A stretch of 64,000 nt of DNA, taken from positions 1 through 64,000 of the forward strand of contig NZ_JAQYWB010000011.1 in assembly GCF_030145185.1 (NCBI RefSeq). The letters are read 5' to 3'. Positions 1 through 64,000 of the stretch are shown one piece after another (position 1 is the stretch's first letter; the number at the start of each line of letters is the position of its first letter). Under the pieces are notes generated by a model. It did not search any database and was not told the DNA's origin. It worked only from the letters and a program-made list of their open reading frames with translations. The translations under genes and the position numbers were made by a program. This DNA is from Desulfoluna sp. Its GTDB lineage: Bacteria > Desulfobacterota > Desulfobacteria > Desulfobacterales > Desulfolunaceae.

Positions 1-126
1 TTCCTCTCTCGCGGATTGTTTCTTCCGGGAGTTTAATTCCTTTGATCAGCCGAATCGCCGAGGTACGCGATCCGTATGCCAGGTGGTGTGGGAGGGCCCT
101 TCAGTGATGAGGGGTCCTATCCCGAT
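1..126 (+). mobile_element. 3' end of a group II intron (domains V and VI)
   Basis: The stretch folds like the terminal domains of a bacterial group II intron. At 54-89 a short hairpin has a CGCC/GGTG base, a TACG/CGTA upper stem and a two-base bulge on the 3' side, as domain V does. It is followed at 90-126 by a second hairpin closed by GGGA/TCCC with GG-CCCT/AGGGG-CC pairing and an unpaired A near the end, as in domain VI, and the end reads CCCGAT. The rest of the intron, including any maturase, lies outside the window to the left. The call rests on reading the fold by eye, so the intron class is not assigned. Confidence 0.62.
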
Positions 127-440
127 GTAAGCCGTGCTTCAATTCAAGATGTTCCGAAAACCCAAGGGCTTGGGGACAACTGAATGGAGAAGACCCTTCG
201 AACTGAAAGAAAGGAAACCGACTACCTTTGAGTTGCCGCCACCCCTCACGAACACGACAGCCTATGAACAAAACCGTAAAACGAGCCACCCTAAAACACC
301 AAAAACTGGGTTTGTGGCTACTGTTGGCACTGTTTTGCACGAGGGTACCCCTGTGACAAACAGTGGAAAAGTTCAAAGAACGAAACCCTTGGGCGAAGGG
401 GAAAGAACCACAACCCCTTACGTTTTTTGCAAGTTCCGAT
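127..440. other. Unassigned sequence between intron end and attC-like site
   Basis: No gene was recognised. Open frames of about 90-100 codons exist on both strands at 101-442, but they overlap each other, have no convincing ribosome binding site and give no familiar protein. It would be the 3' exon side of the intron insertion. Confidence 0.4.
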
Positions 441-576
441 AAGGCTTACAACGCCACACTTCACCCGACGGGCGCAGAAGCCTGACAGTATTTGATATTT
501 GACAATGAACGGCTAATGAATAGGCTTGAAAAGCCGCACTTGCGCCCGGTCGGTGTGCAAGTAATTGTTATCTCAG
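441..576 (-). other. Candidate integron attC recombination site
   Basis: Read on the minus strand, this begins ATAACAATTACTTGCACACC and ends GGCGTTGTAAGCC. The outer ends pair as ATAAC with GTTGT around the obligatory AAC/GTT cores. The inner arms CACCGACCGGGCGC and GCGCCCGTCGGGTG also pair, with a small bulge. The total of about 130 bp with a long variable centre is in the range of VCR-like attC sites. It starts about 23 bp after the stop codon of the gene ending at 599, which is where a cassette's attC belongs. The R' core does not match GTTRRRY exactly, so this remains a candidate. Confidence 0.5.
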
Positions 577-598
577 TCGATTTATTATTACAGCCCTT

Positions 599-1315
599 TT
601 ATTGTTCCTTATAGCCATATTTCAACTTCCCTTGCACTCTCATTACAGGACCTATAGCAAATGCTTCATATGGATTATTATTTATATCTGTTCGATTAAA
701 ACATGATTCCATTACACTTCCCAATAATACTTTAATAGATGTCTCTTCCGTCTTAATGCCAAGATCGTCTATTATTAATTGATGATACGGACCATCTCCA
801 TTTTGAAATAGTTTTAGCGATCCCTTATCAAATATAGATACTACATCAGGATAATTCTCTATTGAATTCTCTTTTCCTAAACTATCGTACATTTTTTTTA
901 AATCACTTCTGACCGATTTAAAACAGAAAGCATAGAAATCTATTTTATTATCTATTTTTTTAATACTATTGCATTTATCAATAATATCTTTATATTCCTC
1001 TTTATTAAAATTAGATTTCACCTCAATTGCACAAACTACAGCATTTTTATTAGCAACAACAAATTTATTTTCTCTTAAAAAATATGCAGAAGGATAATTT
1101 TCATCTATTATTAGAATATCCATTTGTTTTGAAGAGCTTTTACTTTCATGATCATATACAAAGCCAGAATTAATAGAAAAGCGATTAGAAATAAAATTTC
1201 CCAGATATTCAACTAATACAGCTTCCCTATATTCACCAATTGTTAAATTGTGACTTGTATATTTTTTTATTTTCTCAAATTTCAAACTTATATCTTTTAC
1301 TGCATTTTCAAACAT
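599..1315 (-). CDS. DUF6602-like protein, PD-(D/E)XK nuclease type
   Basis: A 238-residue soluble protein that resembles the DUF6602 family. Near residue 66 it has MDILIID, and about 25 residues later CAIEVKSN. This D...ExK spacing fits the metal-binding core of PD-(D/E)XK nucleases, so DNA cleavage is possible but not shown. The ATG has a good ribosome binding site (GAGGAAATA). The coding sequence is strikingly AT-rich, with long A/T runs, against GC-rich neighbours, so recent transfer is likely. It is directly followed by a candidate attC site, as a single-gene integron cassette would be. Related proteins are often found in defence or cassette settings; the role here is unknown. Confidence 0.75.
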   Translation of the reverse strand: MFENAVKDISLKFEKIKKYTSHNLTIGEYREAVLVEYLGNFISNRFSINSGFVYDHESKSSSKQMDILIIDENYPSAYFLRENKFVVANKNAVVCAIEVKSNFNKEEYKDIIDKCNSIKKIDNKIDFYAFCFKSVRSDLKKMYDSLGKENSIENYPDVVSIFDKGSLKLFQNGDGPYHQLIIDDLGIKTEETSIKVLLGSVMESCFNRTDINNNPYEAFAIGPVMRVQGKLKYGYKEQ

Positions 1316-1860
1316 TATTTCCTCAGCAAAAATTTATTTAACACATATACATAATATATATTATTCGTCACTATTAATCCAACTGTCAAAATTTAATATT
1401 CAGTACTGTCGATCTATATCCTCATTGTAGATAACATTATGAATAACCCGCCAATTTTTCAATCTATCACCTATATAGGCCTGAACCTCGGACAGGTTAT
1501 CCGATATCCAAGGGGATAAAGTGGAAAATTGGAAGGGGTTGGGTTCCATGTTTTAATGTTCAATACTACCGAACAAGTTGTCCAGTTATTGAGGATGAGA
1601 TCATAGTTCGTATGACAAATCAAGAATGGATTGCCGTATCATTCGCAACAGACTTTATTTGTTGTGCTATAGGCCAAAAAAGTTTTTTTGCGTTCTGTTT
1701 TGAGCCTGATAGGAGACCGCATGAAATATTGATATACCTGCCTTTGGTTTTCCATGTTTTGCCTTGAATAGCCTGATAGATGGCCATAAGTCTACCTTAG
1801 ACCGCTGATATGTGCCGTTTTCCATGTTTACCCTTTAATAATCCGCCATGAAACAAGTTC
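1316..1860. other. AT-rich intergenic region upstream of the cassette gene
   Basis: No gene seen. The first ~60 bp upstream of the cassette ATG are almost pure A/T (TAATATATATTATG on the minus strand) and could hold its promoter. Around 1440-1500 the minus strand has GGATAACC and GGGTTATTC as complementary ends about 50 bp apart, a weak second attC-like signal without inner arms. Composition rises to GC-rich beyond about 1800. Confidence 0.4.
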
Positions 1861-2216
1861 GTATGCCCCCTACTATTGAAGGTACGAAAAATGGAACTCT
1901 TGCGACCCGGATCCACCCTGAAGCAGTGGGACCCGGCCAGACAGATTCCTTGTTTCGGCCCCCTTCGTGTTCTCATCACTCTTTCTCGCTCCCAGGCTCT
2001 GTCCGGCACTTATCCTTGTGATCATGCAATACAAATTTTTGCTATCGCACCACTTAATGGGTAAGTGCCGGGCTCTGCCTGGGCGTTTCGGGTGCAAGGC
2101 TCCGCCTTGCCGGTACGAAAAGTCGTCATGCTGGAGTGAAACTCACAGATTGCTGGGCTTCAAGCATGGAGGCGGAGCCTCCGGAGAGCATTACCAGGCA
2201 GAGCCTGGGAACGAGA
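1861..2216. repeat. Region of CAGGCTCTGCCTGG-type short repeats
   Basis: Several variants of a short palindromic element lie here: CCCAGGCTCTGTCC near 1990, GGGCTCTGCCTGGGCG near 2072, GCAAGGCTCCGCCTTGC near 2093 and CCAGGCAGAGCCTGGGAACG near 2193. No coding sequence is supported. The sequence looks like nested intergenic repeat insertions. Confidence 0.55.
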
Positions 2217-2379
2217 GAAGTGACGGTAACTTATGCGCTTGCGATGCATGGGGCACCTCCTCACCCTTCACGCGAATGCGGACGCGGGGTGCTTCACGTA
2301 CCGATAGCCGGGGAGCAATTGCAAACCTGCTTTGAAGGTGTTTTTCACTATAGTGGCTTCGCCACCCTTGCCGCCGGAG
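2217..2379 (+). repeat. Direct repeat copy A (~163 bp)
   Basis: First of two near-identical copies. It runs from GAAGTGACGGTAAC through GCGCTTGCGATGCATGGGGC and CCGATAGCCGGGGAGC to CACCCTTGCCGCCGGAG. The last ~60 bp belong to the dispersed TTTCAAGGTG...TTGCCGCCGGAGGC family described elsewhere in this window. The copies differ at scattered single bases, so the duplication is not brand new. Confidence 0.85.
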
Positions 2380-2414
2380 TGATTCCGGTTCATGTCAACC
2401 CATGAATTGATACG

Positions 2415-2580
2415 GAAGTAACGGTAAATTATGCGCTTGCGACGCATGGGGCACCTCCTCACCCTTCACGCGAATGCGGACGCGAGGTGCTTCAAGTACC
2501 GATAGCCGGGGAGCATTCGCAAACCCGCTTTCAAGGTGTTTTTCGCTATAGTGGCTTCGCCACCCTTGCCGCCGGAGGCA
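2415..2580 (+). repeat. Direct repeat copy B (~165 bp)
   Basis: Second copy, about 198 bp downstream of copy A in the same orientation. It has GCATTCGCAAACCCGCTTTC where copy A has a slightly altered version, and it ends in the canonical GCCGCCGGAGGCA. It looks like the better preserved member of the pair. Confidence 0.85.
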
Positions 2581-2654
2581 TTGCTTTTTGTTGATCACGA
2601 TCGGTCGATAAGGAAGAGGGGGGGGCGGGAAGTATCTGTATCCCGTAATTGCGT

Positions 2655-2688
2655 CAGCCGGACCGCAGTCGCGCGTGCGGTCCGGCTG
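2655..2688. repeat. Perfect 13-bp GC-rich inverted repeat
   Basis: CAGCCGGACCGCA and TGCGGTCCGGCTG are perfectly complementary around an 8-base loop. There is no T run on either side, so it is not an obvious intrinsic terminator, and no gene abuts it. Confidence 0.8.
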
Positions 2689-3040
2689 GCGCCGGGGTGT
2701 TGCTGTGCTCAAAAAAGAAGGCGCTAAAAGCAGGTGGCAGGCCATGGATGACGGTCCCGAAGTCGCTGCTCTTTTAGCCCGGATATTTCATGAAAAAACG
2801 ATCGATTCAAAGCAATAGGCAATTATTGCAATGAGCTATTGCGGAAGATTCAGTCATTTCAAAAATACAAAATGTAATTCACGGTTATCTGTTCGCTTTT
2901 CTCACCCGACTCGTGAAATATTCGGGTTAGAAACGAAATTTTAATAAGTCGTACAAACTTTAACCTTCGCAGAGAAACGCATACTGTTTCTTAAAAGGCC
3001 GCTGTGATTTGACCCGAGGAACGAGGGGCAAAACACAGCG
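2689..3040. other. Intergenic stretch without a recognised gene
   Basis: Nothing coding was recognised. It contains two copies of a short motif seen elsewhere in the window: CGGATATTTCATG at 2780-2792, and a variant CGTGAAATATTCGGG at 2912-2926. Confidence 0.5.
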
Positions 3041-3081
3041 GTAACCCGCTTTCAAGGTGGCTCACCTTGCCGCCGGAGGCA
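3041..3081 (+). repeat. Dispersed CAAGGTGGCTCACCTTG / GCCGCCGGAGGC repeat
   Basis: ACCCGCTTTCAAGGTGGC followed by TCACCTTGCCGCCGGAGGC. AAGGTG and CACCTT form a small hairpin. It sits just after the stop codon of the tolC-like gene on the minus strand. Other copies are at 2322-2379, 2513-2580, 19338-19387, 21901-21947, 22081-22120 and 29971-30017. Confidence 0.8.
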
Positions 3082-3100
3082 TGTTTTTATGACCTATGAC

Positions 3101-4390
3101 CTATGACCTGTTTTCATGGCCTGTTTCATACCCTTCTGTCAGGCGCAGGAGGGTAAAGTGGGTGGCAAAGACATCGGTCTGGGCCGAGATGTGGTTGAAC
3201 CGGGCGCGGGAGAGGTTGAAGATGGCGTCCAGGACCTCGGTGGAGGTGGCGACTCCCTGGGCAAAGGCCAGGTCGGTGATTCGGAGGTTCTCTTCGGCTT
3301 CGTTGAGGCCGGATTGGGCCACGCCCAGGTTGTCGATGGCCACGTCTCGATCGAGGATGGCGTTGTCGAAGCGTGTGGTCAGGCTGTTTTCAAGTTCTCT
3401 GAGCTGGTGGCGCAGGGCGGTTTCGGTCAGGGCTGCCTGGCTGATGGTGGCCTCTTTTTTCAGGCCGTCGAAGAGGTTCATGGAGACCGATGCGGTGAGG
3501 CGGACGTCGTCGCCGTTCACGTCTGAGGAGCCAAAGCTGTAGTCATCCAGATAGAGGCTGCTGTAGGTGGCCGACAGATCCACGCGGGGCATGTAGGCGG
3601 CGCGGGCGGCTTTTTTTTGCATGGCGGCACCGGTGAGGGTCTCTTTCAGGGAGAGGAGGTCACTGTTTCGGGAGAGAAGGGTTGCCTTACCTGCTTCGGC
3701 CTCCATGACGGTGGGTATTTTTTTGAAAAGGGAAAAATTCAGGGCGGTGATTTCTTCCTCGGTGAGAGGGCGGCCCACGGTCAGGGCCAGGGTGTTGAGG
3801 GCGGAGGTGATGTTGGCCCGGGTGCGTCGTTCGGTCTGGACCGCGTTGTCCATCTCTACCTTGACAGAGAGGAGATCTCGTTTTTTAAGGACCCCCACCT
3901 TGTATTTCAGCTCCATCTCCCGGTATCGGTCCCGGTAGAGGCGGACGGCGTCTTCGGCGACCTTGAGGTTCTGCCGGCTTCGGTAGACACCGAGGTAGGC
4001 CAGGGCCACGTTCTGGCTGACATCCTGGCGGGTAGATTTCAGGTTGAATTGCCCGGCTTCAGCGCCTGATTTGGCGGCCTTCAGGGTGTAGGAATCTGAA
4101 AATCCGGCAAAGAGGTTCAGGGAGATGCTGCCTTGAAACGCGTCGTTTTTCTCTTGGTTCTTGAGAATGGTATCATGGTTGTAGCGATTGGCTTTGTAGC
4201 CGACGTCTACGCTGGGAAGAAAAGGACTCCTCGCCTCCTGAACCTTTTTATCGGCGATGGCGGCCTGGGCCGAGGCGGCTTTCACGCTGTGCCGGCCGGC
4301 CAGGGCCTCCTGTTGCAATTCGGGCAGGGTCAGAGCGTGGAGGGGAGAGGCGGCCAGGCAAAGGGCCGTCAGAACAAGAAATCGTTTCAT
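3101..4390 (-). CDS. TolC-family outer-membrane efflux channel
   Basis: A 429-residue protein with a clear Sec signal peptide (MKRFLVLTALCLAASPLHA) and two repeated alpha-helical halves typical of the OEP/TolC fold. The first half carries a long coiled region with RLYRDRYREMELKYKVGVLK near residue 150; the second mirrors it near residue 370 (NLRITDLAFAQGVATSTEVL). The family forms trimeric outer-membrane ducts for RND or ABC pumps. It is the last gene of the tetR-adaptor-pump-channel operon and should supply the exit duct for that pump. A GAGGT ribosome binding site precedes the ATG. A strong hairpin in the 94-bp gap after the pump gene may adjust its expression. Confidence 0.92.
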   Translation of the reverse strand: MKRFLVLTALCLAASPLHALTLPELQQEALAGRHSVKAASAQAAIADKKVQEARSPFLPSVDVGYKANRYNHDTILKNQEKNDAFQGSISLNLFAGFSDSYTLKAAKSGAEAGQFNLKSTRQDVSQNVALAYLGVYRSRQNLKVAEDAVRLYRDRYREMELKYKVGVLKKRDLLSVKVEMDNAVQTERRTRANITSALNTLALTVGRPLTEEEITALNFSLFKKIPTVMEAEAGKATLLSRNSDLLSLKETLTGAAMQKKAARAAYMPRVDLSATYSSLYLDDYSFGSSDVNGDDVRLTASVSMNLFDGLKKEATISQAALTETALRHQLRELENSLTTRFDNAILDRDVAIDNLGVAQSGLNEAEENLRITDLAFAQGVATSTEVLDAIFNLSRARFNHISAQTDVFATHFTLLRLTEGYETGHENRS

Positions 4391-4410
4391 GGATATACCT
4401 CATTGATGTT

Positions 4411-4448
4411 CACCCGGGCCGAGAGGGTCGGCCCGGGTGGTTTTTTTT
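4411..4448 (+). terminator. GC-rich hairpin with T run between pump and tolC genes
   Basis: CACCCGGGCCG and CGGCCCGGGTG form a perfect 11-bp stem followed on the plus strand by a run of eight T. In this orientation it would end antisense transcripts. On the coding (minus) strand it is only an intercistronic hairpin, with no U tract after it. Confidence 0.6.
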
Positions 4449-4484
4449 GTGTCTTACTGCAGGTACCTGATCGACTGCGTCTCG

Positions 4485-7400
4485 TTACGCTTTAGCTTGG
4501 GTCTCTTTCTCTTCCCAGCCGATGAAGAAGGAGAGCAGGGCGGGAATCACAAAGAGGGTGAAGAGGGTGGACATGGCCATCCCTCCCAGGAGCACACTGC
4601 CGATGCCACGGTAGAGTTCCGAACCGGAGTCTGTGGCCAGGACCAGGGGCAGAAACCCGGAGATGCTGGTGCAGACACTCATGAAGATGGGACGGATTCG
4701 GGTGCGGACAGCGTCTTTGATGGCTTCGACCCCTTTGAGGTTCTCGTAGCGCACGTTGTTCAGGGATTGGTGCACGATGAGGATGGCGTTGTTGACCACC
4801 GTTCCCACCAGAATAATAAATCCCAGCATGGTGAGAACGTCTAAGGGTTGCCTTGCCACGAGCAGGTCCACCAGTCTCAGGCCGATGAATCCGCCGGCGG
4901 CGGCCAGGGGCACGGAGAAGAGAATGATGAAGGGGTAGAGAAAGTTCTCAAAGAGGGCCGCCATCAGTAGATAGGTGATGAGAATCGCCAGCACCAGGTT
5001 CCACTTCAGGGCGTTGAAGGTCTCCACCAGTTTGTCGGCGTTGCCGCCCAGTTTGACTTTGACCCCGGAGAGCTGTCCGGTCTCTATCAGGCCGTCCACC
5101 GTAGAGCGGATGGTCTCCATGGCTTCCTGCAGGGGAATTTCAATGGGGGGGGTGATCTCCAGGCGGATGTTGCGCCTTTTTTCCAGTCGGTCGATCTGGG
5201 TCATGCCGTGATCGTAGGAGAGGGTGGCCACGTCACCCACGCGCACCAGCTGGCCGAGATTGTTGACCATGGGGGCGGAGAGAATCGCTTCGGGGGTCTG
5301 GAAGTCCTTTTCCTCGCTGCGTACCACCAGGTCGATGCGGTCTTTACCGTCAGGACTGAAGTCGGCCACTTTTCGGCCGTCCATCAACACGTCCACATAG
5401 ATGCCCAGCTGTTCTTCCGTCAGCCCGTTGGCCGCGAGTTTGTTTTTGTCCGGGATGATGCGGCCTTCGGGGTAGGCGATCTCCAGGGAGGGGACGGGTC
5501 GGATCTGGGACTTCGGCACCGCCTGCCCAACAGCCCCCATCAGGGAAAATCCGGCCTGAACGATGGCGCTCATCTTATCCCCTGAAATGTTGAGGTCGAT
5601 GGTGCGCCCTTTGCCGAGTCCGGTTTCAAAGATGCCAGGCTGAAGGCTGATGCCGAACATGCCGGGCATGGAGTTGATGATGCGGTTCATGGCCGGAATC
5701 AGTTCACCGGCACGGGTTTCGTCTTCATCCACGCAGGTGACGCCGAAGATGCTGATCATATCGGCGGAGAGGTAGAAGACGTTTTTAACCAGGGGCAGGC
5801 CTTCCCCTGTGTCTTTGCGATATTTTTCCGTCTCTTGAAAGATGTAATCGCCCACTTCGTGACGCTTCTCTGCGGAGTAGCCGGGGGGCGGTACCAAGAC
5901 GTTCATGATGAAGTTCTGGTTGCCCTGGGGCAGGTATTCGGCCTTGGGCATCAGCGCCCAGGCGATGAAAATGGCGACCGATGTGAAGGTAACCACACAG
6001 CCCACGCGGGTGACGACGTTCTTCAGGCAGAAGTTGGAGACGCCCATGATACTCGAGATAAAGAGATCTCCGAGTTTGCCGATGACCCCCCCCTTGGCTT
6101 CAGCCGGACCTTTTTTGCGGTAGATGAGGTGCATAAAGGAGGGGATGACGGTGATGGAGACGAAAAGGCTCAGGAGAATAGCCGAGGTGATGGCGATGGC
6201 GATGTCTCGAAAGAGCTGGCCCGCTTCCTGTCTCATGAAAATGACGGGGAGAAAGACCGCCACGGTGGTGAGCGTCGAGGCGATGACGGCTCCGTACACC
6301 TCTTTGGTGCCTTCGTAGACGGCATCAAAGGACTTTTTTCCGAGTTTGAGATGGCGGTCGATGTTTTCGAGCACCACAATGGAGTTGTCCACCAGCATCC
6401 CCACGGCAAAGGAGATACCGGCCAGGCTCACCACGTTCAGGTTACGGCCCATGAGCCAGAGGGAGATGAAGGTGCCGATGGCCGAGATGGGAATGGCTAT
6501 GCCGATGGTGGCGGTGGAGCGTACGCTTCGAAGGAAGGTGATCAGCACCAGGATGGCCAGGGCCGCCCCGATGAGGACGTTTTTCTTCATGGTGGCGATG
6601 GAGCGGTTGATGTAGGGCGCTTCATCATAGGACCAGTTGATGTAAAGCCCCCGCTGGGCCAGCACATCTTTGTTGAGGCGATCCACCTCTTTTCTGACGC
6701 GGTCCACGATTTCAAGGACGTTGCCGCCCTTTTGCTTTTTCACGCCGATGACGATCCCTTCGTCCCCGTTTTCCATGACCGAGACAAACTGGGGCTCGTA
6801 GCCGATGCGGGAGGTGGCGATGTCCTTGAGGAGAACGTGGGTGATGCCGTCATTCATGATCACCACGTCCATGGGATCTGAGGCATTCTGGAATTTGGAG
6901 GTGGTGCGGATGCGGTAATTTCGCCGGTCGATGCCGAGGACACCGGCGGAGATGTCGTTGTTGGCAGCTGTGACGCGCGCGATGACCTGGTTGATGGTGA
7001 TGCCTCTCCGGGCCATTTTTTCGGGATCCAGGACGATCTCCAGCTGATCCTTGGTGCCCCCGAAGACCATGAGGGAGGCCACGCCTTCGACACGTTCGAT
7101 GTACTGTTTGATCTCGTTTTCAAAGAAGGTGCGCTGGGTGAGAATGTTGGTGCCGCTTCCATGAATGGCGCGGCACTGCATCCAGATGATGGGGCGCGTG
7201 GAGCCCCCGGAGCTGGAGATCACCGGTTCAAAGACGTTGTCCGGATAGTTGAAGACCTCGTTGAGTTTGTTGGAGACGCGGAAGAGCGCGGTGTCCACAT
7301 CGGTCGAAAGGTCGAAGGTGAGGGTGATCGTGGCGTAGTCGTTGTAGCTGGAGCTCTCCATTTTTTGAAGGCCCTGGAGGCTTTTAAGCTTGTCCTCCTG

Positions 7401-7598
7401 CTTTTCGATGACCTCGGTCTCCAGCTCGCTGGGGCTGGCCCCGGGCCAGGCGGTCAGCACCTCGATCTCTGGGAGCTCGGTGTCGGGTGCCAGTTGCACA
7501 GGCAGCTTGGTGAGCCCGATGATGCCGAAAAGAACGATCATGATCACCATCACCGCGGCGGTGACGGGTCGTTGGATGGAAAATTTAATCAGATCCAT
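4485..7598 (-). CDS. RND multidrug/solute efflux pump (AcrB/CzcA superfamily)
   Basis: About 1037 residues, the usual size of a hydrophobe/amphiphile RND pump. MDLIKFSIQRPV at the start is the classic first transmembrane entry. The TM4 motif reads GISFAVGMLVDNSIVVLENI, with the conserved Asp used in proton relay. Two large periplasmic loops and a second TM block (LGFIILVGTVVNNAILIVHQ) follow. It works in the inner membrane with the adaptor encoded upstream and the TolC-like channel downstream. An open frame extends nine codons further to an ATG at 7625, but that ATG lacks a ribosome binding site, whereas AGCGAGGG precedes the start chosen here. Substrate unknown. Confidence 0.94.
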   Translation of the reverse strand: MDLIKFSIQRPVTAAVMVIMIVLFGIIGLTKLPVQLAPDTELPEIEVLTAWPGASPSELETEVIEKQEDKLKSLQGLQKMESSSYNDYATITLTFDLSTDVDTALFRVSNKLNEVFNYPDNVFEPVISSSGGSTRPIIWMQCRAIHGSGTNILTQRTFFENEIKQYIERVEGVASLMVFGGTKDQLEIVLDPEKMARRGITINQVIARVTAANNDISAGVLGIDRRNYRIRTTSKFQNASDPMDVVIMNDGITHVLLKDIATSRIGYEPQFVSVMENGDEGIVIGVKKQKGGNVLEIVDRVRKEVDRLNKDVLAQRGLYINWSYDEAPYINRSIATMKKNVLIGAALAILVLITFLRSVRSTATIGIAIPISAIGTFISLWLMGRNLNVVSLAGISFAVGMLVDNSIVVLENIDRHLKLGKKSFDAVYEGTKEVYGAVIASTLTTVAVFLPVIFMRQEAGQLFRDIAIAITSAILLSLFVSITVIPSFMHLIYRKKGPAEAKGGVIGKLGDLFISSIMGVSNFCLKNVVTRVGCVVTFTSVAIFIAWALMPKAEYLPQGNQNFIMNVLVPPPGYSAEKRHEVGDYIFQETEKYRKDTGEGLPLVKNVFYLSADMISIFGVTCVDEDETRAGELIPAMNRIINSMPGMFGISLQPGIFETGLGKGRTIDLNISGDKMSAIVQAGFSLMGAVGQAVPKSQIRPVPSLEIAYPEGRIIPDKNKLAANGLTEEQLGIYVDVLMDGRKVADFSPDGKDRIDLVVRSEEKDFQTPEAILSAPMVNNLGQLVRVGDVATLSYDHGMTQIDRLEKRRNIRLEITPPIEIPLQEAMETIRSTVDGLIETGQLSGVKVKLGGNADKLVETFNALKWNLVLAILITYLLMAALFENFLYPFIILFSVPLAAAGGFIGLRLVDLLVARQPLDVLTMLGFIILVGTVVNNAILIVHQSLNNVRYENLKGVEAIKDAVRTRIRPIFMSVCTSISGFLPLVLATDSGSELYRGIGSVLLGGMAMSTLFTLFVIPALLSFFIGWEEKETQAKA

Positions 7599-7644
7599 GG
7601 GTGGCTGGTATCCCTCGCTAATCATGTCATTGAATACCCGATAA

Positions 7645-7672
7645 GGCCGCCCCGTAAAAAGGGGGGGCGGCC
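7645..7672. repeat. Intercistronic GC hairpin between adaptor and pump genes
   Basis: GGCCGCCCC and GGGGCGGCC pair perfectly around an 11-base loop in the gap between the adaptor stop and pump start. It has no T run. With the hairpin at 4411-4440, both late junctions of this operon carry strong stems, which could protect or delimit mRNA segments. Confidence 0.65.
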
Positions 7673-7731
7673 AAGGCGTTCTTTACCGGTTGGCGGAACG
7701 CTTGATGGGGTCGGGCAGAAAACCGTGTTTT

Positions 7732-8796
7732 TTAATTCTTTGTTCCGATGACCGTCACGGGCTGGCCGGGGCGAAGCCGGTCGTTGCCGTCGATGACGAC
7801 TGTCATGCCAGGGGTGGCTTCGCCTTCTGCGATGCCAGCGTTCCCTTCAACATAAGCGAGGACGGTGACCGGAAGGGCGGATGCCGCCCCTTCTTTGATG
7901 GTGTAGACCAGGGTCTGGCCATTAAAGGTCACCAGGGCGTCCCGGGGGACGAGGGTCATCTCCTGCTTCTCGGCAGCCGGCATGGAGACGGTGGCGCTCA
8001 TGTTGAGTACTGCGGTCTCCATTTTCGGAAGCTTCACCTTAACAAAGATGTTCTTCGTGGTGGGGTTGGCCACGGGGATAAACCCGTTGATGGTCCCTCG
8101 GATGGTGAGACCCAATGCGGTGACGGTGACCCCCACGTCTTCTCCTTTGTGAGAGAAGACCAGCAGGTCCTCCGCCATGGGAACCTTCACATAGATGTCA
8201 TCCATGGAACCCAGGAGACAGAGCGGACTCCCCGGCCCCACCCAGTTGCCTTCATCGACATTTTTCTCCAGGACGACCCCGGCAAAGGGGGCGCGGATGA
8301 TGCTTTTTTCTTTTTTCAGGAGGGCCAGATCGAGGTTCTTCTCCAGGGTGGCCTTCTGCATGGCCAGGTCTTCCATGGAGAGGCGCATGTTGTCATACTC
8401 CTGCTCACTGGCTGCCTTCTGATTAAAAAGGGTCTCGTACCGGGAGAGATCCTTTCTGGCTTTGGCCAGGCGAATCTCAGCTTGAAGAATCCGTTTTTTG
8501 ACCGTGTCGATGTCATTTTGGACAAAGTCCAGGTTGAGGCGGAAGAGGGGGGCCCCTTTTTCAACCCGATCCCCTTCCATGATGTGCACTGTCTGCACCT
8601 GGCCGCTCACTTCAGGAGAGAGGGCGGAGATGCGATCAAATTGAAGGGTGCCCACCACATCCAGGGTTCTGGCGATGGTCTTTTGCGTGATCTGGCTTGT
8701 GACGACCCGTGCCGGAGGTTGGGCCGGGCCTTCGGCGTATGCCATAGCCGGCAGGGCGAGTAGAATGATTACCGCTATCCATTTTGTTACTTTCAT
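7732..8796 (-). CDS. RND efflux periplasmic adaptor subunit (HlyD/MFP family)
   Basis: About 354 residues: a signal peptide (MKVTKWIAVIILLALPAMAYA), then a barrel-sandwich/lipoyl half near residues 40-80, an alpha-helical hairpin around residues 85-150 (KKRILQAEIRLAKARKDLSRYE), and the second lipoyl half (IIRAPFAGVVLEKNVDEGNW), followed by beta-barrel and membrane-proximal domains. This is the normal MFP order. The frame opens at a GTG at 8811, but the ATG at 8796 follows a GAGGAAAAG ribosome binding site and begins the signal peptide directly. It bridges the pump and the TolC-like channel. Confidence 0.93.
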   Translation of the reverse strand: MKVTKWIAVIILLALPAMAYAEGPAQPPARVVTSQITQKTIARTLDVVGTLQFDRISALSPEVSGQVQTVHIMEGDRVEKGAPLFRLNLDFVQNDIDTVKKRILQAEIRLAKARKDLSRYETLFNQKAASEQEYDNMRLSMEDLAMQKATLEKNLDLALLKKEKSIIRAPFAGVVLEKNVDEGNWVGPGSPLCLLGSMDDIYVKVPMAEDLLVFSHKGEDVGVTVTALGLTIRGTINGFIPVANPTTKNIFVKVKLPKMETAVLNMSATVSMPAAEKQEMTLVPRDALVTFNGQTLVYTIKEGAASALPVTVLAYVEGNAGIAEGEATPGMTVVIDGNDRLRPGQPVTVIGTKN

Positions 8797-8960
8797 TGGC
8801 CTTTTCCTCACGACTCAGAATAGTTAGATGTAATCGGTGACCAGACATGCCTGAAAGGCCACCGGTGTCTTTTATACATTTTATCCATTTTTATTTTATT
8901 CAGGTAACAATGTTAGTAACGCATTGCCGCCTGTTTTCCTGCGGTGTCTATTTTATTTTT

Positions 8961-9587
8961 TCAGGGTAGTACGGTCTCGGAACGGAGCCCGGCGGCGATG
9001 TATTGAATGAGCTCTTCAAGCATGATTTTTGGGTCTCTGTCGATTCCGAGGATAGACATGGATTCCTCCATCATGCATTCCCCCTGCATGATGCCGAAGC
9101 ACGAGATCCGGAAAAAGGCAATGCGGCGAAGCAGGGTCATTCTTGGAATATTTGGCAGGACTCTTTCCAGGCAATTGGCAAAATAGAGAAGTTTGTTCTC
9201 CAAAATGCTTTTCAGGTTCTGTTTGAAAAAATCCTCGTTTTCATAGGCCGCCGCAAACTGGTGAAAGACATTCATCCAATCCGGGTGGGCGACGGTGAAC
9301 TCATAGAGCGGCTCCAGCTGGCTCCGCAACAGATTCTCCAGAAGCGGGACGTTATCACCGGATTTGGCCATGACCGTTTTCATGCGTTGGGTCTGCTCTG
9401 TTTCCAGGGGGGTGAGAAATCGGGTGACAATGGCCGAGATGAGGTTGTCCTTGGAGCCGAAGTGGTAGTTGATGGCGGCCACATTGACACCGGCATTCTC
9501 GGTGATTTTTCTCATGGACGCCTTATCGGCCCCCAGTTCTACAATGAGCCGTTCGGCGGCATTGAGTATTTTGGTCTTTGTATCCAT
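8961..9587 (-). CDS. TetR/AcrR-family transcriptional regulator
   Basis: About 208 residues. The N-terminal helix-turn-helix is plain: TKTKILNAAERLIVELGADK then MRKITENAGVNVAAINYHFG. The C-terminal ligand domain resembles the CerR/DUF1956 type. It is the first gene of the efflux operon and probably represses it until an effector binds. An upstream in-frame ATG at 9626 lies inside a perfect palindrome that looks like the operator, so the later ATG at 9587 (MDTKTKIL) is preferred, although neither start has a strong ribosome binding site. Confidence 0.88.
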   Translation of the reverse strand: MDTKTKILNAAERLIVELGADKASMRKITENAGVNVAAINYHFGSKDNLISAIVTRFLTPLETEQTQRMKTVMAKSGDNVPLLENLLRSQLEPLYEFTVAHPDWMNVFHQFAAAYENEDFFKQNLKSILENKLLYFANCLERVLPNIPRMTLLRRIAFFRISCFGIMQGECMMEESMSILGIDRDPKIMLEELIQYIAAGLRSETVLP

Positions 9588-9617
9588 AAGGTCCAGTTTG
9601 TATTTTTTGAGGGAACA

Positions 9618-9634
9618 TTCAAACATTGTTTGAA
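9618..9634. promoter_or_regulatory. Palindromic operator candidate for the TetR regulator
   Basis: TTCAAACATTGTTTGAA is a perfect 7-bp inverted repeat with a 3-bp spacer, about 30 bp upstream of the chosen tetR start. Related half-sites (GTTTGAAA) recur at 9639-9646 and 9663-9670, making a cluster of four to five TTCAAAC/GTTTGAA elements. TetR regulators commonly bind such sites beside their own gene. Confidence 0.65.
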
Positions 9635-9750
9635 ATTGTGTTTGAAATGAGTTTTAAACGATGTTTGAAACGGGTGCAAGAGTTTTTTGTATGAAAGGTC
9701 CCCTGGGCGCTTAAGGCTTAACACCGACACACCTCCCAATCTTTTTCCCT

Positions 9751-10057
9751 TCAGCCCTCAGCCCTTCAGCCCTCAGCCCTTCAGCCCTCAGCCCTCAGCC
9801 CTCAGCCCTTCAGCCCTCAGCCCTTCAGCCCTCAGCCCTTCAGCCCTCAGCCCTCAGCCCTCAGCCCTCAGCCCTCAGCCCTCAGCCCTCAGCCTTCAGC
9901 CTTCAGCCTTCAGCCTTCAGCCTTCAGCCTTTAGCCTTTAGCCTTCAGCCCTCAGCCTTCAGCCTTTAGCCTTTAGCCTTCAGCCTTTAGCCTTTAGCCT
10001 TCAGCCTTCAGCCTTTAGCCTTCAGCCTTCAGCCCTCAGCCTTCAGCCCTTAGCCTT
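9751..10057. repeat. Heptanucleotide array (TCAGCCC / TTCAGCC / TTTAGCC)
   Basis: About 300 bp of head-to-tail 7-8-bp units with three main variants that occur in blocks: TCAGCCC first, then TTCAGCC, then mixed TTTAGCC. It fills the gap between the tetR promoter region and the end of the TamA-like gene. Its open frame (Ser-Pro-Gln-Pro-Ser-Ala repeats) is a translation of the repeat and not a gene. A short array of the same units in opposite orientation is at 29346-29411. Confidence 0.95.
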
Positions 10058-10066
10058 CCCCTTCCC

Positions 10067-12955
10067 CTAAAACGTATACCCGATGGAAAAATGGAGATTC
10101 CCAGCGCTCTCTTCGGGTTTTGGAGCCAACTTCCACCCGTAGAGAAAGCCGATGGGGCCGATGGGGGTGATGTAGCGAAGGCCGACGCCGGCAGAGGATC
10201 GGAAGGATTCGGAGAGATCGGGTTCAGATGCGTTTCGGATGCACCCGGTGTCATAAAAGGTGGTGAATTCGAAATTCATGCCGAGGTCGAATCGGGCCTC
10301 CAGGCTTCCCAGGATGGCGGTGTGCCCACCCACGGGGTTGTCGGTGGCATCGGTGAGGAGTTTGTTTTCGCCGAAGCCCCGGATATCGGAGGTCCCCCCC
10401 AGGAAGAGGAGCTGGTCTTCGGGGATGGCGTTGTTGCTGCCATAGGGCTCCATGTGATGAATCCTTCCCCGGAGGGCGAAGGTGAGGCGGTTTAAGGGGG
10501 TCAGATAATAGCGCAGCTCGGCGCGTTGTTTGAAAAAATCGTCCAGGGAGTTTTCGATGCCCCTGGAGATATCCACAGAAAACCGGGTCGTCCCCCCTTG
10601 CCTGGGGCGGACAAAGGAGTCTGTGGAGTTGTAGGTGAGGGCGGGCGTGACCACCACGATGCTTCGGGGGTCGTACTGATCCGCATCCGCTGGATCAATG
10701 GGGGCAGACCCTGCCTGATATTGTTCCCTGAATTCATAGCGATGGGTGAGGGAAGCGTTGAATTTTTCTAAGAATTGTCGGTTGAAGGCCAGAGAGGCGC
10801 CGTAGGTCCGAGTCCCGAAATCCTGATTGAATTCATGGAGATCCTCTCCAAACATGCTGATGGTCGAGGCGATGCGTGTGCCGAAAAAACGGGGTTCGGT
10901 GATTCCCAGCTCGGTTCGATAGCCAATCTCACTTGTCTCTGCCGAGACCCATCCATCTTTGTTGAGGCCGAGCAGGTTGTGGTCTCCGAGGCGGGTGTGC
11001 GCATATTTTTTCCGGCGGGTGTCGTATCCGGCACCGAATTCCAGATAGTATGGTTTTTTCTCCTCCACCTCCACCAGAAGATTCACCCGGGGGGCCTTTT
11101 CCTTGAGACCAATGGTTCTGAACTTTGCAGAGGACAGGGCGCTGATATTTCGTATGTTTCGCTGGGTCTTAAGGGCCTTGGTGAGGGAAAAGGGCATGCC
11201 CGGTGTGAGTGCCACCTCGCGTTGGAGGATTTTCGCCCGTGTTCGGAAATTGCCTGTGTAGAAGAGCGCTCCGGTTGAGACATGGGGGCCGTCCTCCAAG
11301 GCATAGGTCAGGGAGGCCCGGTGCGGTCCGGTCCCGGTTTCATCCATTACAGCCTGTCCTTTGACGGTGACATGGGGATACCCTTTTTCCGAAATCAGTT
11401 CGGAGAGGGTGTTCTCATCACTTTCGATCATGTATTCACGAAACGGTTTCCCCTCTTTCAAGGCGATGGCCGTTCGGGCTTCGGCGTCGGTCAGGGTGCC
11501 GAGTCCGCGGAAGGTCACGGTGTCTACCCGGGTTTGCTTTCCTTCATGGATGATCAGGCTCACATCGGCGAGCCTTTGCCCCTTTTTTTTGTCCTCGTTC
11601 CACCTCACCTCGTCGGTGATGGCCGTGTTCAGGTAGCCCTGCCGCAGATACAAAGATTGAATGGCGCTGATATCATCCTCAAGGATCTCCGGGACGAAGG
11701 CACCGGCGTCGAAGGTACTGGGGGGCCGGGTGAGTATTTGCTTTTTCAGGCGTTCCCTGTCGAGGACCGAGTTGCCCGTGATGGTGAGGGTGTGGACAAG
11801 TGACCGGACCCCCTCGTCGACCGTGAGACGGATTTTTCGGCTGAATGCCTCGTCCGGGTTGCCCGCCGACTCCGTCATGCGGACCCGGGCGTCCAGGTAC
11901 CCGGCTTTCCGGTAACGTTTCCGGATATTCCGGATGCTTTTTTTCAAGCCCAGATCGTTTTTGTTTCCTTCGCGTTTGAGGACCAGCTCTTTTTTAAGGG
12001 TAAAATCCCAGAACTCTTGATTGCCTTCAAAGGTCATTTTGTACTGTGGCCCTTCATGGATCAGAAATTGGAGGTTCACGTCGTGACTGTCGGGGACTCT
12101 GTTCACCACCGGGGTGATCTTTACCTCTGCGTACCCCTTGTGTCGGTAAAATTTAGTGAGGTTTTTCAGGTCGGCTTTGAATTTTTTTTCGATGAAACGG
12201 GGGATTTCACCAAAAAAGAGGGAGGCTTTCCAGGAGTCGATCCTGAGCTTCAGGCGCGCGCTTGAGAAGGCTTTATTGCCTGTCATTTCGACGTTCCGGA
12301 TTCGGTCGAACGGCCCCTTGTCGATGACGACAGACACGTTATAGTGCCCCTCTTTCGGGTCCTTTTGGGCAGAGACCCTAATCCTGGCGTCGGGATACCC
12401 TTCGTGTTTGAAGACCTGTTGAATCAGGGCTTCCTGTTTTTTCAGGTCCTCGGCCACATAGGCGTCCCCCGTAAAGAGGGTCATGGCGTTGAGGACCTCC
12501 TTTTGGAGCAGGGGAAAGGCCCCGTGAATGCGGATATCCTTAATCCTTTGAAAGGGGGTCAGCCGGAAGGTGAGGGCGATTTCGGGCTGCTCCCAGTCGG
12601 GATCGGGGACATCAATGCCTTGGAACAGGCGGGAGCTTTTCAGCAGGTTCAGGCTCTTTTGAAAGTCGTCGTCTGAGAACGGCTCCCCTTCGCGGAGCAG
12701 AATCATGGCCTGGGCTACCCGTCGGTAGCTGGGTATCATGGGGCCGATAATTTCAACGGAAATTTTCGAGACCAGGGGTGCCGCATTAAATTCTGGGCTG
12801 CTCGCCCGGACAGGGTGGGGGGCAAGGGCGCCCAAGAACATCATCACGATAAAGATCACCGCCATCTGCCACGGGTGTCCCTTTCTGGCCACCGAGGCAT
12901 GCGCGGGCCGTTGTCGCCTGCAGGGTGTAGGGGGAGTGTGTGGATTCTTTGTCAT
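10067..12955 (-). CDS. Omp85-family outer-membrane assembly protein, TamA/BamA-like
   Basis: A 962-residue protein with an N-terminal membrane segment (MAVIFIVMMFLGALAPHPVRA), a long run of POTRA domains from about residue 55 to 600, and a C-terminal 16-strand barrel ending in Phe (LHFSIGYTF). The barrel has the family hallmark GGTSDIRGF near residue 860. Escherichia coli TamA has three POTRAs and about 577 residues, so this one carries several extra POTRA units. It begins a few bases after the TamB-like gene stops and is surely co-translated with it. The pair should move or insert outer-membrane proteins, or lipids, across the periplasm. A BamA role is less likely because of the TamB partner. 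Confidence 0.88.
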   Translation of the reverse strand: MTKNPHTPPTPCRRQRPAHASVARKGHPWQMAVIFIVMMFLGALAPHPVRASSPEFNAAPLVSKISVEIIGPMIPSYRRVAQAMILLREGEPFSDDDFQKSLNLLKSSRLFQGIDVPDPDWEQPEIALTFRLTPFQRIKDIRIHGAFPLLQKEVLNAMTLFTGDAYVAEDLKKQEALIQQVFKHEGYPDARIRVSAQKDPKEGHYNVSVVIDKGPFDRIRNVEMTGNKAFSSARLKLRIDSWKASLFFGEIPRFIEKKFKADLKNLTKFYRHKGYAEVKITPVVNRVPDSHDVNLQFLIHEGPQYKMTFEGNQEFWDFTLKKELVLKREGNKNDLGLKKSIRNIRKRYRKAGYLDARVRMTESAGNPDEAFSRKIRLTVDEGVRSLVHTLTITGNSVLDRERLKKQILTRPPSTFDAGAFVPEILEDDISAIQSLYLRQGYLNTAITDEVRWNEDKKKGQRLADVSLIIHEGKQTRVDTVTFRGLGTLTDAEARTAIALKEGKPFREYMIESDENTLSELISEKGYPHVTVKGQAVMDETGTGPHRASLTYALEDGPHVSTGALFYTGNFRTRAKILQREVALTPGMPFSLTKALKTQRNIRNISALSSAKFRTIGLKEKAPRVNLLVEVEEKKPYYLEFGAGYDTRRKKYAHTRLGDHNLLGLNKDGWVSAETSEIGYRTELGITEPRFFGTRIASTISMFGEDLHEFNQDFGTRTYGASLAFNRQFLEKFNASLTHRYEFREQYQAGSAPIDPADADQYDPRSIVVVTPALTYNSTDSFVRPRQGGTTRFSVDISRGIENSLDDFFKQRAELRYYLTPLNRLTFALRGRIHHMEPYGSNNAIPEDQLLFLGGTSDIRGFGENKLLTDATDNPVGGHTAILGSLEARFDLGMNFEFTTFYDTGCIRNASEPDLSESFRSSAGVGLRYITPIGPIGFLYGWKLAPKPEESAGNLHFSIGYTF

Positions 12956-12958
12956 TTT

Positions 12959-15900
12959 TTACCGCATCTCCAGTCTGAACATCAACTCACCACCGAAATC
13001 GCCGTCGGTGTCCCGAAAGGCATTCATCAGGACATTTTCATAAAATTTATATTCGGTGATGGCACTTTGGACCGTGACCCCATTTTTGGTGCCTATCCCG
13101 TATTTGAGGGTCATTCGTTTGGAGAGCTCTTTGCCGACCGTGATGTTCACATCATCGGCCTCCTCCGGATCCGTTCGTTCTGTGTATTTCATCTCAAGGG
13201 TGTCGAGTCCGGTGGCCTCTTTCAGGCTTCCCTGGAGGGTTCGGGCCACCAGGTCGGCAACCATCTGACGGGTGGACTGATGGGAGCCCCCTTCGCCATC
13301 GATCATCTCCTCCCGTGTTTTGTTGAATAAGAGCAGGGAGAGAATCGTGGCATCGGTCTCTGATGGGGTTGAGCTCATGTCAAATTTTAGATTGTCCTCC
13401 ACGCCGGACACCCGTAAGTGAAGGGTCCATGTTCTTACCTTGATCTCGCTCTCCAGGTCGATGGTGGCTTCAATTTTGTAAGGGTTGATAAAATCCAGGA
13501 CCCCTTTTTTAATTTCAAACTCTTTGCCCAGATAGGAGATGACCCCGGACTCCACTTCTGCCCTGCCACTGACGAGAGGCCCGCTCAAGGGGCCGTGGAG
13601 GGTCAGCGTCGGCTTCAGGGCCATGAGGACGATGTTATTGTCCACGATCAAGGGGGCGCGGTGGTGCAGTGTAATATGGAGATCTGTGTTTTTCAGCAGA
13701 AGGGGACTTTCGGTTTGTGTGACGGGCGGTATCGCCCGTTTTTTTTCACCGAGGCTGTCGATGAGGCCCAGTTTGATTTCTTTATAATACAGGCCTTCGA
13801 GAAGGACAATATTTCCCGCAATTATAGACCTTTCAGGCGTTCCAGAAAAGGTCAGCCCACCGTTTAACAGGACCTCCAGGGTCTCGGGAAGCCTGATGGG
13901 CAGGGTGTAGGCGTTGAGGCGTGCGGTGATGGAGACCGGTGTAAATTGGTCCAGGGCCAGTGTTCCGGACAGATCCAATCGCCCTTTGTCCAGGTTGCCG
14001 GTGAGTTTCTTAATGGTCAGGGTCTCAGGTGTGAGGTGAAGTTGACCGTTGACGCTGTGAAGTTTCTGATTCAAGACGGGCACGGTGAGCTTGAGCTGCT
14101 TCAGCCTCAGGTCTGCCTGGAAGTCAGGCTGCTTTCGGGTGCCTTTCAGCCGAGCCGCGAGCTGGATCTCCCCTGTGATATCACTCAGCGCTTCAGTGAA
14201 CAGATGAATGACTTCCAGGGGCAGCGCGCCGTCCGCCTGAAAATCGATGGCGCCGTCATGCCTCGCCTTGCCGGTGATTTCGAGATGTCCCTGATGGAAG
14301 AGGTCGAGGCGAAGGGTCGGCACATGAAGGGTTCCGTTTTCGATGGAGGCATCGCAGACCCCGGCACTGACCAGCGGGATGTCGTTGTGGGACAAGGAGA
14401 GCTGAGAGACTCGGGTAACGGCCTGGAGGGTCTCCGGGGTGTCGGCGTTGCCTTCCACCTCGATAAAGCCCGTCACGGTTCCTGTCAGGTCTTTGCGCCC
14501 CATGGACTCGAAAAAAGGTCTCAGCGGGGTCTGGTCAAGCAGGGCCTTTCCTGAAAACAGGTGGGTTTTGAGTGCGTAAAAACCCGTGAACTCCGCCCCC
14601 AGAGTCCCTTTGGCCCGGACGAGATGATCCTGAAGGGTCAGCTTGAGGCTGCCGTCGTCAAAGGGCTTGTTGTTCAGGCGCAGGTGGGTTCCTTGAAATT
14701 CTCCCGCCAACTGGGGATTTTCAAGGCTCCCTGTGCCGGTGATATTCGCGTTGATTTTTCCCTCTGCGGCCATGTCGGCCTGGATTGAATCGATATGTTT
14801 CAGGCTGATTCCCGGGGTATTCAGGTGCAGGCCGTAGTGCTTCTTCGCCGGAGAATACCAGCCATCGGCGGTCAGTGTCTCACCCTCTCCCAGGGTCAGC
14901 GAGAGGGACTCCACGGTCACCCGGTTTTTGTCGAACTGTGAGTCTAAGGTGAGCGCTTGAATTTTCTGGATGCCAAGGTCGATGTTCTGCGCGTTGACAG
15001 AGAGGGTGCCCTGGGGGTGCGCCACCGATCCGGTGAGGTGGCCTTTTACGTCCACCCTCCCTTCTCTTCCCTCGAAAAAATCCCGGAGAGACAGCGCCTT
15101 GCCGCTCAGCGTGAAATTCAAATCAGGGGAGGTCATGATGGCCCCTGAGGTCGCCTCTAAAACCCGTGCGTTTCCTGAGAGCCGCAGCTCCGATGCCCCG
15201 TTTTGGAGTCGGGCCTCATCAACGGTCAGCAGGCCCTGGTGGAGTCGGAGGCGGGTATTCAGATCTCCTATGCGGATCTTTTTCGCGGCAAGGTTCCGGG
15301 CTGTCAACTCCAGCCGGGCTTCTGCCCTCATGGTTTCCGGAGAGAGACCCACGCCTTGCAGGCTGAGTGATGCGTGTACGTCACCCGTGATTCCTTCGGA
15401 GTTGCCGGGCAGGTTTTCAAGGGCGGTTCCGGCCTGGGTCACCGCCAGGTGGTAGGTGATGGCTTTTAAATCCCTTGTGGGGGCTGTCAAGCCATCGGGG
15501 AACGCCTTCTGGAGGTCGATTTTCCCTGTGGCCGCGACCTGGCCCAGGGCGGACTCTATCTCCATTTTTTCCAGAATCAGCTGTTTTTCTTTAAGGCTGC
15601 CCGTAAAGGTCATCTGATCCACCCGGATTCCGGCGAGCTCCCCACCCGGGCACTCAAGGGAGAGGGTCAGGGTTGGATTCGTTACGCGGCCCCTGGCTTT
15701 CAGGTGAAGCATGACCGGACCCGTGAATGTCGGGGAGAGGTGGAAGGCTTCTCGTATCTGGGAAAGGTCCGTGGATGCGGTTGCCTGGACATCAAAAAGC
15801 GGAACCGTAAAAAGGTCGCTGACGCCTCCGGTTACCGCAAGGTGTAAAAGGTCCGAATCGAGTTGAAGGGTTCCGGATGTTATCTGGTTCTTTTCCAGGC

Positions 15901-16579
15901 GTCCGTCGAATCGGAGGGCCTTAAAATCGGTGACAAGGGCCCTTGTATCGATCTCCCCTTTTTGAAGAAGAAGAGAGACCTGCGCTGATTGTTTGAAAAG
16001 ATTTCCATCGGCCAGGTTAAGCCCGATGTGGTGAACGGTTATCTGTTTTTTTTCCCCTCTGTCGTCCTGCTGCTCATAGTGGAAAAAACCGTCGGTGAGG
16101 GAGAGCGCATGGATGCGTATATTAAAAGGGAAGGCCGCGGTGCCGTCGTTCGGCTGTGGTTCGCTGGGCGTTGGCGTGGGAAGGGCTTTCAGGAGATTCA
16201 GCTCGCCGGTGGGGTCCGTGTCCAGCCAGATTTGGGGTTTTTCGAGTATGACGGTTTCAGCGGTCAGTGTTTTCCGGAATAAGTCCGTCCAGCGGAGGGT
16301 GATGACGAGCCGGTCCAGGGAGATCAGCGTCTCGCCGGTGGGGTCGTTAAGGCGGAGGTTTTTTGCCTCGATTCGTCCGGTGAACACCGATAGGTGGAGG
16401 GCCTCCCAGGAGAGGGCTCCGGGGATCGCCGCGTTCACCCGCGCCTGAAGCAGATGGCGGGCATGGCCCGAGGAAAGCCAGAGATATCCGCCTGTGATCC
16501 CCACAAGGATCAGGCAAAGCAAGGCTCCGATTCCAGAGACAACGATTTTCCTTTTTGTCTTCCTTTGTGAGCTTGTCAT
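12959..16579 (-). CDS. TamB-like translocation/assembly module protein (DUF490)
   Basis: A 1206-residue protein anchored by one N-terminal membrane helix (IVVSGIGALLCLILVGITGGYLWL) with a very long beta-helical periplasmic body of AsmA/TamB-type repeats (for example ITARNLAAKKIRIGDLNTRL). The C-terminal ~300 residues match the DUF490 domain (VSGRAEVESGVISYLGKEFEIKKG, LSKRMTLKYGIGTKNGVTVQ). TamB spans the periplasm and docks on TamA; members of this group are also implicated in phospholipid transfer to the outer membrane. The stop codon lies three bases before the TamA-like start, so the two form one unit. The ribosome binding site is weak. Confidence 0.88.
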   Translation of the reverse strand: MTSSQRKTKRKIVVSGIGALLCLILVGITGGYLWLSSGHARHLLQARVNAAIPGALSWEALHLSVFTGRIEAKNLRLNDPTGETLISLDRLVITLRWTDLFRKTLTAETVILEKPQIWLDTDPTGELNLLKALPTPTPSEPQPNDGTAAFPFNIRIHALSLTDGFFHYEQQDDRGEKKQITVHHIGLNLADGNLFKQSAQVSLLLQKGEIDTRALVTDFKALRFDGRLEKNQITSGTLQLDSDLLHLAVTGGVSDLFTVPLFDVQATASTDLSQIREAFHLSPTFTGPVMLHLKARGRVTNPTLTLSLECPGGELAGIRVDQMTFTGSLKEKQLILEKMEIESALGQVAATGKIDLQKAFPDGLTAPTRDLKAITYHLAVTQAGTALENLPGNSEGITGDVHASLSLQGVGLSPETMRAEARLELTARNLAAKKIRIGDLNTRLRLHQGLLTVDEARLQNGASELRLSGNARVLEATSGAIMTSPDLNFTLSGKALSLRDFFEGREGRVDVKGHLTGSVAHPQGTLSVNAQNIDLGIQKIQALTLDSQFDKNRVTVESLSLTLGEGETLTADGWYSPAKKHYGLHLNTPGISLKHIDSIQADMAAEGKINANITGTGSLENPQLAGEFQGTHLRLNNKPFDDGSLKLTLQDHLVRAKGTLGAEFTGFYALKTHLFSGKALLDQTPLRPFFESMGRKDLTGTVTGFIEVEGNADTPETLQAVTRVSQLSLSHNDIPLVSAGVCDASIENGTLHVPTLRLDLFHQGHLEITGKARHDGAIDFQADGALPLEVIHLFTEALSDITGEIQLAARLKGTRKQPDFQADLRLKQLKLTVPVLNQKLHSVNGQLHLTPETLTIKKLTGNLDKGRLDLSGTLALDQFTPVSITARLNAYTLPIRLPETLEVLLNGGLTFSGTPERSIIAGNIVLLEGLYYKEIKLGLIDSLGEKKRAIPPVTQTESPLLLKNTDLHITLHHRAPLIVDNNIVLMALKPTLTLHGPLSGPLVSGRAEVESGVISYLGKEFEIKKGVLDFINPYKIEATIDLESEIKVRTWTLHLRVSGVEDNLKFDMSSTPSETDATILSLLLFNKTREEMIDGEGGSHQSTRQMVADLVARTLQGSLKEATGLDTLEMKYTERTDPEEADDVNITVGKELSKRMTLKYGIGTKNGVTVQSAITEYKFYENVLMNAFRDTDGDFGGELMFRLEMR

Positions 16580-16656
16580 GGGCTGTTGGCTGTCGTTGAA
16601 AGCGTTGAGATTGTTTTCGCTGTGCCGAAGTAAAAAGAAGGGGCCTTGGTTTGAAC

Positions 16657-16700
16657 AAAAAACCGGCCGGGAAGGGGGTGCCTTTCAGGTCGGTTTTTTT
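16657..16700 (-). terminator. Intrinsic terminator after the PNPOx-like gene
   Basis: AAACCGGCC and GGTCGGTTT pair over 9 bp (one G-U) around a loop, with A/T tracts on both flanks, so it can act in either direction. On the minus strand it follows the gene ending at 16716 and separates it from the tamB-tamA pair. Confidence 0.7.
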
Positions 16701-16715
16701 GAGGGGCGGGAGGGT

Positions 16716-17093
16716 CTACAGGAGTTTTTCAGCTCCTGAATAGACGGCTTCGACCTTGAGGGCCGTCGCGGCATGGCCTGGATGTTTTTCTGGGTTCCAG
16801 GTCTTCATGTCTTCAAATACCGCGCCTTCGGTGTGGTATTCGATGGATCCCTTGATCTGGAAAGCGGCGCCTTCTTTGGTGATAAAGAGAAGGGACCCTT
16901 TGCTTCCGGACTGGATGTTTTCAAGGGTTTTAGAGAAATAGTTGTTGGCCACGACCAGGGTCTCTTCGTCATACTTTGAGACGCAGGTGGCGTAGATAGC
17001 GTTGGGGGTCCCTGATTTATCAACGGTGGTTAAAATGATGGGACCTTGATGATCGCTCCATGCTTTACTTACTTTTTCGGGTAATACGGCCAT
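16716..17093 (-). CDS. Pyridoxamine 5'-phosphate oxidase-like flavin-binding protein
   Basis: A 125-residue soluble protein with the split-barrel pattern of the PNPOx-like superfamily: GPIILTTVDKSGTPNAIYAT (strands beta1-2), then VVANNYFSKTLENIQSG and GSLLFITKEGAAFQIKGSIE. Such short members bind FMN or a related cofactor and often act as flavin reductases or general stress proteins; the substrate cannot be told. A good AAGGA ribosome binding site lies before the ATG. It appears to be transcribed alone, with a terminator at its end and the beta-barrel gene about 290 bp upstream. Confidence 0.82.
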   Translation of the reverse strand: MAVLPEKVSKAWSDHQGPIILTTVDKSGTPNAIYATCVSKYDEETLVVANNYFSKTLENIQSGSKGSLLFITKEGAAFQIKGSIEYHTEGAVFEDMKTWNPEKHPGHAATALKVEAVYSGAEKLL

Positions 17094-17385
17094 GTTGTTC
17101 CTTGCTGTTGTGTATGGTTATGTCAACCGGCTCAGGGGGCAAACGCATGTATGTATAGGCTGCGATCCTGCCTCTCTATAGAGATCCCTGGGGCCGTTCT
17201 CATCCTTTGAATCGCCATGGATGAAGGGGTTGATGTGTATTTCTACAGGAACAAAGCATAGTTTTTATGCGAAAGCAATATATGATCACGCGCGAGGCGC
17301 GTGTCGTACAGGTTTTTATCGAGGTCGGTGCGAGGCCTCCCGGGGAGTGGCCGTCGGGGAGTGCCCCGCACGGGGGCTTTCTCGG

Positions 17386-18180
17386 CTACCAGTGGAACAG
17401 AACGTTGACCCCCCAGATGAACTCATCCACCTCGTAGAGGTACCAGTCGGTGTCGCCTCTGTGGCCGTTTTCGTAATTTATTGCGGTGTAATCGCCGACC
17501 ACTTCGGTGGACCAGCGGGGGTGGAACCGCCAGGTGACCCCGCTGGAGAGAAAGTATGTCCCCTCCGAGCCGCCGAATCCCCCATTCATTTTGTTGCTCC
17601 AGATCCATTTTTCAGTGAAGGGGATCTCTACCGATATGCCGATGAGAACATCGGTCCAGTTTTCGTCTGTATTTACATTCTCGGTGGTGGCTCCCTGCGT
17701 GAGGTCCACAGACAGCTTATGCCGGTCGTAACGCAGGCCTCCATGCACTCCCAAGGTCACCCGGGGATGGCGGAAGACAGGACGGCCGATGGTTATTTCG
17801 GCCGCGGTGGTATCAAAATTCATGTTTGACCGATCTGTGGCACCATCGGACAGGCGCGTGAACGATGGGTCTTCAAATTCCTGGAGACCCAGGGAAACGT
17901 CCACCATCCATCTGTCATCTGTCATGGAGAGATCCATGGCAATGGACGTGTTCAGCTGATCGTTAAAATCACTGGGTGAGAGATCGACACCGGTCAGGAC
18001 AGGCCCGAAAAAGTCGCCCCCCACGCCCTGGTCGCCTTTCACCTGGGTACGGGAGATCCCTGTGCCGATGGCACCCTTCCATTTCGCGTATGCCGGTGTG
18101 CTGAAATCGATCACCAGCCATCCTGATAAAACAATCAGAAGAGAGAGACAGACCTGTTTAATGGCAGGGCAGCTTATCAT
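17386..18180 (-). CDS. Outer-membrane beta-barrel protein, unknown function
   Basis: A 264-residue protein with an N-terminal signal (VCLSLLIVLSGWLVIDFSTPAYA) followed by alternating hydrophobic/polar strands throughout, such as WMVDVSLGLQEF, VTLGVHGGLRYDRHKLSV and IWSNKMNGGFGGS. It ends WGVNVLFHW; a terminal aromatic residue is the usual signal for insertion by the Bam complex. The likely fold is an 8-12-strand barrel. No family was recognised. There is no strong ribosome binding site at the ATG, and it looks monocistronic. Downstream on the coding strand a CACGCG/CGCGTG hairpin lies near 17287-17303. Confidence 0.72.
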   Translation of the reverse strand: MISCPAIKQVCLSLLIVLSGWLVIDFSTPAYAKWKGAIGTGISRTQVKGDQGVGGDFFGPVLTGVDLSPSDFNDQLNTSIAMDLSMTDDRWMVDVSLGLQEFEDPSFTRLSDGATDRSNMNFDTTAAEITIGRPVFRHPRVTLGVHGGLRYDRHKLSVDLTQGATTENVNTDENWTDVLIGISVEIPFTEKWIWSNKMNGGFGGSEGTYFLSSGVTWRFHPRWSTEVVGDYTAINYENGHRGDTDWYLYEVDEFIWGVNVLFHW

Positions 18181-18347
18181 GTGATGGTTTCCATGTTGTG
18201 GGATGATCGGGCGTCTCCGAGCGGGACGTTTGGAAAGCAGATGATGGCCGATGGTGCATGGTAATAAGCTTTTGTTAACATTGATCTTTATTACATTTCA
18301 TATCGGGTCTCAAATGTCAATCAAAGGGGGCGTGTTTTGGCGATTTT

Positions 18348-18893
18348 TCAGAGCCCGTACTGGTATTTAATGACCACGGACGTTCGGACGAGCGTCTTTC
18401 CAGTGGATGGGGGCCGTTTCACCTTGCCGCTTGAGTAGGCCACTGCGTTTTTTGCGGTGTTGTCGAGGCGAGTGTCTCCGGAAGACCGGACTATCCTGAT
18501 ATTTTCAAAGGACCCGTTTCTGTTGATGTGAAAGCCAATGCGTGCGTTGCCGATCATCCAGGCATCTTTTTTGCCGGGTGTGTTGAATTTGTTTTTCTCA
18601 ATTTTTTTTCGGACCTGGACCAGGTATTTTTTTATTGCCGCGTGGCGGTTGAGGGGTTTTTTCTCGCTGGGAGGCACCGGGACCTTGGGGGGAAGATCGG
18701 GCGCATAGGCCTCAAGGAGGGGGACGACCGCGGGACCGGTCTCCATCTCAAGGGGGATGAGGGACTCGGCGAGGGGCTCTTCATGGGATTTTAAGGCGCC
18801 GCTTTGAAAGCACAGGGCGTGCAGGATAAGGGAAAGGACCCCGGCAAGCGCCAGGGTGCAGTTGCTGGTGATGTTTTTTCTTGTCGGCTTCAC
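18348..18893 (-). CDS. tonB: TonB-like energy transducer protein
   Basis: A 181-residue protein with one N-terminal membrane helix (LALAGVLSLILHALCF), a short proline-rich periplasmic linker (LPPKVPVPPSEKKP) and a C-terminal TonB domain (ARIGFHINRNGSFENIRIVRSSGDTRLDNTA). The start is GTG and overlaps the exbD stop as GTGA, so the genes are translationally coupled. With ExbB and ExbD it should pass the proton-motive force to outer-membrane TonB-dependent receptors. The linker is short compared with enteric TonB. No receptor gene lies nearby; the linked CobW-type GTPase suggests a metal substrate. Confidence 0.85.
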   Translation of the reverse strand: MKPTRKNITSNCTLALAGVLSLILHALCFQSGALKSHEEPLAESLIPLEMETGPAVVPLLEAYAPDLPPKVPVPPSEKKPLNRHAAIKKYLVQVRKKIEKNKFNTPGKKDAWMIGNARIGFHINRNGSFENIRIVRSSGDTRLDNTAKNAVAYSSGKVKRPPSTGKTLVRTSVVIKYQYGL

Positions 18894-19306
18894 TGTTTTG
18901 TACTTCCGGCGGCCAGGATCACGTTGTCAAACCCTGTGGACCGAACCGTATCCATCACCCGGACCAGCTGGCCCACCGACGCCTCTTTGCAGGCCTTGAT
19001 GAAAATTTTTTCACTGCCATCCCACTGGGGGTCGTCAAGTTTTGACGCCAGAATGGCTTCGAGTTCGGGGAGGGGGCAGGGTTTCTGGTCCACCATGATG
19101 TCATTCTTTTCGGTGATGGTGATTTCAAATCGCTGGGAGGGGGCCGGTCGGGCAGCGGCTGCCTGCGGGAGGTTTAAGCTTATTCCTTTGGCCGTAAACA
19201 CCGCTGTGATCAGTAAAAAGATCATCAGATTGAAGATGATGTCGATCAGAGGGGTCAGGTTGACCTCTGGGGTTGATTGGTGGGTGTGATGGGTGAATGT
19301 AATCAA
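18890..19306 (-). CDS. exbD: ExbD/TolR-family biopolymer transport protein
   Basis: A 138-residue protein with the family pattern: an N-terminal cytoplasmic segment ending EVNLTPLIDIIFNLMIFLLIT, where the membrane Asp is the proton-carrying residue, then a periplasmic domain (FEITITEKNDIMVDQKPCPL and a C-terminal amphipathic helix). The start appears to be TTG, with GAAAGG seven bases upstream. The gap to exbB holds a copy of the dispersed GCCGCCGGAGGC repeat. It forms the channel complex with the ExbB encoded before it and the TonB after it. Confidence 0.88.
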   Translation of the reverse strand: MITFTHHTHQSTPEVNLTPLIDIIFNLMIFLLITAVFTAKGISLNLPQAAAARPAPSQRFEITITEKNDIMVDQKPCPLPELEAILASKLDDPQWDGSEKIFIKACKEASVGQLVRVMDTVRSTGFDNVILAAGSTKQ

Positions 19307-19337
19307 TGGAAAACCTTTCGGGGCACGAGGGCTGGGA

Positions 19338-19387
19338 GCATTCGCAAACCTGGGGTCCAGGGGATCATCCCCTGGCCGCCGGAGGCT
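19338..19387 (+). repeat. Dispersed GCCGCCGGAGGC repeat, variant loop
   Basis: GCATTCGCAAACC, then CCAGGGGATCATCCCCTGG, then CCGCCGGAGGC. The outer parts match the family in this window, but the central hairpin is CCAGGGGATCATCCCCTGG instead of CAAGGTG...CACCTTG. It lies between exbB and exbD. Confidence 0.75.
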
Positions 19388-19393
19388 GTTTTT

Positions 19394-20023
19394 TCAGGCG
19401 CTTTGAGCATAGAAGATGCTACTTTTTGGCTTTATTCCTGCCTTGATCAGTGCCGCTGCCGTGTGCTGCATCCAGAACGCTGTTTTTTTGATTTTTCGGG
19501 TGAAATAGCCGTGGGCGATGAGCGCGGGCACGGCAACGGCAAGGCCGGCGGCTGTTGTGATGAGGGCTTGCCAGATGCCATCGGCCAGAAGGCTGATATC
19601 GGCGGCGTTGCCGGCACCGGCCACGCTTGCGAAGACGTGGATCATGCCGAGGACCGTCCCCAAAAGGCCCATGAGCGGTGTGGTGGTGGCGATCATGGCG
19701 AGAAAATCGAGGCGACGGCCGAGGGTGAAGAGGACGGCGTCTCCGGCGTAGCCTGCGGCGGATTCACGCTCCTCTTTCTCTTCGGGGCCGAGGGCGGCAA
19801 GGCACAGGTCGGTAAAGGCCCCCCCTGTTTCCTGGATGAGGGCTTGCGCCTCGTCGCTCTTTTTCTGGCGCATCAGCTCAGTGATTCGGCCGAGCGCGAT
19901 GTCGTCGGGGAAGGCCAGGGTTGAAAAGGTGATCAGCCGTTCAATGATGACCGCAAGCGCAGCGATGGAAAAGAGGGCGATGGGGACCATCAACGGGCCG
20001 CCCTGTTGAATGGTATGCATCAT
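19394..20023 (-). CDS. exbB: ExbB/TolQ/MotA-family proton channel protein
   Basis: A 209-residue membrane protein: the first helix at residues 10-30 (LMVPIALFSIAALAVIIERL), a cytoplasmic domain, then two helices carrying the conserved LLGTVLGMIHVF and GIWQALITTAAGLAVAVPAL segments of the MotA/TolQ/ExbB family. It assembles as the proton-driven stator with ExbD and TonB, encoded next. A strong CAGGAG ribosome binding site precedes the ATG even though this start lies 83 bp inside the end of the CobW gene in another frame, so the overlap is real and probably couples the two. Confidence 0.9.
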   Translation of the reverse strand: MMHTIQQGGPLMVPIALFSIAALAVIIERLITFSTLAFPDDIALGRITELMRQKKSDEAQALIQETGGAFTDLCLAALGPEEKEERESAAGYAGDAVLFTLGRRLDFLAMIATTTPLMGLLGTVLGMIHVFASVAGAGNAADISLLADGIWQALITTAAGLAVAVPALIAHGYFTRKIKKTAFWMQHTAAALIKAGIKPKSSIFYAQSA

Positions 20024-21863
20024 ACAAAACTCCTGGCAGTGGTTGGTTGTGGATATCCCGGCCTATGACAATGAGAAAACCTTCTTTGTCGTAGGGGCCG
20101 GTGTGCCGTGAAAGATCGATGCGGCCGCCGACATACTGGCAAACCTCGACCGCTTCGGCATCGGTAAACCGAACAATTCCTTTGACTCTCAGGATGTCGG
20201 GCGGCAGCTCTTTGATGGCGGTTAAAAAGGCTTTTCTTTCAAGGGGGTGATCCAAGGGGATTTTCAGGGTGCCGATGCCCTCTTCGCCGTGGCAGACATG
20301 GTGGCCGTGCGTGGGCGCCGGGTTTGAAGCGTCGGGTCCGGCTGCGTCATTACAGCCGACGGCGTCATCATAAAGAAGGCCTGGGCTGATGTTTCCATGG
20401 GTGGTGCCAAGGATCAGGGTTTTGGCATTGAGCCGCCGGACCTTTGCTTCGACGGCCCCTGTTTGTTCCGGTCCGGTCAGGTCTGTCTTGTTAAGGATGA
20501 CGATATCGGCCGCTCGGACCTGATCTCTGGCCACATCAAATGTCTCAAGGGTGGTGAGGGCGTTGGCGCAGTCCACGATGGTGGTGACGGAGTCGAAACG
20601 AACCAGCTCCTTCAGCTCGTCAATTTCATCGAGGAGGTTAAAGGTGTTGGCAAGGCCGGTGGTCTCAAGGATGATGGACTCCGGCGTGAACTGGCCCAAA
20701 AGCTCGGTGATCCCGGTGGAGAGCTGTCCTGCAAGGGTGCAGCAGACGCAGCCTTCATCGATCTCCACCACGTTGCAGTTGCCTTCAAGGAGTTTTCCAT
20801 CCAGGCCGGTTTCCCCGATTTCGTTTTGTACCACGGCCACAAAGTTGTTTCGGCTGGTGTGGTACTCCACAAAGTTGTTGATAAAGGTGGTCTTGCCCGA
20901 GCCTAAAAAGCCGGTGAGGACGATGAGCTGAGGGCGCTTGTCGAGCAGGGGGGTGCTGAGGCTGGCAAGGGCCGTGTCCGGGGTCACCGCCTGCCAGATC
21001 ACGGGGGGGAGGGTGTCCGGGAGCGTTTCTCCTTCCTGCCAGATCGTGTCGCCAGCAAGGTTGGGGCCGGAGGCCTTAAGGACGCTGGAGAGGTCTCCAT
21101 AGCCCACGGTTTGCCGGATCAGGGGCCACTCGTCTGTCTCCTGTGTGGTGATCTCCCCTTGTGCGTTGTAGGCGACCACCTGGCCCGGGAGCTCAGCGTG
21201 TCGGTAAAAGCACGGCGGGGTCTTAAGGGTGTAGGTCACGGCCGCGCAGATGGCGTTAAAAAGGACGGAGGCAAGGGAAAAGGCGGGGAAATCTTCTTCG
21301 CACTCGCCGGGAGGGACAAGGTAGTCCTCTTCGGTCCCCTGGGGGAGCCGGACGCCGTCAAGGGCGACCACCCGTTTTTTCAACGGGGACTCAAGGCAAA
21401 GCAGGAGGTGGGAGGCGTCCTGCCCCAGGCTGAAGTTGAGGTGCCCCATAAGAAAGGGTTCCCTCATCTCCTCCCTGCAGGCAAAATCCCGAACCTTTTC
21501 AAGATAGTCCGGGCGGTTAGCCGTGGTGGCGGCGTGAAGGCTCATGAGCTCCACGAGCTCTTCATCCTCCGTATCGGGAAAGTGGCAGATGAGAAACCGT
21601 GCGGTCTGTTTCTCGTTGTCTCCCCTTTTTCCCTCACACCCGACCCCAAAGATGCCCCGGTGCCCTTTGAGCTTGAAGGTCCAGGACTCTGGATCGCCGG
21701 GCGTGGGGGCCATGCCCCGCCATCCCGCCAGCTTTTTAAGTCCTTTGTCGTAACAGGCCCTGGTGATGATGTTAATCAGCAGTCGGGGCAGGCCGCTTCC
21801 CGAACCGTCGGAAAGCTCGGAGGGGCTCACATGGCATAGCTTGGTGTGGATGTCGTGATTCAC
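19941..21863 (-). CDS. CobW/COG0523-family GTPase with long N-terminal extension
   Basis: About 640 residues. The C-terminal half is a CobW/COG0523 metallochaperone GTPase: Walker A GFLGSGKTT near residue 313, the metal site GCVCC near 371, NKTDL near 445, a His/Cys loop GHHVCHG near 520, and a final tail HRCACGHH. The first ~305 residues are not part of the usual 320-400-residue protein and were not recognised. The frame is open for another 86 codons upstream, but those overlap a dispersed repeat, and a GTG at 21863 with AGCAGGA upstream is the better start. It leads the exbB-exbD-tonB operon, so metal (Zn, Co or Ni) handling tied to TonB uptake is the likely job. Confidence 0.82.
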   Translation of the reverse strand: MNHDIHTKLCHVSPSELSDGSGSGLPRLLINIITRACYDKGLKKLAGWRGMAPTPGDPESWTFKLKGHRGIFGVGCEGKRGDNEKQTARFLICHFPDTEDEELVELMSLHAATTANRPDYLEKVRDFACREEMREPFLMGHLNFSLGQDASHLLLCLESPLKKRVVALDGVRLPQGTEEDYLVPPGECEEDFPAFSLASVLFNAICAAVTYTLKTPPCFYRHAELPGQVVAYNAQGEITTQETDEWPLIRQTVGYGDLSSVLKASGPNLAGDTIWQEGETLPDTLPPVIWQAVTPDTALASLSTPLLDKRPQLIVLTGFLGSGKTTFINNFVEYHTSRNNFVAVVQNEIGETGLDGKLLEGNCNVVEIDEGCVCCTLAGQLSTGITELLGQFTPESIILETTGLANTFNLLDEIDELKELVRFDSVTTIVDCANALTTLETFDVARDQVRAADIVILNKTDLTGPEQTGAVEAKVRRLNAKTLILGTTHGNISPGLLYDDAVGCNDAAGPDASNPAPTHGHHVCHGEEGIGTLKIPLDHPLERKAFLTAIKELPPDILRVKGIVRFTDAEAVEVCQYVGGRIDLSRHTGPYDKEGFLIVIGRDIHNQPLPGVLYDAYHSTGRPVDGPHRPLFHRCACGHH

Positions 21864-21900
21864 GGTGTCCTGCTTTTTTGGGTGTGAAAAGTAAAAGCAA

Positions 21901-21947
21901 GCCTCCGGCGGCAAGGTGAGCCACCTTGAAAGCTGGGTTGCGAATGC
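21901..21947 (-). repeat. Dispersed GCCGCCGGAGGC repeat (reverse orientation)
   Basis: GCCTCCGGCGGCAAGGTGAG, then CCACCTTGAAAGC, then GGGTTGCGAATGC; the reverse complement of the family seen at 2513-2580. It sits just upstream of the CobW start and is what makes the frame look longer there. Confidence 0.85.
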
Positions 21948-22080
21948 GCAGCGGTTTTCGTCACTTGTGGGCTGCAATGCCTTCGCATTCGCGTGAAGAA
22001 CAAGGAAACGCAACGTGCGTTGCAAGTGCATGAGCTGTCGGTGGACAGAATCCAACTCAGCCGTTGACTTTAAACGGAAT

Positions 22081-22120
22081 GCCTCCGGCGGCAAGGTGAA
22101 CCACCTCGCCGCTGGAGGCA
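22081..22120. repeat. Palindromic form of the GCCGCCGGAGGC repeat
   Basis: GCCTCCGGCGGCAAGGTG and CACCTCGCCGCTGGAGGC are inverted copies, so both ends carry the family end and the whole can fold as one near-perfect stem. T-rich sequence follows on the plus strand. Confidence 0.8.
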
Positions 22121-22146
22121 TTTTTGTTTATTTGCCCCTTCTGTCC

Positions 22147-23319
22147 TTAAGCCCCGAAGGAGATCTTGTCCCCGTTTCCGAGGTAGTCGGGTGAGGAGGA
22201 GCGGAACCGGGCCGTGCCTCTGATCACTGGGTAGCCGGCCTCGACGAACTTTTTGGCGGTGAGGTGGCCTGTGCAGTGGTTGCACCCGATTTTTTCAAAG
22301 CCCCATTTCCCCAGGGAGATGACCAGGTCGTCGTACTTGGGATCCCAGTCTTCAAAGGGGGAGATGTGGAGACCGCCGTAGATGCCGTAGAAGCGGTCAT
22401 TTTCGTATTTGAGTTCGGTGCGGGCCAGGTCGGCGAACTTTAAGATGCCCTGGTGGCAGCAACCGCTGACGAGGACCAGACCTTTGTCCTTCACGTTGAA
22501 GGCCAGGGAGATCTCCCCGAAGACCCGGTTAATGATGGGCACATCGAATTTCAGGACCGCCATGCCGGGGATAAAGGGGTTGACTGCCTTTTTGTAGGAG
22601 GTCAGGGGGCCGGTGTGTCCAGAGTCTTTGATGTACTGAAGGCCTTCCGGGTAGAAGCCATCCTGGATAAAGACGGGGATGGTGGGGTCGTACTTCATAG
22701 TCACCGGGAAGCCCCAGAAGTGGTCCCAGTGCTCGTGGGAAATAAACAGAGCTTCAATTTCATGATTCTCAAGCATCTTGTCGATGCCCTCCCGTTTGAA
22801 GGCCGCGTCGGTCCATGTGTAGGACCAGCCGGTGTCCAGGAGGTACTTGTGGGTTTTTCCATTGAGCTCTTCGACCTCAATGAGGCAGGCGTAGCCCCCG
22901 GCGTTTTCCGGGTGCAGGGAGAGCTTCTCCTGGAGTCCCCACGCTTTGTCCAGGTCCTTGGGGATCAGGTCTTTGATGGACGCGATGCCGCTTTCATAGG
23001 ATCCCTGGGCGCTTCCTTTGCCGTTGCCGAAGGGAGGCCAGTTGAGGCTGTACTGGTTGACGAGCAGTCCGCCGGCTTCGTGGATATCACCGATGAGGTC
23101 GGCGTTGTTGAACCAGCTTGTTTCCGAGATATTGGTGATCTTGACGTTTTTGAGCACCCCGAAGTCCTTCATGGACCGGGTGATTTTGGCCAGTCGTTTT
23201 TTGGCAGAGGAGGAGTAGGAGTAGAGCCCCATGGTGGCAAATGTGCCTGCGCATACGCCGGTGGCCGCCCCTTTCACAAAGTCGCGTCGTGAAACGCCCT
23301 CATGTTTTTTTTCAGTCAT
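22147..23319 (-). CDS. Tat-exported metallo-beta-lactamase-fold hydrolase
   Basis: A 390-residue protein. SRRDFVKGAATGVCAGTFATM at residues 9-29 is a twin-arginine signal, so it should be folded with cofactor and exported. The MBL metal motif HEHWDH is near residue 196, with later ligands in SGCCHQG and GGLH and a final NHCTGH. The pattern resembles the subgroup annotated as dihydropterin/aminobenzene-phosphate synthase-like MBL proteins, but that name does not prove the substrate. An AAGGTG ribosome binding site precedes the ATG. It is the last gene after the membrane protein, 73 bp away, and probably acts on a compound outside the cytoplasmic membrane. Confidence 0.82.
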   Translation of the reverse strand: MTEKKHEGVSRRDFVKGAATGVCAGTFATMGLYSYSSSAKKRLAKITRSMKDFGVLKNVKITNISETSWFNNADLIGDIHEAGGLLVNQYSLNWPPFGNGKGSAQGSYESGIASIKDLIPKDLDKAWGLQEKLSLHPENAGGYACLIEVEELNGKTHKYLLDTGWSYTWTDAAFKREGIDKMLENHEIEALFISHEHWDHFWGFPVTMKYDPTIPVFIQDGFYPEGLQYIKDSGHTGPLTSYKKAVNPFIPGMAVLKFDVPIINRVFGEISLAFNVKDKGLVLVSGCCHQGILKFADLARTELKYENDRFYGIYGGLHISPFEDWDPKYDDLVISLGKWGFEKIGCNHCTGHLTAKKFVEAGYPVIRGTARFRSSSPDYLGNGDKISFGA

Positions 23320-23392
23320 GATACTTTCACCTTTTTAAATCATTCTGAGAACCGGTGCGGGCATAAAACGAGATGCCCGGCGGTTCGAGTGA

Positions 23393-24796
23393 TCATTTGA
23401 TAATGGTGTAAACCTTCGAGAACCAGGGGATAAAGTTGATGATGGCGAAATAGACGGCCACACCACCGGCAAGCCCGGCCAGAAGACCGTAGGCGAATTT
23501 GGGCGTCCATTTGACGTCGCTTCCAACGATCTCGGATTTGATCTCCTCGAGCTCCTCGGTGGTTTTCGGGACGGCTTTCCATCCGGGCCATCCGTCCATG
23601 AACCAGACGTTCACCAGGAAGAGGTTGATGAGCCAGATCATGGGGATCATCGGGAACTGCTGGGGATGGGAAAATCCCTTCTGGGTACCCAGGAAGAGGT
23701 GAGAGGTCTTGTAATAGACGATGTAGACGAGGACCGCGGCAATGGCCGTGAGAAAGGTCCGGAGGATCACGTTCACGGGCCGACTGAATTTTGTAGGCCA
23801 GTTGTTGCAGTAAAAGGTGAGAAAGAGGCTGGGGCAGAGCCAGAAAATAGCCATTTCACCTACGTGCAGCCAGCGCCAGTCGGGAGCCATGAGGCGTCTT
23901 GTACCTCGAATGGCGGGTCCCCAGGCGAGCTCTTCGCAGAAGTAGAGGAAAAAGGCCAGGGCCACGGCGATGATGATGATGCCAAAAAAGGAGGCCACGC
24001 GCCGGAGCCAGTTGGTTTTGATGAGGTTGAAGGGGTAGCGTTCCCAGATGGTCTCAAAGAGCCAGACGACCACGGTACAGCACATGATCCACGCAATATG
24101 GAAGTTGCCGGAGACGGTGTTGGCAAATTCTTCCCAATAAGGGGGGCAGATGGCCGTAAACTTCTGCCAGGGGTAGAAGAGGATGGCCATGTGGGAGTGC
24201 ATGGTGAGGAAGTAGACGATCATGCTGATAAAGAAGGTGATCGTAACGATGGTGATGCCTCTGGCCGGCTGGGGGAGGTCCTGCCAGGGCGCGTTCTCAC
24301 AGGCCACAACCCAGCTGGGGCTCAGCCAGGAGGCGATGGCGGCGAACATCATGATGGCTTCGGCTGCGTACTCAATGGCATAAAACTCGGTAATGCCCAT
24401 GCTGATGAGGCGCTCCGGGTTGAAGTAAGCGATGCCGAAGTTGCCCAGGATGTCGACAAAAAACACCTTGATGAGCAGGTACATCGCGGCCACGCTGAAA
24501 GCGACCAGGATGGATCCCTTGATTAAGGGGTGGGTCCTGTCGAGCCACGCTTTTTTGAAGGGCCAGAAATCAAAAATATAGGCAACCCAGATAAAGAGGA
24601 TCAGGAGCCATCGGCACACCATGTATCCCACATAGGGTGTGTACATGCGCATGATTCCCCTGGGGTCCTGAAAAATCCACCAGGTGGCATAAAACACAAT
24701 CGCGATAAACAGTGAGTTAGCCAGGGCGGGCAAGGGCCCTTGCCACCTCTTAACCAGCTTTCTGCTCTCAAGGTAACTGACTTCGTTTCTTTCCAT
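23393..24796 (-). CDS. Polytopic inner-membrane protein, unknown
   Basis: About 467 residues with roughly 10-12 membrane helices (FIAIVFYATWWIFQ, LLILFIWVAYIFDFW, ITIVTITFFISMIVYFL, IIIIAVALAFFLYFCEEL, YGLLAGLAGGVAVYFAII and others), many Trp/Tyr residues and a cytoplasmic stretch TTEELEEIKSEIVGSD. No transporter family was recognised. The frame is open from 24877, but the ATG at 24796 has AGGAG eight bases upstream and is taken. It lies between a small gene and a Tat-exported MBL hydrolase. It may be a transporter or an integral membrane enzyme partner for that hydrolase; this is inference from context only. Confidence 0.7.
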   Translation of the reverse strand: MERNEVSYLESRKLVKRWQGPLPALANSLFIAIVFYATWWIFQDPRGIMRMYTPYVGYMVCRWLLILFIWVAYIFDFWPFKKAWLDRTHPLIKGSILVAFSVAAMYLLIKVFFVDILGNFGIAYFNPERLISMGITEFYAIEYAAEAIMMFAAIASWLSPSWVVACENAPWQDLPQPARGITIVTITFFISMIVYFLTMHSHMAILFYPWQKFTAICPPYWEEFANTVSGNFHIAWIMCCTVVVWLFETIWERYPFNLIKTNWLRRVASFFGIIIIAVALAFFLYFCEELAWGPAIRGTRRLMAPDWRWLHVGEMAIFWLCPSLFLTFYCNNWPTKFSRPVNVILRTFLTAIAAVLVYIVYYKTSHLFLGTQKGFSHPQQFPMIPMIWLINLFLVNVWFMDGWPGWKAVPKTTEELEEIKSEIVGSDVKWTPKFAYGLLAGLAGGVAVYFAIINFIPWFSKVYTIIK

Positions 24797-25074
24797 TACA
24801 ACATCTCCTGTTAAACAATTATTCTCGATAACCCTCTGAAATCCGAAAGCTTGAGCGTGGGCTGCCGCAGGACGCACGGGTGGCGTCGGGCTGCATGGGG
24901 CCTTTTCGACGTCCGTTTACCGAAAGCGGGGTCGAGGGAGACCAGCAGTCACGTCGGGCTTATGGGTTTCAGCTGGAAAGTGTATTCCTTGCAGGTGACA
25001 AAGGCCTCACAGGAAGCGGGCGGCGGATAGGGGCCGGCGTTTCAGGATACTGCGGGGCGCTTTGATCGTGGTTT

Positions 25075-25311
25075 TTATGAAGGGGCCGCCCGCTTTTCAG
25101 ACGGCTTTATTTCCGTGGCCTCTTGCTGTTTTTGTTTTACCGTTTTTCTGAGTTCCGCAGGTGAGAGGGTCGCCGGATCAATGCCATACCTCATGGCTTC
25201 CATGAACAGCTCGGTTTCGGACATTTCCGTGCTTCGGAGGTCCGTGGAGAAGGTGGAGAGCCTCTTTAAAGGTATGTTTATGACGCTTTTAAAAAAATCT
25301 CGTCTCTGCAT
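25075..25311 (-). CDS. Small protein with RRDFF N-terminus
   Basis: A 78-residue protein starting MQRRDFFKSV, which looks like a twin-arginine motif, but no long hydrophobic stretch follows (INIPLKRLSTFS), so export is doubtful. The middle part (ETELFMEAMRYGIDPATLSPAEL) and a charged C-terminus are predicted helical. CGGAG lies nine bases before the ATG. It follows the GntR gene by 27 bp and precedes the membrane protein by about 280 bp, so it is part of this cluster. Function unknown; a small accessory or chaperone-like protein is possible. Confidence 0.55.
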   Translation of the reverse strand: MQRRDFFKSVINIPLKRLSTFSTDLRSTEMSETELFMEAMRYGIDPATLSPAELRKTVKQKQQEATEIKPSEKRAAPS

Positions 25312-25338
25312 GGTCGCATCGCTCCGGTTTAAAAATAT

Positions 25339-26022
25339 TCAGGGGTTCTGTTTTTCAAAAAAAGCGTGCCTCTCTTCAATGCAGCTTTTAACAAGGGCCG
25401 CTGCCTTATCCGTGTCACGATTCTTGAAGCAGTTGATGACCTCCACCCTGTTCTTAAATATGGCCTGAAGGGCCTCGTTTGTGTAGTGGGGCAGGGTGGT
25501 GGAGAGAATATAGTGATCCAGGTTCATCTCCTGGAGAATCAGAATGAAAAATCGGTTGCCGCTGACCTCGGCGAGGGTCTTGCTGAAGTCGAGCATGGCC
25601 TCCGTGATTTTGGTGTTGTCACGGTTCAAGATGGCGTTGCTGAGGCGGATAATGACCTGCTTGAGCGTTATGATGTCGCTGTCCGTGGCCCGCATGACAG
25701 CCTTTTCGGCGATGAGGGGTTTGATCGCCTCAAGGGCCTCCATGTGGTCGCTTAAGACCTCTGGATGGGTGTTGCCGCGCAGGCTGACCCAGTTGGCCGT
25801 GTCTTCATGGGCGGTGACAAAACAGCCGCTGCCTGATTTTGATTTAACACGGCCACGCGCTTCAAGTTCTCGGATGGCCTCGCGGATTGTGTTTCTGCTG
25901 ACATTGAGGAGCTCAGTCAAGTTGCGCTCAGAGGGCAGCCGACTTCCTATCCCTAAATTTTCATTTTCGATGAAAGAGATAAGTTGTTCGGTAATAATCT
26001 TTTTTTGTTGATCTTTCTTCAA
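25339..26022 (-). CDS. GntR-family transcriptional regulator, FadR subfamily
   Basis: About 227 residues. The winged helix is clear: SRLPSERNLTELLNVSRNTI then REAIRELEARGRVKSKSGSG. The C-terminal all-helical FCD domain (SLSNAILNRDNTKITEAMLD, YTNEALQAIF, EVINCFKNRDTDKA) marks the FadR type, which binds organic acids. The frame runs upstream to an ATG at 26088 without a ribosome binding site, across a palindrome. A TTG at 26022 preceded by AAGAGG is the better start and puts the palindrome in the promoter. It heads the small protein-membrane protein-MBL cluster and is likely its local regulator. Confidence 0.82.
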   Translation of the reverse strand: MKKDQQKKIITEQLISFIENENLGIGSRLPSERNLTELLNVSRNTIREAIRELEARGRVKSKSGSGCFVTAHEDTANWVSLRGNTHPEVLSDHMEALEAIKPLIAEKAVMRATDSDIITLKQVIIRLSNAILNRDNTKITEAMLDFSKTLAEVSGNRFFILILQEMNLDHYILSTTLPHYTNEALQAIFKNRVEVINCFKNRDTDKAAALVKSCIEERHAFFEKQNP

Positions 26023-26042
26023 TTGGTTGGGCCTCTTTGCTA

Positions 26043-26057
26043 ATTGGTTATACCAAT
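26043..26057. promoter_or_regulatory. FadR-type operator upstream of the GntR gene
   Basis: ATTGGTTATACCAAT is a perfect 6-bp inverted repeat with 3-bp spacer and contains TGGT-N3-ACCA, the half-site pattern favoured by FadR-subfamily regulators. It lies about 20 bp before the TTG start, so autoregulation is likely. Confidence 0.68.
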
Positions 26058-26251
26058 AATCTTCTTTTTTAGGTAAAAGCACAAGCATTTTTTAATATAG
26101 CAGTGCATTTCCCAATGCGGTTGGGCCAATTTTGGCGAGTGGTTAAACGGGACGCTGAGGGTGGGTGGTGGGGCCAGGGGGCCATAAGTTCTGCCGGCCT
26201 TAGCCCTCATTTCGGGCACTGTGTTTTAAAAAAGAGGGCATTATATTCCTG

Positions 26252-27556
26252 TTATTTTTGCGTATTCCACCGGGCAAGCCCCTTGAGAAAAGCGGGATAT
26301 AGGGGGGTGTAGGCGTGAACGTTCTCTTCTGTGAAGGTACCCGGTTGGGACGAACAGAAGATCAGCACGGTGGTCAGTATGCCCTCTTCATAAAAGGGCA
26401 TGGCAAAGTAGGAGTGGATCCCCATGGGGATGAACAGGGCCCAGTCAATGGGCTTGATGCTCTCTGTGGTCTCGGTGAGGATGAGGTGGTCCAACCGGAA
26501 ATTGAGGATATTTTCCGCGATGGAGCCCTCGTAGGGGTGGGAAAATCCAGGAGCCAGGGCTGCAAGGCCAACCCCTTTTCCGTAGACACTCACCCGGTTG
26601 CTGGCCACATCCACGTCGGAGTAGATCAGGGCGTCCGCCAGGGGGGGGTGGGGCTGGTTTTCAAGGATGAGGGAGAGCATTTCATCGATATCCGTCGCCT
26701 CACCGATGGCCGACATGCGGTTTGCGGGCGTGGGGTCTGAGGCCATCGCCGCTGCGGGTGGCGTCTCTAACAGCTCGTGGGGTTGCGCCGTCACATTGTG
26801 CAGGGAGAACCAGAGCATGTTGTGTCCGAGGTCTGAGACCGCCCGAATGGACGCCTTTGCTGAAAAGGGTGCCTCGTTTCTCCATGTGAGCGCTATGTTT
26901 CCATCCCAGCGTTGGTCAAAAATCAGGCTCTCATAAATACTTTGTATGTAGGGCATGGTGTTGCTGTTAAGGACCTCGTTCAGGTCGAGGGCCAGGGCCT
27001 CTGGCTCTTCGATGCCGAAGGCCGATAACAGGGCCTGGTTGACCGCAAGGATCTTGCGGTCGCTGAAATTTGCTGCAAAGACGGGGGTGTCAAACAATTG
27101 GACCTTTTGCTGAATCGAGGATTCATCACGGCTCGACGCAAAAAAATCGCTCACCAGCTGCGTCTCATCGGAGATGAAGCCAAAACAGCAGGTGGACTTG
27201 CAGGGGTCCGGCCAGCCTGCCACCTTCAGCCATCGCATGGTGCCGTCATCTGCCTTGATTCGGATCAGGACCGAGGCCGCTTTGCGCTTCTTGACCTCTT
27301 TCATAAAGGATTCGAATCGGGGGAAATCCTTTTCAAGAATCACCGTGCGGGAGTAGTGCATGTTCTGAAGAATCTGGCTGCTCTTGTTTCCAAGGCCGGG
27401 GATCCGGTAGTCGTTGATGCGCCGGAGTTTATTTTCGATGACGTTGATCTGCCAGTAAAGGGCGGAGGTGGTGTTGAGGTAGGGATAGATGAACTCTTCG
27501 ATCTTGTCCGGTATCAAATATGCTCCGTCTGTGTTGTTGTCGTCGTCTTGTGTCAT
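26252..27556 (-). CDS. PAS-domain protein with GAF-like C-terminus
   Basis: A 434-residue soluble protein. Residues ~25-130 look like a first PAS/PAC unit (RIKADDGTMRWLKVAGWPDP). A second PAS unit lies at about 145-265 (LFDTPVFAANFSDRKILAVN, WRNEAPFSAKASIRAV). The last ~140 residues look GAF-like (DALIYSDVDVASNRVSVYGK, SYFAMPFYEEGILTTVLIFC). No histidine kinase, GGDEF or EAL output domain is present, so it is a stand-alone sensor or a partner of another signalling protein. CGAGG precedes the ATG. It seems to be transcribed alone. Confidence 0.72.
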   Translation of the reverse strand: MTQDDDNNTDGAYLIPDKIEEFIYPYLNTTSALYWQINVIENKLRRINDYRIPGLGNKSSQILQNMHYSRTVILEKDFPRFESFMKEVKKRKAASVLIRIKADDGTMRWLKVAGWPDPCKSTCCFGFISDETQLVSDFFASSRDESSIQQKVQLFDTPVFAANFSDRKILAVNQALLSAFGIEEPEALALDLNEVLNSNTMPYIQSIYESLIFDQRWDGNIALTWRNEAPFSAKASIRAVSDLGHNMLWFSLHNVTAQPHELLETPPAAAMASDPTPANRMSAIGEATDIDEMLSLILENQPHPPLADALIYSDVDVASNRVSVYGKGVGLAALAPGFSHPYEGSIAENILNFRLDHLILTETTESIKPIDWALFIPMGIHSYFAMPFYEEGILTTVLIFCSSQPGTFTEENVHAYTPLYPAFLKGLARWNTQK

Positions 27557-27956
27557 AACGCCTCGTGCCTTGCGTTCGCATTCTCGGGTGAGGGTAAAGC
27601 AGCTTGAACGGTTGGCTGCCCTTGCCCTTGCCTCGCTTCTTGCAGCGTCTCTTAGAGTCGGGAAAAGAAATTGTTTCGTATGTGTTCTATCATGATCGCC
27701 TCCCTGTAAGGAAGGGTCGCTTTGTCTTCATGCTTGAACCGGTCGGGTTCCATCCTGCTGAGGTTGCCCCTGTAACGCCTCGTACGTTCGATCTTTCCTG
27801 GTGATCCGCCGCCGTGTTTTGCGCAGGTGGGTGCGGTTAATGATGGCTTTTGTTGGAAATATGTGATCTATCTGCAAAGTTTTATGAGCCGTGCACCGGT
27901 TGGGTGCGAGGAACCATATGAGCCCTTTGGGGCTTTTTATATAAGGGAAAAATTTC
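27557..27956. other. Divergent intergenic region and dbpA leader
   Basis: No further gene seen. The last ~90 bp before dbpA carry two hairpins: GCACCGGTTGGGTGC near 27893-27907, and AGCCCTTTGGGGCT at 27921-27934 followed by a short T-rich tract, ending only about 20 bp before the start codon. This looks like an attenuator-type or cold-responsive leader. Confidence 0.5.
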
Positions 27957-29333
27957 ATGAGCGCATTTACAGCGTTGCCGTTAACCAAGTCAATGATCGA
28001 GAACCTTAACGCCATGGGGTATGATGAGATGACCCCAGTCCAGGCGGAGAGTTTGCCCTATGTACTCAAAGGGGAAGATCTGCTGGCCCAGGCCAAGACG
28101 GGGAGTGGAAAGACGGCGGCGTTTGGCATCGGCTTGCTCCACAACCTGGATGTCTCCCTTTTTCGGGTCCAGACGCTGGTGATGTGTCCGACCCGTGAGC
28201 TGGCCGAGCAGGTGGCCGGTGAGCTGAGGCGGATCGCCCGGTTCAAGCACAATATCAAGATCGTGACCCTTTGCGGCGGCGTGCCCTTCAGGCCCCAGGA
28301 GCATTCCCTGTCGCATCAGGCCCATATCGTGGTGGGGACTCCGGGGCGTATTGAACAGCACCTGAGACGGGAGACGCTCTCTTTGAATCACGTCACCACC
28401 CTGGTGCTCGACGAGGCGGACCGAATGCTTGACGACGGGTTTGAAGATAGCATCGAAACGATTATGGACTATCTGCCCAAACGCCGACAGACCCTTCTTT
28501 TTTCGGCCACTTTTCCCGAGCCGATCCTTACGCTCAGTGAAAAATTTCAAAAAAAGGCCCAGAAGGTGGTGGTGGATGCGGTGCATGAAGAAAATGTGAT
28601 TGAACAGCATTTTTATGAATCGGCGTGGGATGCAAAGCCCGATGTTGTGGCGGATCTTCTCAGCACCTATCAGCCCGCGTCGACCTTGATTTTCTGCAAC
28701 ACCAAGCTGCACTGCAGGACCCTTGCGACGGCTCTTCACAAAAAGGGGTTTTCGGCCCTGGCCATCCACGGGGATCTTGAGCAGAAGGAACGGACCGAAG
28801 TGCTGGTGCGTTTCTCCAACGGGAGCAGCCCTATTCTGGTTGCCACGGATGTGGCCGCAAGGGGTCTTGATATCGGCGGGCTCAGCGCGGTGATCAATTT
28901 TGATCTTCCCTTTGAGCCGGAGGTCTATGTCCACCGGATCGGTCGGACCGGCCGGGCCGGGAAAGAGGGGCTCGCCTTTTCTTTGATGACGCCCAAGGAG
29001 CGGTTTCGCCTGGAGGACATCAACGTCATGATGGGGACGGCCTTTGAAACCTCGGATGCGAGTGCCCTGACGCCTTCGGCGGAGGAGAGTGTGGCCCCTC
29101 CCATGGTCACCCTTTCCATCAACGGCGGCCGGAGAAGCAAGCTGCGCCCCGGCGATATTCTGGGGGCTCTCACCAAGGATGGGGGCATTCCGGGGCATTG
29201 CGTGGGCAAGATCGACTGCTTTGATTTCTATTCATACGTCGCCATTGAACGCGCCATGGCCGATCAGGCGGAAGAGGCTCTCTCCACGAAAAAGATCAAG
29301 GGACGGCATTTTATTATTTACAGGCATGAGTAG
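27957..29333 (+). CDS. dbpA: ATP-dependent RNA helicase DbpA
   Basis: A 458-residue DEAD-box helicase. AKTGSGKT (motif I) is near residue 45, PTRELAEQ (Ia) near 77, LDEADRML (II) near 151, SATFP (III) near 182 and HRIGRTGRAG (VI) near 325. The C-terminal ~75 residues (VTLSINGGRRSKLRPGDILG and GKIDCFDFYSYVAIE) are the DbpA RNA-binding domain, which docks the enzyme on hairpin 92 of 23S rRNA; this separates it from other DEAD-box paralogs. It acts in assembly of the large ribosomal subunit. AAGGGA lies about nine bases before the ATG. A hairpin/T-tract leader suggests control by RNA structure. Confidence 0.93.
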   Translation: MSAFTALPLTKSMIENLNAMGYDEMTPVQAESLPYVLKGEDLLAQAKTGSGKTAAFGIGLLHNLDVSLFRVQTLVMCPTRELAEQVAGELRRIARFKHNIKIVTLCGGVPFRPQEHSLSHQAHIVVGTPGRIEQHLRRETLSLNHVTTLVLDEADRMLDDGFEDSIETIMDYLPKRRQTLLFSATFPEPILTLSEKFQKKAQKVVVDAVHEENVIEQHFYESAWDAKPDVVADLLSTYQPASTLIFCNTKLHCRTLATALHKKGFSALAIHGDLEQKERTEVLVRFSNGSSPILVATDVAARGLDIGGLSAVINFDLPFEPEVYVHRIGRTGRAGKEGLAFSLMTPKERFRLEDINVMMGTAFETSDASALTPSAEESVAPPMVTLSINGGRRSKLRPGDILGALTKDGGIPGHCVGKIDCFDFYSYVAIERAMADQAEEALSTKKIKGRHFIIYRHE

Positions 29334-29345
29334 GGGAGGAGGATT

Positions 29346-29411
29346 GGCTAAAGGCTAAAGGCTAAAGGCTAAAGGCTAAAGGCTCAAGGCTCAAGGCTCA
29401 AGGCTCAAGGC
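29346..29411. repeat. GGCTAAA / GGCTCAA heptanucleotide array
   Basis: About nine head-to-tail 7-bp units, GGCTAAA then GGCTCAA, directly after dbpA. Reversed, these are the TTTAGCC and TTGAGCC relatives of the units in the large array at 9751-10057. Confidence 0.9.
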
Positions 29412-29471
29412 GGCCTCGTCGATGGGCAATGCGCGAAGCGTGCCCATCAATGGTCGGTCGCTCCAAAGACC

Positions 29472-29873
29472 TTACTCCCCGTTTATTTTTTTGTGCCAGG
29501 CACCCCGGTGCCTGTCGCATACCTTCTGCATCCAAGTGATCCATTCGATTTCTGTTTCAAATTCCTTATCATACTCAAATTTAACCTGACCGAACCGGAC
29601 TTTGTCCTTAAGGCTTTTCGGGTCCAGGGTCCCGATGGCTTTCATCAGCTCTTCGTATTCCGGTTCGGCAATGGAAAAAGGTTCCCATGTTGTGCCCGGC
29701 CCCATGCCGCCTTCCGCGCCTCCCGATTCGAAGATCCCGTTGAGGAGGTGAAAGGGCGGAAAAATTCCGCAGGCTCCCACCCAGGGGATGTCGTACACAA
29801 AGACCGATAACGTCGCGGTATGTGTTTCGGGCTCTGCGTGGAATTCGTGCCTTGTGTAGGTGATGGTTTGCAT
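29472..29873 (-). CDS. Hypothetical protein
   Basis: A 133-residue soluble protein that was not recognised. It starts MQTITYTRHEFHAEPETHTA and contains DIPWVGACGIFPPFHLLNGI and a C-terminal acidic stretch EYDKEFETEIEWITWMQKV. The open frame extends to 30089, but that part runs through a copy of the dispersed GCCGCC-type repeat; the ATG at 29873 has AAGGAG seven bases upstream and is much the better start. It lies alone between dbpA (convergent) and a long intergenic region. Confidence 0.65.
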   Translation of the reverse strand: MQTITYTRHEFHAEPETHTATLSVFVYDIPWVGACGIFPPFHLLNGIFESGGAEGGMGPGTTWEPFSIAEPEYEELMKAIGTLDPKSLKDKVRFGQVKFEYDKEFETEIEWITWMQKVCDRHRGAWHKKINGE

Positions 29874-30916
29874 GGGCGGTCTCCTTAAATAAAAAGAGGT
29901 TGGGTCCGTCATGGTTTGTTTTAAGGCCTTCGGGAATGTTTCGTCATCGGCCAGAACAACGAGGGGGAAAGCATTGCGCAAATCCGCTTTCAAGGTAGCA
30001 TATCTTGTCGCCGGGAAACAAATAGTTGCTCCGGTCGTATTTCGGACCCGCCCGTCAGCCCTTGAAGCCTTTTTAATAAAAAACGTCACAAACGTTCGGT
30101 GATACCTGCCTGATGGGTACCCGCGTCATGGGCTTGTGCGGCGGTGCGATATTTTTCAGGAAGGGTCCATTCATGCCTGGAAGATGAGTATAGAAGTGGG
30201 TCTGTCATTTTTTGAGTGTGATTTTTTCGGGTTACCCTATTGTGGGATAACAGGCCAGATCCTTTGCGAGGAACACCGGTTGAGGGCCTGATATTTTATG
30301 TAAAAAAAAATGAAGTATTTGATAAAATTTTGTTGACGGGTGTGTTTTTTTGGACATACTAAGCGATGAAAATGGGGAGTAAAAAGGTGTGTGAACGCAC
30401 GACCCCCTTTGGGCCGGTGACGATTTTCATTGGCCGCGGGAGCCTCGGGCCTTTATTTCGAGCGACCGGTATGTTTCTTTTCCTGGAGTTAAAAAAGAGA
30501 CACGAGGGACGTGGTGGGAAGGGCTCCCTATACCATGATGATGTAAAACCAGTGAGCTAAGAGGCTTTGGCAGGGGTCAATCCAGGCCTGACGCCTGGCG
30601 GTTCACTGCGGGAAAACCTCATTAAGTGCGTCTGCATCTGTCTGTATTCAAGATGGGCCAGCCTGGGGTTTTCGATAAAGAGAAGGCGGAATAAAAACAT
30701 GAATCGCTTGTGATTTCGCCGATTGACGCCGTGATGAGGACCAAGTAAAAGCCCTGCATGAATTCACCTGCTTCGATTCCAATCTCAGAAGGCTCGCTGC
30801 CACAGGCCCTTTCTTCTGTTGGATTGCCACCGGGACTCTGTTTTTCACCCCTGGACCATTGCTTTGCCCCCTACCCGCCAGTTGGGTCACATCAATGATA
30901 AAACAGGAGTGTGGAC
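29874..30916. other. Long intergenic region upstream of the symporter gene
   Basis: No convincing gene. A degenerate copy of the dispersed repeat is at 29971-30017. A sigma70-like promoter (TTGACG, 16-bp gap, CATACT) is at 30333-30360. A 64-codon frame at 30366-30560 starts just after it but has no ribosome binding site and no familiar features. The remainder up to the symporter shows nothing clear. Confidence 0.45.
30333..30360 (+). promoter_or_regulatory. Sigma70-type promoter candidate
   Basis: TTGACG and CATACT separated by 16 bp, in an AT-rich setting within a long gap. It could drive a long leader for the symporter gene, or a small transcript. Confidence 0.4.
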
Positions 30917-32134
30917 ATGAAAAAAATTGGATTGGCCGGTTGGATTTTGATTGCCCTTGTTGCGGGTGCCGTGACGGGATTTGTGGTGGGTCCACAGATC
31001 TCGTTTATTAAACCTGTGGGGACGGTTTTTCTACGATTGCTTAAGATGACCATCTATCCTCTGGTGTTTTTTTCCATTGCCGGGGGGATCGCCAGTATTG
31101 CGGACTTGAACCGGTTGAAAAAAGTGGGTGCCACCTTTATGGGCTACTGGATTGTGGCCTCCTGTCTGGCGGCTGGCAGTGGGATCATGTGGTCTTATAT
31201 CATTCGTCCGGGGGACGGCATCACCATGCCGGCGGTGGAAACCAAGACCATCAGCGTGGATCTTCTCGACAGCCTGGTTAAATGGATTCCCGACAATGTC
31301 GGCAGGGCCTTTGCCGATGGCAACATGCTTCAGATTATTATCTTTTCCATTTTTCTCGGTATCAGTATTTCCCTGATCAGCAACACCAAAGGGGGGCAGA
31401 TGCTGAGCACCTTTTTCAACGGTGGTGCCGATGCCATGGGCCGTATGATCAAGATTATCTTGAAAATGGCTCCCTTTGGTGTTTTCGCGCTAATCTCTAA
31501 TGTGACCGGTACTCTGGGCGCTCTGGCCCTTCAGGGCATCGGCAAGATGCTGCTGACCCAGTACCTGGCCTACCTCACCGTCATTGTGGTCTTTTATCCC
31601 TTGATTCTTAAATTCCTGGCCAAGGTCAACCCCCTTCAGCACTTTAAAAACGTCTATCCGGCGATGGCTCTTGCCTTTTCTACCCAGAGTGCCAGCGGGA
31701 CCTTGCCCATGACCATGGAGTGTACCCGGGATCGTGGTGGGGTGCCTGATGATATGGTCAATCTCATCGCACCGCCTGCCGCCACCATTAACGCCCATGC
31801 CTGCGCCGCCGAGATGGCGATTTACGCGATCTTCGCTTCCCAGCTGTATGGAATCCACCTGGGCTTTGTGCAGCTGCTGACGATCATTGCCCTTGGCGTG
31901 GTTATGGCGGCCGGTGTTGCCGGCGTTCCCGGCGGTGGGATCGTGATGTCCGCGGTGCTGCTTCAGATTATGGGGCTTCCCATGGAGATTGTCGGCTGGA
32001 TTGCCGGGGTGTACATTTTGATCGACATGCCCAACACCATGCTGAACGTGACCGGGGATACCGTGGGAATGGTTTATACGGCCTCCCGGTGCGGTGATCT
32101 GGATATTGAGGTGTACAACCAGCCCAACAGCTAA
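30917..32134 (+). CDS. Dicarboxylate/amino acid:cation symporter (DAACS family)
   Basis: A 405-residue permease with about eight membrane helices and two re-entrant loops. Family marks are the early LKMTIYPLVFFSIAGGIA, the serine-rich hairpin FSTQSASGTLPMTMECTRDR, the PPAATINAHACAAEMAIYAI segment, and GVAGVPGGGIVMSAVLLQIM followed by DMPNTMLNVTGD, which contribute the substrate site. It imports C4-dicarboxylates or acidic amino acids with sodium or protons. The ATG at 30917 follows AGGAG; a GTG two codons upstream is less likely. A strong terminator ends the transcript before the next gene. Confidence 0.92.
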   Translation: MKKIGLAGWILIALVAGAVTGFVVGPQISFIKPVGTVFLRLLKMTIYPLVFFSIAGGIASIADLNRLKKVGATFMGYWIVASCLAAGSGIMWSYIIRPGDGITMPAVETKTISVDLLDSLVKWIPDNVGRAFADGNMLQIIIFSIFLGISISLISNTKGGQMLSTFFNGGADAMGRMIKIILKMAPFGVFALISNVTGTLGALALQGIGKMLLTQYLAYLTVIVVFYPLILKFLAKVNPLQHFKNVYPAMALAFSTQSASGTLPMTMECTRDRGGVPDDMVNLIAPPAATINAHACAAEMAIYAIFASQLYGIHLGFVQLLTIIALGVVMAAGVAGVPGGGIVMSAVLLQIMGLPMEIVGWIAGVYILIDMPNTMLNVTGDTVGMVYTASRCGDLDIEVYNQPNS

Positions 32135-32160
32135 GCTTTTTTTGGCTGTGTGTTGATTTC

Positions 32161-32194
32161 AGCAAAGAGGGGGCTGCCCCTCTTTGCTTTTTTT
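32161..32194 (+). terminator. Intrinsic terminator after the symporter gene
   Basis: AGCAAAGAGGGG and CCCCTCTTTGCT form a perfect 12-bp stem with a GCTG loop, followed by a run of T. It is the strongest intrinsic terminator in the window. Confidence 0.92.
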
Positions 32195-32234
32195 GTCCCC
32201 TGGAATGAAACATCCAGAGGGGCCGGAGGCGCAA

Positions 32235-33473
32235 ATGATGATTAATCGAAGCAGCAGAAAACAAGGGGTGGTCGGCCTGGTGGGCCATGCCGGTGTGGGG
32301 CATGTTCACAGTCATGCCGGATTTGTGCAGGATGATTCAGCCGGGTTTGCCGTGGCCGTGGATATTCTTCGCCGGGCGTATCCTGTGGATTTGACCCTGA
32401 CCTTTATTCAAGGGGATGTGGACACGGGTATGATCCGTGTGCGCACCGCCGATGGCGGCTGTGGTGAGGCGGTGACGAGGCGGGGGGTGACCCCGGTGGA
32501 GCATGAGCTCATGCAGCGGATTGTCGGTCGGGAGGCGGTTTGCACGCAGACTTTAGCCTTTGATGCCCTGGGCCGAATTTATGGGCAGGGGGTTTTGGAA
32601 ACTCCGGTGGCCCTTCAGGCCGCCATCGCTCTGGCGTGTGTGGATACGTTTCGGCGCAAATGGCCCCAGGCGGTTCACCTGGCCGTCGAGGACGTGCCCG
32701 GTCAGATCGGGACGATGCTGGGGGCGGTGGTGGAGGTCGGTCAGGTGCCTGTCTCTGTGATGGCGCTGGTCAACGCCAGCCAGGGCGGGGTCGGGCCGGT
32801 GGAGGACCTGGAAGGCAACGTCTGTCTGGGCGCCAAGGGACGGCTTATGCAGGCGCTGGGATTGGACGGGCTGCCCACAGTGATTGTGGAGAGCAAGGCC
32901 TATGTTCCGGCCGTGTGCTCTTCACTAGAGGATGACGCCTTCTGGTTCCGGATCAACCGGGACTGGGACAACGTCGCCGTCTATGAAAGCCTGTGCCGGG
33001 CGGCAGAAGAGCTGGGACTGGCCTTTGTGTGCAGCGATTCGGCCTACCCCCGTGTTCAAGGGGGGATGGAACGCGCCACCCGGGACGTTGCCGAAAAAAT
33101 TGTGGGGCTGGGGACCCGCCTGGGAGAGGCGGCGACGTCCCGTCAGAAGGTGGCTCTTGTGGCTGAGTTGGCCCTGGTTATCAGCCAGGACTGCGGCGGG
33201 GTGACCTTTATGAGTAACGATCTGAACGGGGTGGTCTCCGGCGGTGGGACGGTGCCCGGGACCTCTGCCGTGATTTCCATGCTGGTGAGCCCGGACAATA
33301 TTGCCCATTGGAAGATTCCGGTGTTGACCCAGGGTGATCTGGATCGGTACCGGGCGGTGGTCTGCCGTGGAGTCGCGCTGCTGGCAGGCAATGTGGAGGC
33401 GGCGCTTCTGGAGTTGAAAGACAAGCATTCCTTTGAACCGGAACGCTTTGCACCCCTTTTGGGACAGGGATAG
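32235..33473 (+). CDS. Unrecognised 412-residue protein
   Basis: A soluble protein of about 412 residues with no family recognised. Notable parts are a Gly/His-rich start (GLVGHAGVGHVHSHAGFVQD), a central AVEDVPGQIGTMLGAVVEVG and VNASQGGVGPVEDLEGN, and a late Gly/Ser segment (NDLNGVVSGGGTVPGTSAVI). The conserved-looking His and Asp residues near the start could bind a metal, but this is a guess. GGAGG lies five bases before the chosen ATG; the frame is open to 32184. It lies 40 bp after the symporter's terminator and may depend on read-through or a short promoter. It could act on the imported substrate. Confidence 0.72.
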   Translation: MMINRSSRKQGVVGLVGHAGVGHVHSHAGFVQDDSAGFAVAVDILRRAYPVDLTLTFIQGDVDTGMIRVRTADGGCGEAVTRRGVTPVEHELMQRIVGREAVCTQTLAFDALGRIYGQGVLETPVALQAAIALACVDTFRRKWPQAVHLAVEDVPGQIGTMLGAVVEVGQVPVSVMALVNASQGGVGPVEDLEGNVCLGAKGRLMQALGLDGLPTVIVESKAYVPAVCSSLEDDAFWFRINRDWDNVAVYESLCRAAEELGLAFVCSDSAYPRVQGGMERATRDVAEKIVGLGTRLGEAATSRQKVALVAELALVISQDCGGVTFMSNDLNGVVSGGGTVPGTSAVISMLVSPDNIAHWKIPVLTQGDLDRYRAVVCRGVALLAGNVEAALLELKDKHSFEPERFAPLLGQG

Positions 33474-33539
33474 ACACAGGAAGACCTGCGTTACCTCTCG
33501 TGGCACGGATTTCATTTTCAAGGGAAGGGCGGTGGGGCC

Positions 33540-33884
33540 TCAGCCGATTTTTGATCGGCTGCGGCGCTGCCGCCTTTTTTTCTGCCGCCTGATTTTTTCG
33601 ATGCGTGCATCTGCCCGAATGGTGCCGTGACGTTTCCCTTCGATTTTTTCAACGAGAAGCCGAAGCCCGAGAAATCGGTTCAGGTTCTGGGATCGTTCGG
33701 CCCCGTATTTGACGATGATGCCCGTGGGGAGATGCTTCAGGTGAACGCAGGTGGCGACCTTGTTGACATTTTGTCCCCCTTTTCCCGAGGATCGGACGAA
33801 TTTCTCTTCGATATCCCCATGTTTTATCCCCAAAGAGTCGATCTTGATTTTGAGCTCTTTGCGCTTCTTCTCTCCCGGTCCCAT
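33540..33884 (-). CDS. Release factor-like protein with GGQ motif
   Basis: A 114-residue protein consisting only of class I release factor domain 3: GDIEEKFVRSSGKGGQNVNK with GGQ at residues 36-38, then CVHLKHLPTGIIVKYGAERS and a basic tail (RRQKKRRQRRSRSKIG) like that of ArfB. It has no codon-recognition domain, so it should hydrolyse peptidyl-tRNA on stalled ribosomes rather than terminate at stop codons. The frame opens at 34013, but the ATG at 33884 has GAGAGGGG upstream. The stop codon sits within a CAGCCGAT/ATCGGCTG hairpin. Mitochondrial C12orf65 and ArfB are the nearest known types. Confidence 0.83.
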   Translation of the reverse strand: MGPGEKKRKELKIKIDSLGIKHGDIEEKFVRSSGKGGQNVNKVATCVHLKHLPTGIIVKYGAERSQNLNRFLGLRLLVEKIEGKRHGTIRADARIEKIRRQKKRRQRRSRSKIG

Positions 33885-34398
33885 AGGTCCCCTCTCGTCT
33901 AAATGGCCCTCCGGCCGTTCGTTCATTCCATCTTGTCTGTCAGGTTCCCTTGCCTTGCTGGTCCATCGATTTAAGCCAAGGCCCCTTCGCCGTTCGCCTG
34001 GTAAGCGTCGCAAAGAAAGGTTACGATTGAATCCATTTTAACCTGGTGCCCACCGGGCCGAAGGGGCTCTCCGTCTGGGCCTGTCACCCGGAGGCCCCGG
34101 TATCCAGCAGGCAGGCCCTTTTTTCGGTTGGAAACAGATGGCCAAGGGGCGTCTGGTCTGTGTATTATCAATCAAACCTCAGTGGCCTGTCACCTGATTA
34201 GTGAATGGTTGTAGAATAGATACAAGTGGGGTATGGGTATGTCTAATATATTTTATTATTTCCTGTCTATTGGCAGCTCTGCCAAAAATCTGATGGCCGC
34301 AGCTCGGGGATGCATTTGGGGTAAGAGGTGAAAAGTCTTTTCCAAAAAGGGTTCCCCTTTACGGCGATAACACGGTGGATAAAATAGAAGGCTCAAAA
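33885..34398. other. Divergent intergenic region
   Basis: No gene supported; small frames here overlap and lack ribosome binding sites. The sequence turns AT-rich near 34230-34260 (TAATATATTTTATTATTTCC), a likely promoter zone for the AI-2E-family gene. Confidence 0.4.
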
Positions 34399-35607
34399 AT
34401 GGCGAAAAAGAGACCCGCTGGAAAAGTAAAAAAGGATGGCAAGGCAGGTGAAAAAAAGAAAATAGAAGCCGCTGTGGCCCCGAGCAAAAAAGCGGCGGTG
34501 AAGGATTCAGATCATGCCTTCATGAATGTGCACTATTTCCTGTTTCTTCTGATTATTGTTGTGCTGATTGGGTGTTACCATATTATTAAGCCCTATCTTC
34601 ACACCATTATTCTGGCCATGCTCCTGGCCATCATATTTAGCCCGGTGAACAAGAGACTGGAGCGCCTCTTCAGGGGCCGGAAAAACACGGCCGCCGGATG
34701 TTCCTGCGTCCTGTTGACCCTGGTTGTGGTCCTGCCGGTGCTCTTTATGCTGCTGGCGATTTTTCAACAGGGCGTCGACTCTTTTGATGCCATTTATAAC
34801 TGGGTGGAAACCGGGAAATATCATGCGTTGATGAATCATCCCATGGTCACGGGTGTGACTGCCTGGGGGCAAGGCGTCCTTCCTGATATTGAGCGTTTCT
34901 TCCCCGACTTTAATTTAAAAAATCTCCAAATCGATCAAGCCATTTTGACTATGACCCGGTCCATCGGGAAATCCCTGCTGAACCAGGGAGGCTATCTGGC
35001 AGGAAGCCTGACCTCCTTTGTGGGGAAGTTCTTTCTGATGCTTTTTACCTTCTTCTTTTTTGTCCGGGATGAAGAGATCATTTTTGCCAGTCTCCTCCAC
35101 CTCATCCCCTTGAGCTCCAGCCAGGAAGACCGTATTATCGAAAAGATAAAAACCGTTTCAAAGTCGGCCCTGCTGGGAACCTTTGTGACCGCACTCGCCC
35201 AGGGACTGGCGGGGGGGATTGCCTTTTGGATCTGCGGACTCCCGGCCTTCTTCTGGGGAATTGCCATGGCCTTCGCCTCCCTTGTCCCCATGGTCGGTAC
35301 CGCCCTTATATGGATTCCGGCGGCCCTCTACCTCTTGATTTCAGGGCACTGGGGTCTTGCGATTTTTATGACGGTCTGGTCTGTCGTGGTGGTGGGCATG
35401 ATCGATAACATTGTCCGTCCTCTTTTCATGCAGGGGGCGGCGGATATGAGTACCCTCCTGATCTTTTTTGCCATCCTGGGCGGAATCAATTATTTTGGCC
35501 TGATTGGCCTCCTGTACGGTCCCATCATCTTTGGGCTGGCCATGGTTTTGCTTTATATCTACAGCCTTGAGTTTGACGATTTCCTCAGGCAGCAGGACAG
35601 CAAATAG
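34399..35607 (+). CDS. AI-2E family transporter (UPF0118/YdiK-PerM type)
   Basis: About 402 residues. After a very Lys/Ala-rich cytoplasmic N-terminus (~40 residues) come two membrane helices (YFLFLLIIVVLIGCYHII; TIILAMLLAIIFSPVN), a soluble loop (VDSFDAIYNWVETGKY), and a C-terminal set of helices with GLPAFFWGIAMAFASLVPMV and GTALIWIPAALYLLISGHWG, followed by DNIVRPLFMQG, all typical of the family. Members export AI-2 or act as ion antiporters, so the substrate is open. The ATG is preceded by GAAGG; a GTG eight codons upstream (34375) is an alternative. It appears monocistronic. Confidence 0.9.
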   Translation: MAKKRPAGKVKKDGKAGEKKKIEAAVAPSKKAAVKDSDHAFMNVHYFLFLLIIVVLIGCYHIIKPYLHTIILAMLLAIIFSPVNKRLERLFRGRKNTAAGCSCVLLTLVVVLPVLFMLLAIFQQGVDSFDAIYNWVETGKYHALMNHPMVTGVTAWGQGVLPDIERFFPDFNLKNLQIDQAILTMTRSIGKSLLNQGGYLAGSLTSFVGKFFLMLFTFFFFVRDEEIIFASLLHLIPLSSSQEDRIIEKIKTVSKSALLGTFVTALAQGLAGGIAFWICGLPAFFWGIAMAFASLVPMVGTALIWIPAALYLLISGHWGLAIFMTVWSVVVVGMIDNIVRPLFMQGAADMSTLLIFFAILGGINYFGLIGLLYGPIIFGLAMVLLYIYSLEFDDFLRQQDSK

Positions 35608-35958
35608 AACCCGCTCGGACGCTGCGTACAGGGCTCCCTGTCTTAGGTTTCGCGAACTTTGTGATTCTTGAATTCTCCTTGTCGCGCGTAAAACTTACTT
35701 TTTATAAGGTAGTTTTTTGTGTGGGTATATGTCTTGTGTATTTATCACCTCATGTGCATGTATTTCCAATATGTAAAAATTATAGACAGTTTATTTTGAG
35801 TGCTGACGTTTTGCAGCCAAGCTGTCAACAATATTTAAAGACATGTTATCAAGATGTTATAAATTATTTTCTTTGTGGGCCTCGGTTGGAATGTATTGTG
35901 CAAAATAACAATATAAGTCTAAATTTTGGTTTAAACTCATACTAATTCAGGGGGCACC
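35608..35958. other. AT-rich intergenic region
   Basis: Distinctly AT-rich compared with its flanks. A 94-codon frame (35661-35945) starts at GTG without a ribosome binding site and gives a Cys-rich, low-confidence sequence; it is not taken as a gene. Probably promoter DNA for the small gene that follows. Confidence 0.4.
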
Positions 35959-36168
35959 ATGGACGAAAAAAAATTTTTTAAGATGAACATCGCTTCGAAT
36001 ATTCTTACTGCGTATTATTCAAACAAGGTCTCTTTTTGTATCGTCAATCAACACGAGCCCAGCGATCTTGAAAAACAGGATATCCTGAAACGAACCATTT
36101 CCATGTTTGAAAATCTCAGCACCAGTTATCTCGATGACATCCGCGAAATTTCTGAAAGCATTAAATAA
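35959..36168 (+). CDS. Small hypothetical protein (69 aa)
   Basis: A 69-residue polar protein, MDEKKFFKMNIASNILTAYY..., with a helical C-terminus rich in Ser and Glu (FENLSTSYLDDIREISESIK). AGGGGG lies four bases before the ATG, so translation is plausible. No family recognised. It sits in an AT-rich island with a hairpin (AGGATTCA/TGAATCCT, 36205-36238) about 40 bp after its stop. Composition differs from the GC-rich genes around it. Confidence 0.5.
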   Translation: MDEKKFFKMNIASNILTAYYSNKVSFCIVNQHEPSDLEKQDILKRTISMFENLSTSYLDDIREISESIK

Positions 36169-36486
36169 GCCGTTTCGGAAATAAAAAGACGGTATTATGG
36201 GGCGAGGATTCATGGATTGATTGTTTTTCCTGAATCCTTGAACCTATCATGAAGAGACCGTGTCTCCATTTCAGATGTGGAGTTGAAAGAGCGTTTTCCC
36301 CTGCCCTATCCCCTTGCCCTCAGACTCACCCGCTTATTCCTTCTGGTTTTTGAGACCCTGTTTGGTTTTGACCTGTTGCGTTCTTATAAGAAAATAGGTT
36401 AGATCAGAAAAACAGGGATGATAATCGGTTCCCATGGAAATATAAAAATAATGTTTTAAACCCTATACGGATGGTGAAACCAAAAG
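36169..36486. other. Intergenic region before hflX-like gene
   Basis: Contains the inverted repeat AGGATTCA/TGAATCCT (36205-36238) whose T run lies in the loop, so it is not a standard terminator. No gene seen. Confidence 0.45.
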
Positions 36487-37887
36487 ATGATGGAACAATT
36501 CAATAATGACGAAGGAAAGAAGACAGCCGTCTTGTTTTCCGTTCAAACTCACGGTGTTTCCGATGAGGAGAACGATTCGTCTCTCCTCGAGCTCGGGCGT
36601 TTGGTCAAAACCATGGGCCTCGAAGTGGTCGCGACCCTTACGCAACGCCGTCCAAAACCACATACGGCCACTTTATTGGGTGCAGGAAAATTAAAAGAAC
36701 TTGCCGGCTATACCGGTGGTACGGGAGTGGTTGAGGGCTTCAGCCGAAAATCAGATGATAAAAACGGCGAAGACGACCTTGACGAAGAGGATCTCCTCGG
36801 CAGTTATGATGGTTTAGATGAAGAAGACCTAAGCGATGATCCCATGGCCGAACAGGGTGAACAGGCCAATTTTGTCATCTATGATGGTGAAATGTCCACG
36901 AAGCAACTGCAAAACCTCGAACAAGCGACCGGCGTCGAAGTGTTGGACCGAACCGGCGTGATCCTCGAAATATTCAGCCGTCATGCCAAAAGCAGGGAGG
37001 CCCTCATCCAGGTGGAGATCGCCAAGCTGGTTTATCTGGCGCCACGAATAAGGGCATCGGGTATCGGGGGGGATCGTGAAGGGGGCAGCCTCGGAGCGAA
37101 AGGCGCAGGAGAGACGTCCCACGAACTTGGTAAGCGGCGTATCAGAGACCGTATCTCCGAGTTAAGGTCGCGCCTTGTTGACATTCATAAGGAGCAAAGC
37201 AGACGGCGCAGCCGCAGGAAAGAAAATTTCCAGGTTTCTCTGGTCGGGTATACCAACGCTGGAAAGTCCTCGCTGATGCGAAAGCTCACTGGCAGCGATG
37301 TCCTGGTAGAGGATAAATTATTTGCAACGCTGGATACCCGGGTAAAATCGTTACAGCCGGAGGCTTTTCCCCCGGTCCTGGTTTCCGATACCGTCGGATT
37401 TATCAAAAAATTGCCCCATGATCTGGTGGCCTCTTTCCAGTCCACGCTTGATGAGGCGCTTGCTGCGTCCTTGCTTTTGTTTACGGTCGATGCCTCCGAT
37501 CCGGCTTTTCGGTCTCAATTGGCGGTGACGCAATCGGTTCTGAGCGAGATCGGTGGCGAAAAAATTCCAAGCCGGCTGATCCTGAACAAAATTGATAAAC
37601 TTACAGCCGATGCCTTGGAAGCGCTGCAAGGTGAATTTCCCGATGCACTCTTTGTCTCTGCGCATAACTCCGAGGATGTTGCGGCTCTGAGAGATAAAAT
37701 TCTTGCGTATTTTCAGATCAATATGACTGAAGAAACGCGAGTGATTCCGTACGACAAAGGGCAGGTCTTAGGGCAGTTAAGAACCAAGGCCAGTATCCTC
37801 AATGAATCCTACGATGAAACAGGGACGGAAGTGACATTTAAAACATTTCCGGAGACATTGGCCTGGCTTAAAAAAATGTTGGATTAA
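36487..37887 (+). CDS. hflX: HflX-like ribosome-associated GTPase, divergent
   Basis: A 466-residue GTPase. The N-terminal HflX domain ends with IRDRISELRSRLVDIHKEQS; the G domain has GYTNAGKSSLMRKLTG near residue 252, then TLDTRVK, DTVGFIKKLP and NKID. HflX splits stalled 70S ribosomes. Three oddities: an acidic insertion at about 92-125 (DEEDLLGSYDGLDEEDLSDD), a family signature that reads GAGETSHELGKRR where GPGETQLExDRR is usual, and a codon use more AT-rich than its neighbours. The ribosome binding site is weak. It may be a second or transferred HflX copy. Confidence 0.85.
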   Translation: MMEQFNNDEGKKTAVLFSVQTHGVSDEENDSSLLELGRLVKTMGLEVVATLTQRRPKPHTATLLGAGKLKELAGYTGGTGVVEGFSRKSDDKNGEDDLDEEDLLGSYDGLDEEDLSDDPMAEQGEQANFVIYDGEMSTKQLQNLEQATGVEVLDRTGVILEIFSRHAKSREALIQVEIAKLVYLAPRIRASGIGGDREGGSLGAKGAGETSHELGKRRIRDRISELRSRLVDIHKEQSRRRSRRKENFQVSLVGYTNAGKSSLMRKLTGSDVLVEDKLFATLDTRVKSLQPEAFPPVLVSDTVGFIKKLPHDLVASFQSTLDEALAASLLLFTVDASDPAFRSQLAVTQSVLSEIGGEKIPSRLILNKIDKLTADALEALQGEFPDALFVSAHNSEDVAALRDKILAYFQINMTEETRVIPYDKGQVLGQLRTKASILNESYDETGTEVTFKTFPETLAWLKKMLD

Positions 37888-37999
37888 GGGCTTAACGCTC
37901 GCTTTTCAAGGGATGCGGGGGATGCGGGGACAGACCCCATCCCTTTACCCTTCCTCTTTCCCTCCTTTTTATTTCTTTATCGTTTATACGTTTTATCAT

Positions 38000-39853
38000 T
38001 TAGAAGGTGACGGTGATCTCATAGACCCCGTTGCTCATGGTGATGTTGCAGTGGGTGCCCAGCTTCTTGAAGACAGTCAGCATCTGGCTGTTGGAGTTGA
38101 GGACGTCTGCGGTAAACCCTTTAAGACCTCTTTTTTTGGCGATGTCGGTGAGCATGGCGAGCATGCCGGTGGCGATGCCCATGTTCTGAAAGGCCTCGTC
38201 CACGACAAAGGCCACCTCGGCAAATCCTTCCTTTCTTCCCTGTACGAATCGGCCTTCGGCCACCAGACGTTCTTTGTCGGCTCTGCCGCTGAGTCCCACG
38301 ATGGCGATGGTGCGGGTGTAGTCGATGTTGACGTACTCCTGCATCTTTGCGTGGGGCATGGCGGTGACGGGGGTGAAGTAGCGGTAGTACACGGCGGTAT
38401 CGGAGAATCGGTAGAAGAGTTTTCGCATGCCCTCTTCGTCGGAGGGGCGGATGAGGCGGAAGTTGATCACCTGGCCGCCTTTAAAGGTTCGGGTGCGTTG
38501 GATCTCTGACGGGTAGGTGTGGGCGGAGTTCTCGATAAATATCTGGTCGGGGTAGAGGATGTGGCTCTCCCGGGCAGCAGCCACGAGGGCGGCGCGGTCG
38601 TCGGGGTGGGCAATTTCGATGAGGGCCTGGGCTCGTTCACGGACGGTGCGTCCTTTAAGGCTGGCCACGCCGTATTCGGTCACCACCAGGTCCACGGATT
38701 CGTGGACGGAGAACTGGTTGGGGTAGTTGTCCACGCTGCAGGTGATGTTGGATTTGCCCTGAAGGTTCCGGCTGGCCAGGGCAAAGATCGTGCATCCGCC
38801 TCGGGAAATCTCGGCGCCGTTGAAGAAGTCGATGACCTCCGAGGGGCCGGTGGCGATGTTGCCTTTGCCGGTGTGGAGGGCGAACCGGCATTTTAAGTCC
38901 ACCTTCCGGGCGTGAACGATGGTGACCACCGAGGGATTTTTGCCGATCTGCATGGGGCTGAAGACCCGATTGATGGCCTGGAATTCTACCATGGGGTTGC
39001 CGTCGAGCCATTTTAAGAGTTCGAGGGATCCCAGGGCGTAGGACGTAAGGGATTTCCCCTGATAGATTTTTTTGTTGCGGTTGGTAACGGCCCCGCTGTT
39101 GATAAGATCCATGAGGGCGTCGGTGACAAAGGGGCTGTGAATTCCCAGGTTCTTTTTGCCTCTCAGGTGGCGGGGCAGGGCTTCGAAGAGGGGGCCGATG
39201 GAGTAAGAGAGGCAGCTGCCGTCTTCGATGACCGAGGCCACCTTTTCTGCCACGCCGTCAAAGACCGCGTCCACGGGCCAGCGTTCGAAGACAATGGGGG
39301 GGTCGTCGGAGAGGACAAAACAGTCGAAATCAGAGATGGGTACAAAGGTATCCCCGAAGGTGCGGGGGACGTTGTCGTTGATCTCGCCGATGACAATGGT
39401 CGCTTTGTCGATGGCTTGCCTGGCCACGTCCACGGCCGTGCCCAGGCTGCAGTAGCCTGAGTCATTGGGGGGAGAGACCTGAATAACCGCCACATGGACA
39501 TCGATGTGGTCCGAGGCGAAAAGATTGGGGATCTCGGAGTAGCGGCTGGGGATATAGTCCACGTGCCCTTTGGAGATGGCCTCGTCGGCCACCCAGCCGG
39601 AAAAAAAGGTTTTCAGGCGAAACCGGTCGGCAGCGAAACACTCGGGATTGACAGCGTCACCAAAGCTGAGGATCTGGATGAGTTCCAGGTCCTGGATGTT
39701 GGGGGCGGTGGAGGTCATCAGCGCTCGGACCACGGTGCGGGGTTCGGCCGCACCCGTTCCGATGAAGATACTCATTCCGGGTTCGATATCTTCAAGGGCC
39801 TCTTCGGGGGTAACAATCAGCTCTTGAAGTACTTTAGAGTAGTCTCGTACCAT
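38000..39853 (-). CDS. Acetyl-CoA hydrolase/transferase fused to GNAT acetyltransferase
   Basis: About 617 residues in two parts. Residues ~10-465 are an acetyl-CoA hydrolase/CoA-transferase (GMSIFIGTGAAEPRTVVRAL, VIQVSPPNDSGYCSLG, VTEYGVASLKGRTVRERAQAL). Residues ~470-617 are a GNAT domain (INFRLIRPSDEEGMRKLFYR, AEVAFVVDEAFQNMGIATGM, TADVLNSNSQMLTVFKKLG). Such fusions could couple acetate/CoA exchange to protein or small-molecule acetylation. The frame opens at 39988; the ATG at 39853 (MVRDYSKVLQEL) begins the conserved domain, though no clear ribosome binding site marks either start. Confidence 0.85.
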   Translation of the reverse strand: MVRDYSKVLQELIVTPEEALEDIEPGMSIFIGTGAAEPRTVVRALMTSTAPNIQDLELIQILSFGDAVNPECFAADRFRLKTFFSGWVADEAISKGHVDYIPSRYSEIPNLFASDHIDVHVAVIQVSPPNDSGYCSLGTAVDVARQAIDKATIVIGEINDNVPRTFGDTFVPISDFDCFVLSDDPPIVFERWPVDAVFDGVAEKVASVIEDGSCLSYSIGPLFEALPRHLRGKKNLGIHSPFVTDALMDLINSGAVTNRNKKIYQGKSLTSYALGSLELLKWLDGNPMVEFQAINRVFSPMQIGKNPSVVTIVHARKVDLKCRFALHTGKGNIATGPSEVIDFFNGAEISRGGCTIFALASRNLQGKSNITCSVDNYPNQFSVHESVDLVVTEYGVASLKGRTVRERAQALIEIAHPDDRAALVAAARESHILYPDQIFIENSAHTYPSEIQRTRTFKGGQVINFRLIRPSDEEGMRKLFYRFSDTAVYYRYFTPVTAMPHAKMQEYVNIDYTRTIAIVGLSGRADKERLVAEGRFVQGRKEGFAEVAFVVDEAFQNMGIATGMLAMLTDIAKKRGLKGFTADVLNSNSQMLTVFKKLGTHCNITMSNGVYEITVTF

Positions 39854-40209
39854 GGGCAACGTGTCTCGCTTTGAATTAAGGAGGGCGACCGAGTAACTTA
39901 CCGTAACAGGGTCAGTTTTTGAATGGAGATGTCCGAGCCCGGACATTTCACGAAAATCAGATAGAATACCGTGGATTACATTTTGCATTTTTGAAACAAC
40001 GGAAAATATGACTGCAAAGAACTGTCATTACGGATTATTCATTCGTTCTGATTGCTTTCTCATGAAATATCCGGGAGAGCGGTCATCCTTATTTCTTAAG
40101 GTAGTCGTTGCCGAAGGGAAAAGGAAGCAAAAAGTGCAGGTAAAAGGGAGATTGTGTTTGATGGGCGATGGTGCAAAGCGTCCCTTTTTCCTGGGGGTGG
40201 AGGAAGGGG
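39854..40209. other. Intergenic region before the fusion gene
   Basis: No gene supported. It contains CATGAAATATCCGGG at 40061-40075 and the degenerate CCGGACATTTCACGAAAA near 39945-39962, two members of a short motif also found near 2780, 2912 and 51637. Confidence 0.45.
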
Positions 40210-40494
40210 TCAGGCTTGAAGAGGACGGGGCTGTTTATTTTGCCTGGCCAATTCCTCTAATCGGGATTCGACCCAGGCACGGAGTGTGCGTCTTTTGTCA
40301 AAGCTTTCCGCATGGTAGTTAAGGACCCACCAGAGTTTGTTGAGCGCCTGGGGATCGGACGCACAGAGGGAGAGGGTCTCTTTCATGAACCGGTGTTGCC
40401 GGGGATTTTTTGCCAACTCCTCATAGAGGTCCCGGCAGGTTCGGATGGTGTGGGGGGGAAGCTGAAAGGATGTGATGGCGGCTTTGCTGATCAT
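40210..40494 (-). CDS. Small hypothetical protein (94 aa)
   Basis: A 94-residue basic, helical protein (MISKAAITSFQLPPHTIRTC..., NKLWWVLNYHAESFDKRRTL). A good GGAGG ribosome binding site lies six bases before the ATG. No membrane segment and no recognised family. It lies alone between the SUMF1 operon (same strand, upstream) and the acetyl-CoA hydrolase fusion gene; the gap to the SUMF1 gene is about 190 bp. Confidence 0.55.
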   Translation of the reverse strand: MISKAAITSFQLPPHTIRTCRDLYEELAKNPRQHRFMKETLSLCASDPQALNKLWWVLNYHAESFDKRRTLRAWVESRLEELARQNKQPRPLQA

Positions 40495-40687
40495 GGGTGG
40501 CCTCCGGGAGGGTTGATGGGGTGATCCTAATCGCTCATGCGATTTGCCTGCATGGGCAATATAGAGGGCAGGCGCGGGCTTTTTATTTGCGGCACGGTAA
40601 AAAACAGGAGGGTATGGCTTGGATTGTATGTCGGCGGCGGGCGGGATGTCTATAGGTTATATTCCCGTTTCCCCAGGCCTCTGGTTG

Positions 40688-42235
40688 TCAGAGCCCTTCG
40701 GGGGGGATATCCAGGACAAGGCGGAAGCCGATATAAGCCCCCTTGTCTTCTGCGTTGGCGCTGTTGCGGTGGGCACCTCGGATGCTGTCGATGCCGTGGA
40801 ACCAGCTTCCGCCCCGAGTGACACGGAATTCGCCATTTAAGGGGCCTTGTGGATCCTTGGAGATGGGCTGGCTGGGGTAGGGCCCGTACCAGTCGCTGCA
40901 CCATTCTGAGACGTTTCCGTTTATGTCATAGATATTCCACAAGTTGGCGTGTTTTGTGGCTACGGGGTGGGGGGCCTCTCCGGCGTTGGGGCGGAACCAT
41001 GCATAGGTAGCGGCATCTTCGCCGGACTGCACCCAGGGGTCGAGGGTCCCGGTGCGGGCGGTGTATTCCCACTCGGCTTCTGTGGGGAGTCGGAAGCGCC
41101 CTTTGCCTTTGTACTGGGCGTTGAGCTTGGTGATGAATCGCATGGCATCCTGCCAGTAGATATTTTCCACCGGACAGTCGCTGCCGCAGAAGGGAAACCC
41201 GGAAGGGTTGTTGCCCATGACCAGTTCCCACTGGGCCTGGGTCACTTCCGTGGTCTGCATGTAAAAGGGGCGTTTCAGTTGCACCCGGTGAAGGCGCTCA
41301 TCGGGGCGGCGGCCCGGTGTCTGTTTGGGGCTGCCCATGTCAAAGGAGCGGGGGGAGATGAAGACGAAGCGCATGCCGGGCAAGGGGCCTTCCACGGCAT
41401 TGCGCAGGGACATGAGGATGCGGGCAGCCGGCAGTTCATCGGATTGAATGCGGGCCAGGTGGGCCACGGCCTCAAAGGGTGCCGGGGTGCTGACCGGGAA
41501 TTGGGTGAGGGCCTTTCCCTGGGGATCGGTGATGATGAAGCGGGTGAGCCGCAGGCGGACGCCGCCCTCCTCATTGGGTTCGGGGCTGTAGTGGGGCCGT
41601 ACCTTGATGTCGTGGCGCAGTTTCCAGATGGTTTCTGCTCGATCCCGGTCCGGGTAGGTCCAGGTTTCCCTGTAGAGGGTGCCCTTGTGGTTGATGGTGA
41701 CGGGAAAACGGAAGGTGTCGGCATGGGGCCGCTGCACGGTTATGGTGGCGGTGTCACCGGTCACGAGGCACCCGTTGTTTTGAAGCCGGGTGATGGTTTT
41801 GGCCATCGGGCTCAGGCATTCAAGCTGGGCCTTCAGCCAGCTCACCTCGGTTTTTGCCACCTGAATATGCAGTCCGCCCTGGCGTTCCAGCTCGGTCAGG
41901 GCTTTGCGGTTGGCTTTCCGGACCGTGGCCAGATCCTGTCGGTGACGGGCCAGGCGGTCTTTGTACTCCTCGGTGGTTTCAAACATGCCCTTGGAGGCTG
42001 GCTGCGTCGGGTTCTCTGTTTTGAGGCTGTTGAGTTTCAGGTAGTAGGCGCGCTCGATGTCCCGAAGTTGATTCAGGTGCCGGGATTCCAGCCGTCGGCT
42101 CTCGGCACGGTATCGTTCAAGGGTAGCCGTCAACTCGGACAGGACCCGAGAGCTGGTGGCGGGCTGGGCTGCAAAGGCAGGGGTGACCGAGGCAAGGTAA
42201 TATGTGGCGACAAGGAGCAGGATCAATCGTGGCAT
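40688..42235 (-). CDS. SUMF1/FGE-domain protein, likely periplasmic
   Basis: About 515 residues. A signal peptide (MPRLILLLVATYYLASVTPAFA) is followed by a long coiled-coil region (ESRRLESRHLNQLRDIERAY; KDRLARHRQDLATVRKANRK), an unassigned middle domain, and a C-terminal SUMF1 domain from about residue 295 (MRFVFISPRSFDMGSPKQTP, EVTQAQWELVMGNNPSGFPF, RLPTEAEWEYTARTG, NGNVSEWCSDWYG, VTRGGSWFHGIDSIRGAHRN). The cysteine pair of true formylglycine-generating enzymes is missing after RGGSW, so sulfatase activation is unlikely; a scaffold or other oxidoreductase-like use of the fold is more likely. It follows two small genes with only 7 bp between. Confidence 0.82.
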   Translation of the reverse strand: MPRLILLLVATYYLASVTPAFAAQPATSSRVLSELTATLERYRAESRRLESRHLNQLRDIERAYYLKLNSLKTENPTQPASKGMFETTEEYKDRLARHRQDLATVRKANRKALTELERQGGLHIQVAKTEVSWLKAQLECLSPMAKTITRLQNNGCLVTGDTATITVQRPHADTFRFPVTINHKGTLYRETWTYPDRDRAETIWKLRHDIKVRPHYSPEPNEEGGVRLRLTRFIITDPQGKALTQFPVSTPAPFEAVAHLARIQSDELPAARILMSLRNAVEGPLPGMRFVFISPRSFDMGSPKQTPGRRPDERLHRVQLKRPFYMQTTEVTQAQWELVMGNNPSGFPFCGSDCPVENIYWQDAMRFITKLNAQYKGKGRFRLPTEAEWEYTARTGTLDPWVQSGEDAATYAWFRPNAGEAPHPVATKHANLWNIYDINGNVSEWCSDWYGPYPSQPISKDPQGPLNGEFRVTRGGSWFHGIDSIRGAHRNSANAEDKGAYIGFRLVLDIPPEGL

Positions 42236-42242
42236 GGTCAAA

Positions 42243-42593
42243 CTAACTCTTCTGGCTGACGGTGTGTTGGTGACGGATCCGGTGGAGAAAGGCCAGAACA
42301 TCTGCAATCAGTTGACCCTCCGGCACATTAGACGCTGGGGTGACGCTCAGGGTGTAGTTTCCAACGGGAATGATGATGAGAGACGCCCCGGCACTCCGGA
42401 TGGAGACACTGATCGGTGGCGCCAGAGGCGTCTCCTGGGTCGTCCCGGCCCCCTCTGTGGCGACTTGGGCCAGCTCTTTGCAAAAGGTGTCCGTGGCATT
42501 GCCTGCCATGCGGCGACCCTCGGCGGAGACAAGACAATAGGACTTGACGCCCTTGATACGGGCAATTTTGATAAAGTCCAATATGGTGGTCAT
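42243..42593 (-). CDS. Small roadblock/LC7-like protein (hypothetical)
   Basis: A 116-residue soluble protein. The pattern KGVKSYCLVSAEGRRMAG, then SVSIRSAGASLIIIPVGNYT and LSVTPASNVPEGQLIADVLA is compatible with the roadblock/LC7 or longin alpha-beta fold, but this is a visual judgement. Its ATG overlaps the upstream stop as ATGA, so it is translationally coupled to the gene before it, and the SUMF1 gene starts seven bases after it stops. The three probably work together; the task is unknown. Confidence 0.55.
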   Translation of the reverse strand: MTTILDFIKIARIKGVKSYCLVSAEGRRMAGNATDTFCKELAQVATEGAGTTQETPLAPPISVSIRSAGASLIIIPVGNYTLSVTPASNVPEGQLIADVLAFLHRIRHQHTVSQKS

Positions 42594-43225
42594 GGCGTCG
42601 TTTTCCCTTTGTTTGTCTTTTCGCCGGATGTGAAGATTCCTTTAGCTTTTTCGGCGTAATGGCTTCGTTTGTTGGTGTCGGTAATGGCCGCGGCGATGAG
42701 ATCCGAAAAATGGTGTAATCCCTTGAAAGAGGGATCTTCCCGGTCGATCCACTCGTTTAGAGCCTTTTGGAAGAGGGTCTGGGGCGGTGCCTCGATGACC
42801 TCTTCGAGGAGTTTCATCATCGGAACGAGCCAGGCCCCCAAGGCCCCGGCCATGACGGCGTCGGGCGTGAGGATGGAAAAAGCCTCATCGGCCCGCTGTG
42901 CATCGGTTTTCGGCAGGGTCTGGGCGGCTTTGTGGAGGGCGTCCAGGGCAGAGACACTGCAATCCGGTTGATGCTGTACGGCCAGGACCCAGTTCAGGGG
43001 CAGGGGCCGAAGGGTGACGCAGGTGGGTCCGAAGGAGAGGCACACCTCGTGGCTCTCGGGGATCAGCCGGGTGGCGTTGTGATAAAATTGGTTGAGGTGA
43101 TGGGCGGGGCAGGGTGGGGCATCGGTACGGTTGGAACAGGCATGGGCCACGGCTTCGTCGGGGGTGATAACGAAAACACTTGAAACAGCAGGAAATTTAT
43201 CCAAAATGGCGATGATTAAGTCCAT
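42590..43225 (-). CDS. Hypothetical protein, first gene of the SUMF1 operon
   Basis: A 211-residue soluble protein. The N-terminal ~110 residues (DLIIAILDKFPAVSSVFVIT, EVCLSFGPTCVTLRPLPLNW, VLAVQHQPDCSVSALDALHK) also look roadblock/longin-like, and the C-terminus is helical with a basic end (EKAKGIFTSGEKTNKGKTTP). GGAG sits close before the ATG. It overlaps the next gene by 4 bp. Two small proteins of possibly related fold in a row may form a heterodimer. Confidence 0.52.
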   Translation of the reverse strand: MDLIIAILDKFPAVSSVFVITPDEAVAHACSNRTDAPPCPAHHLNQFYHNATRLIPESHEVCLSFGPTCVTLRPLPLNWVLAVQHQPDCSVSALDALHKAAQTLPKTDAQRADEAFSILTPDAVMAGALGAWLVPMMKLLEEVIEAPPQTLFQKALNEWIDREDPSFKGLHHFSDLIAAAITDTNKRSHYAEKAKGIFTSGEKTNKGKTTP

Positions 43226-43596
43226 AGTCTCCGGATCGGGCAGGGTTTAGGGGACGAACGGTGTACAGTCTTCAGCGGGTGAGAGGGAAAAGGGCCTGTT
43301 TTCCATCCACACGAAGCTGCAGGGGTATCCGTCCGGGAACCTCTGAGTTGAAATCGTAAGAATTCTTGATAGTCACCCGAAAGTGTACTATTTCAAATCA
43401 TCTCGAATCCGCCATTGGTTGGCGAAAGGACGCTTACTTGGGGCTATTTGCTCTAAATATTAAATCCGTTGCCATGATTAGCCGATAAAGGGATTATATA
43501 TGAACGTCTGGAATGAGTCAAATGAGTGATTGACCGGTGGGTGGGACATCGGCGGCAAGAGCAGGGCCGTCATGTTGCAGGGAAAGGGGGGTGGGA
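43226..43596. other. Divergent intergenic region
   Basis: Promoter space between the SUMF1 operon (minus) and the first hybrid kinase (plus). No gene or recognised repeat. An open frame in it, in phase with the kinase from 43537, is treated as untranslated. Confidence 0.45.
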
Positions 43597-46500
43597 GTGC
43601 AGATTGATCAGTTTGATGTGGGGCTGATACCGCCGCTGTTGTCTGTCTATTTGAGCGTGTGTTTTTCCCTGTTTGCCTTTGCCCGGAGCCGTCACAGAAA
43701 AGAAATTCTTTTATTTGTCCTTCTTTGTTTTCTGGTGTCGATGAGGCCGGTTCAGTTTTTGGTGCAGCGTGTGGTGACAGATGTTGGGGTGCTGATGCGG
43801 TTTGAACGGGGCATCCTTTTTGGCTACGCATTTATCCCTTTTGTGGGCGTTCTTTTTTTTCATCGCATTCTCAAGATACGTAAGCCTCGGATAGAGGCCG
43901 GTCTTTTTGCCTGCAGCCTCCTGATGGCTATGGGATCGATGGGACCCTGGCTTCTTGCCGGTCTTCAGACCTACCCCTGGGGCGTCATCGGCAAGGCTGG
44001 CCCCTTTTTCCCTCTCTATGTTGTCTACGCCGCCGCCTGCTTCGGATACATGGTGCACTGCACGGTGACGGCCATGAAGATCTCCCGGGATCGCGAGGTG
44101 TGGCTTAAGCATCGGTATCTCTTTGTCTCTCTTCTGGGGGGGACCTTCCTTCTTTTTGGCACGGCCTTCGAATTTACCGGATTTACCGGAAATTCCATGT
44201 ACCCCATTGTCAATTTCATGTTCGTCCCCTTGGGGGTGATGGCCTATGGGGTCCTGCGTCATCGCATCTTAGATATCTTTACTGTGGTTCATATTGCCTC
44301 TTTCCGTCTGATCTATGGGGGGGTGTTTCTTCTCCCCAACCTTCTGATCTTTTATGCGTTGAAACCTCTGCTTGACGGCGAACATGTGTTGCCCCTGATT
44401 TTTCTGCTGCCCCTCTGGTATGCCGTGAATCATTTTTGCGCCGTTCGGATTCATCCGGAAGTGAGCCGGCGGTTCAACCGTTATCCCCATCATTTGAGAA
44501 CGGCAGAAAGTAAATTTGCCCGGGATCTTCTGATCTTGCGGGACACCCGGAGCCTGGTGACCGAATTCGGTGAGTTGGTGCGCTCCACACTTTGCATCGG
44601 CTCTATTCGATTTTTTTTCGCTCCCGTGGGTGATCCCGTGCATTTGACCGACATGGACGGGGAGATTGTCACCTTAAATGAGGCGACGACGGCTTGGCTT
44701 GTGACGGCAGATTGCTTTATCGACCCGTTTGTTTTGACCTCAGACAGCCTGACCCCTCCCCCAGGGGTGCGCATCGATCTTATGGCCCTGTTTGACAGGT
44801 ATGACGGGCTGTGTCTGGTGCCTCTGGTGCAGTACGACCAGCTGATTGGGCTGGTGGTGTTTGCAGACAAGCAGGGCAGCGTGTCGATGATGCCCATGGA
44901 GATAAAATTTCTTGAAAAGGTGAGTCGGTATCTCTCCATCGCCCTGTACAACTCACGGGTGTATCAGGCCGTCACCTCGGTGAAGGATCAATTGGAACTC
45001 AGACGCCGGGAACTTTCCCGGGAGATTCTGGAGCGCCGCCGTGCAGAGGAGAGTCTCCGCCGCAGTGAGGGCCGTTACAACATTCTGGCGGATAATATTC
45101 TCGATACCCTGGTCGTGGTGGGGGTCAACGATCAAATGATTAAATATGCCAGCCCGTCGTGCCAGGAACTCACCGGCTATACCCCTGAGGAAATTGTGGG
45201 GGAGGCTTTTCTGGGTTTTTTGACGAAGAGTTCCGGCAGGGAGCTTGCCCAGATGGTTCCGCCGTCGCAGGAGGGGGGCTCTTTCATGGTAGAGCTGGAG
45301 CACATACGCAAAGGGGGCGCTCCGGCTTGGGCAGAGGTGTCCGGCCATTTTATTGCCACCGGAGATGGGGGCATGGAGGTGGTGGGGTTGGCCCGGGATA
45401 TCTCCGAACGCCGGGTGGCAGAGATGGAGAAGGAGGAGCTGCGGCAAAAGCTTCGGCAGGCCCAAAAAATGGAGTCCATAGGGGTTCTGGCCGGTGGCAT
45501 TGCCCACGATTTCAACAACATCCTGATGGCTATTTTAGGGTATGCGCAGCTTGGGGCCATGTATCTTGAGGACAAAGACAGCAAGGCGTCAGGGGTTTTG
45601 GCTCAGATTGAAAAAGCGGGCCTGCGTGCCAAGGAGTTGATCTCTCAGATTCTTGCCTTCAGTCGCCAGGACGAACAGGCCCGGCGTTCCGTGGATTTTG
45701 CAACCCTTACCCGGGAATCTCTGGGGTTGATACGGCCCATCATTCCCGAGGGGGTGGCCATTCACAGTGATTTTCCGGAGGCCCCGGTCAGGGTGGTGGC
45801 CGATCCGGTGCAGATTCATCAGATTGTGGCCAATTTGTGCACCAACGCCTCCCATGCTCTGGAAGGGGTGGCGGGGGGTGGCATTGAGGTGAGGGTGTGT
45901 CGCACCACCCTGGATGCGGGGGAGGCCAGGCGTCATGGGCTGGAGCCTGGGGCTTTCGGCTTGTTGCAGGTGTCGGATACCGGTCATGGGATGGAGGCTG
46001 ACATCAAAACCCGTATTTTTGAGCCCTACTTTACCACCAAGGGATTGGGGAAAGGGACCGGCATGGGCCTGGCCGTGGTTCAGGGGATCATCCTGAGTCA
46101 TAACGGCGCGGTGGTGGTGGAGTCCAGCAAGGAGAGAGGCAGCCTTTTTTCTGTTTACCTTCCCGAGGCGCAAGGGGAGACCGAGATTTTATCCAGTCCG
46201 CACGAGGCGGGTAAGGTCTGCGGCGGGCGGGTGCTGTTTGTCGATGATGAAACCATGCTGGTGGATCTGGCTGGAGAGGCGTTGTCCCGCATGGGGTTTG
46301 AGGTCGTGGCCCTGGATGATCCCGAAGAGGCGGTGGCGGTTTTTGCTCGGGATCCGAGCGGTTTTGATGTCGTGGTGACCGACATGACCATGCCGCATAT
46401 GTCGGGTTTGAAGCTTGCCGAGCGCATTCGCGCTTTGAATGAGAAGACACCGGTGATCCTCTGCACCGGATTCAGCAACGAGCTTCTGGGCAGAAGGCAT

Positions 46501-46620
46501 GAGGACATGGGGGTATCGGCGGTGCTCTTTAAACCGGTGCCCATGAAGGAGCTGGCAGAGGCCATTCACGGGGTTCGGTGCGCACCGCCCGAGGTGTTGC
46601 AGGAGAGTCCGGTTTCATAA
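43597..46620 (+). CDS. Hybrid sensor histidine kinase, paralog 1
   Basis: About 1007 residues: some eight N-terminal membrane helices (7TM-type sensor, residues ~10-280), a GAF-like region (~290-450), a coiled linker (ELRRRELSREILERRRAEES), a PAS domain (~490-600), an NtrB-like dimerisation/phosphoacceptor box (GVLAGGIAHDFNNILMAILG, His near 637), a HATPase (VANLCTNASHALEG; DTGHGMEADIKTRIFEPYFT) and a receiver domain with phospho-Asp in VVVTDMTMPHMSG near 928. The start is taken as GTG at 43597 because VQIDQF... aligns with the start of the next, paralogous kinase. Input signal unknown. Confidence 0.85.
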   Translation: MQIDQFDVGLIPPLLSVYLSVCFSLFAFARSRHRKEILLFVLLCFLVSMRPVQFLVQRVVTDVGVLMRFERGILFGYAFIPFVGVLFFHRILKIRKPRIEAGLFACSLLMAMGSMGPWLLAGLQTYPWGVIGKAGPFFPLYVVYAAACFGYMVHCTVTAMKISRDREVWLKHRYLFVSLLGGTFLLFGTAFEFTGFTGNSMYPIVNFMFVPLGVMAYGVLRHRILDIFTVVHIASFRLIYGGVFLLPNLLIFYALKPLLDGEHVLPLIFLLPLWYAVNHFCAVRIHPEVSRRFNRYPHHLRTAESKFARDLLILRDTRSLVTEFGELVRSTLCIGSIRFFFAPVGDPVHLTDMDGEIVTLNEATTAWLVTADCFIDPFVLTSDSLTPPPGVRIDLMALFDRYDGLCLVPLVQYDQLIGLVVFADKQGSVSMMPMEIKFLEKVSRYLSIALYNSRVYQAVTSVKDQLELRRRELSREILERRRAEESLRRSEGRYNILADNILDTLVVVGVNDQMIKYASPSCQELTGYTPEEIVGEAFLGFLTKSSGRELAQMVPPSQEGGSFMVELEHIRKGGAPAWAEVSGHFIATGDGGMEVVGLARDISERRVAEMEKEELRQKLRQAQKMESIGVLAGGIAHDFNNILMAILGYAQLGAMYLEDKDSKASGVLAQIEKAGLRAKELISQILAFSRQDEQARRSVDFATLTRESLGLIRPIIPEGVAIHSDFPEAPVRVVADPVQIHQIVANLCTNASHALEGVAGGGIEVRVCRTTLDAGEARRHGLEPGAFGLLQVSDTGHGMEADIKTRIFEPYFTTKGLGKGTGMGLAVVQGIILSHNGAVVVESSKERGSLFSVYLPEAQGETEILSSPHEAGKVCGGRVLFVDDETMLVDLAGEALSRMGFEVVALDDPEEAVAVFARDPSGFDVVVTDMTMPHMSGLKLAERIRALNEKTPVILCTGFSNELLGRRHEDMGVSAVLFKPVPMKELAEAIHGVRCAPPEVLQESPVS

Positions 46621-46665
46621 ATATTCGGGGGTTTCAGGCAGGGACGTACCGGCTGCGGTACGGTA

Positions 46666-49662
46666 ATGGGCAAGACCATCATGAACGATGTGCAACTGAT
46701 TTATCATTTACCGGCAGCATTGACGCTCTTTACCGGCGTCTTTCTGGCGATGATTTCTGTGGCCAAGGGGCGGTTTCGAGCTGAAAATCTTCTTTTTCCT
46801 CTGATCTGTCTTCTCTGGTCCATGAATGCCGTTTTCTATTTTGTCCAGTTCGTGGTGCCGGTGGAGATGGCCGGGTACCTGGCGAGGCTGCATGGCATTT
46901 TGTCTTTGTGGGTGCCCCTGGTGCACCTTCATTTTCTATATCGATGGTTTGATTTGCGCAATGCCAGGGTGGAACGTCTGTCCCTGATAGCCACACTGGG
47001 ACTGCTCATGGCCGGCTTGACGCCCTGGCATGTCTTGATGGGCTCTGCCTCCTTTGGGGGCGTGCTCCCCGGCGTGAGGCCTTTTTTCTGCGTGAATGCT
47101 CTTTTTTCCGGCGTGATGATGATTTATCTGGTCCGGCTTTGTATTGGCCGCTTGGGGCTGGCCCTCGCCGGCGATGAGCGACGGAATCTCTGGCTCGTGG
47201 CGGGCTCCCTGACAGCCTCGGCGGTTCTGATCTCTTTGAGCATGATCTCTTTTGAGGGGATGCTCCCTTACAGCATGGGCAATTATCTTTTTTTGCCCAT
47301 GCTGGTTCTGGCTTATGCGGTGTTCCGGTACCGGATGCTTCACCTCGCCTCTCTCCTTCATCTTTCCCTGGCCTGGGGCCTGATGGCTCTGTTGATTTTT
47401 GTGCCGAACCTGGGGGTGTTTTATCTCCTTAGACCTTGGTTTCACGCCCTCCATTCAGTCTTGCTGTTCCTTTTTTTTCTCTGCTGGTTTTATATGAATT
47501 ACCGTTATTCTCGGGTGATTCAGGCGGCGGTTCAGCGTCTTTTTAACCGGCAGTATTTTGATTTTAAAAAGGTGGAGTCTCACTTCTCCGAGAATATTCT
47601 GCTTTTGCGGCGGACCGATGAGATGATCCATGAGTTTCGTCGCACGGTGGAGGGGACCCTTCGTATTCGGGGCCTGGTTTTTTTCACCCGAAAGGGGGAG
47701 GGGTTTCTGGAAGAGGACACCGGCCGGGCGCTGGAGCTCTCGGAGGTGACCCATCGCTGGCTCTCCCTGCTTCAGGCTCCCCTGGATCGTCGGGAGGTGG
47801 AGCGACGGGCGGGAAGCCGCGAGGTGCGTCGGGAGGTTGCCGCCCTTTTAGATCAGTGCGGCTGCGATTATATTGTCTCGCTTTCCCGCTACGGAGAGCT
47901 TCTTGGGCTGGTGCTTTTTCCTGAGAAAGGGGACCTTTCGGGGATCACCCTGCGGGAAGAACGTTTTATCAGCCGGATCAAGGAGTTTGTCTCCATTGCC
48001 TTGTACAACTCCACCGTGTATCAGAACCTGAGCCGACTGCAGGAGGAGCTTTCCCGGCACACCGATGCCCTGGCCGAGGAGGTTGTCGAACGAAAACGAG
48101 CCCAGGACGTGGCGGAGCAGAGTGAAAAGCGCTCCCGCCTTCTGGCGGAAAATGTCATGGACACGCTCTGCATCCTGAGCATTGATCCTCTGGCCTTTAC
48201 CTATCTGAGCCCGTCGGTGCTGACGCTTTTGGGGTATGAGGAGGAGGAACTCCTCCATCAGGATGTCCGGGCGGTTCTTACGGATTATTCGGAGCGGGAG
48301 ATCCGGACCGCCTTGACCCATGCCCTGACGGCCCCCCAGAGGCATTCCAGAAACGATTTTATGTTTGAGGCCGAGTTGAGGCGAAAAGACGGCTCCCGGG
48401 TGTGGAGTGAGGTGTCGGCGCGTTTCCTGCGGGATGGAGACGGGCGGGCGCGGGAAATTTTTCTGGTGTCCAGGGATATTACGGAACGCAGGTGTCTGGA
48501 GCGGGAGCGGGAGGGGCTTCAGCGCAAGCTCAGGCAGGCACAGAAAATGGAGTCCATCGGGGTGCTGGCCGGGGGGATTGCCCACGATTTTAACAATATT
48601 CTCATGGCGATGATGGGGTATACCCGGCTGGCCTTGATGTACATCCCGGAGGACAACCCCAAGGCCCGTGATAAAATTATGCAGATCGATAAGGCCGGTC
48701 AGAGGGCCAGGGATCTGGTGGCTCAGATTCTCGCCTTCAGCCGGCAGAATGAACAGAAGCGGGAGCCCTGCTACCTGGGTGCCTTGATTAAGGATACGGT
48801 TGCCTTTCTCAGCGCCTCTCTGCCGTCAAACATCGACGTCCGGTTTACCTCAGGCGAGGGGAAGCTGCGGGTGGTGGCCGACTCGGTTCAAATTCACCAG
48901 ATCATCATTAACCTGGCCACCAATGCCTTCCATGCCATCGGGGAAGAGGGTGGAAAGATCGAGATTCATGCCGACGAAGTGGCGCTTGGGGAGGCCCTTG
49001 CCCTGGCTCTGCATCTGCCGGAGGGTCCCTATGTCCGGCTCGCGGTCTCCGATACCGGCCATGGTGTGGACCCGGAGATAGCCTCCCGCATTTTTGAGCC
49101 CTACTACACCACCAAGGAGGTGGGGAAGGGAACGGGCATGGGGCTTGCCGTGGTGCATGGGATTGTCTTGAACCATGGGGGGGCCGTGAGCCTTGAGAGT
49201 GAGCGGGGACAGGGGGCCACATTCCAGGTGTATCTTCCGCTGGCCGATCTTCCCGAGAACGCCAAAGGGAGGGACCCCGCCCTGGACAGGCTGGAGACCA
49301 GGGGAACCGTTCTTTTGATGGATGAGGATGAGATTTTTATTGATCTGGCCCGTGAGGTGCTGAGGCGCCTGGGGTATCAGGTGGAGGCTTTTACGGATGC
49401 GCAGAAGGCCCTGGTGGTTTTCGGCCAGTGGCCCAAAAAATATGTGGCGGTGGTGATGGACTTTTTTATGGGGGGCATCGGCGGTGGGAAGATGGCTCGG
49501 TCGATTCGAGACTATGCTCCAGCCATTCCGCTGGTGGTCACCTCAGGACGGCCAGAGCCCCTCAGCCACACTCATTTTGAAGAGTTTCAGGGCGTGAAGA
49601 TTCTGATGAAACCCTTCACCCTTAAAGAGTTGGCCGAGGTTCTGGAACAGGTGATTGTCTGA
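46666..49662 (+). CDS. Hybrid sensor histidine kinase, paralog 2
   Basis: A 998-residue protein with the same order as the kinase just upstream: membrane sensor, GAF-like region, coiled coil, PAS, phosphoacceptor box (GVLAGGIAHDFNNILMAMMG), HATPase (INLATNAFHAIGEEGGKIEI; FEPYYTTKEVGKGTGMGL) and receiver (VVMDFFMGGIGGGKMARS). It starts 45 bp after its paralog stops, so they arose by tandem duplication and are probably co-transcribed. The receiver is more divergent: MDEDEI replaces the usual acidic DDE pair, though the phospho-Asp is kept. The exact start is uncertain (46666 or the ATG five codons later). Confidence 0.85.
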   Translation: MGKTIMNDVQLIYHLPAALTLFTGVFLAMISVAKGRFRAENLLFPLICLLWSMNAVFYFVQFVVPVEMAGYLARLHGILSLWVPLVHLHFLYRWFDLRNARVERLSLIATLGLLMAGLTPWHVLMGSASFGGVLPGVRPFFCVNALFSGVMMIYLVRLCIGRLGLALAGDERRNLWLVAGSLTASAVLISLSMISFEGMLPYSMGNYLFLPMLVLAYAVFRYRMLHLASLLHLSLAWGLMALLIFVPNLGVFYLLRPWFHALHSVLLFLFFLCWFYMNYRYSRVIQAAVQRLFNRQYFDFKKVESHFSENILLLRRTDEMIHEFRRTVEGTLRIRGLVFFTRKGEGFLEEDTGRALELSEVTHRWLSLLQAPLDRREVERRAGSREVRREVAALLDQCGCDYIVSLSRYGELLGLVLFPEKGDLSGITLREERFISRIKEFVSIALYNSTVYQNLSRLQEELSRHTDALAEEVVERKRAQDVAEQSEKRSRLLAENVMDTLCILSIDPLAFTYLSPSVLTLLGYEEEELLHQDVRAVLTDYSEREIRTALTHALTAPQRHSRNDFMFEAELRRKDGSRVWSEVSARFLRDGDGRAREIFLVSRDITERRCLEREREGLQRKLRQAQKMESIGVLAGGIAHDFNNILMAMMGYTRLALMYIPEDNPKARDKIMQIDKAGQRARDLVAQILAFSRQNEQKREPCYLGALIKDTVAFLSASLPSNIDVRFTSGEGKLRVVADSVQIHQIIINLATNAFHAIGEEGGKIEIHADEVALGEALALALHLPEGPYVRLAVSDTGHGVDPEIASRIFEPYYTTKEVGKGTGMGLAVVHGIVLNHGGAVSLESERGQGATFQVYLPLADLPENAKGRDPALDRLETRGTVLLMDEDEIFIDLAREVLRRLGYQVEAFTDAQKALVVFGQWPKKYVAVVMDFFMGGIGGGKMARSIRDYAPAIPLVVTSGRPEPLSHTHFEEFQGVKILMKPFTLKELAEVLEQVIV

Positions 49663-49688
49663 GGCCTGAGGAGAGGCCGGTTTTTTTT
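49662..49688 (+). terminator. Terminator after the tandem kinases
   Basis: GGCCT and AGGCC pair across a short loop and are followed by eight T. It overlaps the end of the convergent YgiQ-type gene. Confidence 0.55.
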
Positions 49689-51516
49689 ATGACGAAGACC
49701 GGTTGCCCTTGTGTCTGCCGGAGGTTCTTTTTTCCTCGGTCTTGCGCCTTACCTCGGAGGGGCGCTTGTCCCTTCGCCCGTCTGAGGGTCTTCTCTCGTT
49801 TCCCTGATCTCCCCGGCTCGTGCTGAGCAGGGCTCCTTTCTGGCGTTCCTTCGCCTCTTTTCTTTTCTCAACAACAATGGGTTGCCCGGTCTCCGGGTCT
49901 TTTTCCGTGAGATACATCAAGGTGGAGATGGTCGATGGGGTCGGGGTAAAGATTTGAGCCTGTTCGGGTCGTGTGTGGAGCTCGTTTCGGCAGAATTGGG
50001 CCAGCTCGTCCATCTCCCTCTGGCCGCACCCCGGGTGGGCCGCCATGAAGTAGTAGGTGAGAAACTGGGGTTTCCCCGCTTCATCGGTCAATTCCTGGAA
50101 TCGTTTTCGGAACCGGAGCAGCTCTGTTTTCGGCTTTCCCATGAGGGAGAGGACTTTTTCGCTGGTGTGTTCCGGTGCAATCTTCAGCTGGCCCGAGGTG
50201 TGGTGGGCGACCACTTCCTTAAGATAGAGGTCCCCGTTTTTTTTATCGGCCAGGACAAGGTCAGGACGAATGCCTGAGGCGGAGAAGACCTTTTTGATTC
50301 CAGGCACCTGTTGCATTTTCTTGAGCAGTGAAAGGAGCCGTGAGTGGTCGGGCTTCAGAGAGGGGCAGATCACGGGGTAGAGGCATCGTCGGTCGGTGCA
50401 GGGCCCTTTCTTCAGTTTTTTTGCGCACTCAAACCCGTACATATTGGCTGTGGGGCCGCCGGCATCCAGGATATTTCCTTTAAAGCCTGGAAGGTGGGTC
50501 AGGGCTTCGGTCTCACGCAGCACCGAGGCTTCGCTGCGGCTGCTGACCGTTCGGCCTTGATGCAGAGCGATGGCGCAGAAGTTACATTCGCCGTAGCATC
50601 CCCTGTGGGAGGCGATGGAAAAACGGATCGTCTCCATGGCACGGACCTCGCCCTGGCTCTGGCACAAGGGGTGGAGTTCTCGGGTGTAGGGCAATTCATT
50701 GACCGTGTCCAGCTCCTCGGCGGTTAAGGGGGGCTGGGGCGGGTTCTGGATGAGGTAGCGGCTGTCATGTTTCTGGACCAGGCCCCTGGCCGTGAAGGCA
50801 TCCGCATTGGCTTTGAAGGTCAGGAACATGCGGGTAAAGGCTTCCTTGTCTTTCTTTACCTCGGCCAGGGAGGGGAGCTCCAGGTAATCCTCCACCGGAG
50901 TCTCAGATTTTCGGCAGAGACCGTAGATGGCGTCCGGGGAGGTGCCGCTGCTTAAGGCGTCGGCCAACTCCACCACGCTGCGTTCTCCCATGCCATAAAG
51001 CAGGTAGTCGGCCTTGGCGTCAAAAAGGATGGAGCCACGGATTCGGTTTTGCCAGGCATCGTAATGGGGCACCCGACGGAGGCTGGCCTCAATCCCCCCT
51101 AAAACAATGGGGATGGTGCCGCCCTTGAAGTGTCGGCGGATGAGGTTGGTGTAGGCAATGACGGCACGGTCGGGGCGGCGGTTGTTCTCCCCACCCGGGG
51201 TGTAGTCACAGCGTTTCCGCTTTTTGCCTGAGGCGGTGTAGTTGGCCACCATGGAGTCCAGGGAACCGCCGCTGACCCCCCAAAAAAGGGCCGGTTCCCC
51301 CAGGCGAGTGATGTCTTGGCCGTCTGTGATGTCCGGTTGGGCAATGATGGCCACTTTGTATCCTGCCCTGTGAAGGACGCGTCCCACCACGGCGGCTCCG
51401 ATGGCCGGTGCATCAATATAGCTGTCTCCGGTCACGAGGATGACATCGGGGCGTTCCCATCCAAGGGCATCCATTTCCTGGCGTGTGGCGGGTAAGAAAG
51501 GGGATTTTTTGATCAT
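49687..51516 (-). CDS. YgiQ-family radical SAM protein
   Basis: About 609 residues. The radical SAM cluster motif is CYGECNFC near residue 310, inside SHRGCYGECNFCAIALHQGR. Family segments include DVILVTGDSYIDAPAIGAAV at the N-terminus, GGIEASLRRVPHYDAW and LKIAPEHTSEKVLSLMGKPK. The extreme C-terminus is low-complexity and basic (EEKRTSGRHKGNRSSS). Its reaction is not established for most bacteria. The frame opens at 51543; the ATG at 51516 (MIKKSPFLPA) has AGGA upstream. It converges with the kinase pair. Confidence 0.9.
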   Translation of the reverse strand: MIKKSPFLPATRQEMDALGWERPDVILVTGDSYIDAPAIGAAVVGRVLHRAGYKVAIIAQPDITDGQDITRLGEPALFWGVSGGSLDSMVANYTASGKKRKRCDYTPGGENNRRPDRAVIAYTNLIRRHFKGGTIPIVLGGIEASLRRVPHYDAWQNRIRGSILFDAKADYLLYGMGERSVVELADALSSGTSPDAIYGLCRKSETPVEDYLELPSLAEVKKDKEAFTRMFLTFKANADAFTARGLVQKHDSRYLIQNPPQPPLTAEELDTVNELPYTRELHPLCQSQGEVRAMETIRFSIASHRGCYGECNFCAIALHQGRTVSSRSEASVLRETEALTHLPGFKGNILDAGGPTANMYGFECAKKLKKGPCTDRRCLYPVICPSLKPDHSRLLSLLKKMQQVPGIKKVFSASGIRPDLVLADKKNGDLYLKEVVAHHTSGQLKIAPEHTSEKVLSLMGKPKTELLRFRKRFQELTDEAGKPQFLTYYFMAAHPGCGQREMDELAQFCRNELHTRPEQAQIFTPTPSTISTLMYLTEKDPETGQPIVVEKRKEAKERQKGALLSTSRGDQGNERRPSDGRRDKRPSEVRRKTEEKRTSGRHKGNRSSS

Positions 51517-51811
51517 ATCGGTTGTATCCTGACGGCGTTGCAAGTCGTGCGTGGCCCTTCAACGGGTGATTCGTTATGGAACCCTTTATATCAGGGCGTG
51601 ATTCCGTGATGACAGTGCCTGAAACGAATCGTTTCCCATGAAATATCCGAATCAAAACCGAAATACCGTATCACAGGCAAGACCACAATGACAGCGCAGA
51701 AGATGGGTAAGGGGGGCAAGGGGGTGGGCGGGAATAGCGTGCGCTTTGGGCCTGATAGAGCGGCCCCGGCTGGAGGGGAAATTCCAGCCGGGGCTTGGAG
51801 CTCTTAAATAC

Positions 51812-52183
51812 TTACAGCGGTTGGTCTAAAAGGTTCTCTGCCTCTTCCATGCTGAGGGCAGAGTCCACGCTGTACGCAGGCCAGACCAGGCTTTTGTGTT
51901 CATGGGGGAAGTCAGGCGCCCTTCGCTCCGGGGCTTTAACGCGGACCACCCGGCCGATGGCGCAGTCCCAGAGAGCCTCCTGGCATAAGCGCATGAAGTT
52001 TTCAGAGATACCTTCGGCTAACTCGTAATGACGAAGGTCCGTGATGCAGGTAAATCCTCGGGACAGTTTGTATGACGCCTGCTGAACTTTATGGATAATT
52101 TCAGCAAGTTCATCTCCCTGATTGATCATTCCCAGGGTGAAATAGAGCCGGTTTTTGTCGATATCCACTCTGATTTCATGCAT
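51812..52183 (-). CDS. Small hypothetical protein downstream of argJ
   Basis: About 123 residues, MHEIRVDIDKNRLYFTLGMI..., with the look of an alpha-beta STAS-like or SpoIIAA-like domain (RGFTCITDLRHYELAEGISE; IGRVVRVKAPERRAPDF). The frame extends 14 codons into argJ, but the ATG at 52183 has GGGGAG upstream. It starts about 20 bp after argJ stops, so it is the second gene of that unit. Nothing in the sequence ties it to arginine synthesis. Confidence 0.6.
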   Translation of the reverse strand: MHEIRVDIDKNRLYFTLGMINQGDELAEIIHKVQQASYKLSRGFTCITDLRHYELAEGISENFMRLCQEALWDCAIGRVVRVKAPERRAPDFPHEHKSLVWPAYSVDSALSMEEAENLLDQPL

Positions 52184-52202
52184 CGCTTCTTGTCTCCCCA
52201 TC

Positions 52203-53369
52203 TCATGATGAATAGTAGGCTGCATTTTCTTCGATGTATTTTTCGGTCAGGTCGCAGCCGTAGGCGGTTGCCGACGCCTCTCCCACGTGCAGGGAGACGG
52301 TGATGGCAACATGCTCGCCGGAAAGAAGGCTGCGAACCTTTGCTTCGTCAAAATCGACACGGTTTTGGTCTTCGTAGACCCGTGTGCCGTTGATGGTGAT
52401 CGAGAGTTTTTCGGGAGTGACCGTGCAATGGATACATTTGCCCACGGCCATGAGAATACGGCCGATGTTGGGGTCGGCACCGTAGGCCATGGTTTTGATC
52501 AAAGGGGAATTGATCAGGGCTTTGGCGATGAATCGGGCTTCGGTGTCATGGGCAGCCCGTTCTACGGTGGCGGTGAGGAGTTTGGTGGCTCCTTCGCCGT
52601 CGCGGGCCAGGAGTCGGGTCATCTCGACGCAGGCGGTTTTCAGTGCTTCGGAAAACAGGACGTGGTCCACGGGGCCTGTGAGCCCGTTGGCCAGGGCGAG
52701 ACAGGTGTCTGAGGTGCTGGTGTCAGAATCCACGGAGAGCATGTTGAAGGAGTCCTTCACCGCCTCTCGGAGCATGCGGTCCAGGGCCGGGATGGGAATT
52801 TCTGCGTCGGTCAGAATATAGACCAGCATGGTGGCCATATTGGGCTCAATCATGCCTGAGCCTTTGCCGATGAGGGTCAGCGTGGCTCCATCCACCTCAA
52901 GGGAGACGGCTTTCGGGTAGGTGTCGGTGGTCATGATCCCTTCCGCACCTACGCGGGGGTCGGAGCTTAGTCCCTCCCCGATACGGGAAATTCCATCTTC
53001 AATTTTTTCGATGGGAAGCTGACATCCGATGACGCCGGTGGAGCTCATGATCACTTCCTCTTCGGGAATGTCAAAAGCTTTTGAGACGGATCGTCCCATA
53101 CGGCGGGCGTTTTCGATGCCTTCATCGCCGGTTCCGACATTGCTGACACGGCTGTTAACCACGACCGCGCGGAGTTTTCCGTGGCGTATGATCTCACGGC
53201 CTAGCACAATGGGTGCCCCGGGGAAGAGGTTTCGTGTAAAGACGCCGGCGGCGTTGGCGGTCACATCAGAAAGAAAGAGGGAAAGATCCTTGCCCTCTTC
53301 TTTGATACCGCAGTTCATGCTGGCGCAGTGAAACCCCTTCGGCATGACAGGGGGGGTGTGGGACTTCAT
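52203..53369 (-). CDS. argJ: Bifunctional ornithine acetyltransferase/N-acetylglutamate synthase
   Basis: A 388-residue ArgJ. The autocleavage site that gives the alpha and beta chains is in EPNMATMLVYILTDA near residue 180, where the Thr becomes the catalytic N-terminal nucleophile. Other marks are SRVSNVGTGDEGIENARRM, SVDSDTSTSDTCLALANG and GADPNIGRILMAVGKC. ArgJ moves acetyl groups from N-acetylornithine to glutamate in the cyclic arginine pathway. AGGAG precedes the ATG. A small gene follows it closely; no other arg gene is in the window. Confidence 0.95.
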   Translation of the reverse strand: MKSHTPPVMPKGFHCASMNCGIKEEGKDLSLFLSDVTANAAGVFTRNLFPGAPIVLGREIIRHGKLRAVVVNSRVSNVGTGDEGIENARRMGRSVSKAFDIPEEEVIMSSTGVIGCQLPIEKIEDGISRIGEGLSSDPRVGAEGIMTTDTYPKAVSLEVDGATLTLIGKGSGMIEPNMATMLVYILTDAEIPIPALDRMLREAVKDSFNMLSVDSDTSTSDTCLALANGLTGPVDHVLFSEALKTACVEMTRLLARDGEGATKLLTATVERAAHDTEARFIAKALINSPLIKTMAYGADPNIGRILMAVGKCIHCTVTPEKLSITINGTRVYEDQNRVDFDEAKVRSLLSGEHVAITVSLHVGEASATAYGCDLTEKYIEENAAYYSS

Positions 53370-53556
53370 GGTCGTGCTCCTGTCTGATTCCCAATGAACT
53401 GGGAGGTTGACTTATCTCATAGTATAAAACGCAGTTTGCCACAATAACTGAAATCAAGATTTTGATATAAAAATGGTCTGCGTTGATGGATTGATGAATA
53501 AAATAAAATGTCTGGTGCTTGAACAAAGGTTTTTAGGGTGAATTGTTGTTGTGTGC

Positions 53557-54378
53557 CTACCTTTTGCTTAAAAGATGGGCATTCATGCGTATAAGTTGCT
53601 GTATCTCCCGGATGTAGGCTTCACCCCGGCTGGAGTAGCGCTCAAGCCCCAAGGCAAGAGCCTCTCCGTTGGGTTCATGGCCTTGGTCCCTTTGCTCACG
53701 CCGAAGCTCTCTAAGGGGTTCGTAGGCCCAGAGGGTGTTTAAGTTGTGGAGGTAACTTCGAACGGAGTCGGCGACGTTGTCGAAGCGTGCGACCTCGTGG
53801 CTGGCTCCTTTCGTTCGGTTTTTGGGGACCATCCCTTTGCCTTTCCCGTAGACCCATTGCCCGAAGAGGTTGTTGCCTTCACGGGCAAAGCGGGAGGTGC
53901 CCCAGGCGGACTCATTGGCCGCCTGGGCCATGGCCAGGGAGAGGGGGACCATGTCCACGCGTGTCCGGAGGGCCTCTCGGTCCTCTGGAGAGTCTGGAGA
54001 AAAGGGGTCCACTTTGTAGGCTGCGGCCAATTCTTCGAGCCAGGCGTACTCGCTCGGGGCGTAGGCTTCTGAGGTGTGGAGCTGATTCAGGCGCTGGCGC
54101 CGGGCCAGGATGGCATTATTTTCGGCCTCAATGAGGGGCATCATGAAGGCGAAGAAGGCCTCTTTTTTTTCAGAGACAATGGGGATGATTGAAAAATCAG
54201 GTAGCGTGTCGGAAAGCGTCACGGCCAGAGGGGGCGGCGGCGGGAGCTGTGCCTCAGGCTCCTTGGGGTAAGGGTAGAGAGCGACAAAAAGGGCGGCCAG
54301 GCTTACCACAAAGGTCAGGCCTGCCCAGGGGGCTCTATGATGATCTCCGCTGGAGAAGGGGGTCTCTTTTTTTTTCAT
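53557..54378 (-). CDS. Bax-like glucosaminidase domain protein
   Basis: About 273 residues: a short cytoplasmic tail, one membrane anchor (WAGLTFVVSLAALFVALYPY), a proline-rich linker (EPEAQLPPPPPLAV), then a glucosaminidase-type domain with VDMVPLSLAMAQAANESAWG and TSRFAREGNNLFGQWVYG, the Glu being the likely acid catalyst. It matches the Bax family and would cut cell-wall glycans from the periplasmic face. The frame opens at 54417; the ATG at 54378 has AAGGGA upstream. It appears monocistronic. Confidence 0.85.
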   Translation of the reverse strand: MKKKETPFSSGDHHRAPWAGLTFVVSLAALFVALYPYPKEPEAQLPPPPPLAVTLSDTLPDFSIIPIVSEKKEAFFAFMMPLIEAENNAILARRQRLNQLHTSEAYAPSEYAWLEELAAAYKVDPFSPDSPEDREALRTRVDMVPLSLAMAQAANESAWGTSRFAREGNNLFGQWVYGKGKGMVPKNRTKGASHEVARFDNVADSVRSYLHNLNTLWAYEPLRELRREQRDQGHEPNGEALALGLERYSSRGEAYIREIQQLIRMNAHLLSKR

Positions 54379-54958
54379 GATAACGGTCCCTTGTGGTTCC
54401 TTGAAAATGCACGGCAAAAGGGTGCCGAGCCTTTTGTCGGTGATTCTGTTTGACCCTGTGTCCGGTGTGATGGGCTTGTTTATGCCGGAGCCTGGTTCCT
54501 TTGTCTGGAAAGGCGCAAAATAAAAGGCCGTTAAGGGTTTGTCAACCCCGAAGTGCCGATATGTTTTATCGGCGGGAACCGGTTTGGGGTTTAGAATTTT
54601 TTTTCTAAGGGTTGGGTTCTGCGTTCCTGACGCCTGAGGGGCCGGGGCGGACCCTCTTTCAGATCGGTGACCCGGAGGTGAGGGGACGGGGTCTCCGGTG
54701 GGCAGAGATTCCCAGACCTTGCCGCCAGAATTTTATTTGTTTTCGTATTCTACCATTATCCAAGGGGGCAATCCACGGGAAAGCCTGTTGACAGAAGGGG
54801 GAAGGGTGGGCGACCTTTTTAATATAAGGGCGGTGGCCCTGTTCTGATGTTTCCAAATTGAATGAAAAGGTGGTAAAGCACCTCACGCCATGGGTTTTGC
54901 TCATGGTTTGTGGTGTGAGATTGTGATGATATCTATGGATCGGTGAAAGGTGTATGAG
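54379..54958. other. Divergent intergenic region
   Basis: About 580 bp with no supported gene. A long minus-strand frame (54659-55909) covers part of it but is the shadow of the EamA gene. T-rich tracts near 54597-54606 suggest promoter or terminator DNA. Confidence 0.4.
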
Positions 54959-55864
54959 ATGAAGGGTGAAAGAGGCCTTGCCATTGGAACGCTTCTCGGG
55001 GCTATCGTGCTCTGGGCGGGGTCGTTTGTTGCGTTGAAAATCGCCTTCAGGAGTTGCGACCCCTATTTTGTTATTTTCGGCCGCATGGCGGTGGCCACGT
55101 GTTGTGCTCTGCTCTTTTACAGGCAGATCCGACGGGCGACGTACCAGAGGGGGGATTGGTTTTATCTTCTTGCCCTGGGGTTTTGTGAGCCCTGTCTTTA
55201 TTTTGTTTTTGAAGCCAAAGCGTTGATGCTCACCTCGGTTTCCCAGGCGGGTATGATCACGGCATTGTTGCCGGTGATGGTCGCGGTGGGGGCTTGGATC
55301 GTTTTTAAAGAGACCATGACCTGGGGCACGGTGGGTGGCTTTTCCATGGCGGTGTTCGGGGTCTGCCTGCTCACCCTCGGGGGGGAGGCGACGGCGTCGG
55401 CTCCCAATCCGCCCCTGGGCAATTTTTATGAATTTCTGGCCATGGTGACGGCTACCGGGTACACCCTGATTCTCAAGCGGCTCTCTTATCGGTACTCGCC
55501 GTTGTTTTTGACCTTTGTCCAGTCTGTCGCCGGGGCGGTTTTTTTTGGGTTTCTCCTGTGGGTCTGTGGGATCCCCATTCCTCACAGCGTTCCCAGGGAG
55601 GCGGCTCTGACCATTATTTATCTTGGGGTGTTCGTGACCTTCGGTGCGTATTTCTGTTACAGTTTCGCCATGGTCCGGATGCCCGCCGGGCAGGCGACGG
55701 CTTTTATTAACCTGATTCCGGTGCTGACCCTTTTTTTCGGGTGGTTGATTCTGGGGGAGGTGCTCAAGCCCATTCAGTATGGGGCCGGGGCCCTGGTGGT
55801 CGCCGGGGTGTTTTTGAGTCAGGGAGGGTGCCTGGGGGGTGCCAGGGATGAAAAAGAGGGGTGA
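54959..55864 (+). CDS. DMT superfamily permease (EamA)
   Basis: About 301 residues with ten membrane helices in two EamA repeats: the first begins AIGTLLGAIVLWAGSFVALK, the second near residue 150 (FYEFLAMVTATGYTLILKRL). The second repeat ends with PVLTLFFGWLILGEVLKPIQ, a typical EamA segment. Substrates of such permeases are amino acids or other small metabolites; none can be assigned. GAAAGG lies before the ATG. It seems monocistronic, with the third hybrid kinase about 150 bp downstream on the same strand. Confidence 0.9.
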   Translation: MKGERGLAIGTLLGAIVLWAGSFVALKIAFRSCDPYFVIFGRMAVATCCALLFYRQIRRATYQRGDWFYLLALGFCEPCLYFVFEAKALMLTSVSQAGMITALLPVMVAVGAWIVFKETMTWGTVGGFSMAVFGVCLLTLGGEATASAPNPPLGNFYEFLAMVTATGYTLILKRLSYRYSPLFLTFVQSVAGAVFFGFLLWVCGIPIPHSVPREAALTIIYLGVFVTFGAYFCYSFAMVRMPAGQATAFINLIPVLTLFFGWLILGEVLKPIQYGAGALVVAGVFLSQGGCLGGARDEKEG

Positions 55865-56015
55865 GTTGCTTTTTTCCTGGGCGGGAGCCTGTTTGCTCTT
55901 CATTGACACCCAAGGCAGGCACCTGTTATGAATGCTGAAATAAACGAAAATTCAGGTGTTTTTCTGATCCGCAACAGACCGGTGGCGGAAAACCCATGTT
56001 GAGAAAGGCCATTCT

Positions 56016-58163
56016 ATGGGAAGCGTCCCCACGTCATCCGGTGCCAGCGATTCCAGCGAGCGATTGACGACGTCTCTGTTTCCAGTGGAAAACAGGGGCA
56101 GCCTACTTCTTTACGGTCTCGACGGTGAGGCCGAAGCGTTTTTAATGAACGCTCTGGATGGTCAGGGGCTTCAGGCTCGCATTATGACCTTGTACCGGTG
56201 TATGAGCCCGGGTGAGGCCGATGCGGTTTCCTCGACCTGCAACAACCTGGTGGCGGTGGTGGCCCGGCAGGGCACCCCCGGAACCGATGAGGTGGTGACG
56301 CGTCTTCGCAACCTTCCCTCCCATGCGACCCTTCACGTCTTTTATTTTCTCAATACCCCCGAGGAGAAGGCCCCGTCAGGCCCTTTTATGCGGTCAGTGG
56401 CGCTTTTTCGACCCGACGCGGCAGAGGTGTTGGCCGATGGGATGCAAGAGGCCCTTTGCATGGGCGTTCCCGAAAACGATTCCTCGATGTTGACCGAGGA
56501 GGTGGATGAGAAGGTTCGTGAACGAACCCTTGAGTTGCGCCAGGCCATGGAACGTTTGAAGTTTTTTGCCGAACGCGCTGAGGCGGCCAACCGGGCCAAG
56601 AGCACCTTTCTGGCCAATATGAGCCATGAGATCCGCACGCCCATGAATGGGGTGGTGGGCATGACAGAGCTGCTTTTGGGAACACGTCTCGGCTCGGAGC
56701 AGCTTGAATACGTGAACATTATTCGAAGCAGCGCCACCTCCCTTGTGACTATTATTAACGCCATCCTGGATTATTCCAAGGTGGAGGCCGGCAAACTCGA
56801 TCTGGAGAAGATCCCCTTTGACCTCCGCAGCGCGGTGGAAGATGTGATGGATTTGATCTCTGTGCGGGCTGCCAAAAAGGACGTCGGGTTGACCGGCATC
56901 ATCGATGACGCTGTGCCGTCCTTTATCAATGGTGACCCGGTACGCCTGAAGCAGGTGCTGACCAACCTCATGGACAATGCTGTCAAGTTTACCGGAAAAG
57001 GGGCTGTTTCCCTGGTCATTACCCCGGTGACCGTGAGTGAGGAGCAGGCTATTTTGCGTTTTGAGGTGGCCGATACCGGGATCGGGATTTGCGAAGAGGA
57101 GGTCGAGGAGCTGTTTACCCCGTTTACTCAGCAGGATGCCTCCGTTACCCGGAAGTACGGAGGGACGGGTTTGGGGCTCTCCATTTGCAAGCAGATTGTG
57201 GAGATGATGGGCGGGGAGATCGGTGCGGAGAGGCAACCCGAGGGGGGCGCTCTTTTTTGGTTTACCGCGGTCTTTTCTCGGGTGGGGGCGGGGTCCCGGC
57301 CTTATCCGGTTCCGGAAAAGCTCCGGCAGGGCAAATATCTCGTGGTGGCCGAAAATCTACCTGTACGTAAATCGGTGCGTAATCTTTTGAAATCGGCTGA
57401 GCTTCGGTGCGAAGAGGCCTTAAACGGTTACCATGCGATGGAAATTCTCCGGGCCGCGGGCTCACTGCGCGCTGTCAGCATGGTGATTGTCGACGGCGAT
57501 CTGTCCATCATGAAGCCGGAAGAATTGGCTCAGCGTGTGAAAGAGCGGTATGGCAATGCCTTGCCCCTGCTTTTGCTGACAAATCGGGGCAAAGGCCCTC
57601 AGCTCGATGAACTGGAGATCATGGGCTACCATGCCATGGTCACCAAGCCGGTGAAGGTGCAGGGGCTTCTGGAGGGGCTGTCCGTGGCGGTGGCGTCGGC
57701 TTCCCCGGCCGAAGGTTTGGGGGGGGGCAGCGATCAGGAGCGTGAAGTCGTGGAGGACGGGGAGGCTCTGGATAACCCAATCCTTGTGGTGGAGGATAAC
57801 CCCACCAACCGGCTGGTTGCCCTGAAATTCCTTTCCAAGCTGTCTCTGCATGCGGATGTGGCGGTCAATGGGGTGGAAGCCGTCGATATGCTCAAAAAGA
57901 AGCGTTACGAGTTGGTCCTTATGGATGTGCAAATGCCGGAAATGGATGGCCTCGCCGCCACCCGGTTGATTCGTGACCCGGCCTCGGGTGTTCGAAATCC
58001 TCAGGTTCCCGTGGTGGCCATGACCGCCCATGCCATGAAGGAAGACAGCGACCGGTGCCTGCAAGCGGGGATGGATGCTTATATCTCCAAGCCTATCTCC
58101 ATCAATGCCTTGAGGGCCGTGGTGAAACGATTTATGACGGATTTAAGTGTTTCCGCGTCCTGA
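56016..58163 (+). CDS. Soluble hybrid histidine kinase with two receivers
   Basis: A 715-residue cytoplasmic kinase without membrane helices. Residues ~25-150 look like a degenerate receiver or sensor domain. A coiled coil then leads to the phosphoacceptor box [20 protein letters not shown] (His near 206), HATPase ([40 protein letters not shown]), a first receiver (~425-545, with VIVDGD) lacking the usual acidic pair at its start, and a second complete receiver ([32 protein letters not shown]). The last one is probably the active phosphate acceptor. GAAAGG precedes the ATG. Partners and input are unknown. Confidence 0.88.
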
Positions 58164-58874
58164 GGTAAGGGACGCAAAGGCGCGTTCGCAGTTTTTTTTA
58201 TTTTAGGAGTTGAACAGTGTTTTGTATATGATAAGCATATATTAATGTATGGCCCTTCTACTGATGTTTTGATGACGGGTCTGTTTTCTGATGTTGTTTT
58301 GATATGGAGAGAATGCTGTCACAAAAAAGTCAAAGTAACCTGAGGGTTTATGATGGATTTTTTTGCGGGCAAATTAGGCATTGTTCCCTTGATAGCCTTT
58401 TGAGGGTGCCACAGGGCTGTGTTGTGCTGTTCTCTTGTGTACACCACCCCTTTTCTCCTTGAGAGAAGCCATGGGGGCTTTTTTTCTTATTTCTGTGGAG
58501 CATCGGGTAGGCTAAGGTAAAAAACTGAAAACACAGTCGAAAAGTAGTGGGATTGAAATGGACGGTTCTTCTCTTTGATCAATTATCTATACCGATCGTA
58601 TAAAAATAGGGAGAAGGTGTTGCAATGCCAAATGAACGGTAGTATATATCCAAAATTGTTAGGGTAATTTTTATTTTAACTGTGCAGGTCAGTCCGAATA
58701 CAATGTTCTTAAAAGTTGCGCCACTTTTGAGACATAAACCGGTAAGAGAGGCTCCTTATTAAGTGGCCGGCACCTGCTGCAGACGAACCATGTTTCTGTT
58801 GTGACATGTAATTTATGAAAAAAGTACGAGTACTCGGTCTCATGAACGGAACCGAGAAGTTGGAGGGTATATAG
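58164..58874. other. Intergenic region before the TetR gene
   Basis: About 700 bp with no gene recognised. A weak hairpin followed by T (AAGCC-ATGGG-GGCTT) is at 58466-58487. The last ~60 bp hold the putative operator elements of the TetR gene. Confidence 0.45.
58827..58856. promoter_or_regulatory. Palindromes upstream of the second TetR gene
   Basis: CGAGTACTCG is a perfect palindrome at 58827-58836, and CTCGGT (58833-58838) pairs with ACCGAG (58851-58856). They end about 20 bp before the start codon and are candidate operator half-sites. Confidence 0.45.
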
Positions 58875-59483
58875 ATGACCGATAAGTCAACATTCATGCG
58901 TCTTAGAGAGAATGAGCGAGAAGTGCGTAAAGGGTTGATTATTTCAGCCGCCATGAAGCTTTTTGAAACCAAGAACTTTCACGAAATCGGGATGCGGGAT
59001 ATTGCCAGCGAAGCCGGCGTCTCCGCCGCATCCATTTATCGCTACTTTCCCAGCCGTGATGATCTTTTTGTTGAAGCCCTGATCCGGGACATCAATAAAA
59101 TTGAGCAGCTCCTGGAGAGTCGTCTCAAGGCGGGAGGAAGCACAGAATCTCTGGCCGTGGCCGTTGTGGATTACATGATCGACAATGAAGCGACCTTTCA
59201 GATGATGTGTCATTTTCTTATGCGAGGAGAAGAGAATCCCCGTGCTTTGAAGAAATTCAACGCGGTTCTTCTCTATTTTACCAAGATGTTCGATGAGGTG
59301 GTTAAAAAATCTGATGGGGAAACTCCCCTTCGTTTTCACAGCCAGGCTTTTTTTGCATCCCTTGCAGGCATTGTCATGACCTTTCGCAATTACCCCGGTC
59401 GAAACGAGGCGGAGCGTCGTGCGTACATGCATAAGCTGGCTCTTCTGATCATGCGTGAAGGCGCCTCCCTTGAATCTATCTGA
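58875..59483 (+). CDS. TetR/AcrR-family transcriptional regulator
   Basis: A 202-residue regulator. The N-terminal DNA-binding region is VRKGLIISAAMKLFETKNFH then MRDIASEAGVSAASIYRYFP. The C-terminal ligand domain (AVVDYMIDNEATFQMMCHFL; SQAFFASLAGIVMTFRN) gives no specific family. A strong GGAGG ribosome binding site lies eight bases before the ATG. It has its own terminator and sits just upstream of the alcohol/aldehyde oxidation cluster, so it probably controls that cluster, perhaps in response to an alcohol, fatty acid or acyl-CoA. Confidence 0.88.
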   Translation: MTDKSTFMRLRENEREVRKGLIISAAMKLFETKNFHEIGMRDIASEAGVSAASIYRYFPSRDDLFVEALIRDINKIEQLLESRLKAGGSTESLAVAVVDYMIDNEATFQMMCHFLMRGEENPRALKKFNAVLLYFTKMFDEVVKKSDGETPLRFHSQAFFASLAGIVMTFRNYPGRNEAERRAYMHKLALLIMREGASLESI

Positions 59484-59592
59484 TGCCTGGGATTTTCCCC
59501 TGCATGGAGGGTTTTGACGGCATGCGGCATCACGGAGCTGTTCGAGATGTGTGACGGTTCCTTGAGGCGTGTTTCGTTTTTATAAGAGTGTC

Positions 59593-59637
59593 AACCGGCA
59601 TTCCACCTGAACCAGGGTGGTCTGCCGGTTTTTTTGT
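59593..59637 (+). terminator. Intrinsic terminator after the TetR gene
   Basis: AACCGGCA and TGCCGGTT form an 8-bp perfect stem, with an internal CC/GG pair, followed by a run of T. Confidence 0.85.
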
Positions 59638-59660
59638 TTTTATCATCTGTTTCGGGTGGC

Positions 59661-59688
59661 TTGACAGGCACCGATGCCCTGCTATATA
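59661..59688 (+). promoter_or_regulatory. Strong sigma70-type promoter
   Basis: Perfect TTGACA at 59661-59666, 16-bp gap, TATATA at 59683-59688. Expected start of transcription is near 59695, right before two structured elements and ahead of the alcohol oxidation operon. Confidence 0.75.
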
Positions 59689-59694
59689 GTCTTA

Positions 59695-59758
59695 GCCAAG
59701 GTGTCGGCCAGCTGGCCGACTGCCGAAAAGAGTGGGACGCAAGGCGACTCTTTTTTTT
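59695..59758 (+). ncRNA. Candidate small RNA or transcription attenuator
   Basis: After the promoter comes GTCGGCCAGCTGGCCGAC (59703-59720), a perfect palindrome, then a terminator-like hairpin AAGAGT/ACTCTT (59728-59752) followed by T8. This is a complete ~65-nt transcription unit: either a stand-alone small RNA or an attenuated leader of the operon starting at 59868. Part of it (GAGTGGGACGCAA) recalls the c-di-GMP-I riboswitch core, but the partner helices are missing. Confidence 0.55.
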
Positions 59759-59867
59759 GCATAAAAACAGAACAATGTTTTTTATGTGCCAGGGCCGTTA
59801 CGAAAGGTTTCCATTATGATTAGGTGGCAGGATGTAAGCCTAATTCAGACAGCAGCGAGGAGCAGGT

Positions 59868-60395
59868 ATGGGACAATTCAGAGAGGTTACGTCGGGGCGA
59901 AGGGTGGTTCAAAAGCTCTACATTACAATCATGCTCTGGTTCGTGGGCCGCGCCATTGTCGCGGCGTACAAGTCGGACCCGGAGGTGCGGCGGGAGTTTG
60001 ACACCCTGCCGGGGGGCTTTACGTTTTCCCTGGGCGTCCTGCCTGTGGGGCCTCGGATGGTGATCCGAAAAGAGCAAGACGGCAAGGTCCGCTATCTGGG
60101 TCAGGGTAAGGGAGAGGTCATGGATCTGGACCTGACCATCAAGCATATGCAGGCCTTCTTCATGATCCTTTCCTTTCAGGAGAGTACGTCCACAGCCAAC
60201 GCCAGAGCCCGTCTTTACGTGGATGGCGGGGTTCCAGAGGCGTGTGCGGTGGTGCGTGTCCTGGATGTCGTCCAGGTTCATCTCTTACCCAAATTTATCG
60301 CCAAATTAGCCGTAAAACGATACCCCGCATGGTCCTGGACCCGTCATATTCTGGTCCGGAGCAAAGTCTATCTTCGAACCGTGACAGGCATATGA
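59868..60395 (+). CDS. SCP2-like hypothetical protein
   Basis: A 175-residue protein with a hydrophobic-amphipathic start (VVQKLYITIMLWFVGRAIVA) and a body that looks like a sterol-carrier-protein-2 fold: GGFTFSLGVLPVGPRMVIRK, then LGQGKGEVMDLDLTIKHMQA and LPKFIAKLAVKRYPAW. SCP2-like domains bind long-chain acyl-CoA or other lipids. GAGGAG lies five bases before the ATG. It is the first gene of the oxidation operon, 17 bp before the next, which hints that the substrate is a lipid-like or long-chain alcohol. The family call is tentative. Confidence 0.62.
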   Translation: MGQFREVTSGRRVVQKLYITIMLWFVGRAIVAAYKSDPEVRREFDTLPGGFTFSLGVLPVGPRMVIRKEQDGKVRYLGQGKGEVMDLDLTIKHMQAFFMILSFQESTSTANARARLYVDGGVPEACAVVRVLDVVQVHLLPKFIAKLAVKRYPAWSWTRHILVRSKVYLRTVTGI

Positions 60396-60412
60396 GAAGG
60401 GAGTGAGGCATT

Positions 60413-61657
60413 ATGGATACGGGTGTAAAGCAGTTTGTTTTTCCATCGAAGATCGGGGCTGGAACACGGGCTCTCGAGCATCTCCCCTTCGATCTGGCCG
60501 GGTTTGGAGCCATACGTCCCCTGGTAATCTGCACCGCTGAGATGGACACGAGGGGGGGGCTTAAGTCTTTGGTGTCGGCGTTTAAGGGCTCCGGTTTAAC
60601 CTTTGGTGTTTACGGTATGGACGGGGAGGCTTCGCTTGAGACGGTACGGGAGGTTTGGGGACACTACCATGATGGTGGGTTTGATGCGGTGATCGCCGTG
60701 GGGGGCGGATCCCTGGTGGATGTGGCCAAATGTCTGGCGGTGGCAGCCGAAGGAGGGCCCGATGAGTTGAGGCGCCTTTTCAACGAGGGGGGGGCTGTGA
60801 CGGCCACCTCGCCTTTTGCCTGGGTTCCCACCCTGGGACTGACGGGTCGGGAGGCCGCCCCTGAAGCCTGCATAGGTGTAGAACGTCTCCATGGCACGGC
60901 CCTCTCACCCAAATTGATTGCCGTGGACCCTCGGATGCTCCAAAGGCCCGGTTCTCCTGGCCTTGCGGAGGCCGGTCTGGGCGCACTGGCTGCGGCCCTT
61001 TGCCTGTATGAGTCAGGGGAGGTGAATCGTCTGGCCTTGCCCTATGCTCGGCTGACGGCGCAGCAGATGATGGTCGGGTTGGAGCCTCTTTTGTCCCCAT
61101 CGCTTGATCGGCAGAGCCGGCTTTCACGGTGGGTCGGCATGGGCGGAACACGGGAAGAGGAGGTGGCGTTTGTGACTGCCATGGCCGTTTCCGGGGGGTT
61201 GCTTCCCGAGGCCCAAAAAAGCCTCACCTTTGTTTTGGCCGATATGCTGGTCCCGTTAAGCCGTTGCTCGCGCGAGGTGCTGGCCGCTGTTCTCCTGCCG
61301 AATGTCCTGGAGTTTGCCCACCGGGTCAGGGGAGACGATCTGTCTGATATGCTCTCCGCCCTGGGGGGGCTTGATCTGCTTTGTTCCACGCCGGTCCCCC
61401 AGCGCACCGATGCCGCCCTGGCACGAGTGCGAGAGAACATGAATCGTCTCTGGCTTTTTTCTGCCGGCAATCTTCCCCGAACCCTTGCCGAAGCAGGTAT
61501 CGAACGCGAGGCCCTCCTGGGCATCTGCGACGCGGCCTCGGCCATGACCGAGGGGTGGCAGAGCCATGAGGTGGAGAGGCTCCTTCTTGCCGCTTACAAC
61601 GGGGTCCTCCCCGATCTGAAGAGTCAGCCGACCCGAGCCACACAGGAGGTTTCATAA
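60413..61657 (+). CDS. Iron-alcohol-dehydrogenase paralog lacking metal ligands
   Basis: A 414-residue protein that follows the type III alcohol dehydrogenase plan: the NAD-binding AVGGGSLVDVAKCLAVAA is intact near residue 97. The metal-binding part is not. Where the neighbour has MDAMTHAIEAY this one has LGALAAALCLY, losing both the Asp and first His; the HxLGHxxGG and PHG histidines are also gone (SLTFVLADMLVPLSRC). It is therefore unlikely to be a standard dehydrogenase and may be a regulatory or structural partner of the intact enzyme. Its stop overlaps the next start as TAATG. The codon structure is fully open, so it is not a pseudogene. Confidence 0.82.
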   Translation: MDTGVKQFVFPSKIGAGTRALEHLPFDLAGFGAIRPLVICTAEMDTRGGLKSLVSAFKGSGLTFGVYGMDGEASLETVREVWGHYHDGGFDAVIAVGGGSLVDVAKCLAVAAEGGPDELRRLFNEGGAVTATSPFAWVPTLGLTGREAAPEACIGVERLHGTALSPKLIAVDPRMLQRPGSPGLAEAGLGALAAALCLYESGEVNRLALPYARLTAQQMMVGLEPLLSPSLDRQSRLSRWVGMGGTREEEVAFVTAMAVSGGLLPEAQKSLTFVLADMLVPLSRCSREVLAAVLLPNVLEFAHRVRGDDLSDMLSALGGLDLLCSTPVPQRTDAALARVRENMNRLWLFSAGNLPRTLAEAGIEREALLGICDAASAMTEGWQSHEVERLLLAAYNGVLPDLKSQPTRATQEVS

Positions 61658-62904
61658 TGTACAATCCCGGTTATTATGAATTTTATTGCGGTGTAAAAAC
61701 CGTGGCTGGTCATCATGCGTTGGAGCGCATTCCTGCCCTTCTCAAAGAGCTGGGGGCGTCAAAGCCTATGATTATCACCGACAAAGGGGTGGCGGCGGCG
61801 GGTCTGGTGACCGTTGTTGCACAGGCCCTTGAGGCGGGAATGCCGGCGGTGGTCGTGGAAGATGATGTGCCCGTGGATTCCGATGTGGGCACGGTGCACC
61901 GCATTGCCTCCGTGTATCTCAGCAAAGGGTGTGATGCCCTTATCGCCGTGGGGGGCGGGTCGGTGATGGACACGGCCAAGGGGGTCAATATCGTGGTCTC
62001 CGAAGAGGCTGAGAATCTGCTCGATTTTGCAGGGGCCGGGGTGTTGAAGAGGGCCTTGAAACCTCTGGTGGCGGTTCCCACCACAGCGGGGACCGGATCA
62101 GAGGTGACCATGGTGGCGGTCATCAATGATCCGTCGGTGAACCGCAAGCTGCTTTTTACTTCTCATTTTCTTTTGCCCGACATCGCCGTTCTCGATTCGC
62201 GCATGACCTTGACCCTCCCGTCCCATTTGACGGCGGCCACCGCCATGGATGCCATGACCCATGCCATCGAGGCCTACACCTGTCTCTCCAAAAATCCCAT
62301 CAGCGATGCCTTTGCCATGGAGGCGGTGTCCTTGATTTCTCGGAATCTGCTTTCGGTGGTGGATCGTCCTGACGATCAGGAGGGCCGATTGGCCCTTGCT
62401 GTCGCGGCAAACTTGGCCGGGATTGCTTTTTCCAACTCCATGGTGGGGATGGTGCATACCCTGGGACATTCGGTGGGGGGCGTCTGCCATGTGCCTCACG
62501 GGACCTGCATGTCGATTCTGCTTCCTTACGGCCTGGAGTACAACATGCATAAAAATGGTCGCTGGACCGGGGAATTGCTCTACCCCATCGCCGGGGAAGC
62601 AATCTATGCCGCAACCGCGGTCGAGAAACGGGCGGATAAGGCCGTGGCCTGTATCCGTCAATTTAACCAGGCCCTTTTTGAGGCCACCGGCGGGCGTCAC
62701 AGTCGGTGCTTCAAGGAAGTGCTGGACGCGCAGGGGAAACCCGCCGTACCCCGGGAAAAACTGGCCGATATTGCCCAGACGGCCTTGGGAGATGGCTCGA
62801 TTTTTTACAACCCCGAGGAGGTGGATTTTGAGGATGCCCTCATGGTGATGGAGGCGGCCTGGGCCGGGGATCCCCTGGATCGGAGCTTGGTAAAAACCGC
62901 TTAG
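61657..62904 (+). CDS. Iron-containing (type III) alcohol dehydrogenase
   Basis: A 415-residue enzyme. The dinucleotide motif is ALIAVGGGSVMDTAKGVNIV; PTTAGTGSEVT is the family signature; the four metal ligands lie in AMDAMTHAIEAY (Asp ~198, His ~202), MVHTLGHSVGG (His ~266) and HVPHG (His ~280). It would oxidise an alcohol to an aldehyde with NAD+. AGGAGG precedes the ATG, which overlaps the stop of the paralog before it. The aldehyde:ferredoxin oxidoreductase encoded next would take the product. The substrate is unknown, though the SCP2-like gene suggests a hydrophobic one. Confidence 0.93.
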   Translation: MYNPGYYEFYCGVKTVAGHHALERIPALLKELGASKPMIITDKGVAAAGLVTVVAQALEAGMPAVVVEDDVPVDSDVGTVHRIASVYLSKGCDALIAVGGGSVMDTAKGVNIVVSEEAENLLDFAGAGVLKRALKPLVAVPTTAGTGSEVTMVAVINDPSVNRKLLFTSHFLLPDIAVLDSRMTLTLPSHLTAATAMDAMTHAIEAYTCLSKNPISDAFAMEAVSLISRNLLSVVDRPDDQEGRLALAVAANLAGIAFSNSMVGMVHTLGHSVGGVCHVPHGTCMSILLPYGLEYNMHKNGRWTGELLYPIAGEAIYAATAVEKRADKAVACIRQFNQALFEATGGRHSRCFKEVLDAQGKPAVPREKLADIAQTALGDGSIFYNPEEVDFEDALMVMEAAWAGDPLDRSLVKTA

Positions 62905-62910
62905 GAGAGC

Positions 62911-62942
62911 TGTGGCCAAAGGCCGAAAGGCCAACTCCACAG
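62911..62942 (+). repeat. Intercistronic hairpin
   Basis: CTGTGG pairs with CCACAG, enclosing GGCCGAAAGGCC, which is itself a stem with a GAAA tetraloop. It has no T run. It lies between the alcohol dehydrogenase and aldehyde oxidoreductase genes and may separate or stabilise mRNA segments. Confidence 0.6.
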
Positions 62943-62956
62943 TATAGGGAGTGAAT

Positions 62957-64000
62957 ATGGGTAATGGATACATGGGCAAGGTCCTGATTGTGGACCTTGG
63001 AACCCGAAATATCACGGAAGAAGAGATCCCGGATCGGATTTACCGGCAGTATCTTTCGGGAATGGGCTTAGGGGCTTACATGCTTTACAAGCATATTCCG
63101 GCCGGAGCCGATCCTCTGGGACCGGACAATATGCTCGGGTTTGTTTCCGGGCTTTTGACAGGCACAGGCAGTCTCTTTACCGGGCGGTGGACCCTGGTGG
63201 GGAAATCGCCCCTCACCGGAGGGTGGGGAGACGCCAACTGCGGCGGCACCTTTTCTCCGGCCATCAAGCATTGTGGCTATGACGGTATTTTTGTCCGCGG
63301 GATCAGTGAGACCCCGGTCTATCTTTATATCAATGATCAGGGTCCAGAGCTTCGGGACGCCTCCCAGGTATGGGGAAAGGATACCGTAGAGACCGAAGCG
63401 CATTTCCGAAAAGATTGGACGGGGCGGCAGCTGGGAATTGCCTGTATTGGTCCGGCCGGGGAGGGGGTTTCCCTGATTTCAGGGGTCTCCACCGACAACG
63501 GGCGCATGGCGGCCCGCTCCGGGCTGGGGGCGGTGATGGGCTCCAAACGATTGAAGGCAGTGGTTCTGGCCGGGAACAAGCGTATTGTTCCGCGCAATCG
63601 GATGGAGATGAAGCGCATCAGCGCCATCTGTAATAAATGGGTGCAGTTTCAGCCCCCCTTTATGACCGCCACGATGATGGCGGGCACCGGGGCGCTTATG
63701 CGGGCGCTTCCGAGTGTCATGGCCCAGGACGGCCTGTTGTACAAGATGATGCTGAAAAAATGGGGCACGGTCTCCATGAACCAGATGTCTGTGGAGATGG
63801 GGGACTCTCCCATCAAGAACTGGAAAGGGAGCAACAGAGACTGGGGGCTGTTTAAAAGCCACAGCTCCAATCCAGAGGCTTTCTCCCGTTGCGAGGAGGT
63901 AAAGTATCATTGCTATTCCTGCCCCTTGGGGTGTGGGGGCATCTGCAGCACCACCGGAAAATTTCAGGAGACACACAAGCCCGAATACGAGACGGTGCTC
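62957..64000 (+). CDS. aor: Aldehyde:ferredoxin oxidoreductase, tungsten type (partial)
   Basis: The frame starts at ATG 62957 (AGGGAG before it) and is still open at the window edge, giving 348 residues of an enzyme that is usually about 600. It begins MGNGYMGKVLIVDLGTRNIT, followed by SGMGLGAYMLYKHIPAGADP and LTGTGSLFTGRWTLVGKSPL, the pterin-binding N-terminal domain. ISGVSTDNGRMAARSGLGAV and MGSKRLKAVVLAGNKRI are further family segments. CYSCPLGC near residue 318 supplies three of the four cysteines of the 4Fe-4S cluster; the fourth would lie further on. It oxidises aldehydes to acids with ferredoxin as acceptor, the next step after the alcohol dehydrogenase upstream. Confidence 0.93.
   Translation, partial: MGNGYMGKVLIVDLGTRNITEEEIPDRIYRQYLSGMGLGAYMLYKHIPAGADPLGPDNMLGFVSGLLTGTGSLFTGRWTLVGKSPLTGGWGDANCGGTFSPAIKHCGYDGIFVRGISETPVYLYINDQGPELRDASQVWGKDTVETEAHFRKDWTGRQLGIACIGPAGEGVSLISGVSTDNGRMAARSGLGAVMGSKRLKAVVLAGNKRIVPRNRMEMKRISAICNKWVQFQPPFMTATMMAGTGALMRALPSVMAQDGLLYKMMLKKWGTVSMNQMSVEMGDSPIKNWKGSNRDWGLFKSHSSNPEAFSRCEEVKYHCYSCPLGCGGICSTTGKFQETHKPEYETVL

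Follow-up and report, generated by a model that had tools for sequence, protein, structure and literature searches.

Integrase-less attI platforms in Desulfoluna genomes as candidate ports for integron cassettes loaded in trans

The stretch of DNA analyzed here (the window) covers the first 64 kb of C36, a contig in a Desulfoluna genome (5.79 Mb in 152 contigs, a 97%-complete assembly). Base 1 is placed at the contig end, so that nothing to its left is readable, and close to that end the window holds an integron attI site with its cassettes and without an adjoining integrase gene. This locus is probably one of several attI platforms dispersed in each Desulfoluna genome and loaded in trans by a single integrase, IntI. 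The array starts inside the window, at the crossover between 1435 and 1434, and the integron feature reaches ~1945, beyond the 1-1315 first noted. An earlier note made from the letters of the window had suggested the edge of an integron that reaches out of the window to the left; its head, the attI, instead lies within the window, to the right of the cassette gene. The features of the locus are as follows.

1-125, plus strand: 3'-terminal part of a group II intron truncated at the contig end (D5 ~54-87, D6 ~89-124; homologue on contig C114)
126-451, minus strand: cassette E, gene-less, its attC split at R'' by the intron (copies in attC arrays)
446-573, minus strand: attC of cassette 1 (covariance-model match; single-strand fold)
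452-1434, minus strand: cassette 1, 983 bp from crossover to crossover
599-1315, minus strand: cassette gene, 238 amino acids, PD-(D/E)XK nuclease-like (DUF6602)
1435-1890, minus strand: attI platform, consisting of the docking site and conserved upstream blocks (homology to contigs C42, C96, C114 and C123)
1891-1945, plus strand: intI remnant, the first ~18 codons of the gene (aligning with the beginning of intI on C42)

The platform at 1435-1890 aligns with the part of C42 located between intI and the first cassette, and also with C96, C114 and C123, which like C15 and C36 are contigs of the same genome. It reads leftward, toward the cassettes, and an attI sequence model (R1) matches 1430-1576. 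The homology breaks off precisely at AATG^TT, past which unrelated cassettes begin, and on the opposite side it stops at the intI start or slightly within intI. A translated IntI search of the window gives no match besides the remnant, and to the right of the remnant other DNA is followed by a TolC/RND operon. The homology to the intI-cassette region of C42, the ~18 residual intI codons and the lack of any other IntI match indicate that the integrase gene once beside the attI platform at 1435-1890 has been lost. Orthologs of the tolC gene that neighbours the platform occur in five congeners, with no attI adjoining in the stretches read, and as this flank is rearranged among the congeners no clean empty site is readable. 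The stretch from the intI remnant to the TolC gene contains a 163-bp direct repeat (2215-2377 and 2415-2577, 94% identical). Within the platform a motif like TATTNAAGGNNAAAACATGGA is iterated (1545-1565 and 1821-1841, both on the minus strand, with further copies), and an inverted copy overlies the intI start codon; ATGGAAA/TTTCCAT dyads occur ahead of the crossover in other families of the order. The motif may be a candidate binding site for IntI or for a regulator.

On the minus strand the R'' box of the cassette 1 attC (AGATAAC, 573-567) is placed ~25 bp beyond the stop codon of the gene and the R' box is GTTGTAA (452-446), with the inner arms paired. An attC covariance model (R2) built from seven similar sites at other loci, in this genome and in related ones, with the window excluded and with a consensus stem in which pairs change on both sides, matches 444-573 on the minus strand with 118 bits (E=2.8e-30 over 391 kb). 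As single-stranded DNA the site folds better than its shuffles (z -2.6, 2 of 200 being as good). A first simple scan missed this attC, the R' box deviating from GTTRRRY. When a cassette is circular, the bases that directly follow the crossover pair with the R'' box of its own attC, and the GTTATCT start of cassette 1 is complementary to its R''. Such complementarity of 7-10 nt is found at 12 of 16 platforms (chance at most 0.024 each), and it allows the arrays of Desulfoluna limicola and of C96 to be walked cassette by cassette. The proposals that an attC of ~130 bp follows the AT-rich minus-strand gene and that this gene is an integron cassette are thus both borne out, and a match to the attC model, other cassettes and an integrase are all present in the genome. 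The gene product belongs to the DUF6602 family, PD-(D/E)XK nuclease-like with similarity to NucC (PF20247 1.4e-23; PADLOC PD_DExK 7e-24 and NucC 5e-19); a role in phage defence is a guess.

At the contig end, bases 1-124 match, at 97% identity, the 3' end of a C114 group II intron that encodes a reverse transcriptase/maturase (TIGR04416, 421 bits), and 47-125 folds as a D5 hairpin (54-87) and D6 (89-124) with z -2.9. An Rfam search of the window gave no match, so the intron call rests on the C114 copy, its maturase and the fold; the group II intron end noted earlier on the opposite strand is upheld by these three, and its distance of ~315 bp from the attC is correct, although the suggested comparison with group II models yielded nothing in Rfam. 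Read against the uninterrupted copy on C96, where the sequence is ATTGTTGTAAGCC, the junction between 125 and 126 lies in the R'' box of the cassette E attC (window form CCCGA/TGTAAGCC, the slash marking the junction). Group IIC-attC introns insert in the R'' box of attC sites, antisense to the cassette, at TTGT/T (PMC7923331). The intron in the window is alike in R'' site, antisense orientation, TTGT/T target, maturase and D5-D6, and no difference is evident, the likeness being drawn from the site, the fold and the maturase match; it appears to behave as a group IIC-attC intron, the attC-inserting kind proposed at the outset. Contigs C36 and C15 start at the identical base of this intron and C114 stops within a copy of it, which accounts for the contig breaks. 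At two further attI loci of the genome, on C123 (1-142) and C114 (~6137 of L019, the C123 locus being L084), a group II intron 3' end directly follows the first cassette gene in the opposite orientation, the C123 intron being of a different sequence type.

The 315-bp gap between intron and attC is a second, gene-less cassette, termed E. Copies of these 315 bp at 80-89% identity occur once on C15 and twice on C96, and others occur in two congeneric genomes, each copy within an attC array; the uninterrupted form on C96 is a 442-bp cassette with its own attC. A coding gene was rejected for E, every frame having stops in some copy with no conserved ORF, as was a structured RNA, since the covariation term of the consensus fold is unfavourable and many of its pairs are broken. 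Covariation in the E alignment is clearest at the two ends, where it is that of the R''/R' pairing of the cassette. E was found in only three genomes, all Desulfoluna, among 389 of the order, and by exact pattern not at all in a genome-contig collection from which the records of its own genome may be absent. In D. limicola, cassette 4 of the L074 array (556 bp) and cassette 3 of the L073 array (368 bp) have no ATG-started frame longer than 21 amino acids. Before the contig end the window locus comprises one whole attC and the intron-split one; the sister array on C96 has six cassettes.

Copies of attI outnumber integrase genes in Desulfoluna. The attI model gives 5 copies in the window's own genome, 5 in D. 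limicola ASN36 (G003, NZ_AP024488.1, a complete single-contig genome), ~15 in the metagenome-assembled genome GLD-1 (G004), 2 in G002 and 4 in G006. Intact or broken intI genes number one or two in each of the own genome, D. limicola and GLD-1, the first two having one and two loci above the TIGR02249 cut-off. An integron integrase gene, which the earlier note proposed to look for, is present in the own genome as a single locus on C42, broken by an inserted 133-bp repeat that contains a stop codon, and no intact intI was found in the 97%-complete assembly. As the only intI found is broken, the attI set of this genome may now be frozen. The GLD-1 intI is also broken. D. limicola has two intI loci, one intact and one interrupted by an insert resembling the 133-bp repeat family (as judged from translation), and three of its five attI platforms are without intI. 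MITE-like repeats of ~130-160 bp with ends AACCCGGATATTTCATGAG / CTCGTGAAATATCCGGGTTA are scattered through the own genome, with sites on C42 (L016, ~16671-16830, where intI is interrupted), in the window (2774-2929 and 39952-40075) and at L011 and L017-L021. In a tree of the attI copies, some nodes of which are weak, the grouping is largely by genome, and the D. limicola copies fall into two subtypes, one with each of the two intI loci.

Conservation along the intI-less platforms is uneven. In the own genome, with distance measured from the crossover, mean identity among them is 86-89% over the first 200 bp, 38-60% over the next 100 bp and 74-85% over the next 150 bp, and beyond the intI start (462 bp) it drops to background. 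The same segments in D. limicola are 75-81, 32-39 and 63-69% identical, followed by background. Such conservation on both sides of a decayed spacer suggests that attI and an upstream element are under selection. The conserved block upstream of the docking site is perhaps a promoter; sigma-70 promoter patterns in the platform are in no excess over shuffles.

The comparison of two D. limicola loci bears most directly on loading in trans. The attI at 2.289 Mb has the intact intI and the attI at 2.862 Mb, 570 kb away, has none. Their first cassettes are 100% identical over 1,574 bp, from G^TT to G^TT, although the two attI sequences are only ~84% identical and the cassettes next in line differ. 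Farther along, the two arrays also share a 518-bp cassette at 98% identity, likewise with G^TT at both ends. These boundaries are those of integron recombination and not of ordinary homologous exchange. The 1,574-bp cassette carries an IS91-like transposase gene (Zn_Tnp_IS91, Y2_Tnp; L072 ~14204-15379, L073 1865-3040), which could give it mobility of its own and makes this case questionable if taken alone; no transposase gene is seen in the 518-bp cassette, which is therefore free of that doubt. Fragments of a similar IS91-like gene occur in the C15 array (L018 ~1790-2085). Cassettes 2 and 6 of the L072 array of D. limicola are both 486 bp long and agree in how they start, in attC length and in the predicted beginning of the protein. 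The anatomy of the loci, the attI and intI counts, the crossover boundaries and the identical cassette at an intI-bearing and an intI-less attI are all legible in the DNA itself; from them we infer that IntI made the insertions at intI-less sites, with the key evidence for action in trans coming from one genome, that of D. limicola.

The mechanism proposed on these grounds would run as follows. Integron heads would have been copied and their intI genes then lost, the platform at 1435-1890 having kept its docking site and upstream region. An IntI encoded at another locus would act in trans on any attI copy, recombining the folded attC of free cassettes with attI at AATG^TT. The window platform would in this way have captured the nuclease-like gene cassette and the gene-less cassette, the second of which is split by the group IIC-attC intron.

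The most serious competing explanation is that the platforms are relics of complete integrons, clusters of attC sites lacking integron integrases (CALINs), fixed since intI was lost and receiving no further insertions. The intI stubs of various lengths at the intI-less sites, the broken intI of the own genome and of GLD-1, and the proposal that CALINs are degraded integrons (PMC9024848) all agree with it. It is nevertheless rather unlikely, since the intI-less copies keep conserved blocks around a decayed spacer and since the identical 1,574-bp cassette stands at an intI-bearing and an intI-less attI that are only 84% identical. Rearrangement while intI was still present could also have moved cassettes between loci, which would count against trans loading. 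That transposition or gene conversion, and not IntI, spread the cassettes shared in D. limicola is improbable: one of the two carries the IS91-like transposase gene, but both ends of both cassettes are at G^TT, a gene conversion tract would not end at the two crossover points, and no transposase is seen in the 518-bp cassette.

That the platform is a mobile MITE-like repeat lying beside cassettes by chance is very improbable. It is multicopy, has iterated ATGGAA motifs and belongs to a genome rich in MITE-like repeats; at intI-bearing loci, however, it occupies the interval from intI to the first cassette, and its end at AATG^TT adjoins a cassette. Its other end has no fixed boundary, since the intI stubs differ in length, and a discrete mobile unit is disfavoured for the same reason. 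Loading of intI-less attI platforms by an integrase acting in trans is the reading preferred here.

Similar arrangements are seen beyond the genus. Among 380 genomes of the order, the attI model gives weaker matches in 20 genomes outside Desulfoluna, and at most of the 20 loci inspected there the start of the cassette has a complementary R''. In G147 there are five attI-like sites (the one on C281 without the GTT core) and one intI, in G101 three and one intI, and in G019 two and one intI; at the other attI sites intI stubs of various lengths remain. Genomes with one intI and many attI sites, similar to Desulfoluna, occur in other families of the order.

Published integrons have one attI beside intI (PMC9024848; PMC8618304). 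The window locus resembles a sedentary chromosomal integron in its G^TT attI crossover, its attC cassettes, the array reading away from attI and the presence of a TIGR02249 intI in the genome, and it differs in that the attI has no adjoining intI and that several attI copies exist per genome. CALINs, clusters of at least two attC sites without a nearby integron integrase, may arise by intI loss (PMC8618304) and can be mobilised in trans (PMC12444791). Like them, the window locus has cassettes with no integrase nearby, whereas unlike them it keeps attI and its upstream region; an intI-less locus of this kind in D. limicola, moreover, holds a cassette identical to one at an intI-bearing attI. 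IntI is known to act at non-canonical sites, attG (PMC12444791) and delta-attI cassettes (PMC12901181), which share with the present case the use of sites away from its own attI. However, attG sites are unrelated genomic sequences and delta-attI replaces attC in a cassette, whereas in Desulfoluna the whole attI region is present in homologous copies. The attI sites outside class 1 are poorly described and undetected by the standard search tool (PMC9024848). No description of several attI per genome served by one integrase was found in the literature, drawn mostly from outside subscription journals; the components are known, and the new part, the multi-port architecture, looks undescribed.

Cassette E is conserved in three congeneric genomes. 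On the sequence evidence the chances are about even that the Desulfobacterales have distributed integrons, in which one integrase serves many dispersed attI ports, each able to gain, lose and express its cassettes, with E distributed over the ports as a regulatory or promoter cassette. Direct tests are possible in D. limicola, a named strain whose genome is finished. If several attI ports per genome are loaded in trans, one genome could express several first-position cassettes simultaneously, the loss of intI beside an array would not freeze that array, and many arrays that lack an integrase and are regarded as dead relics may be live.
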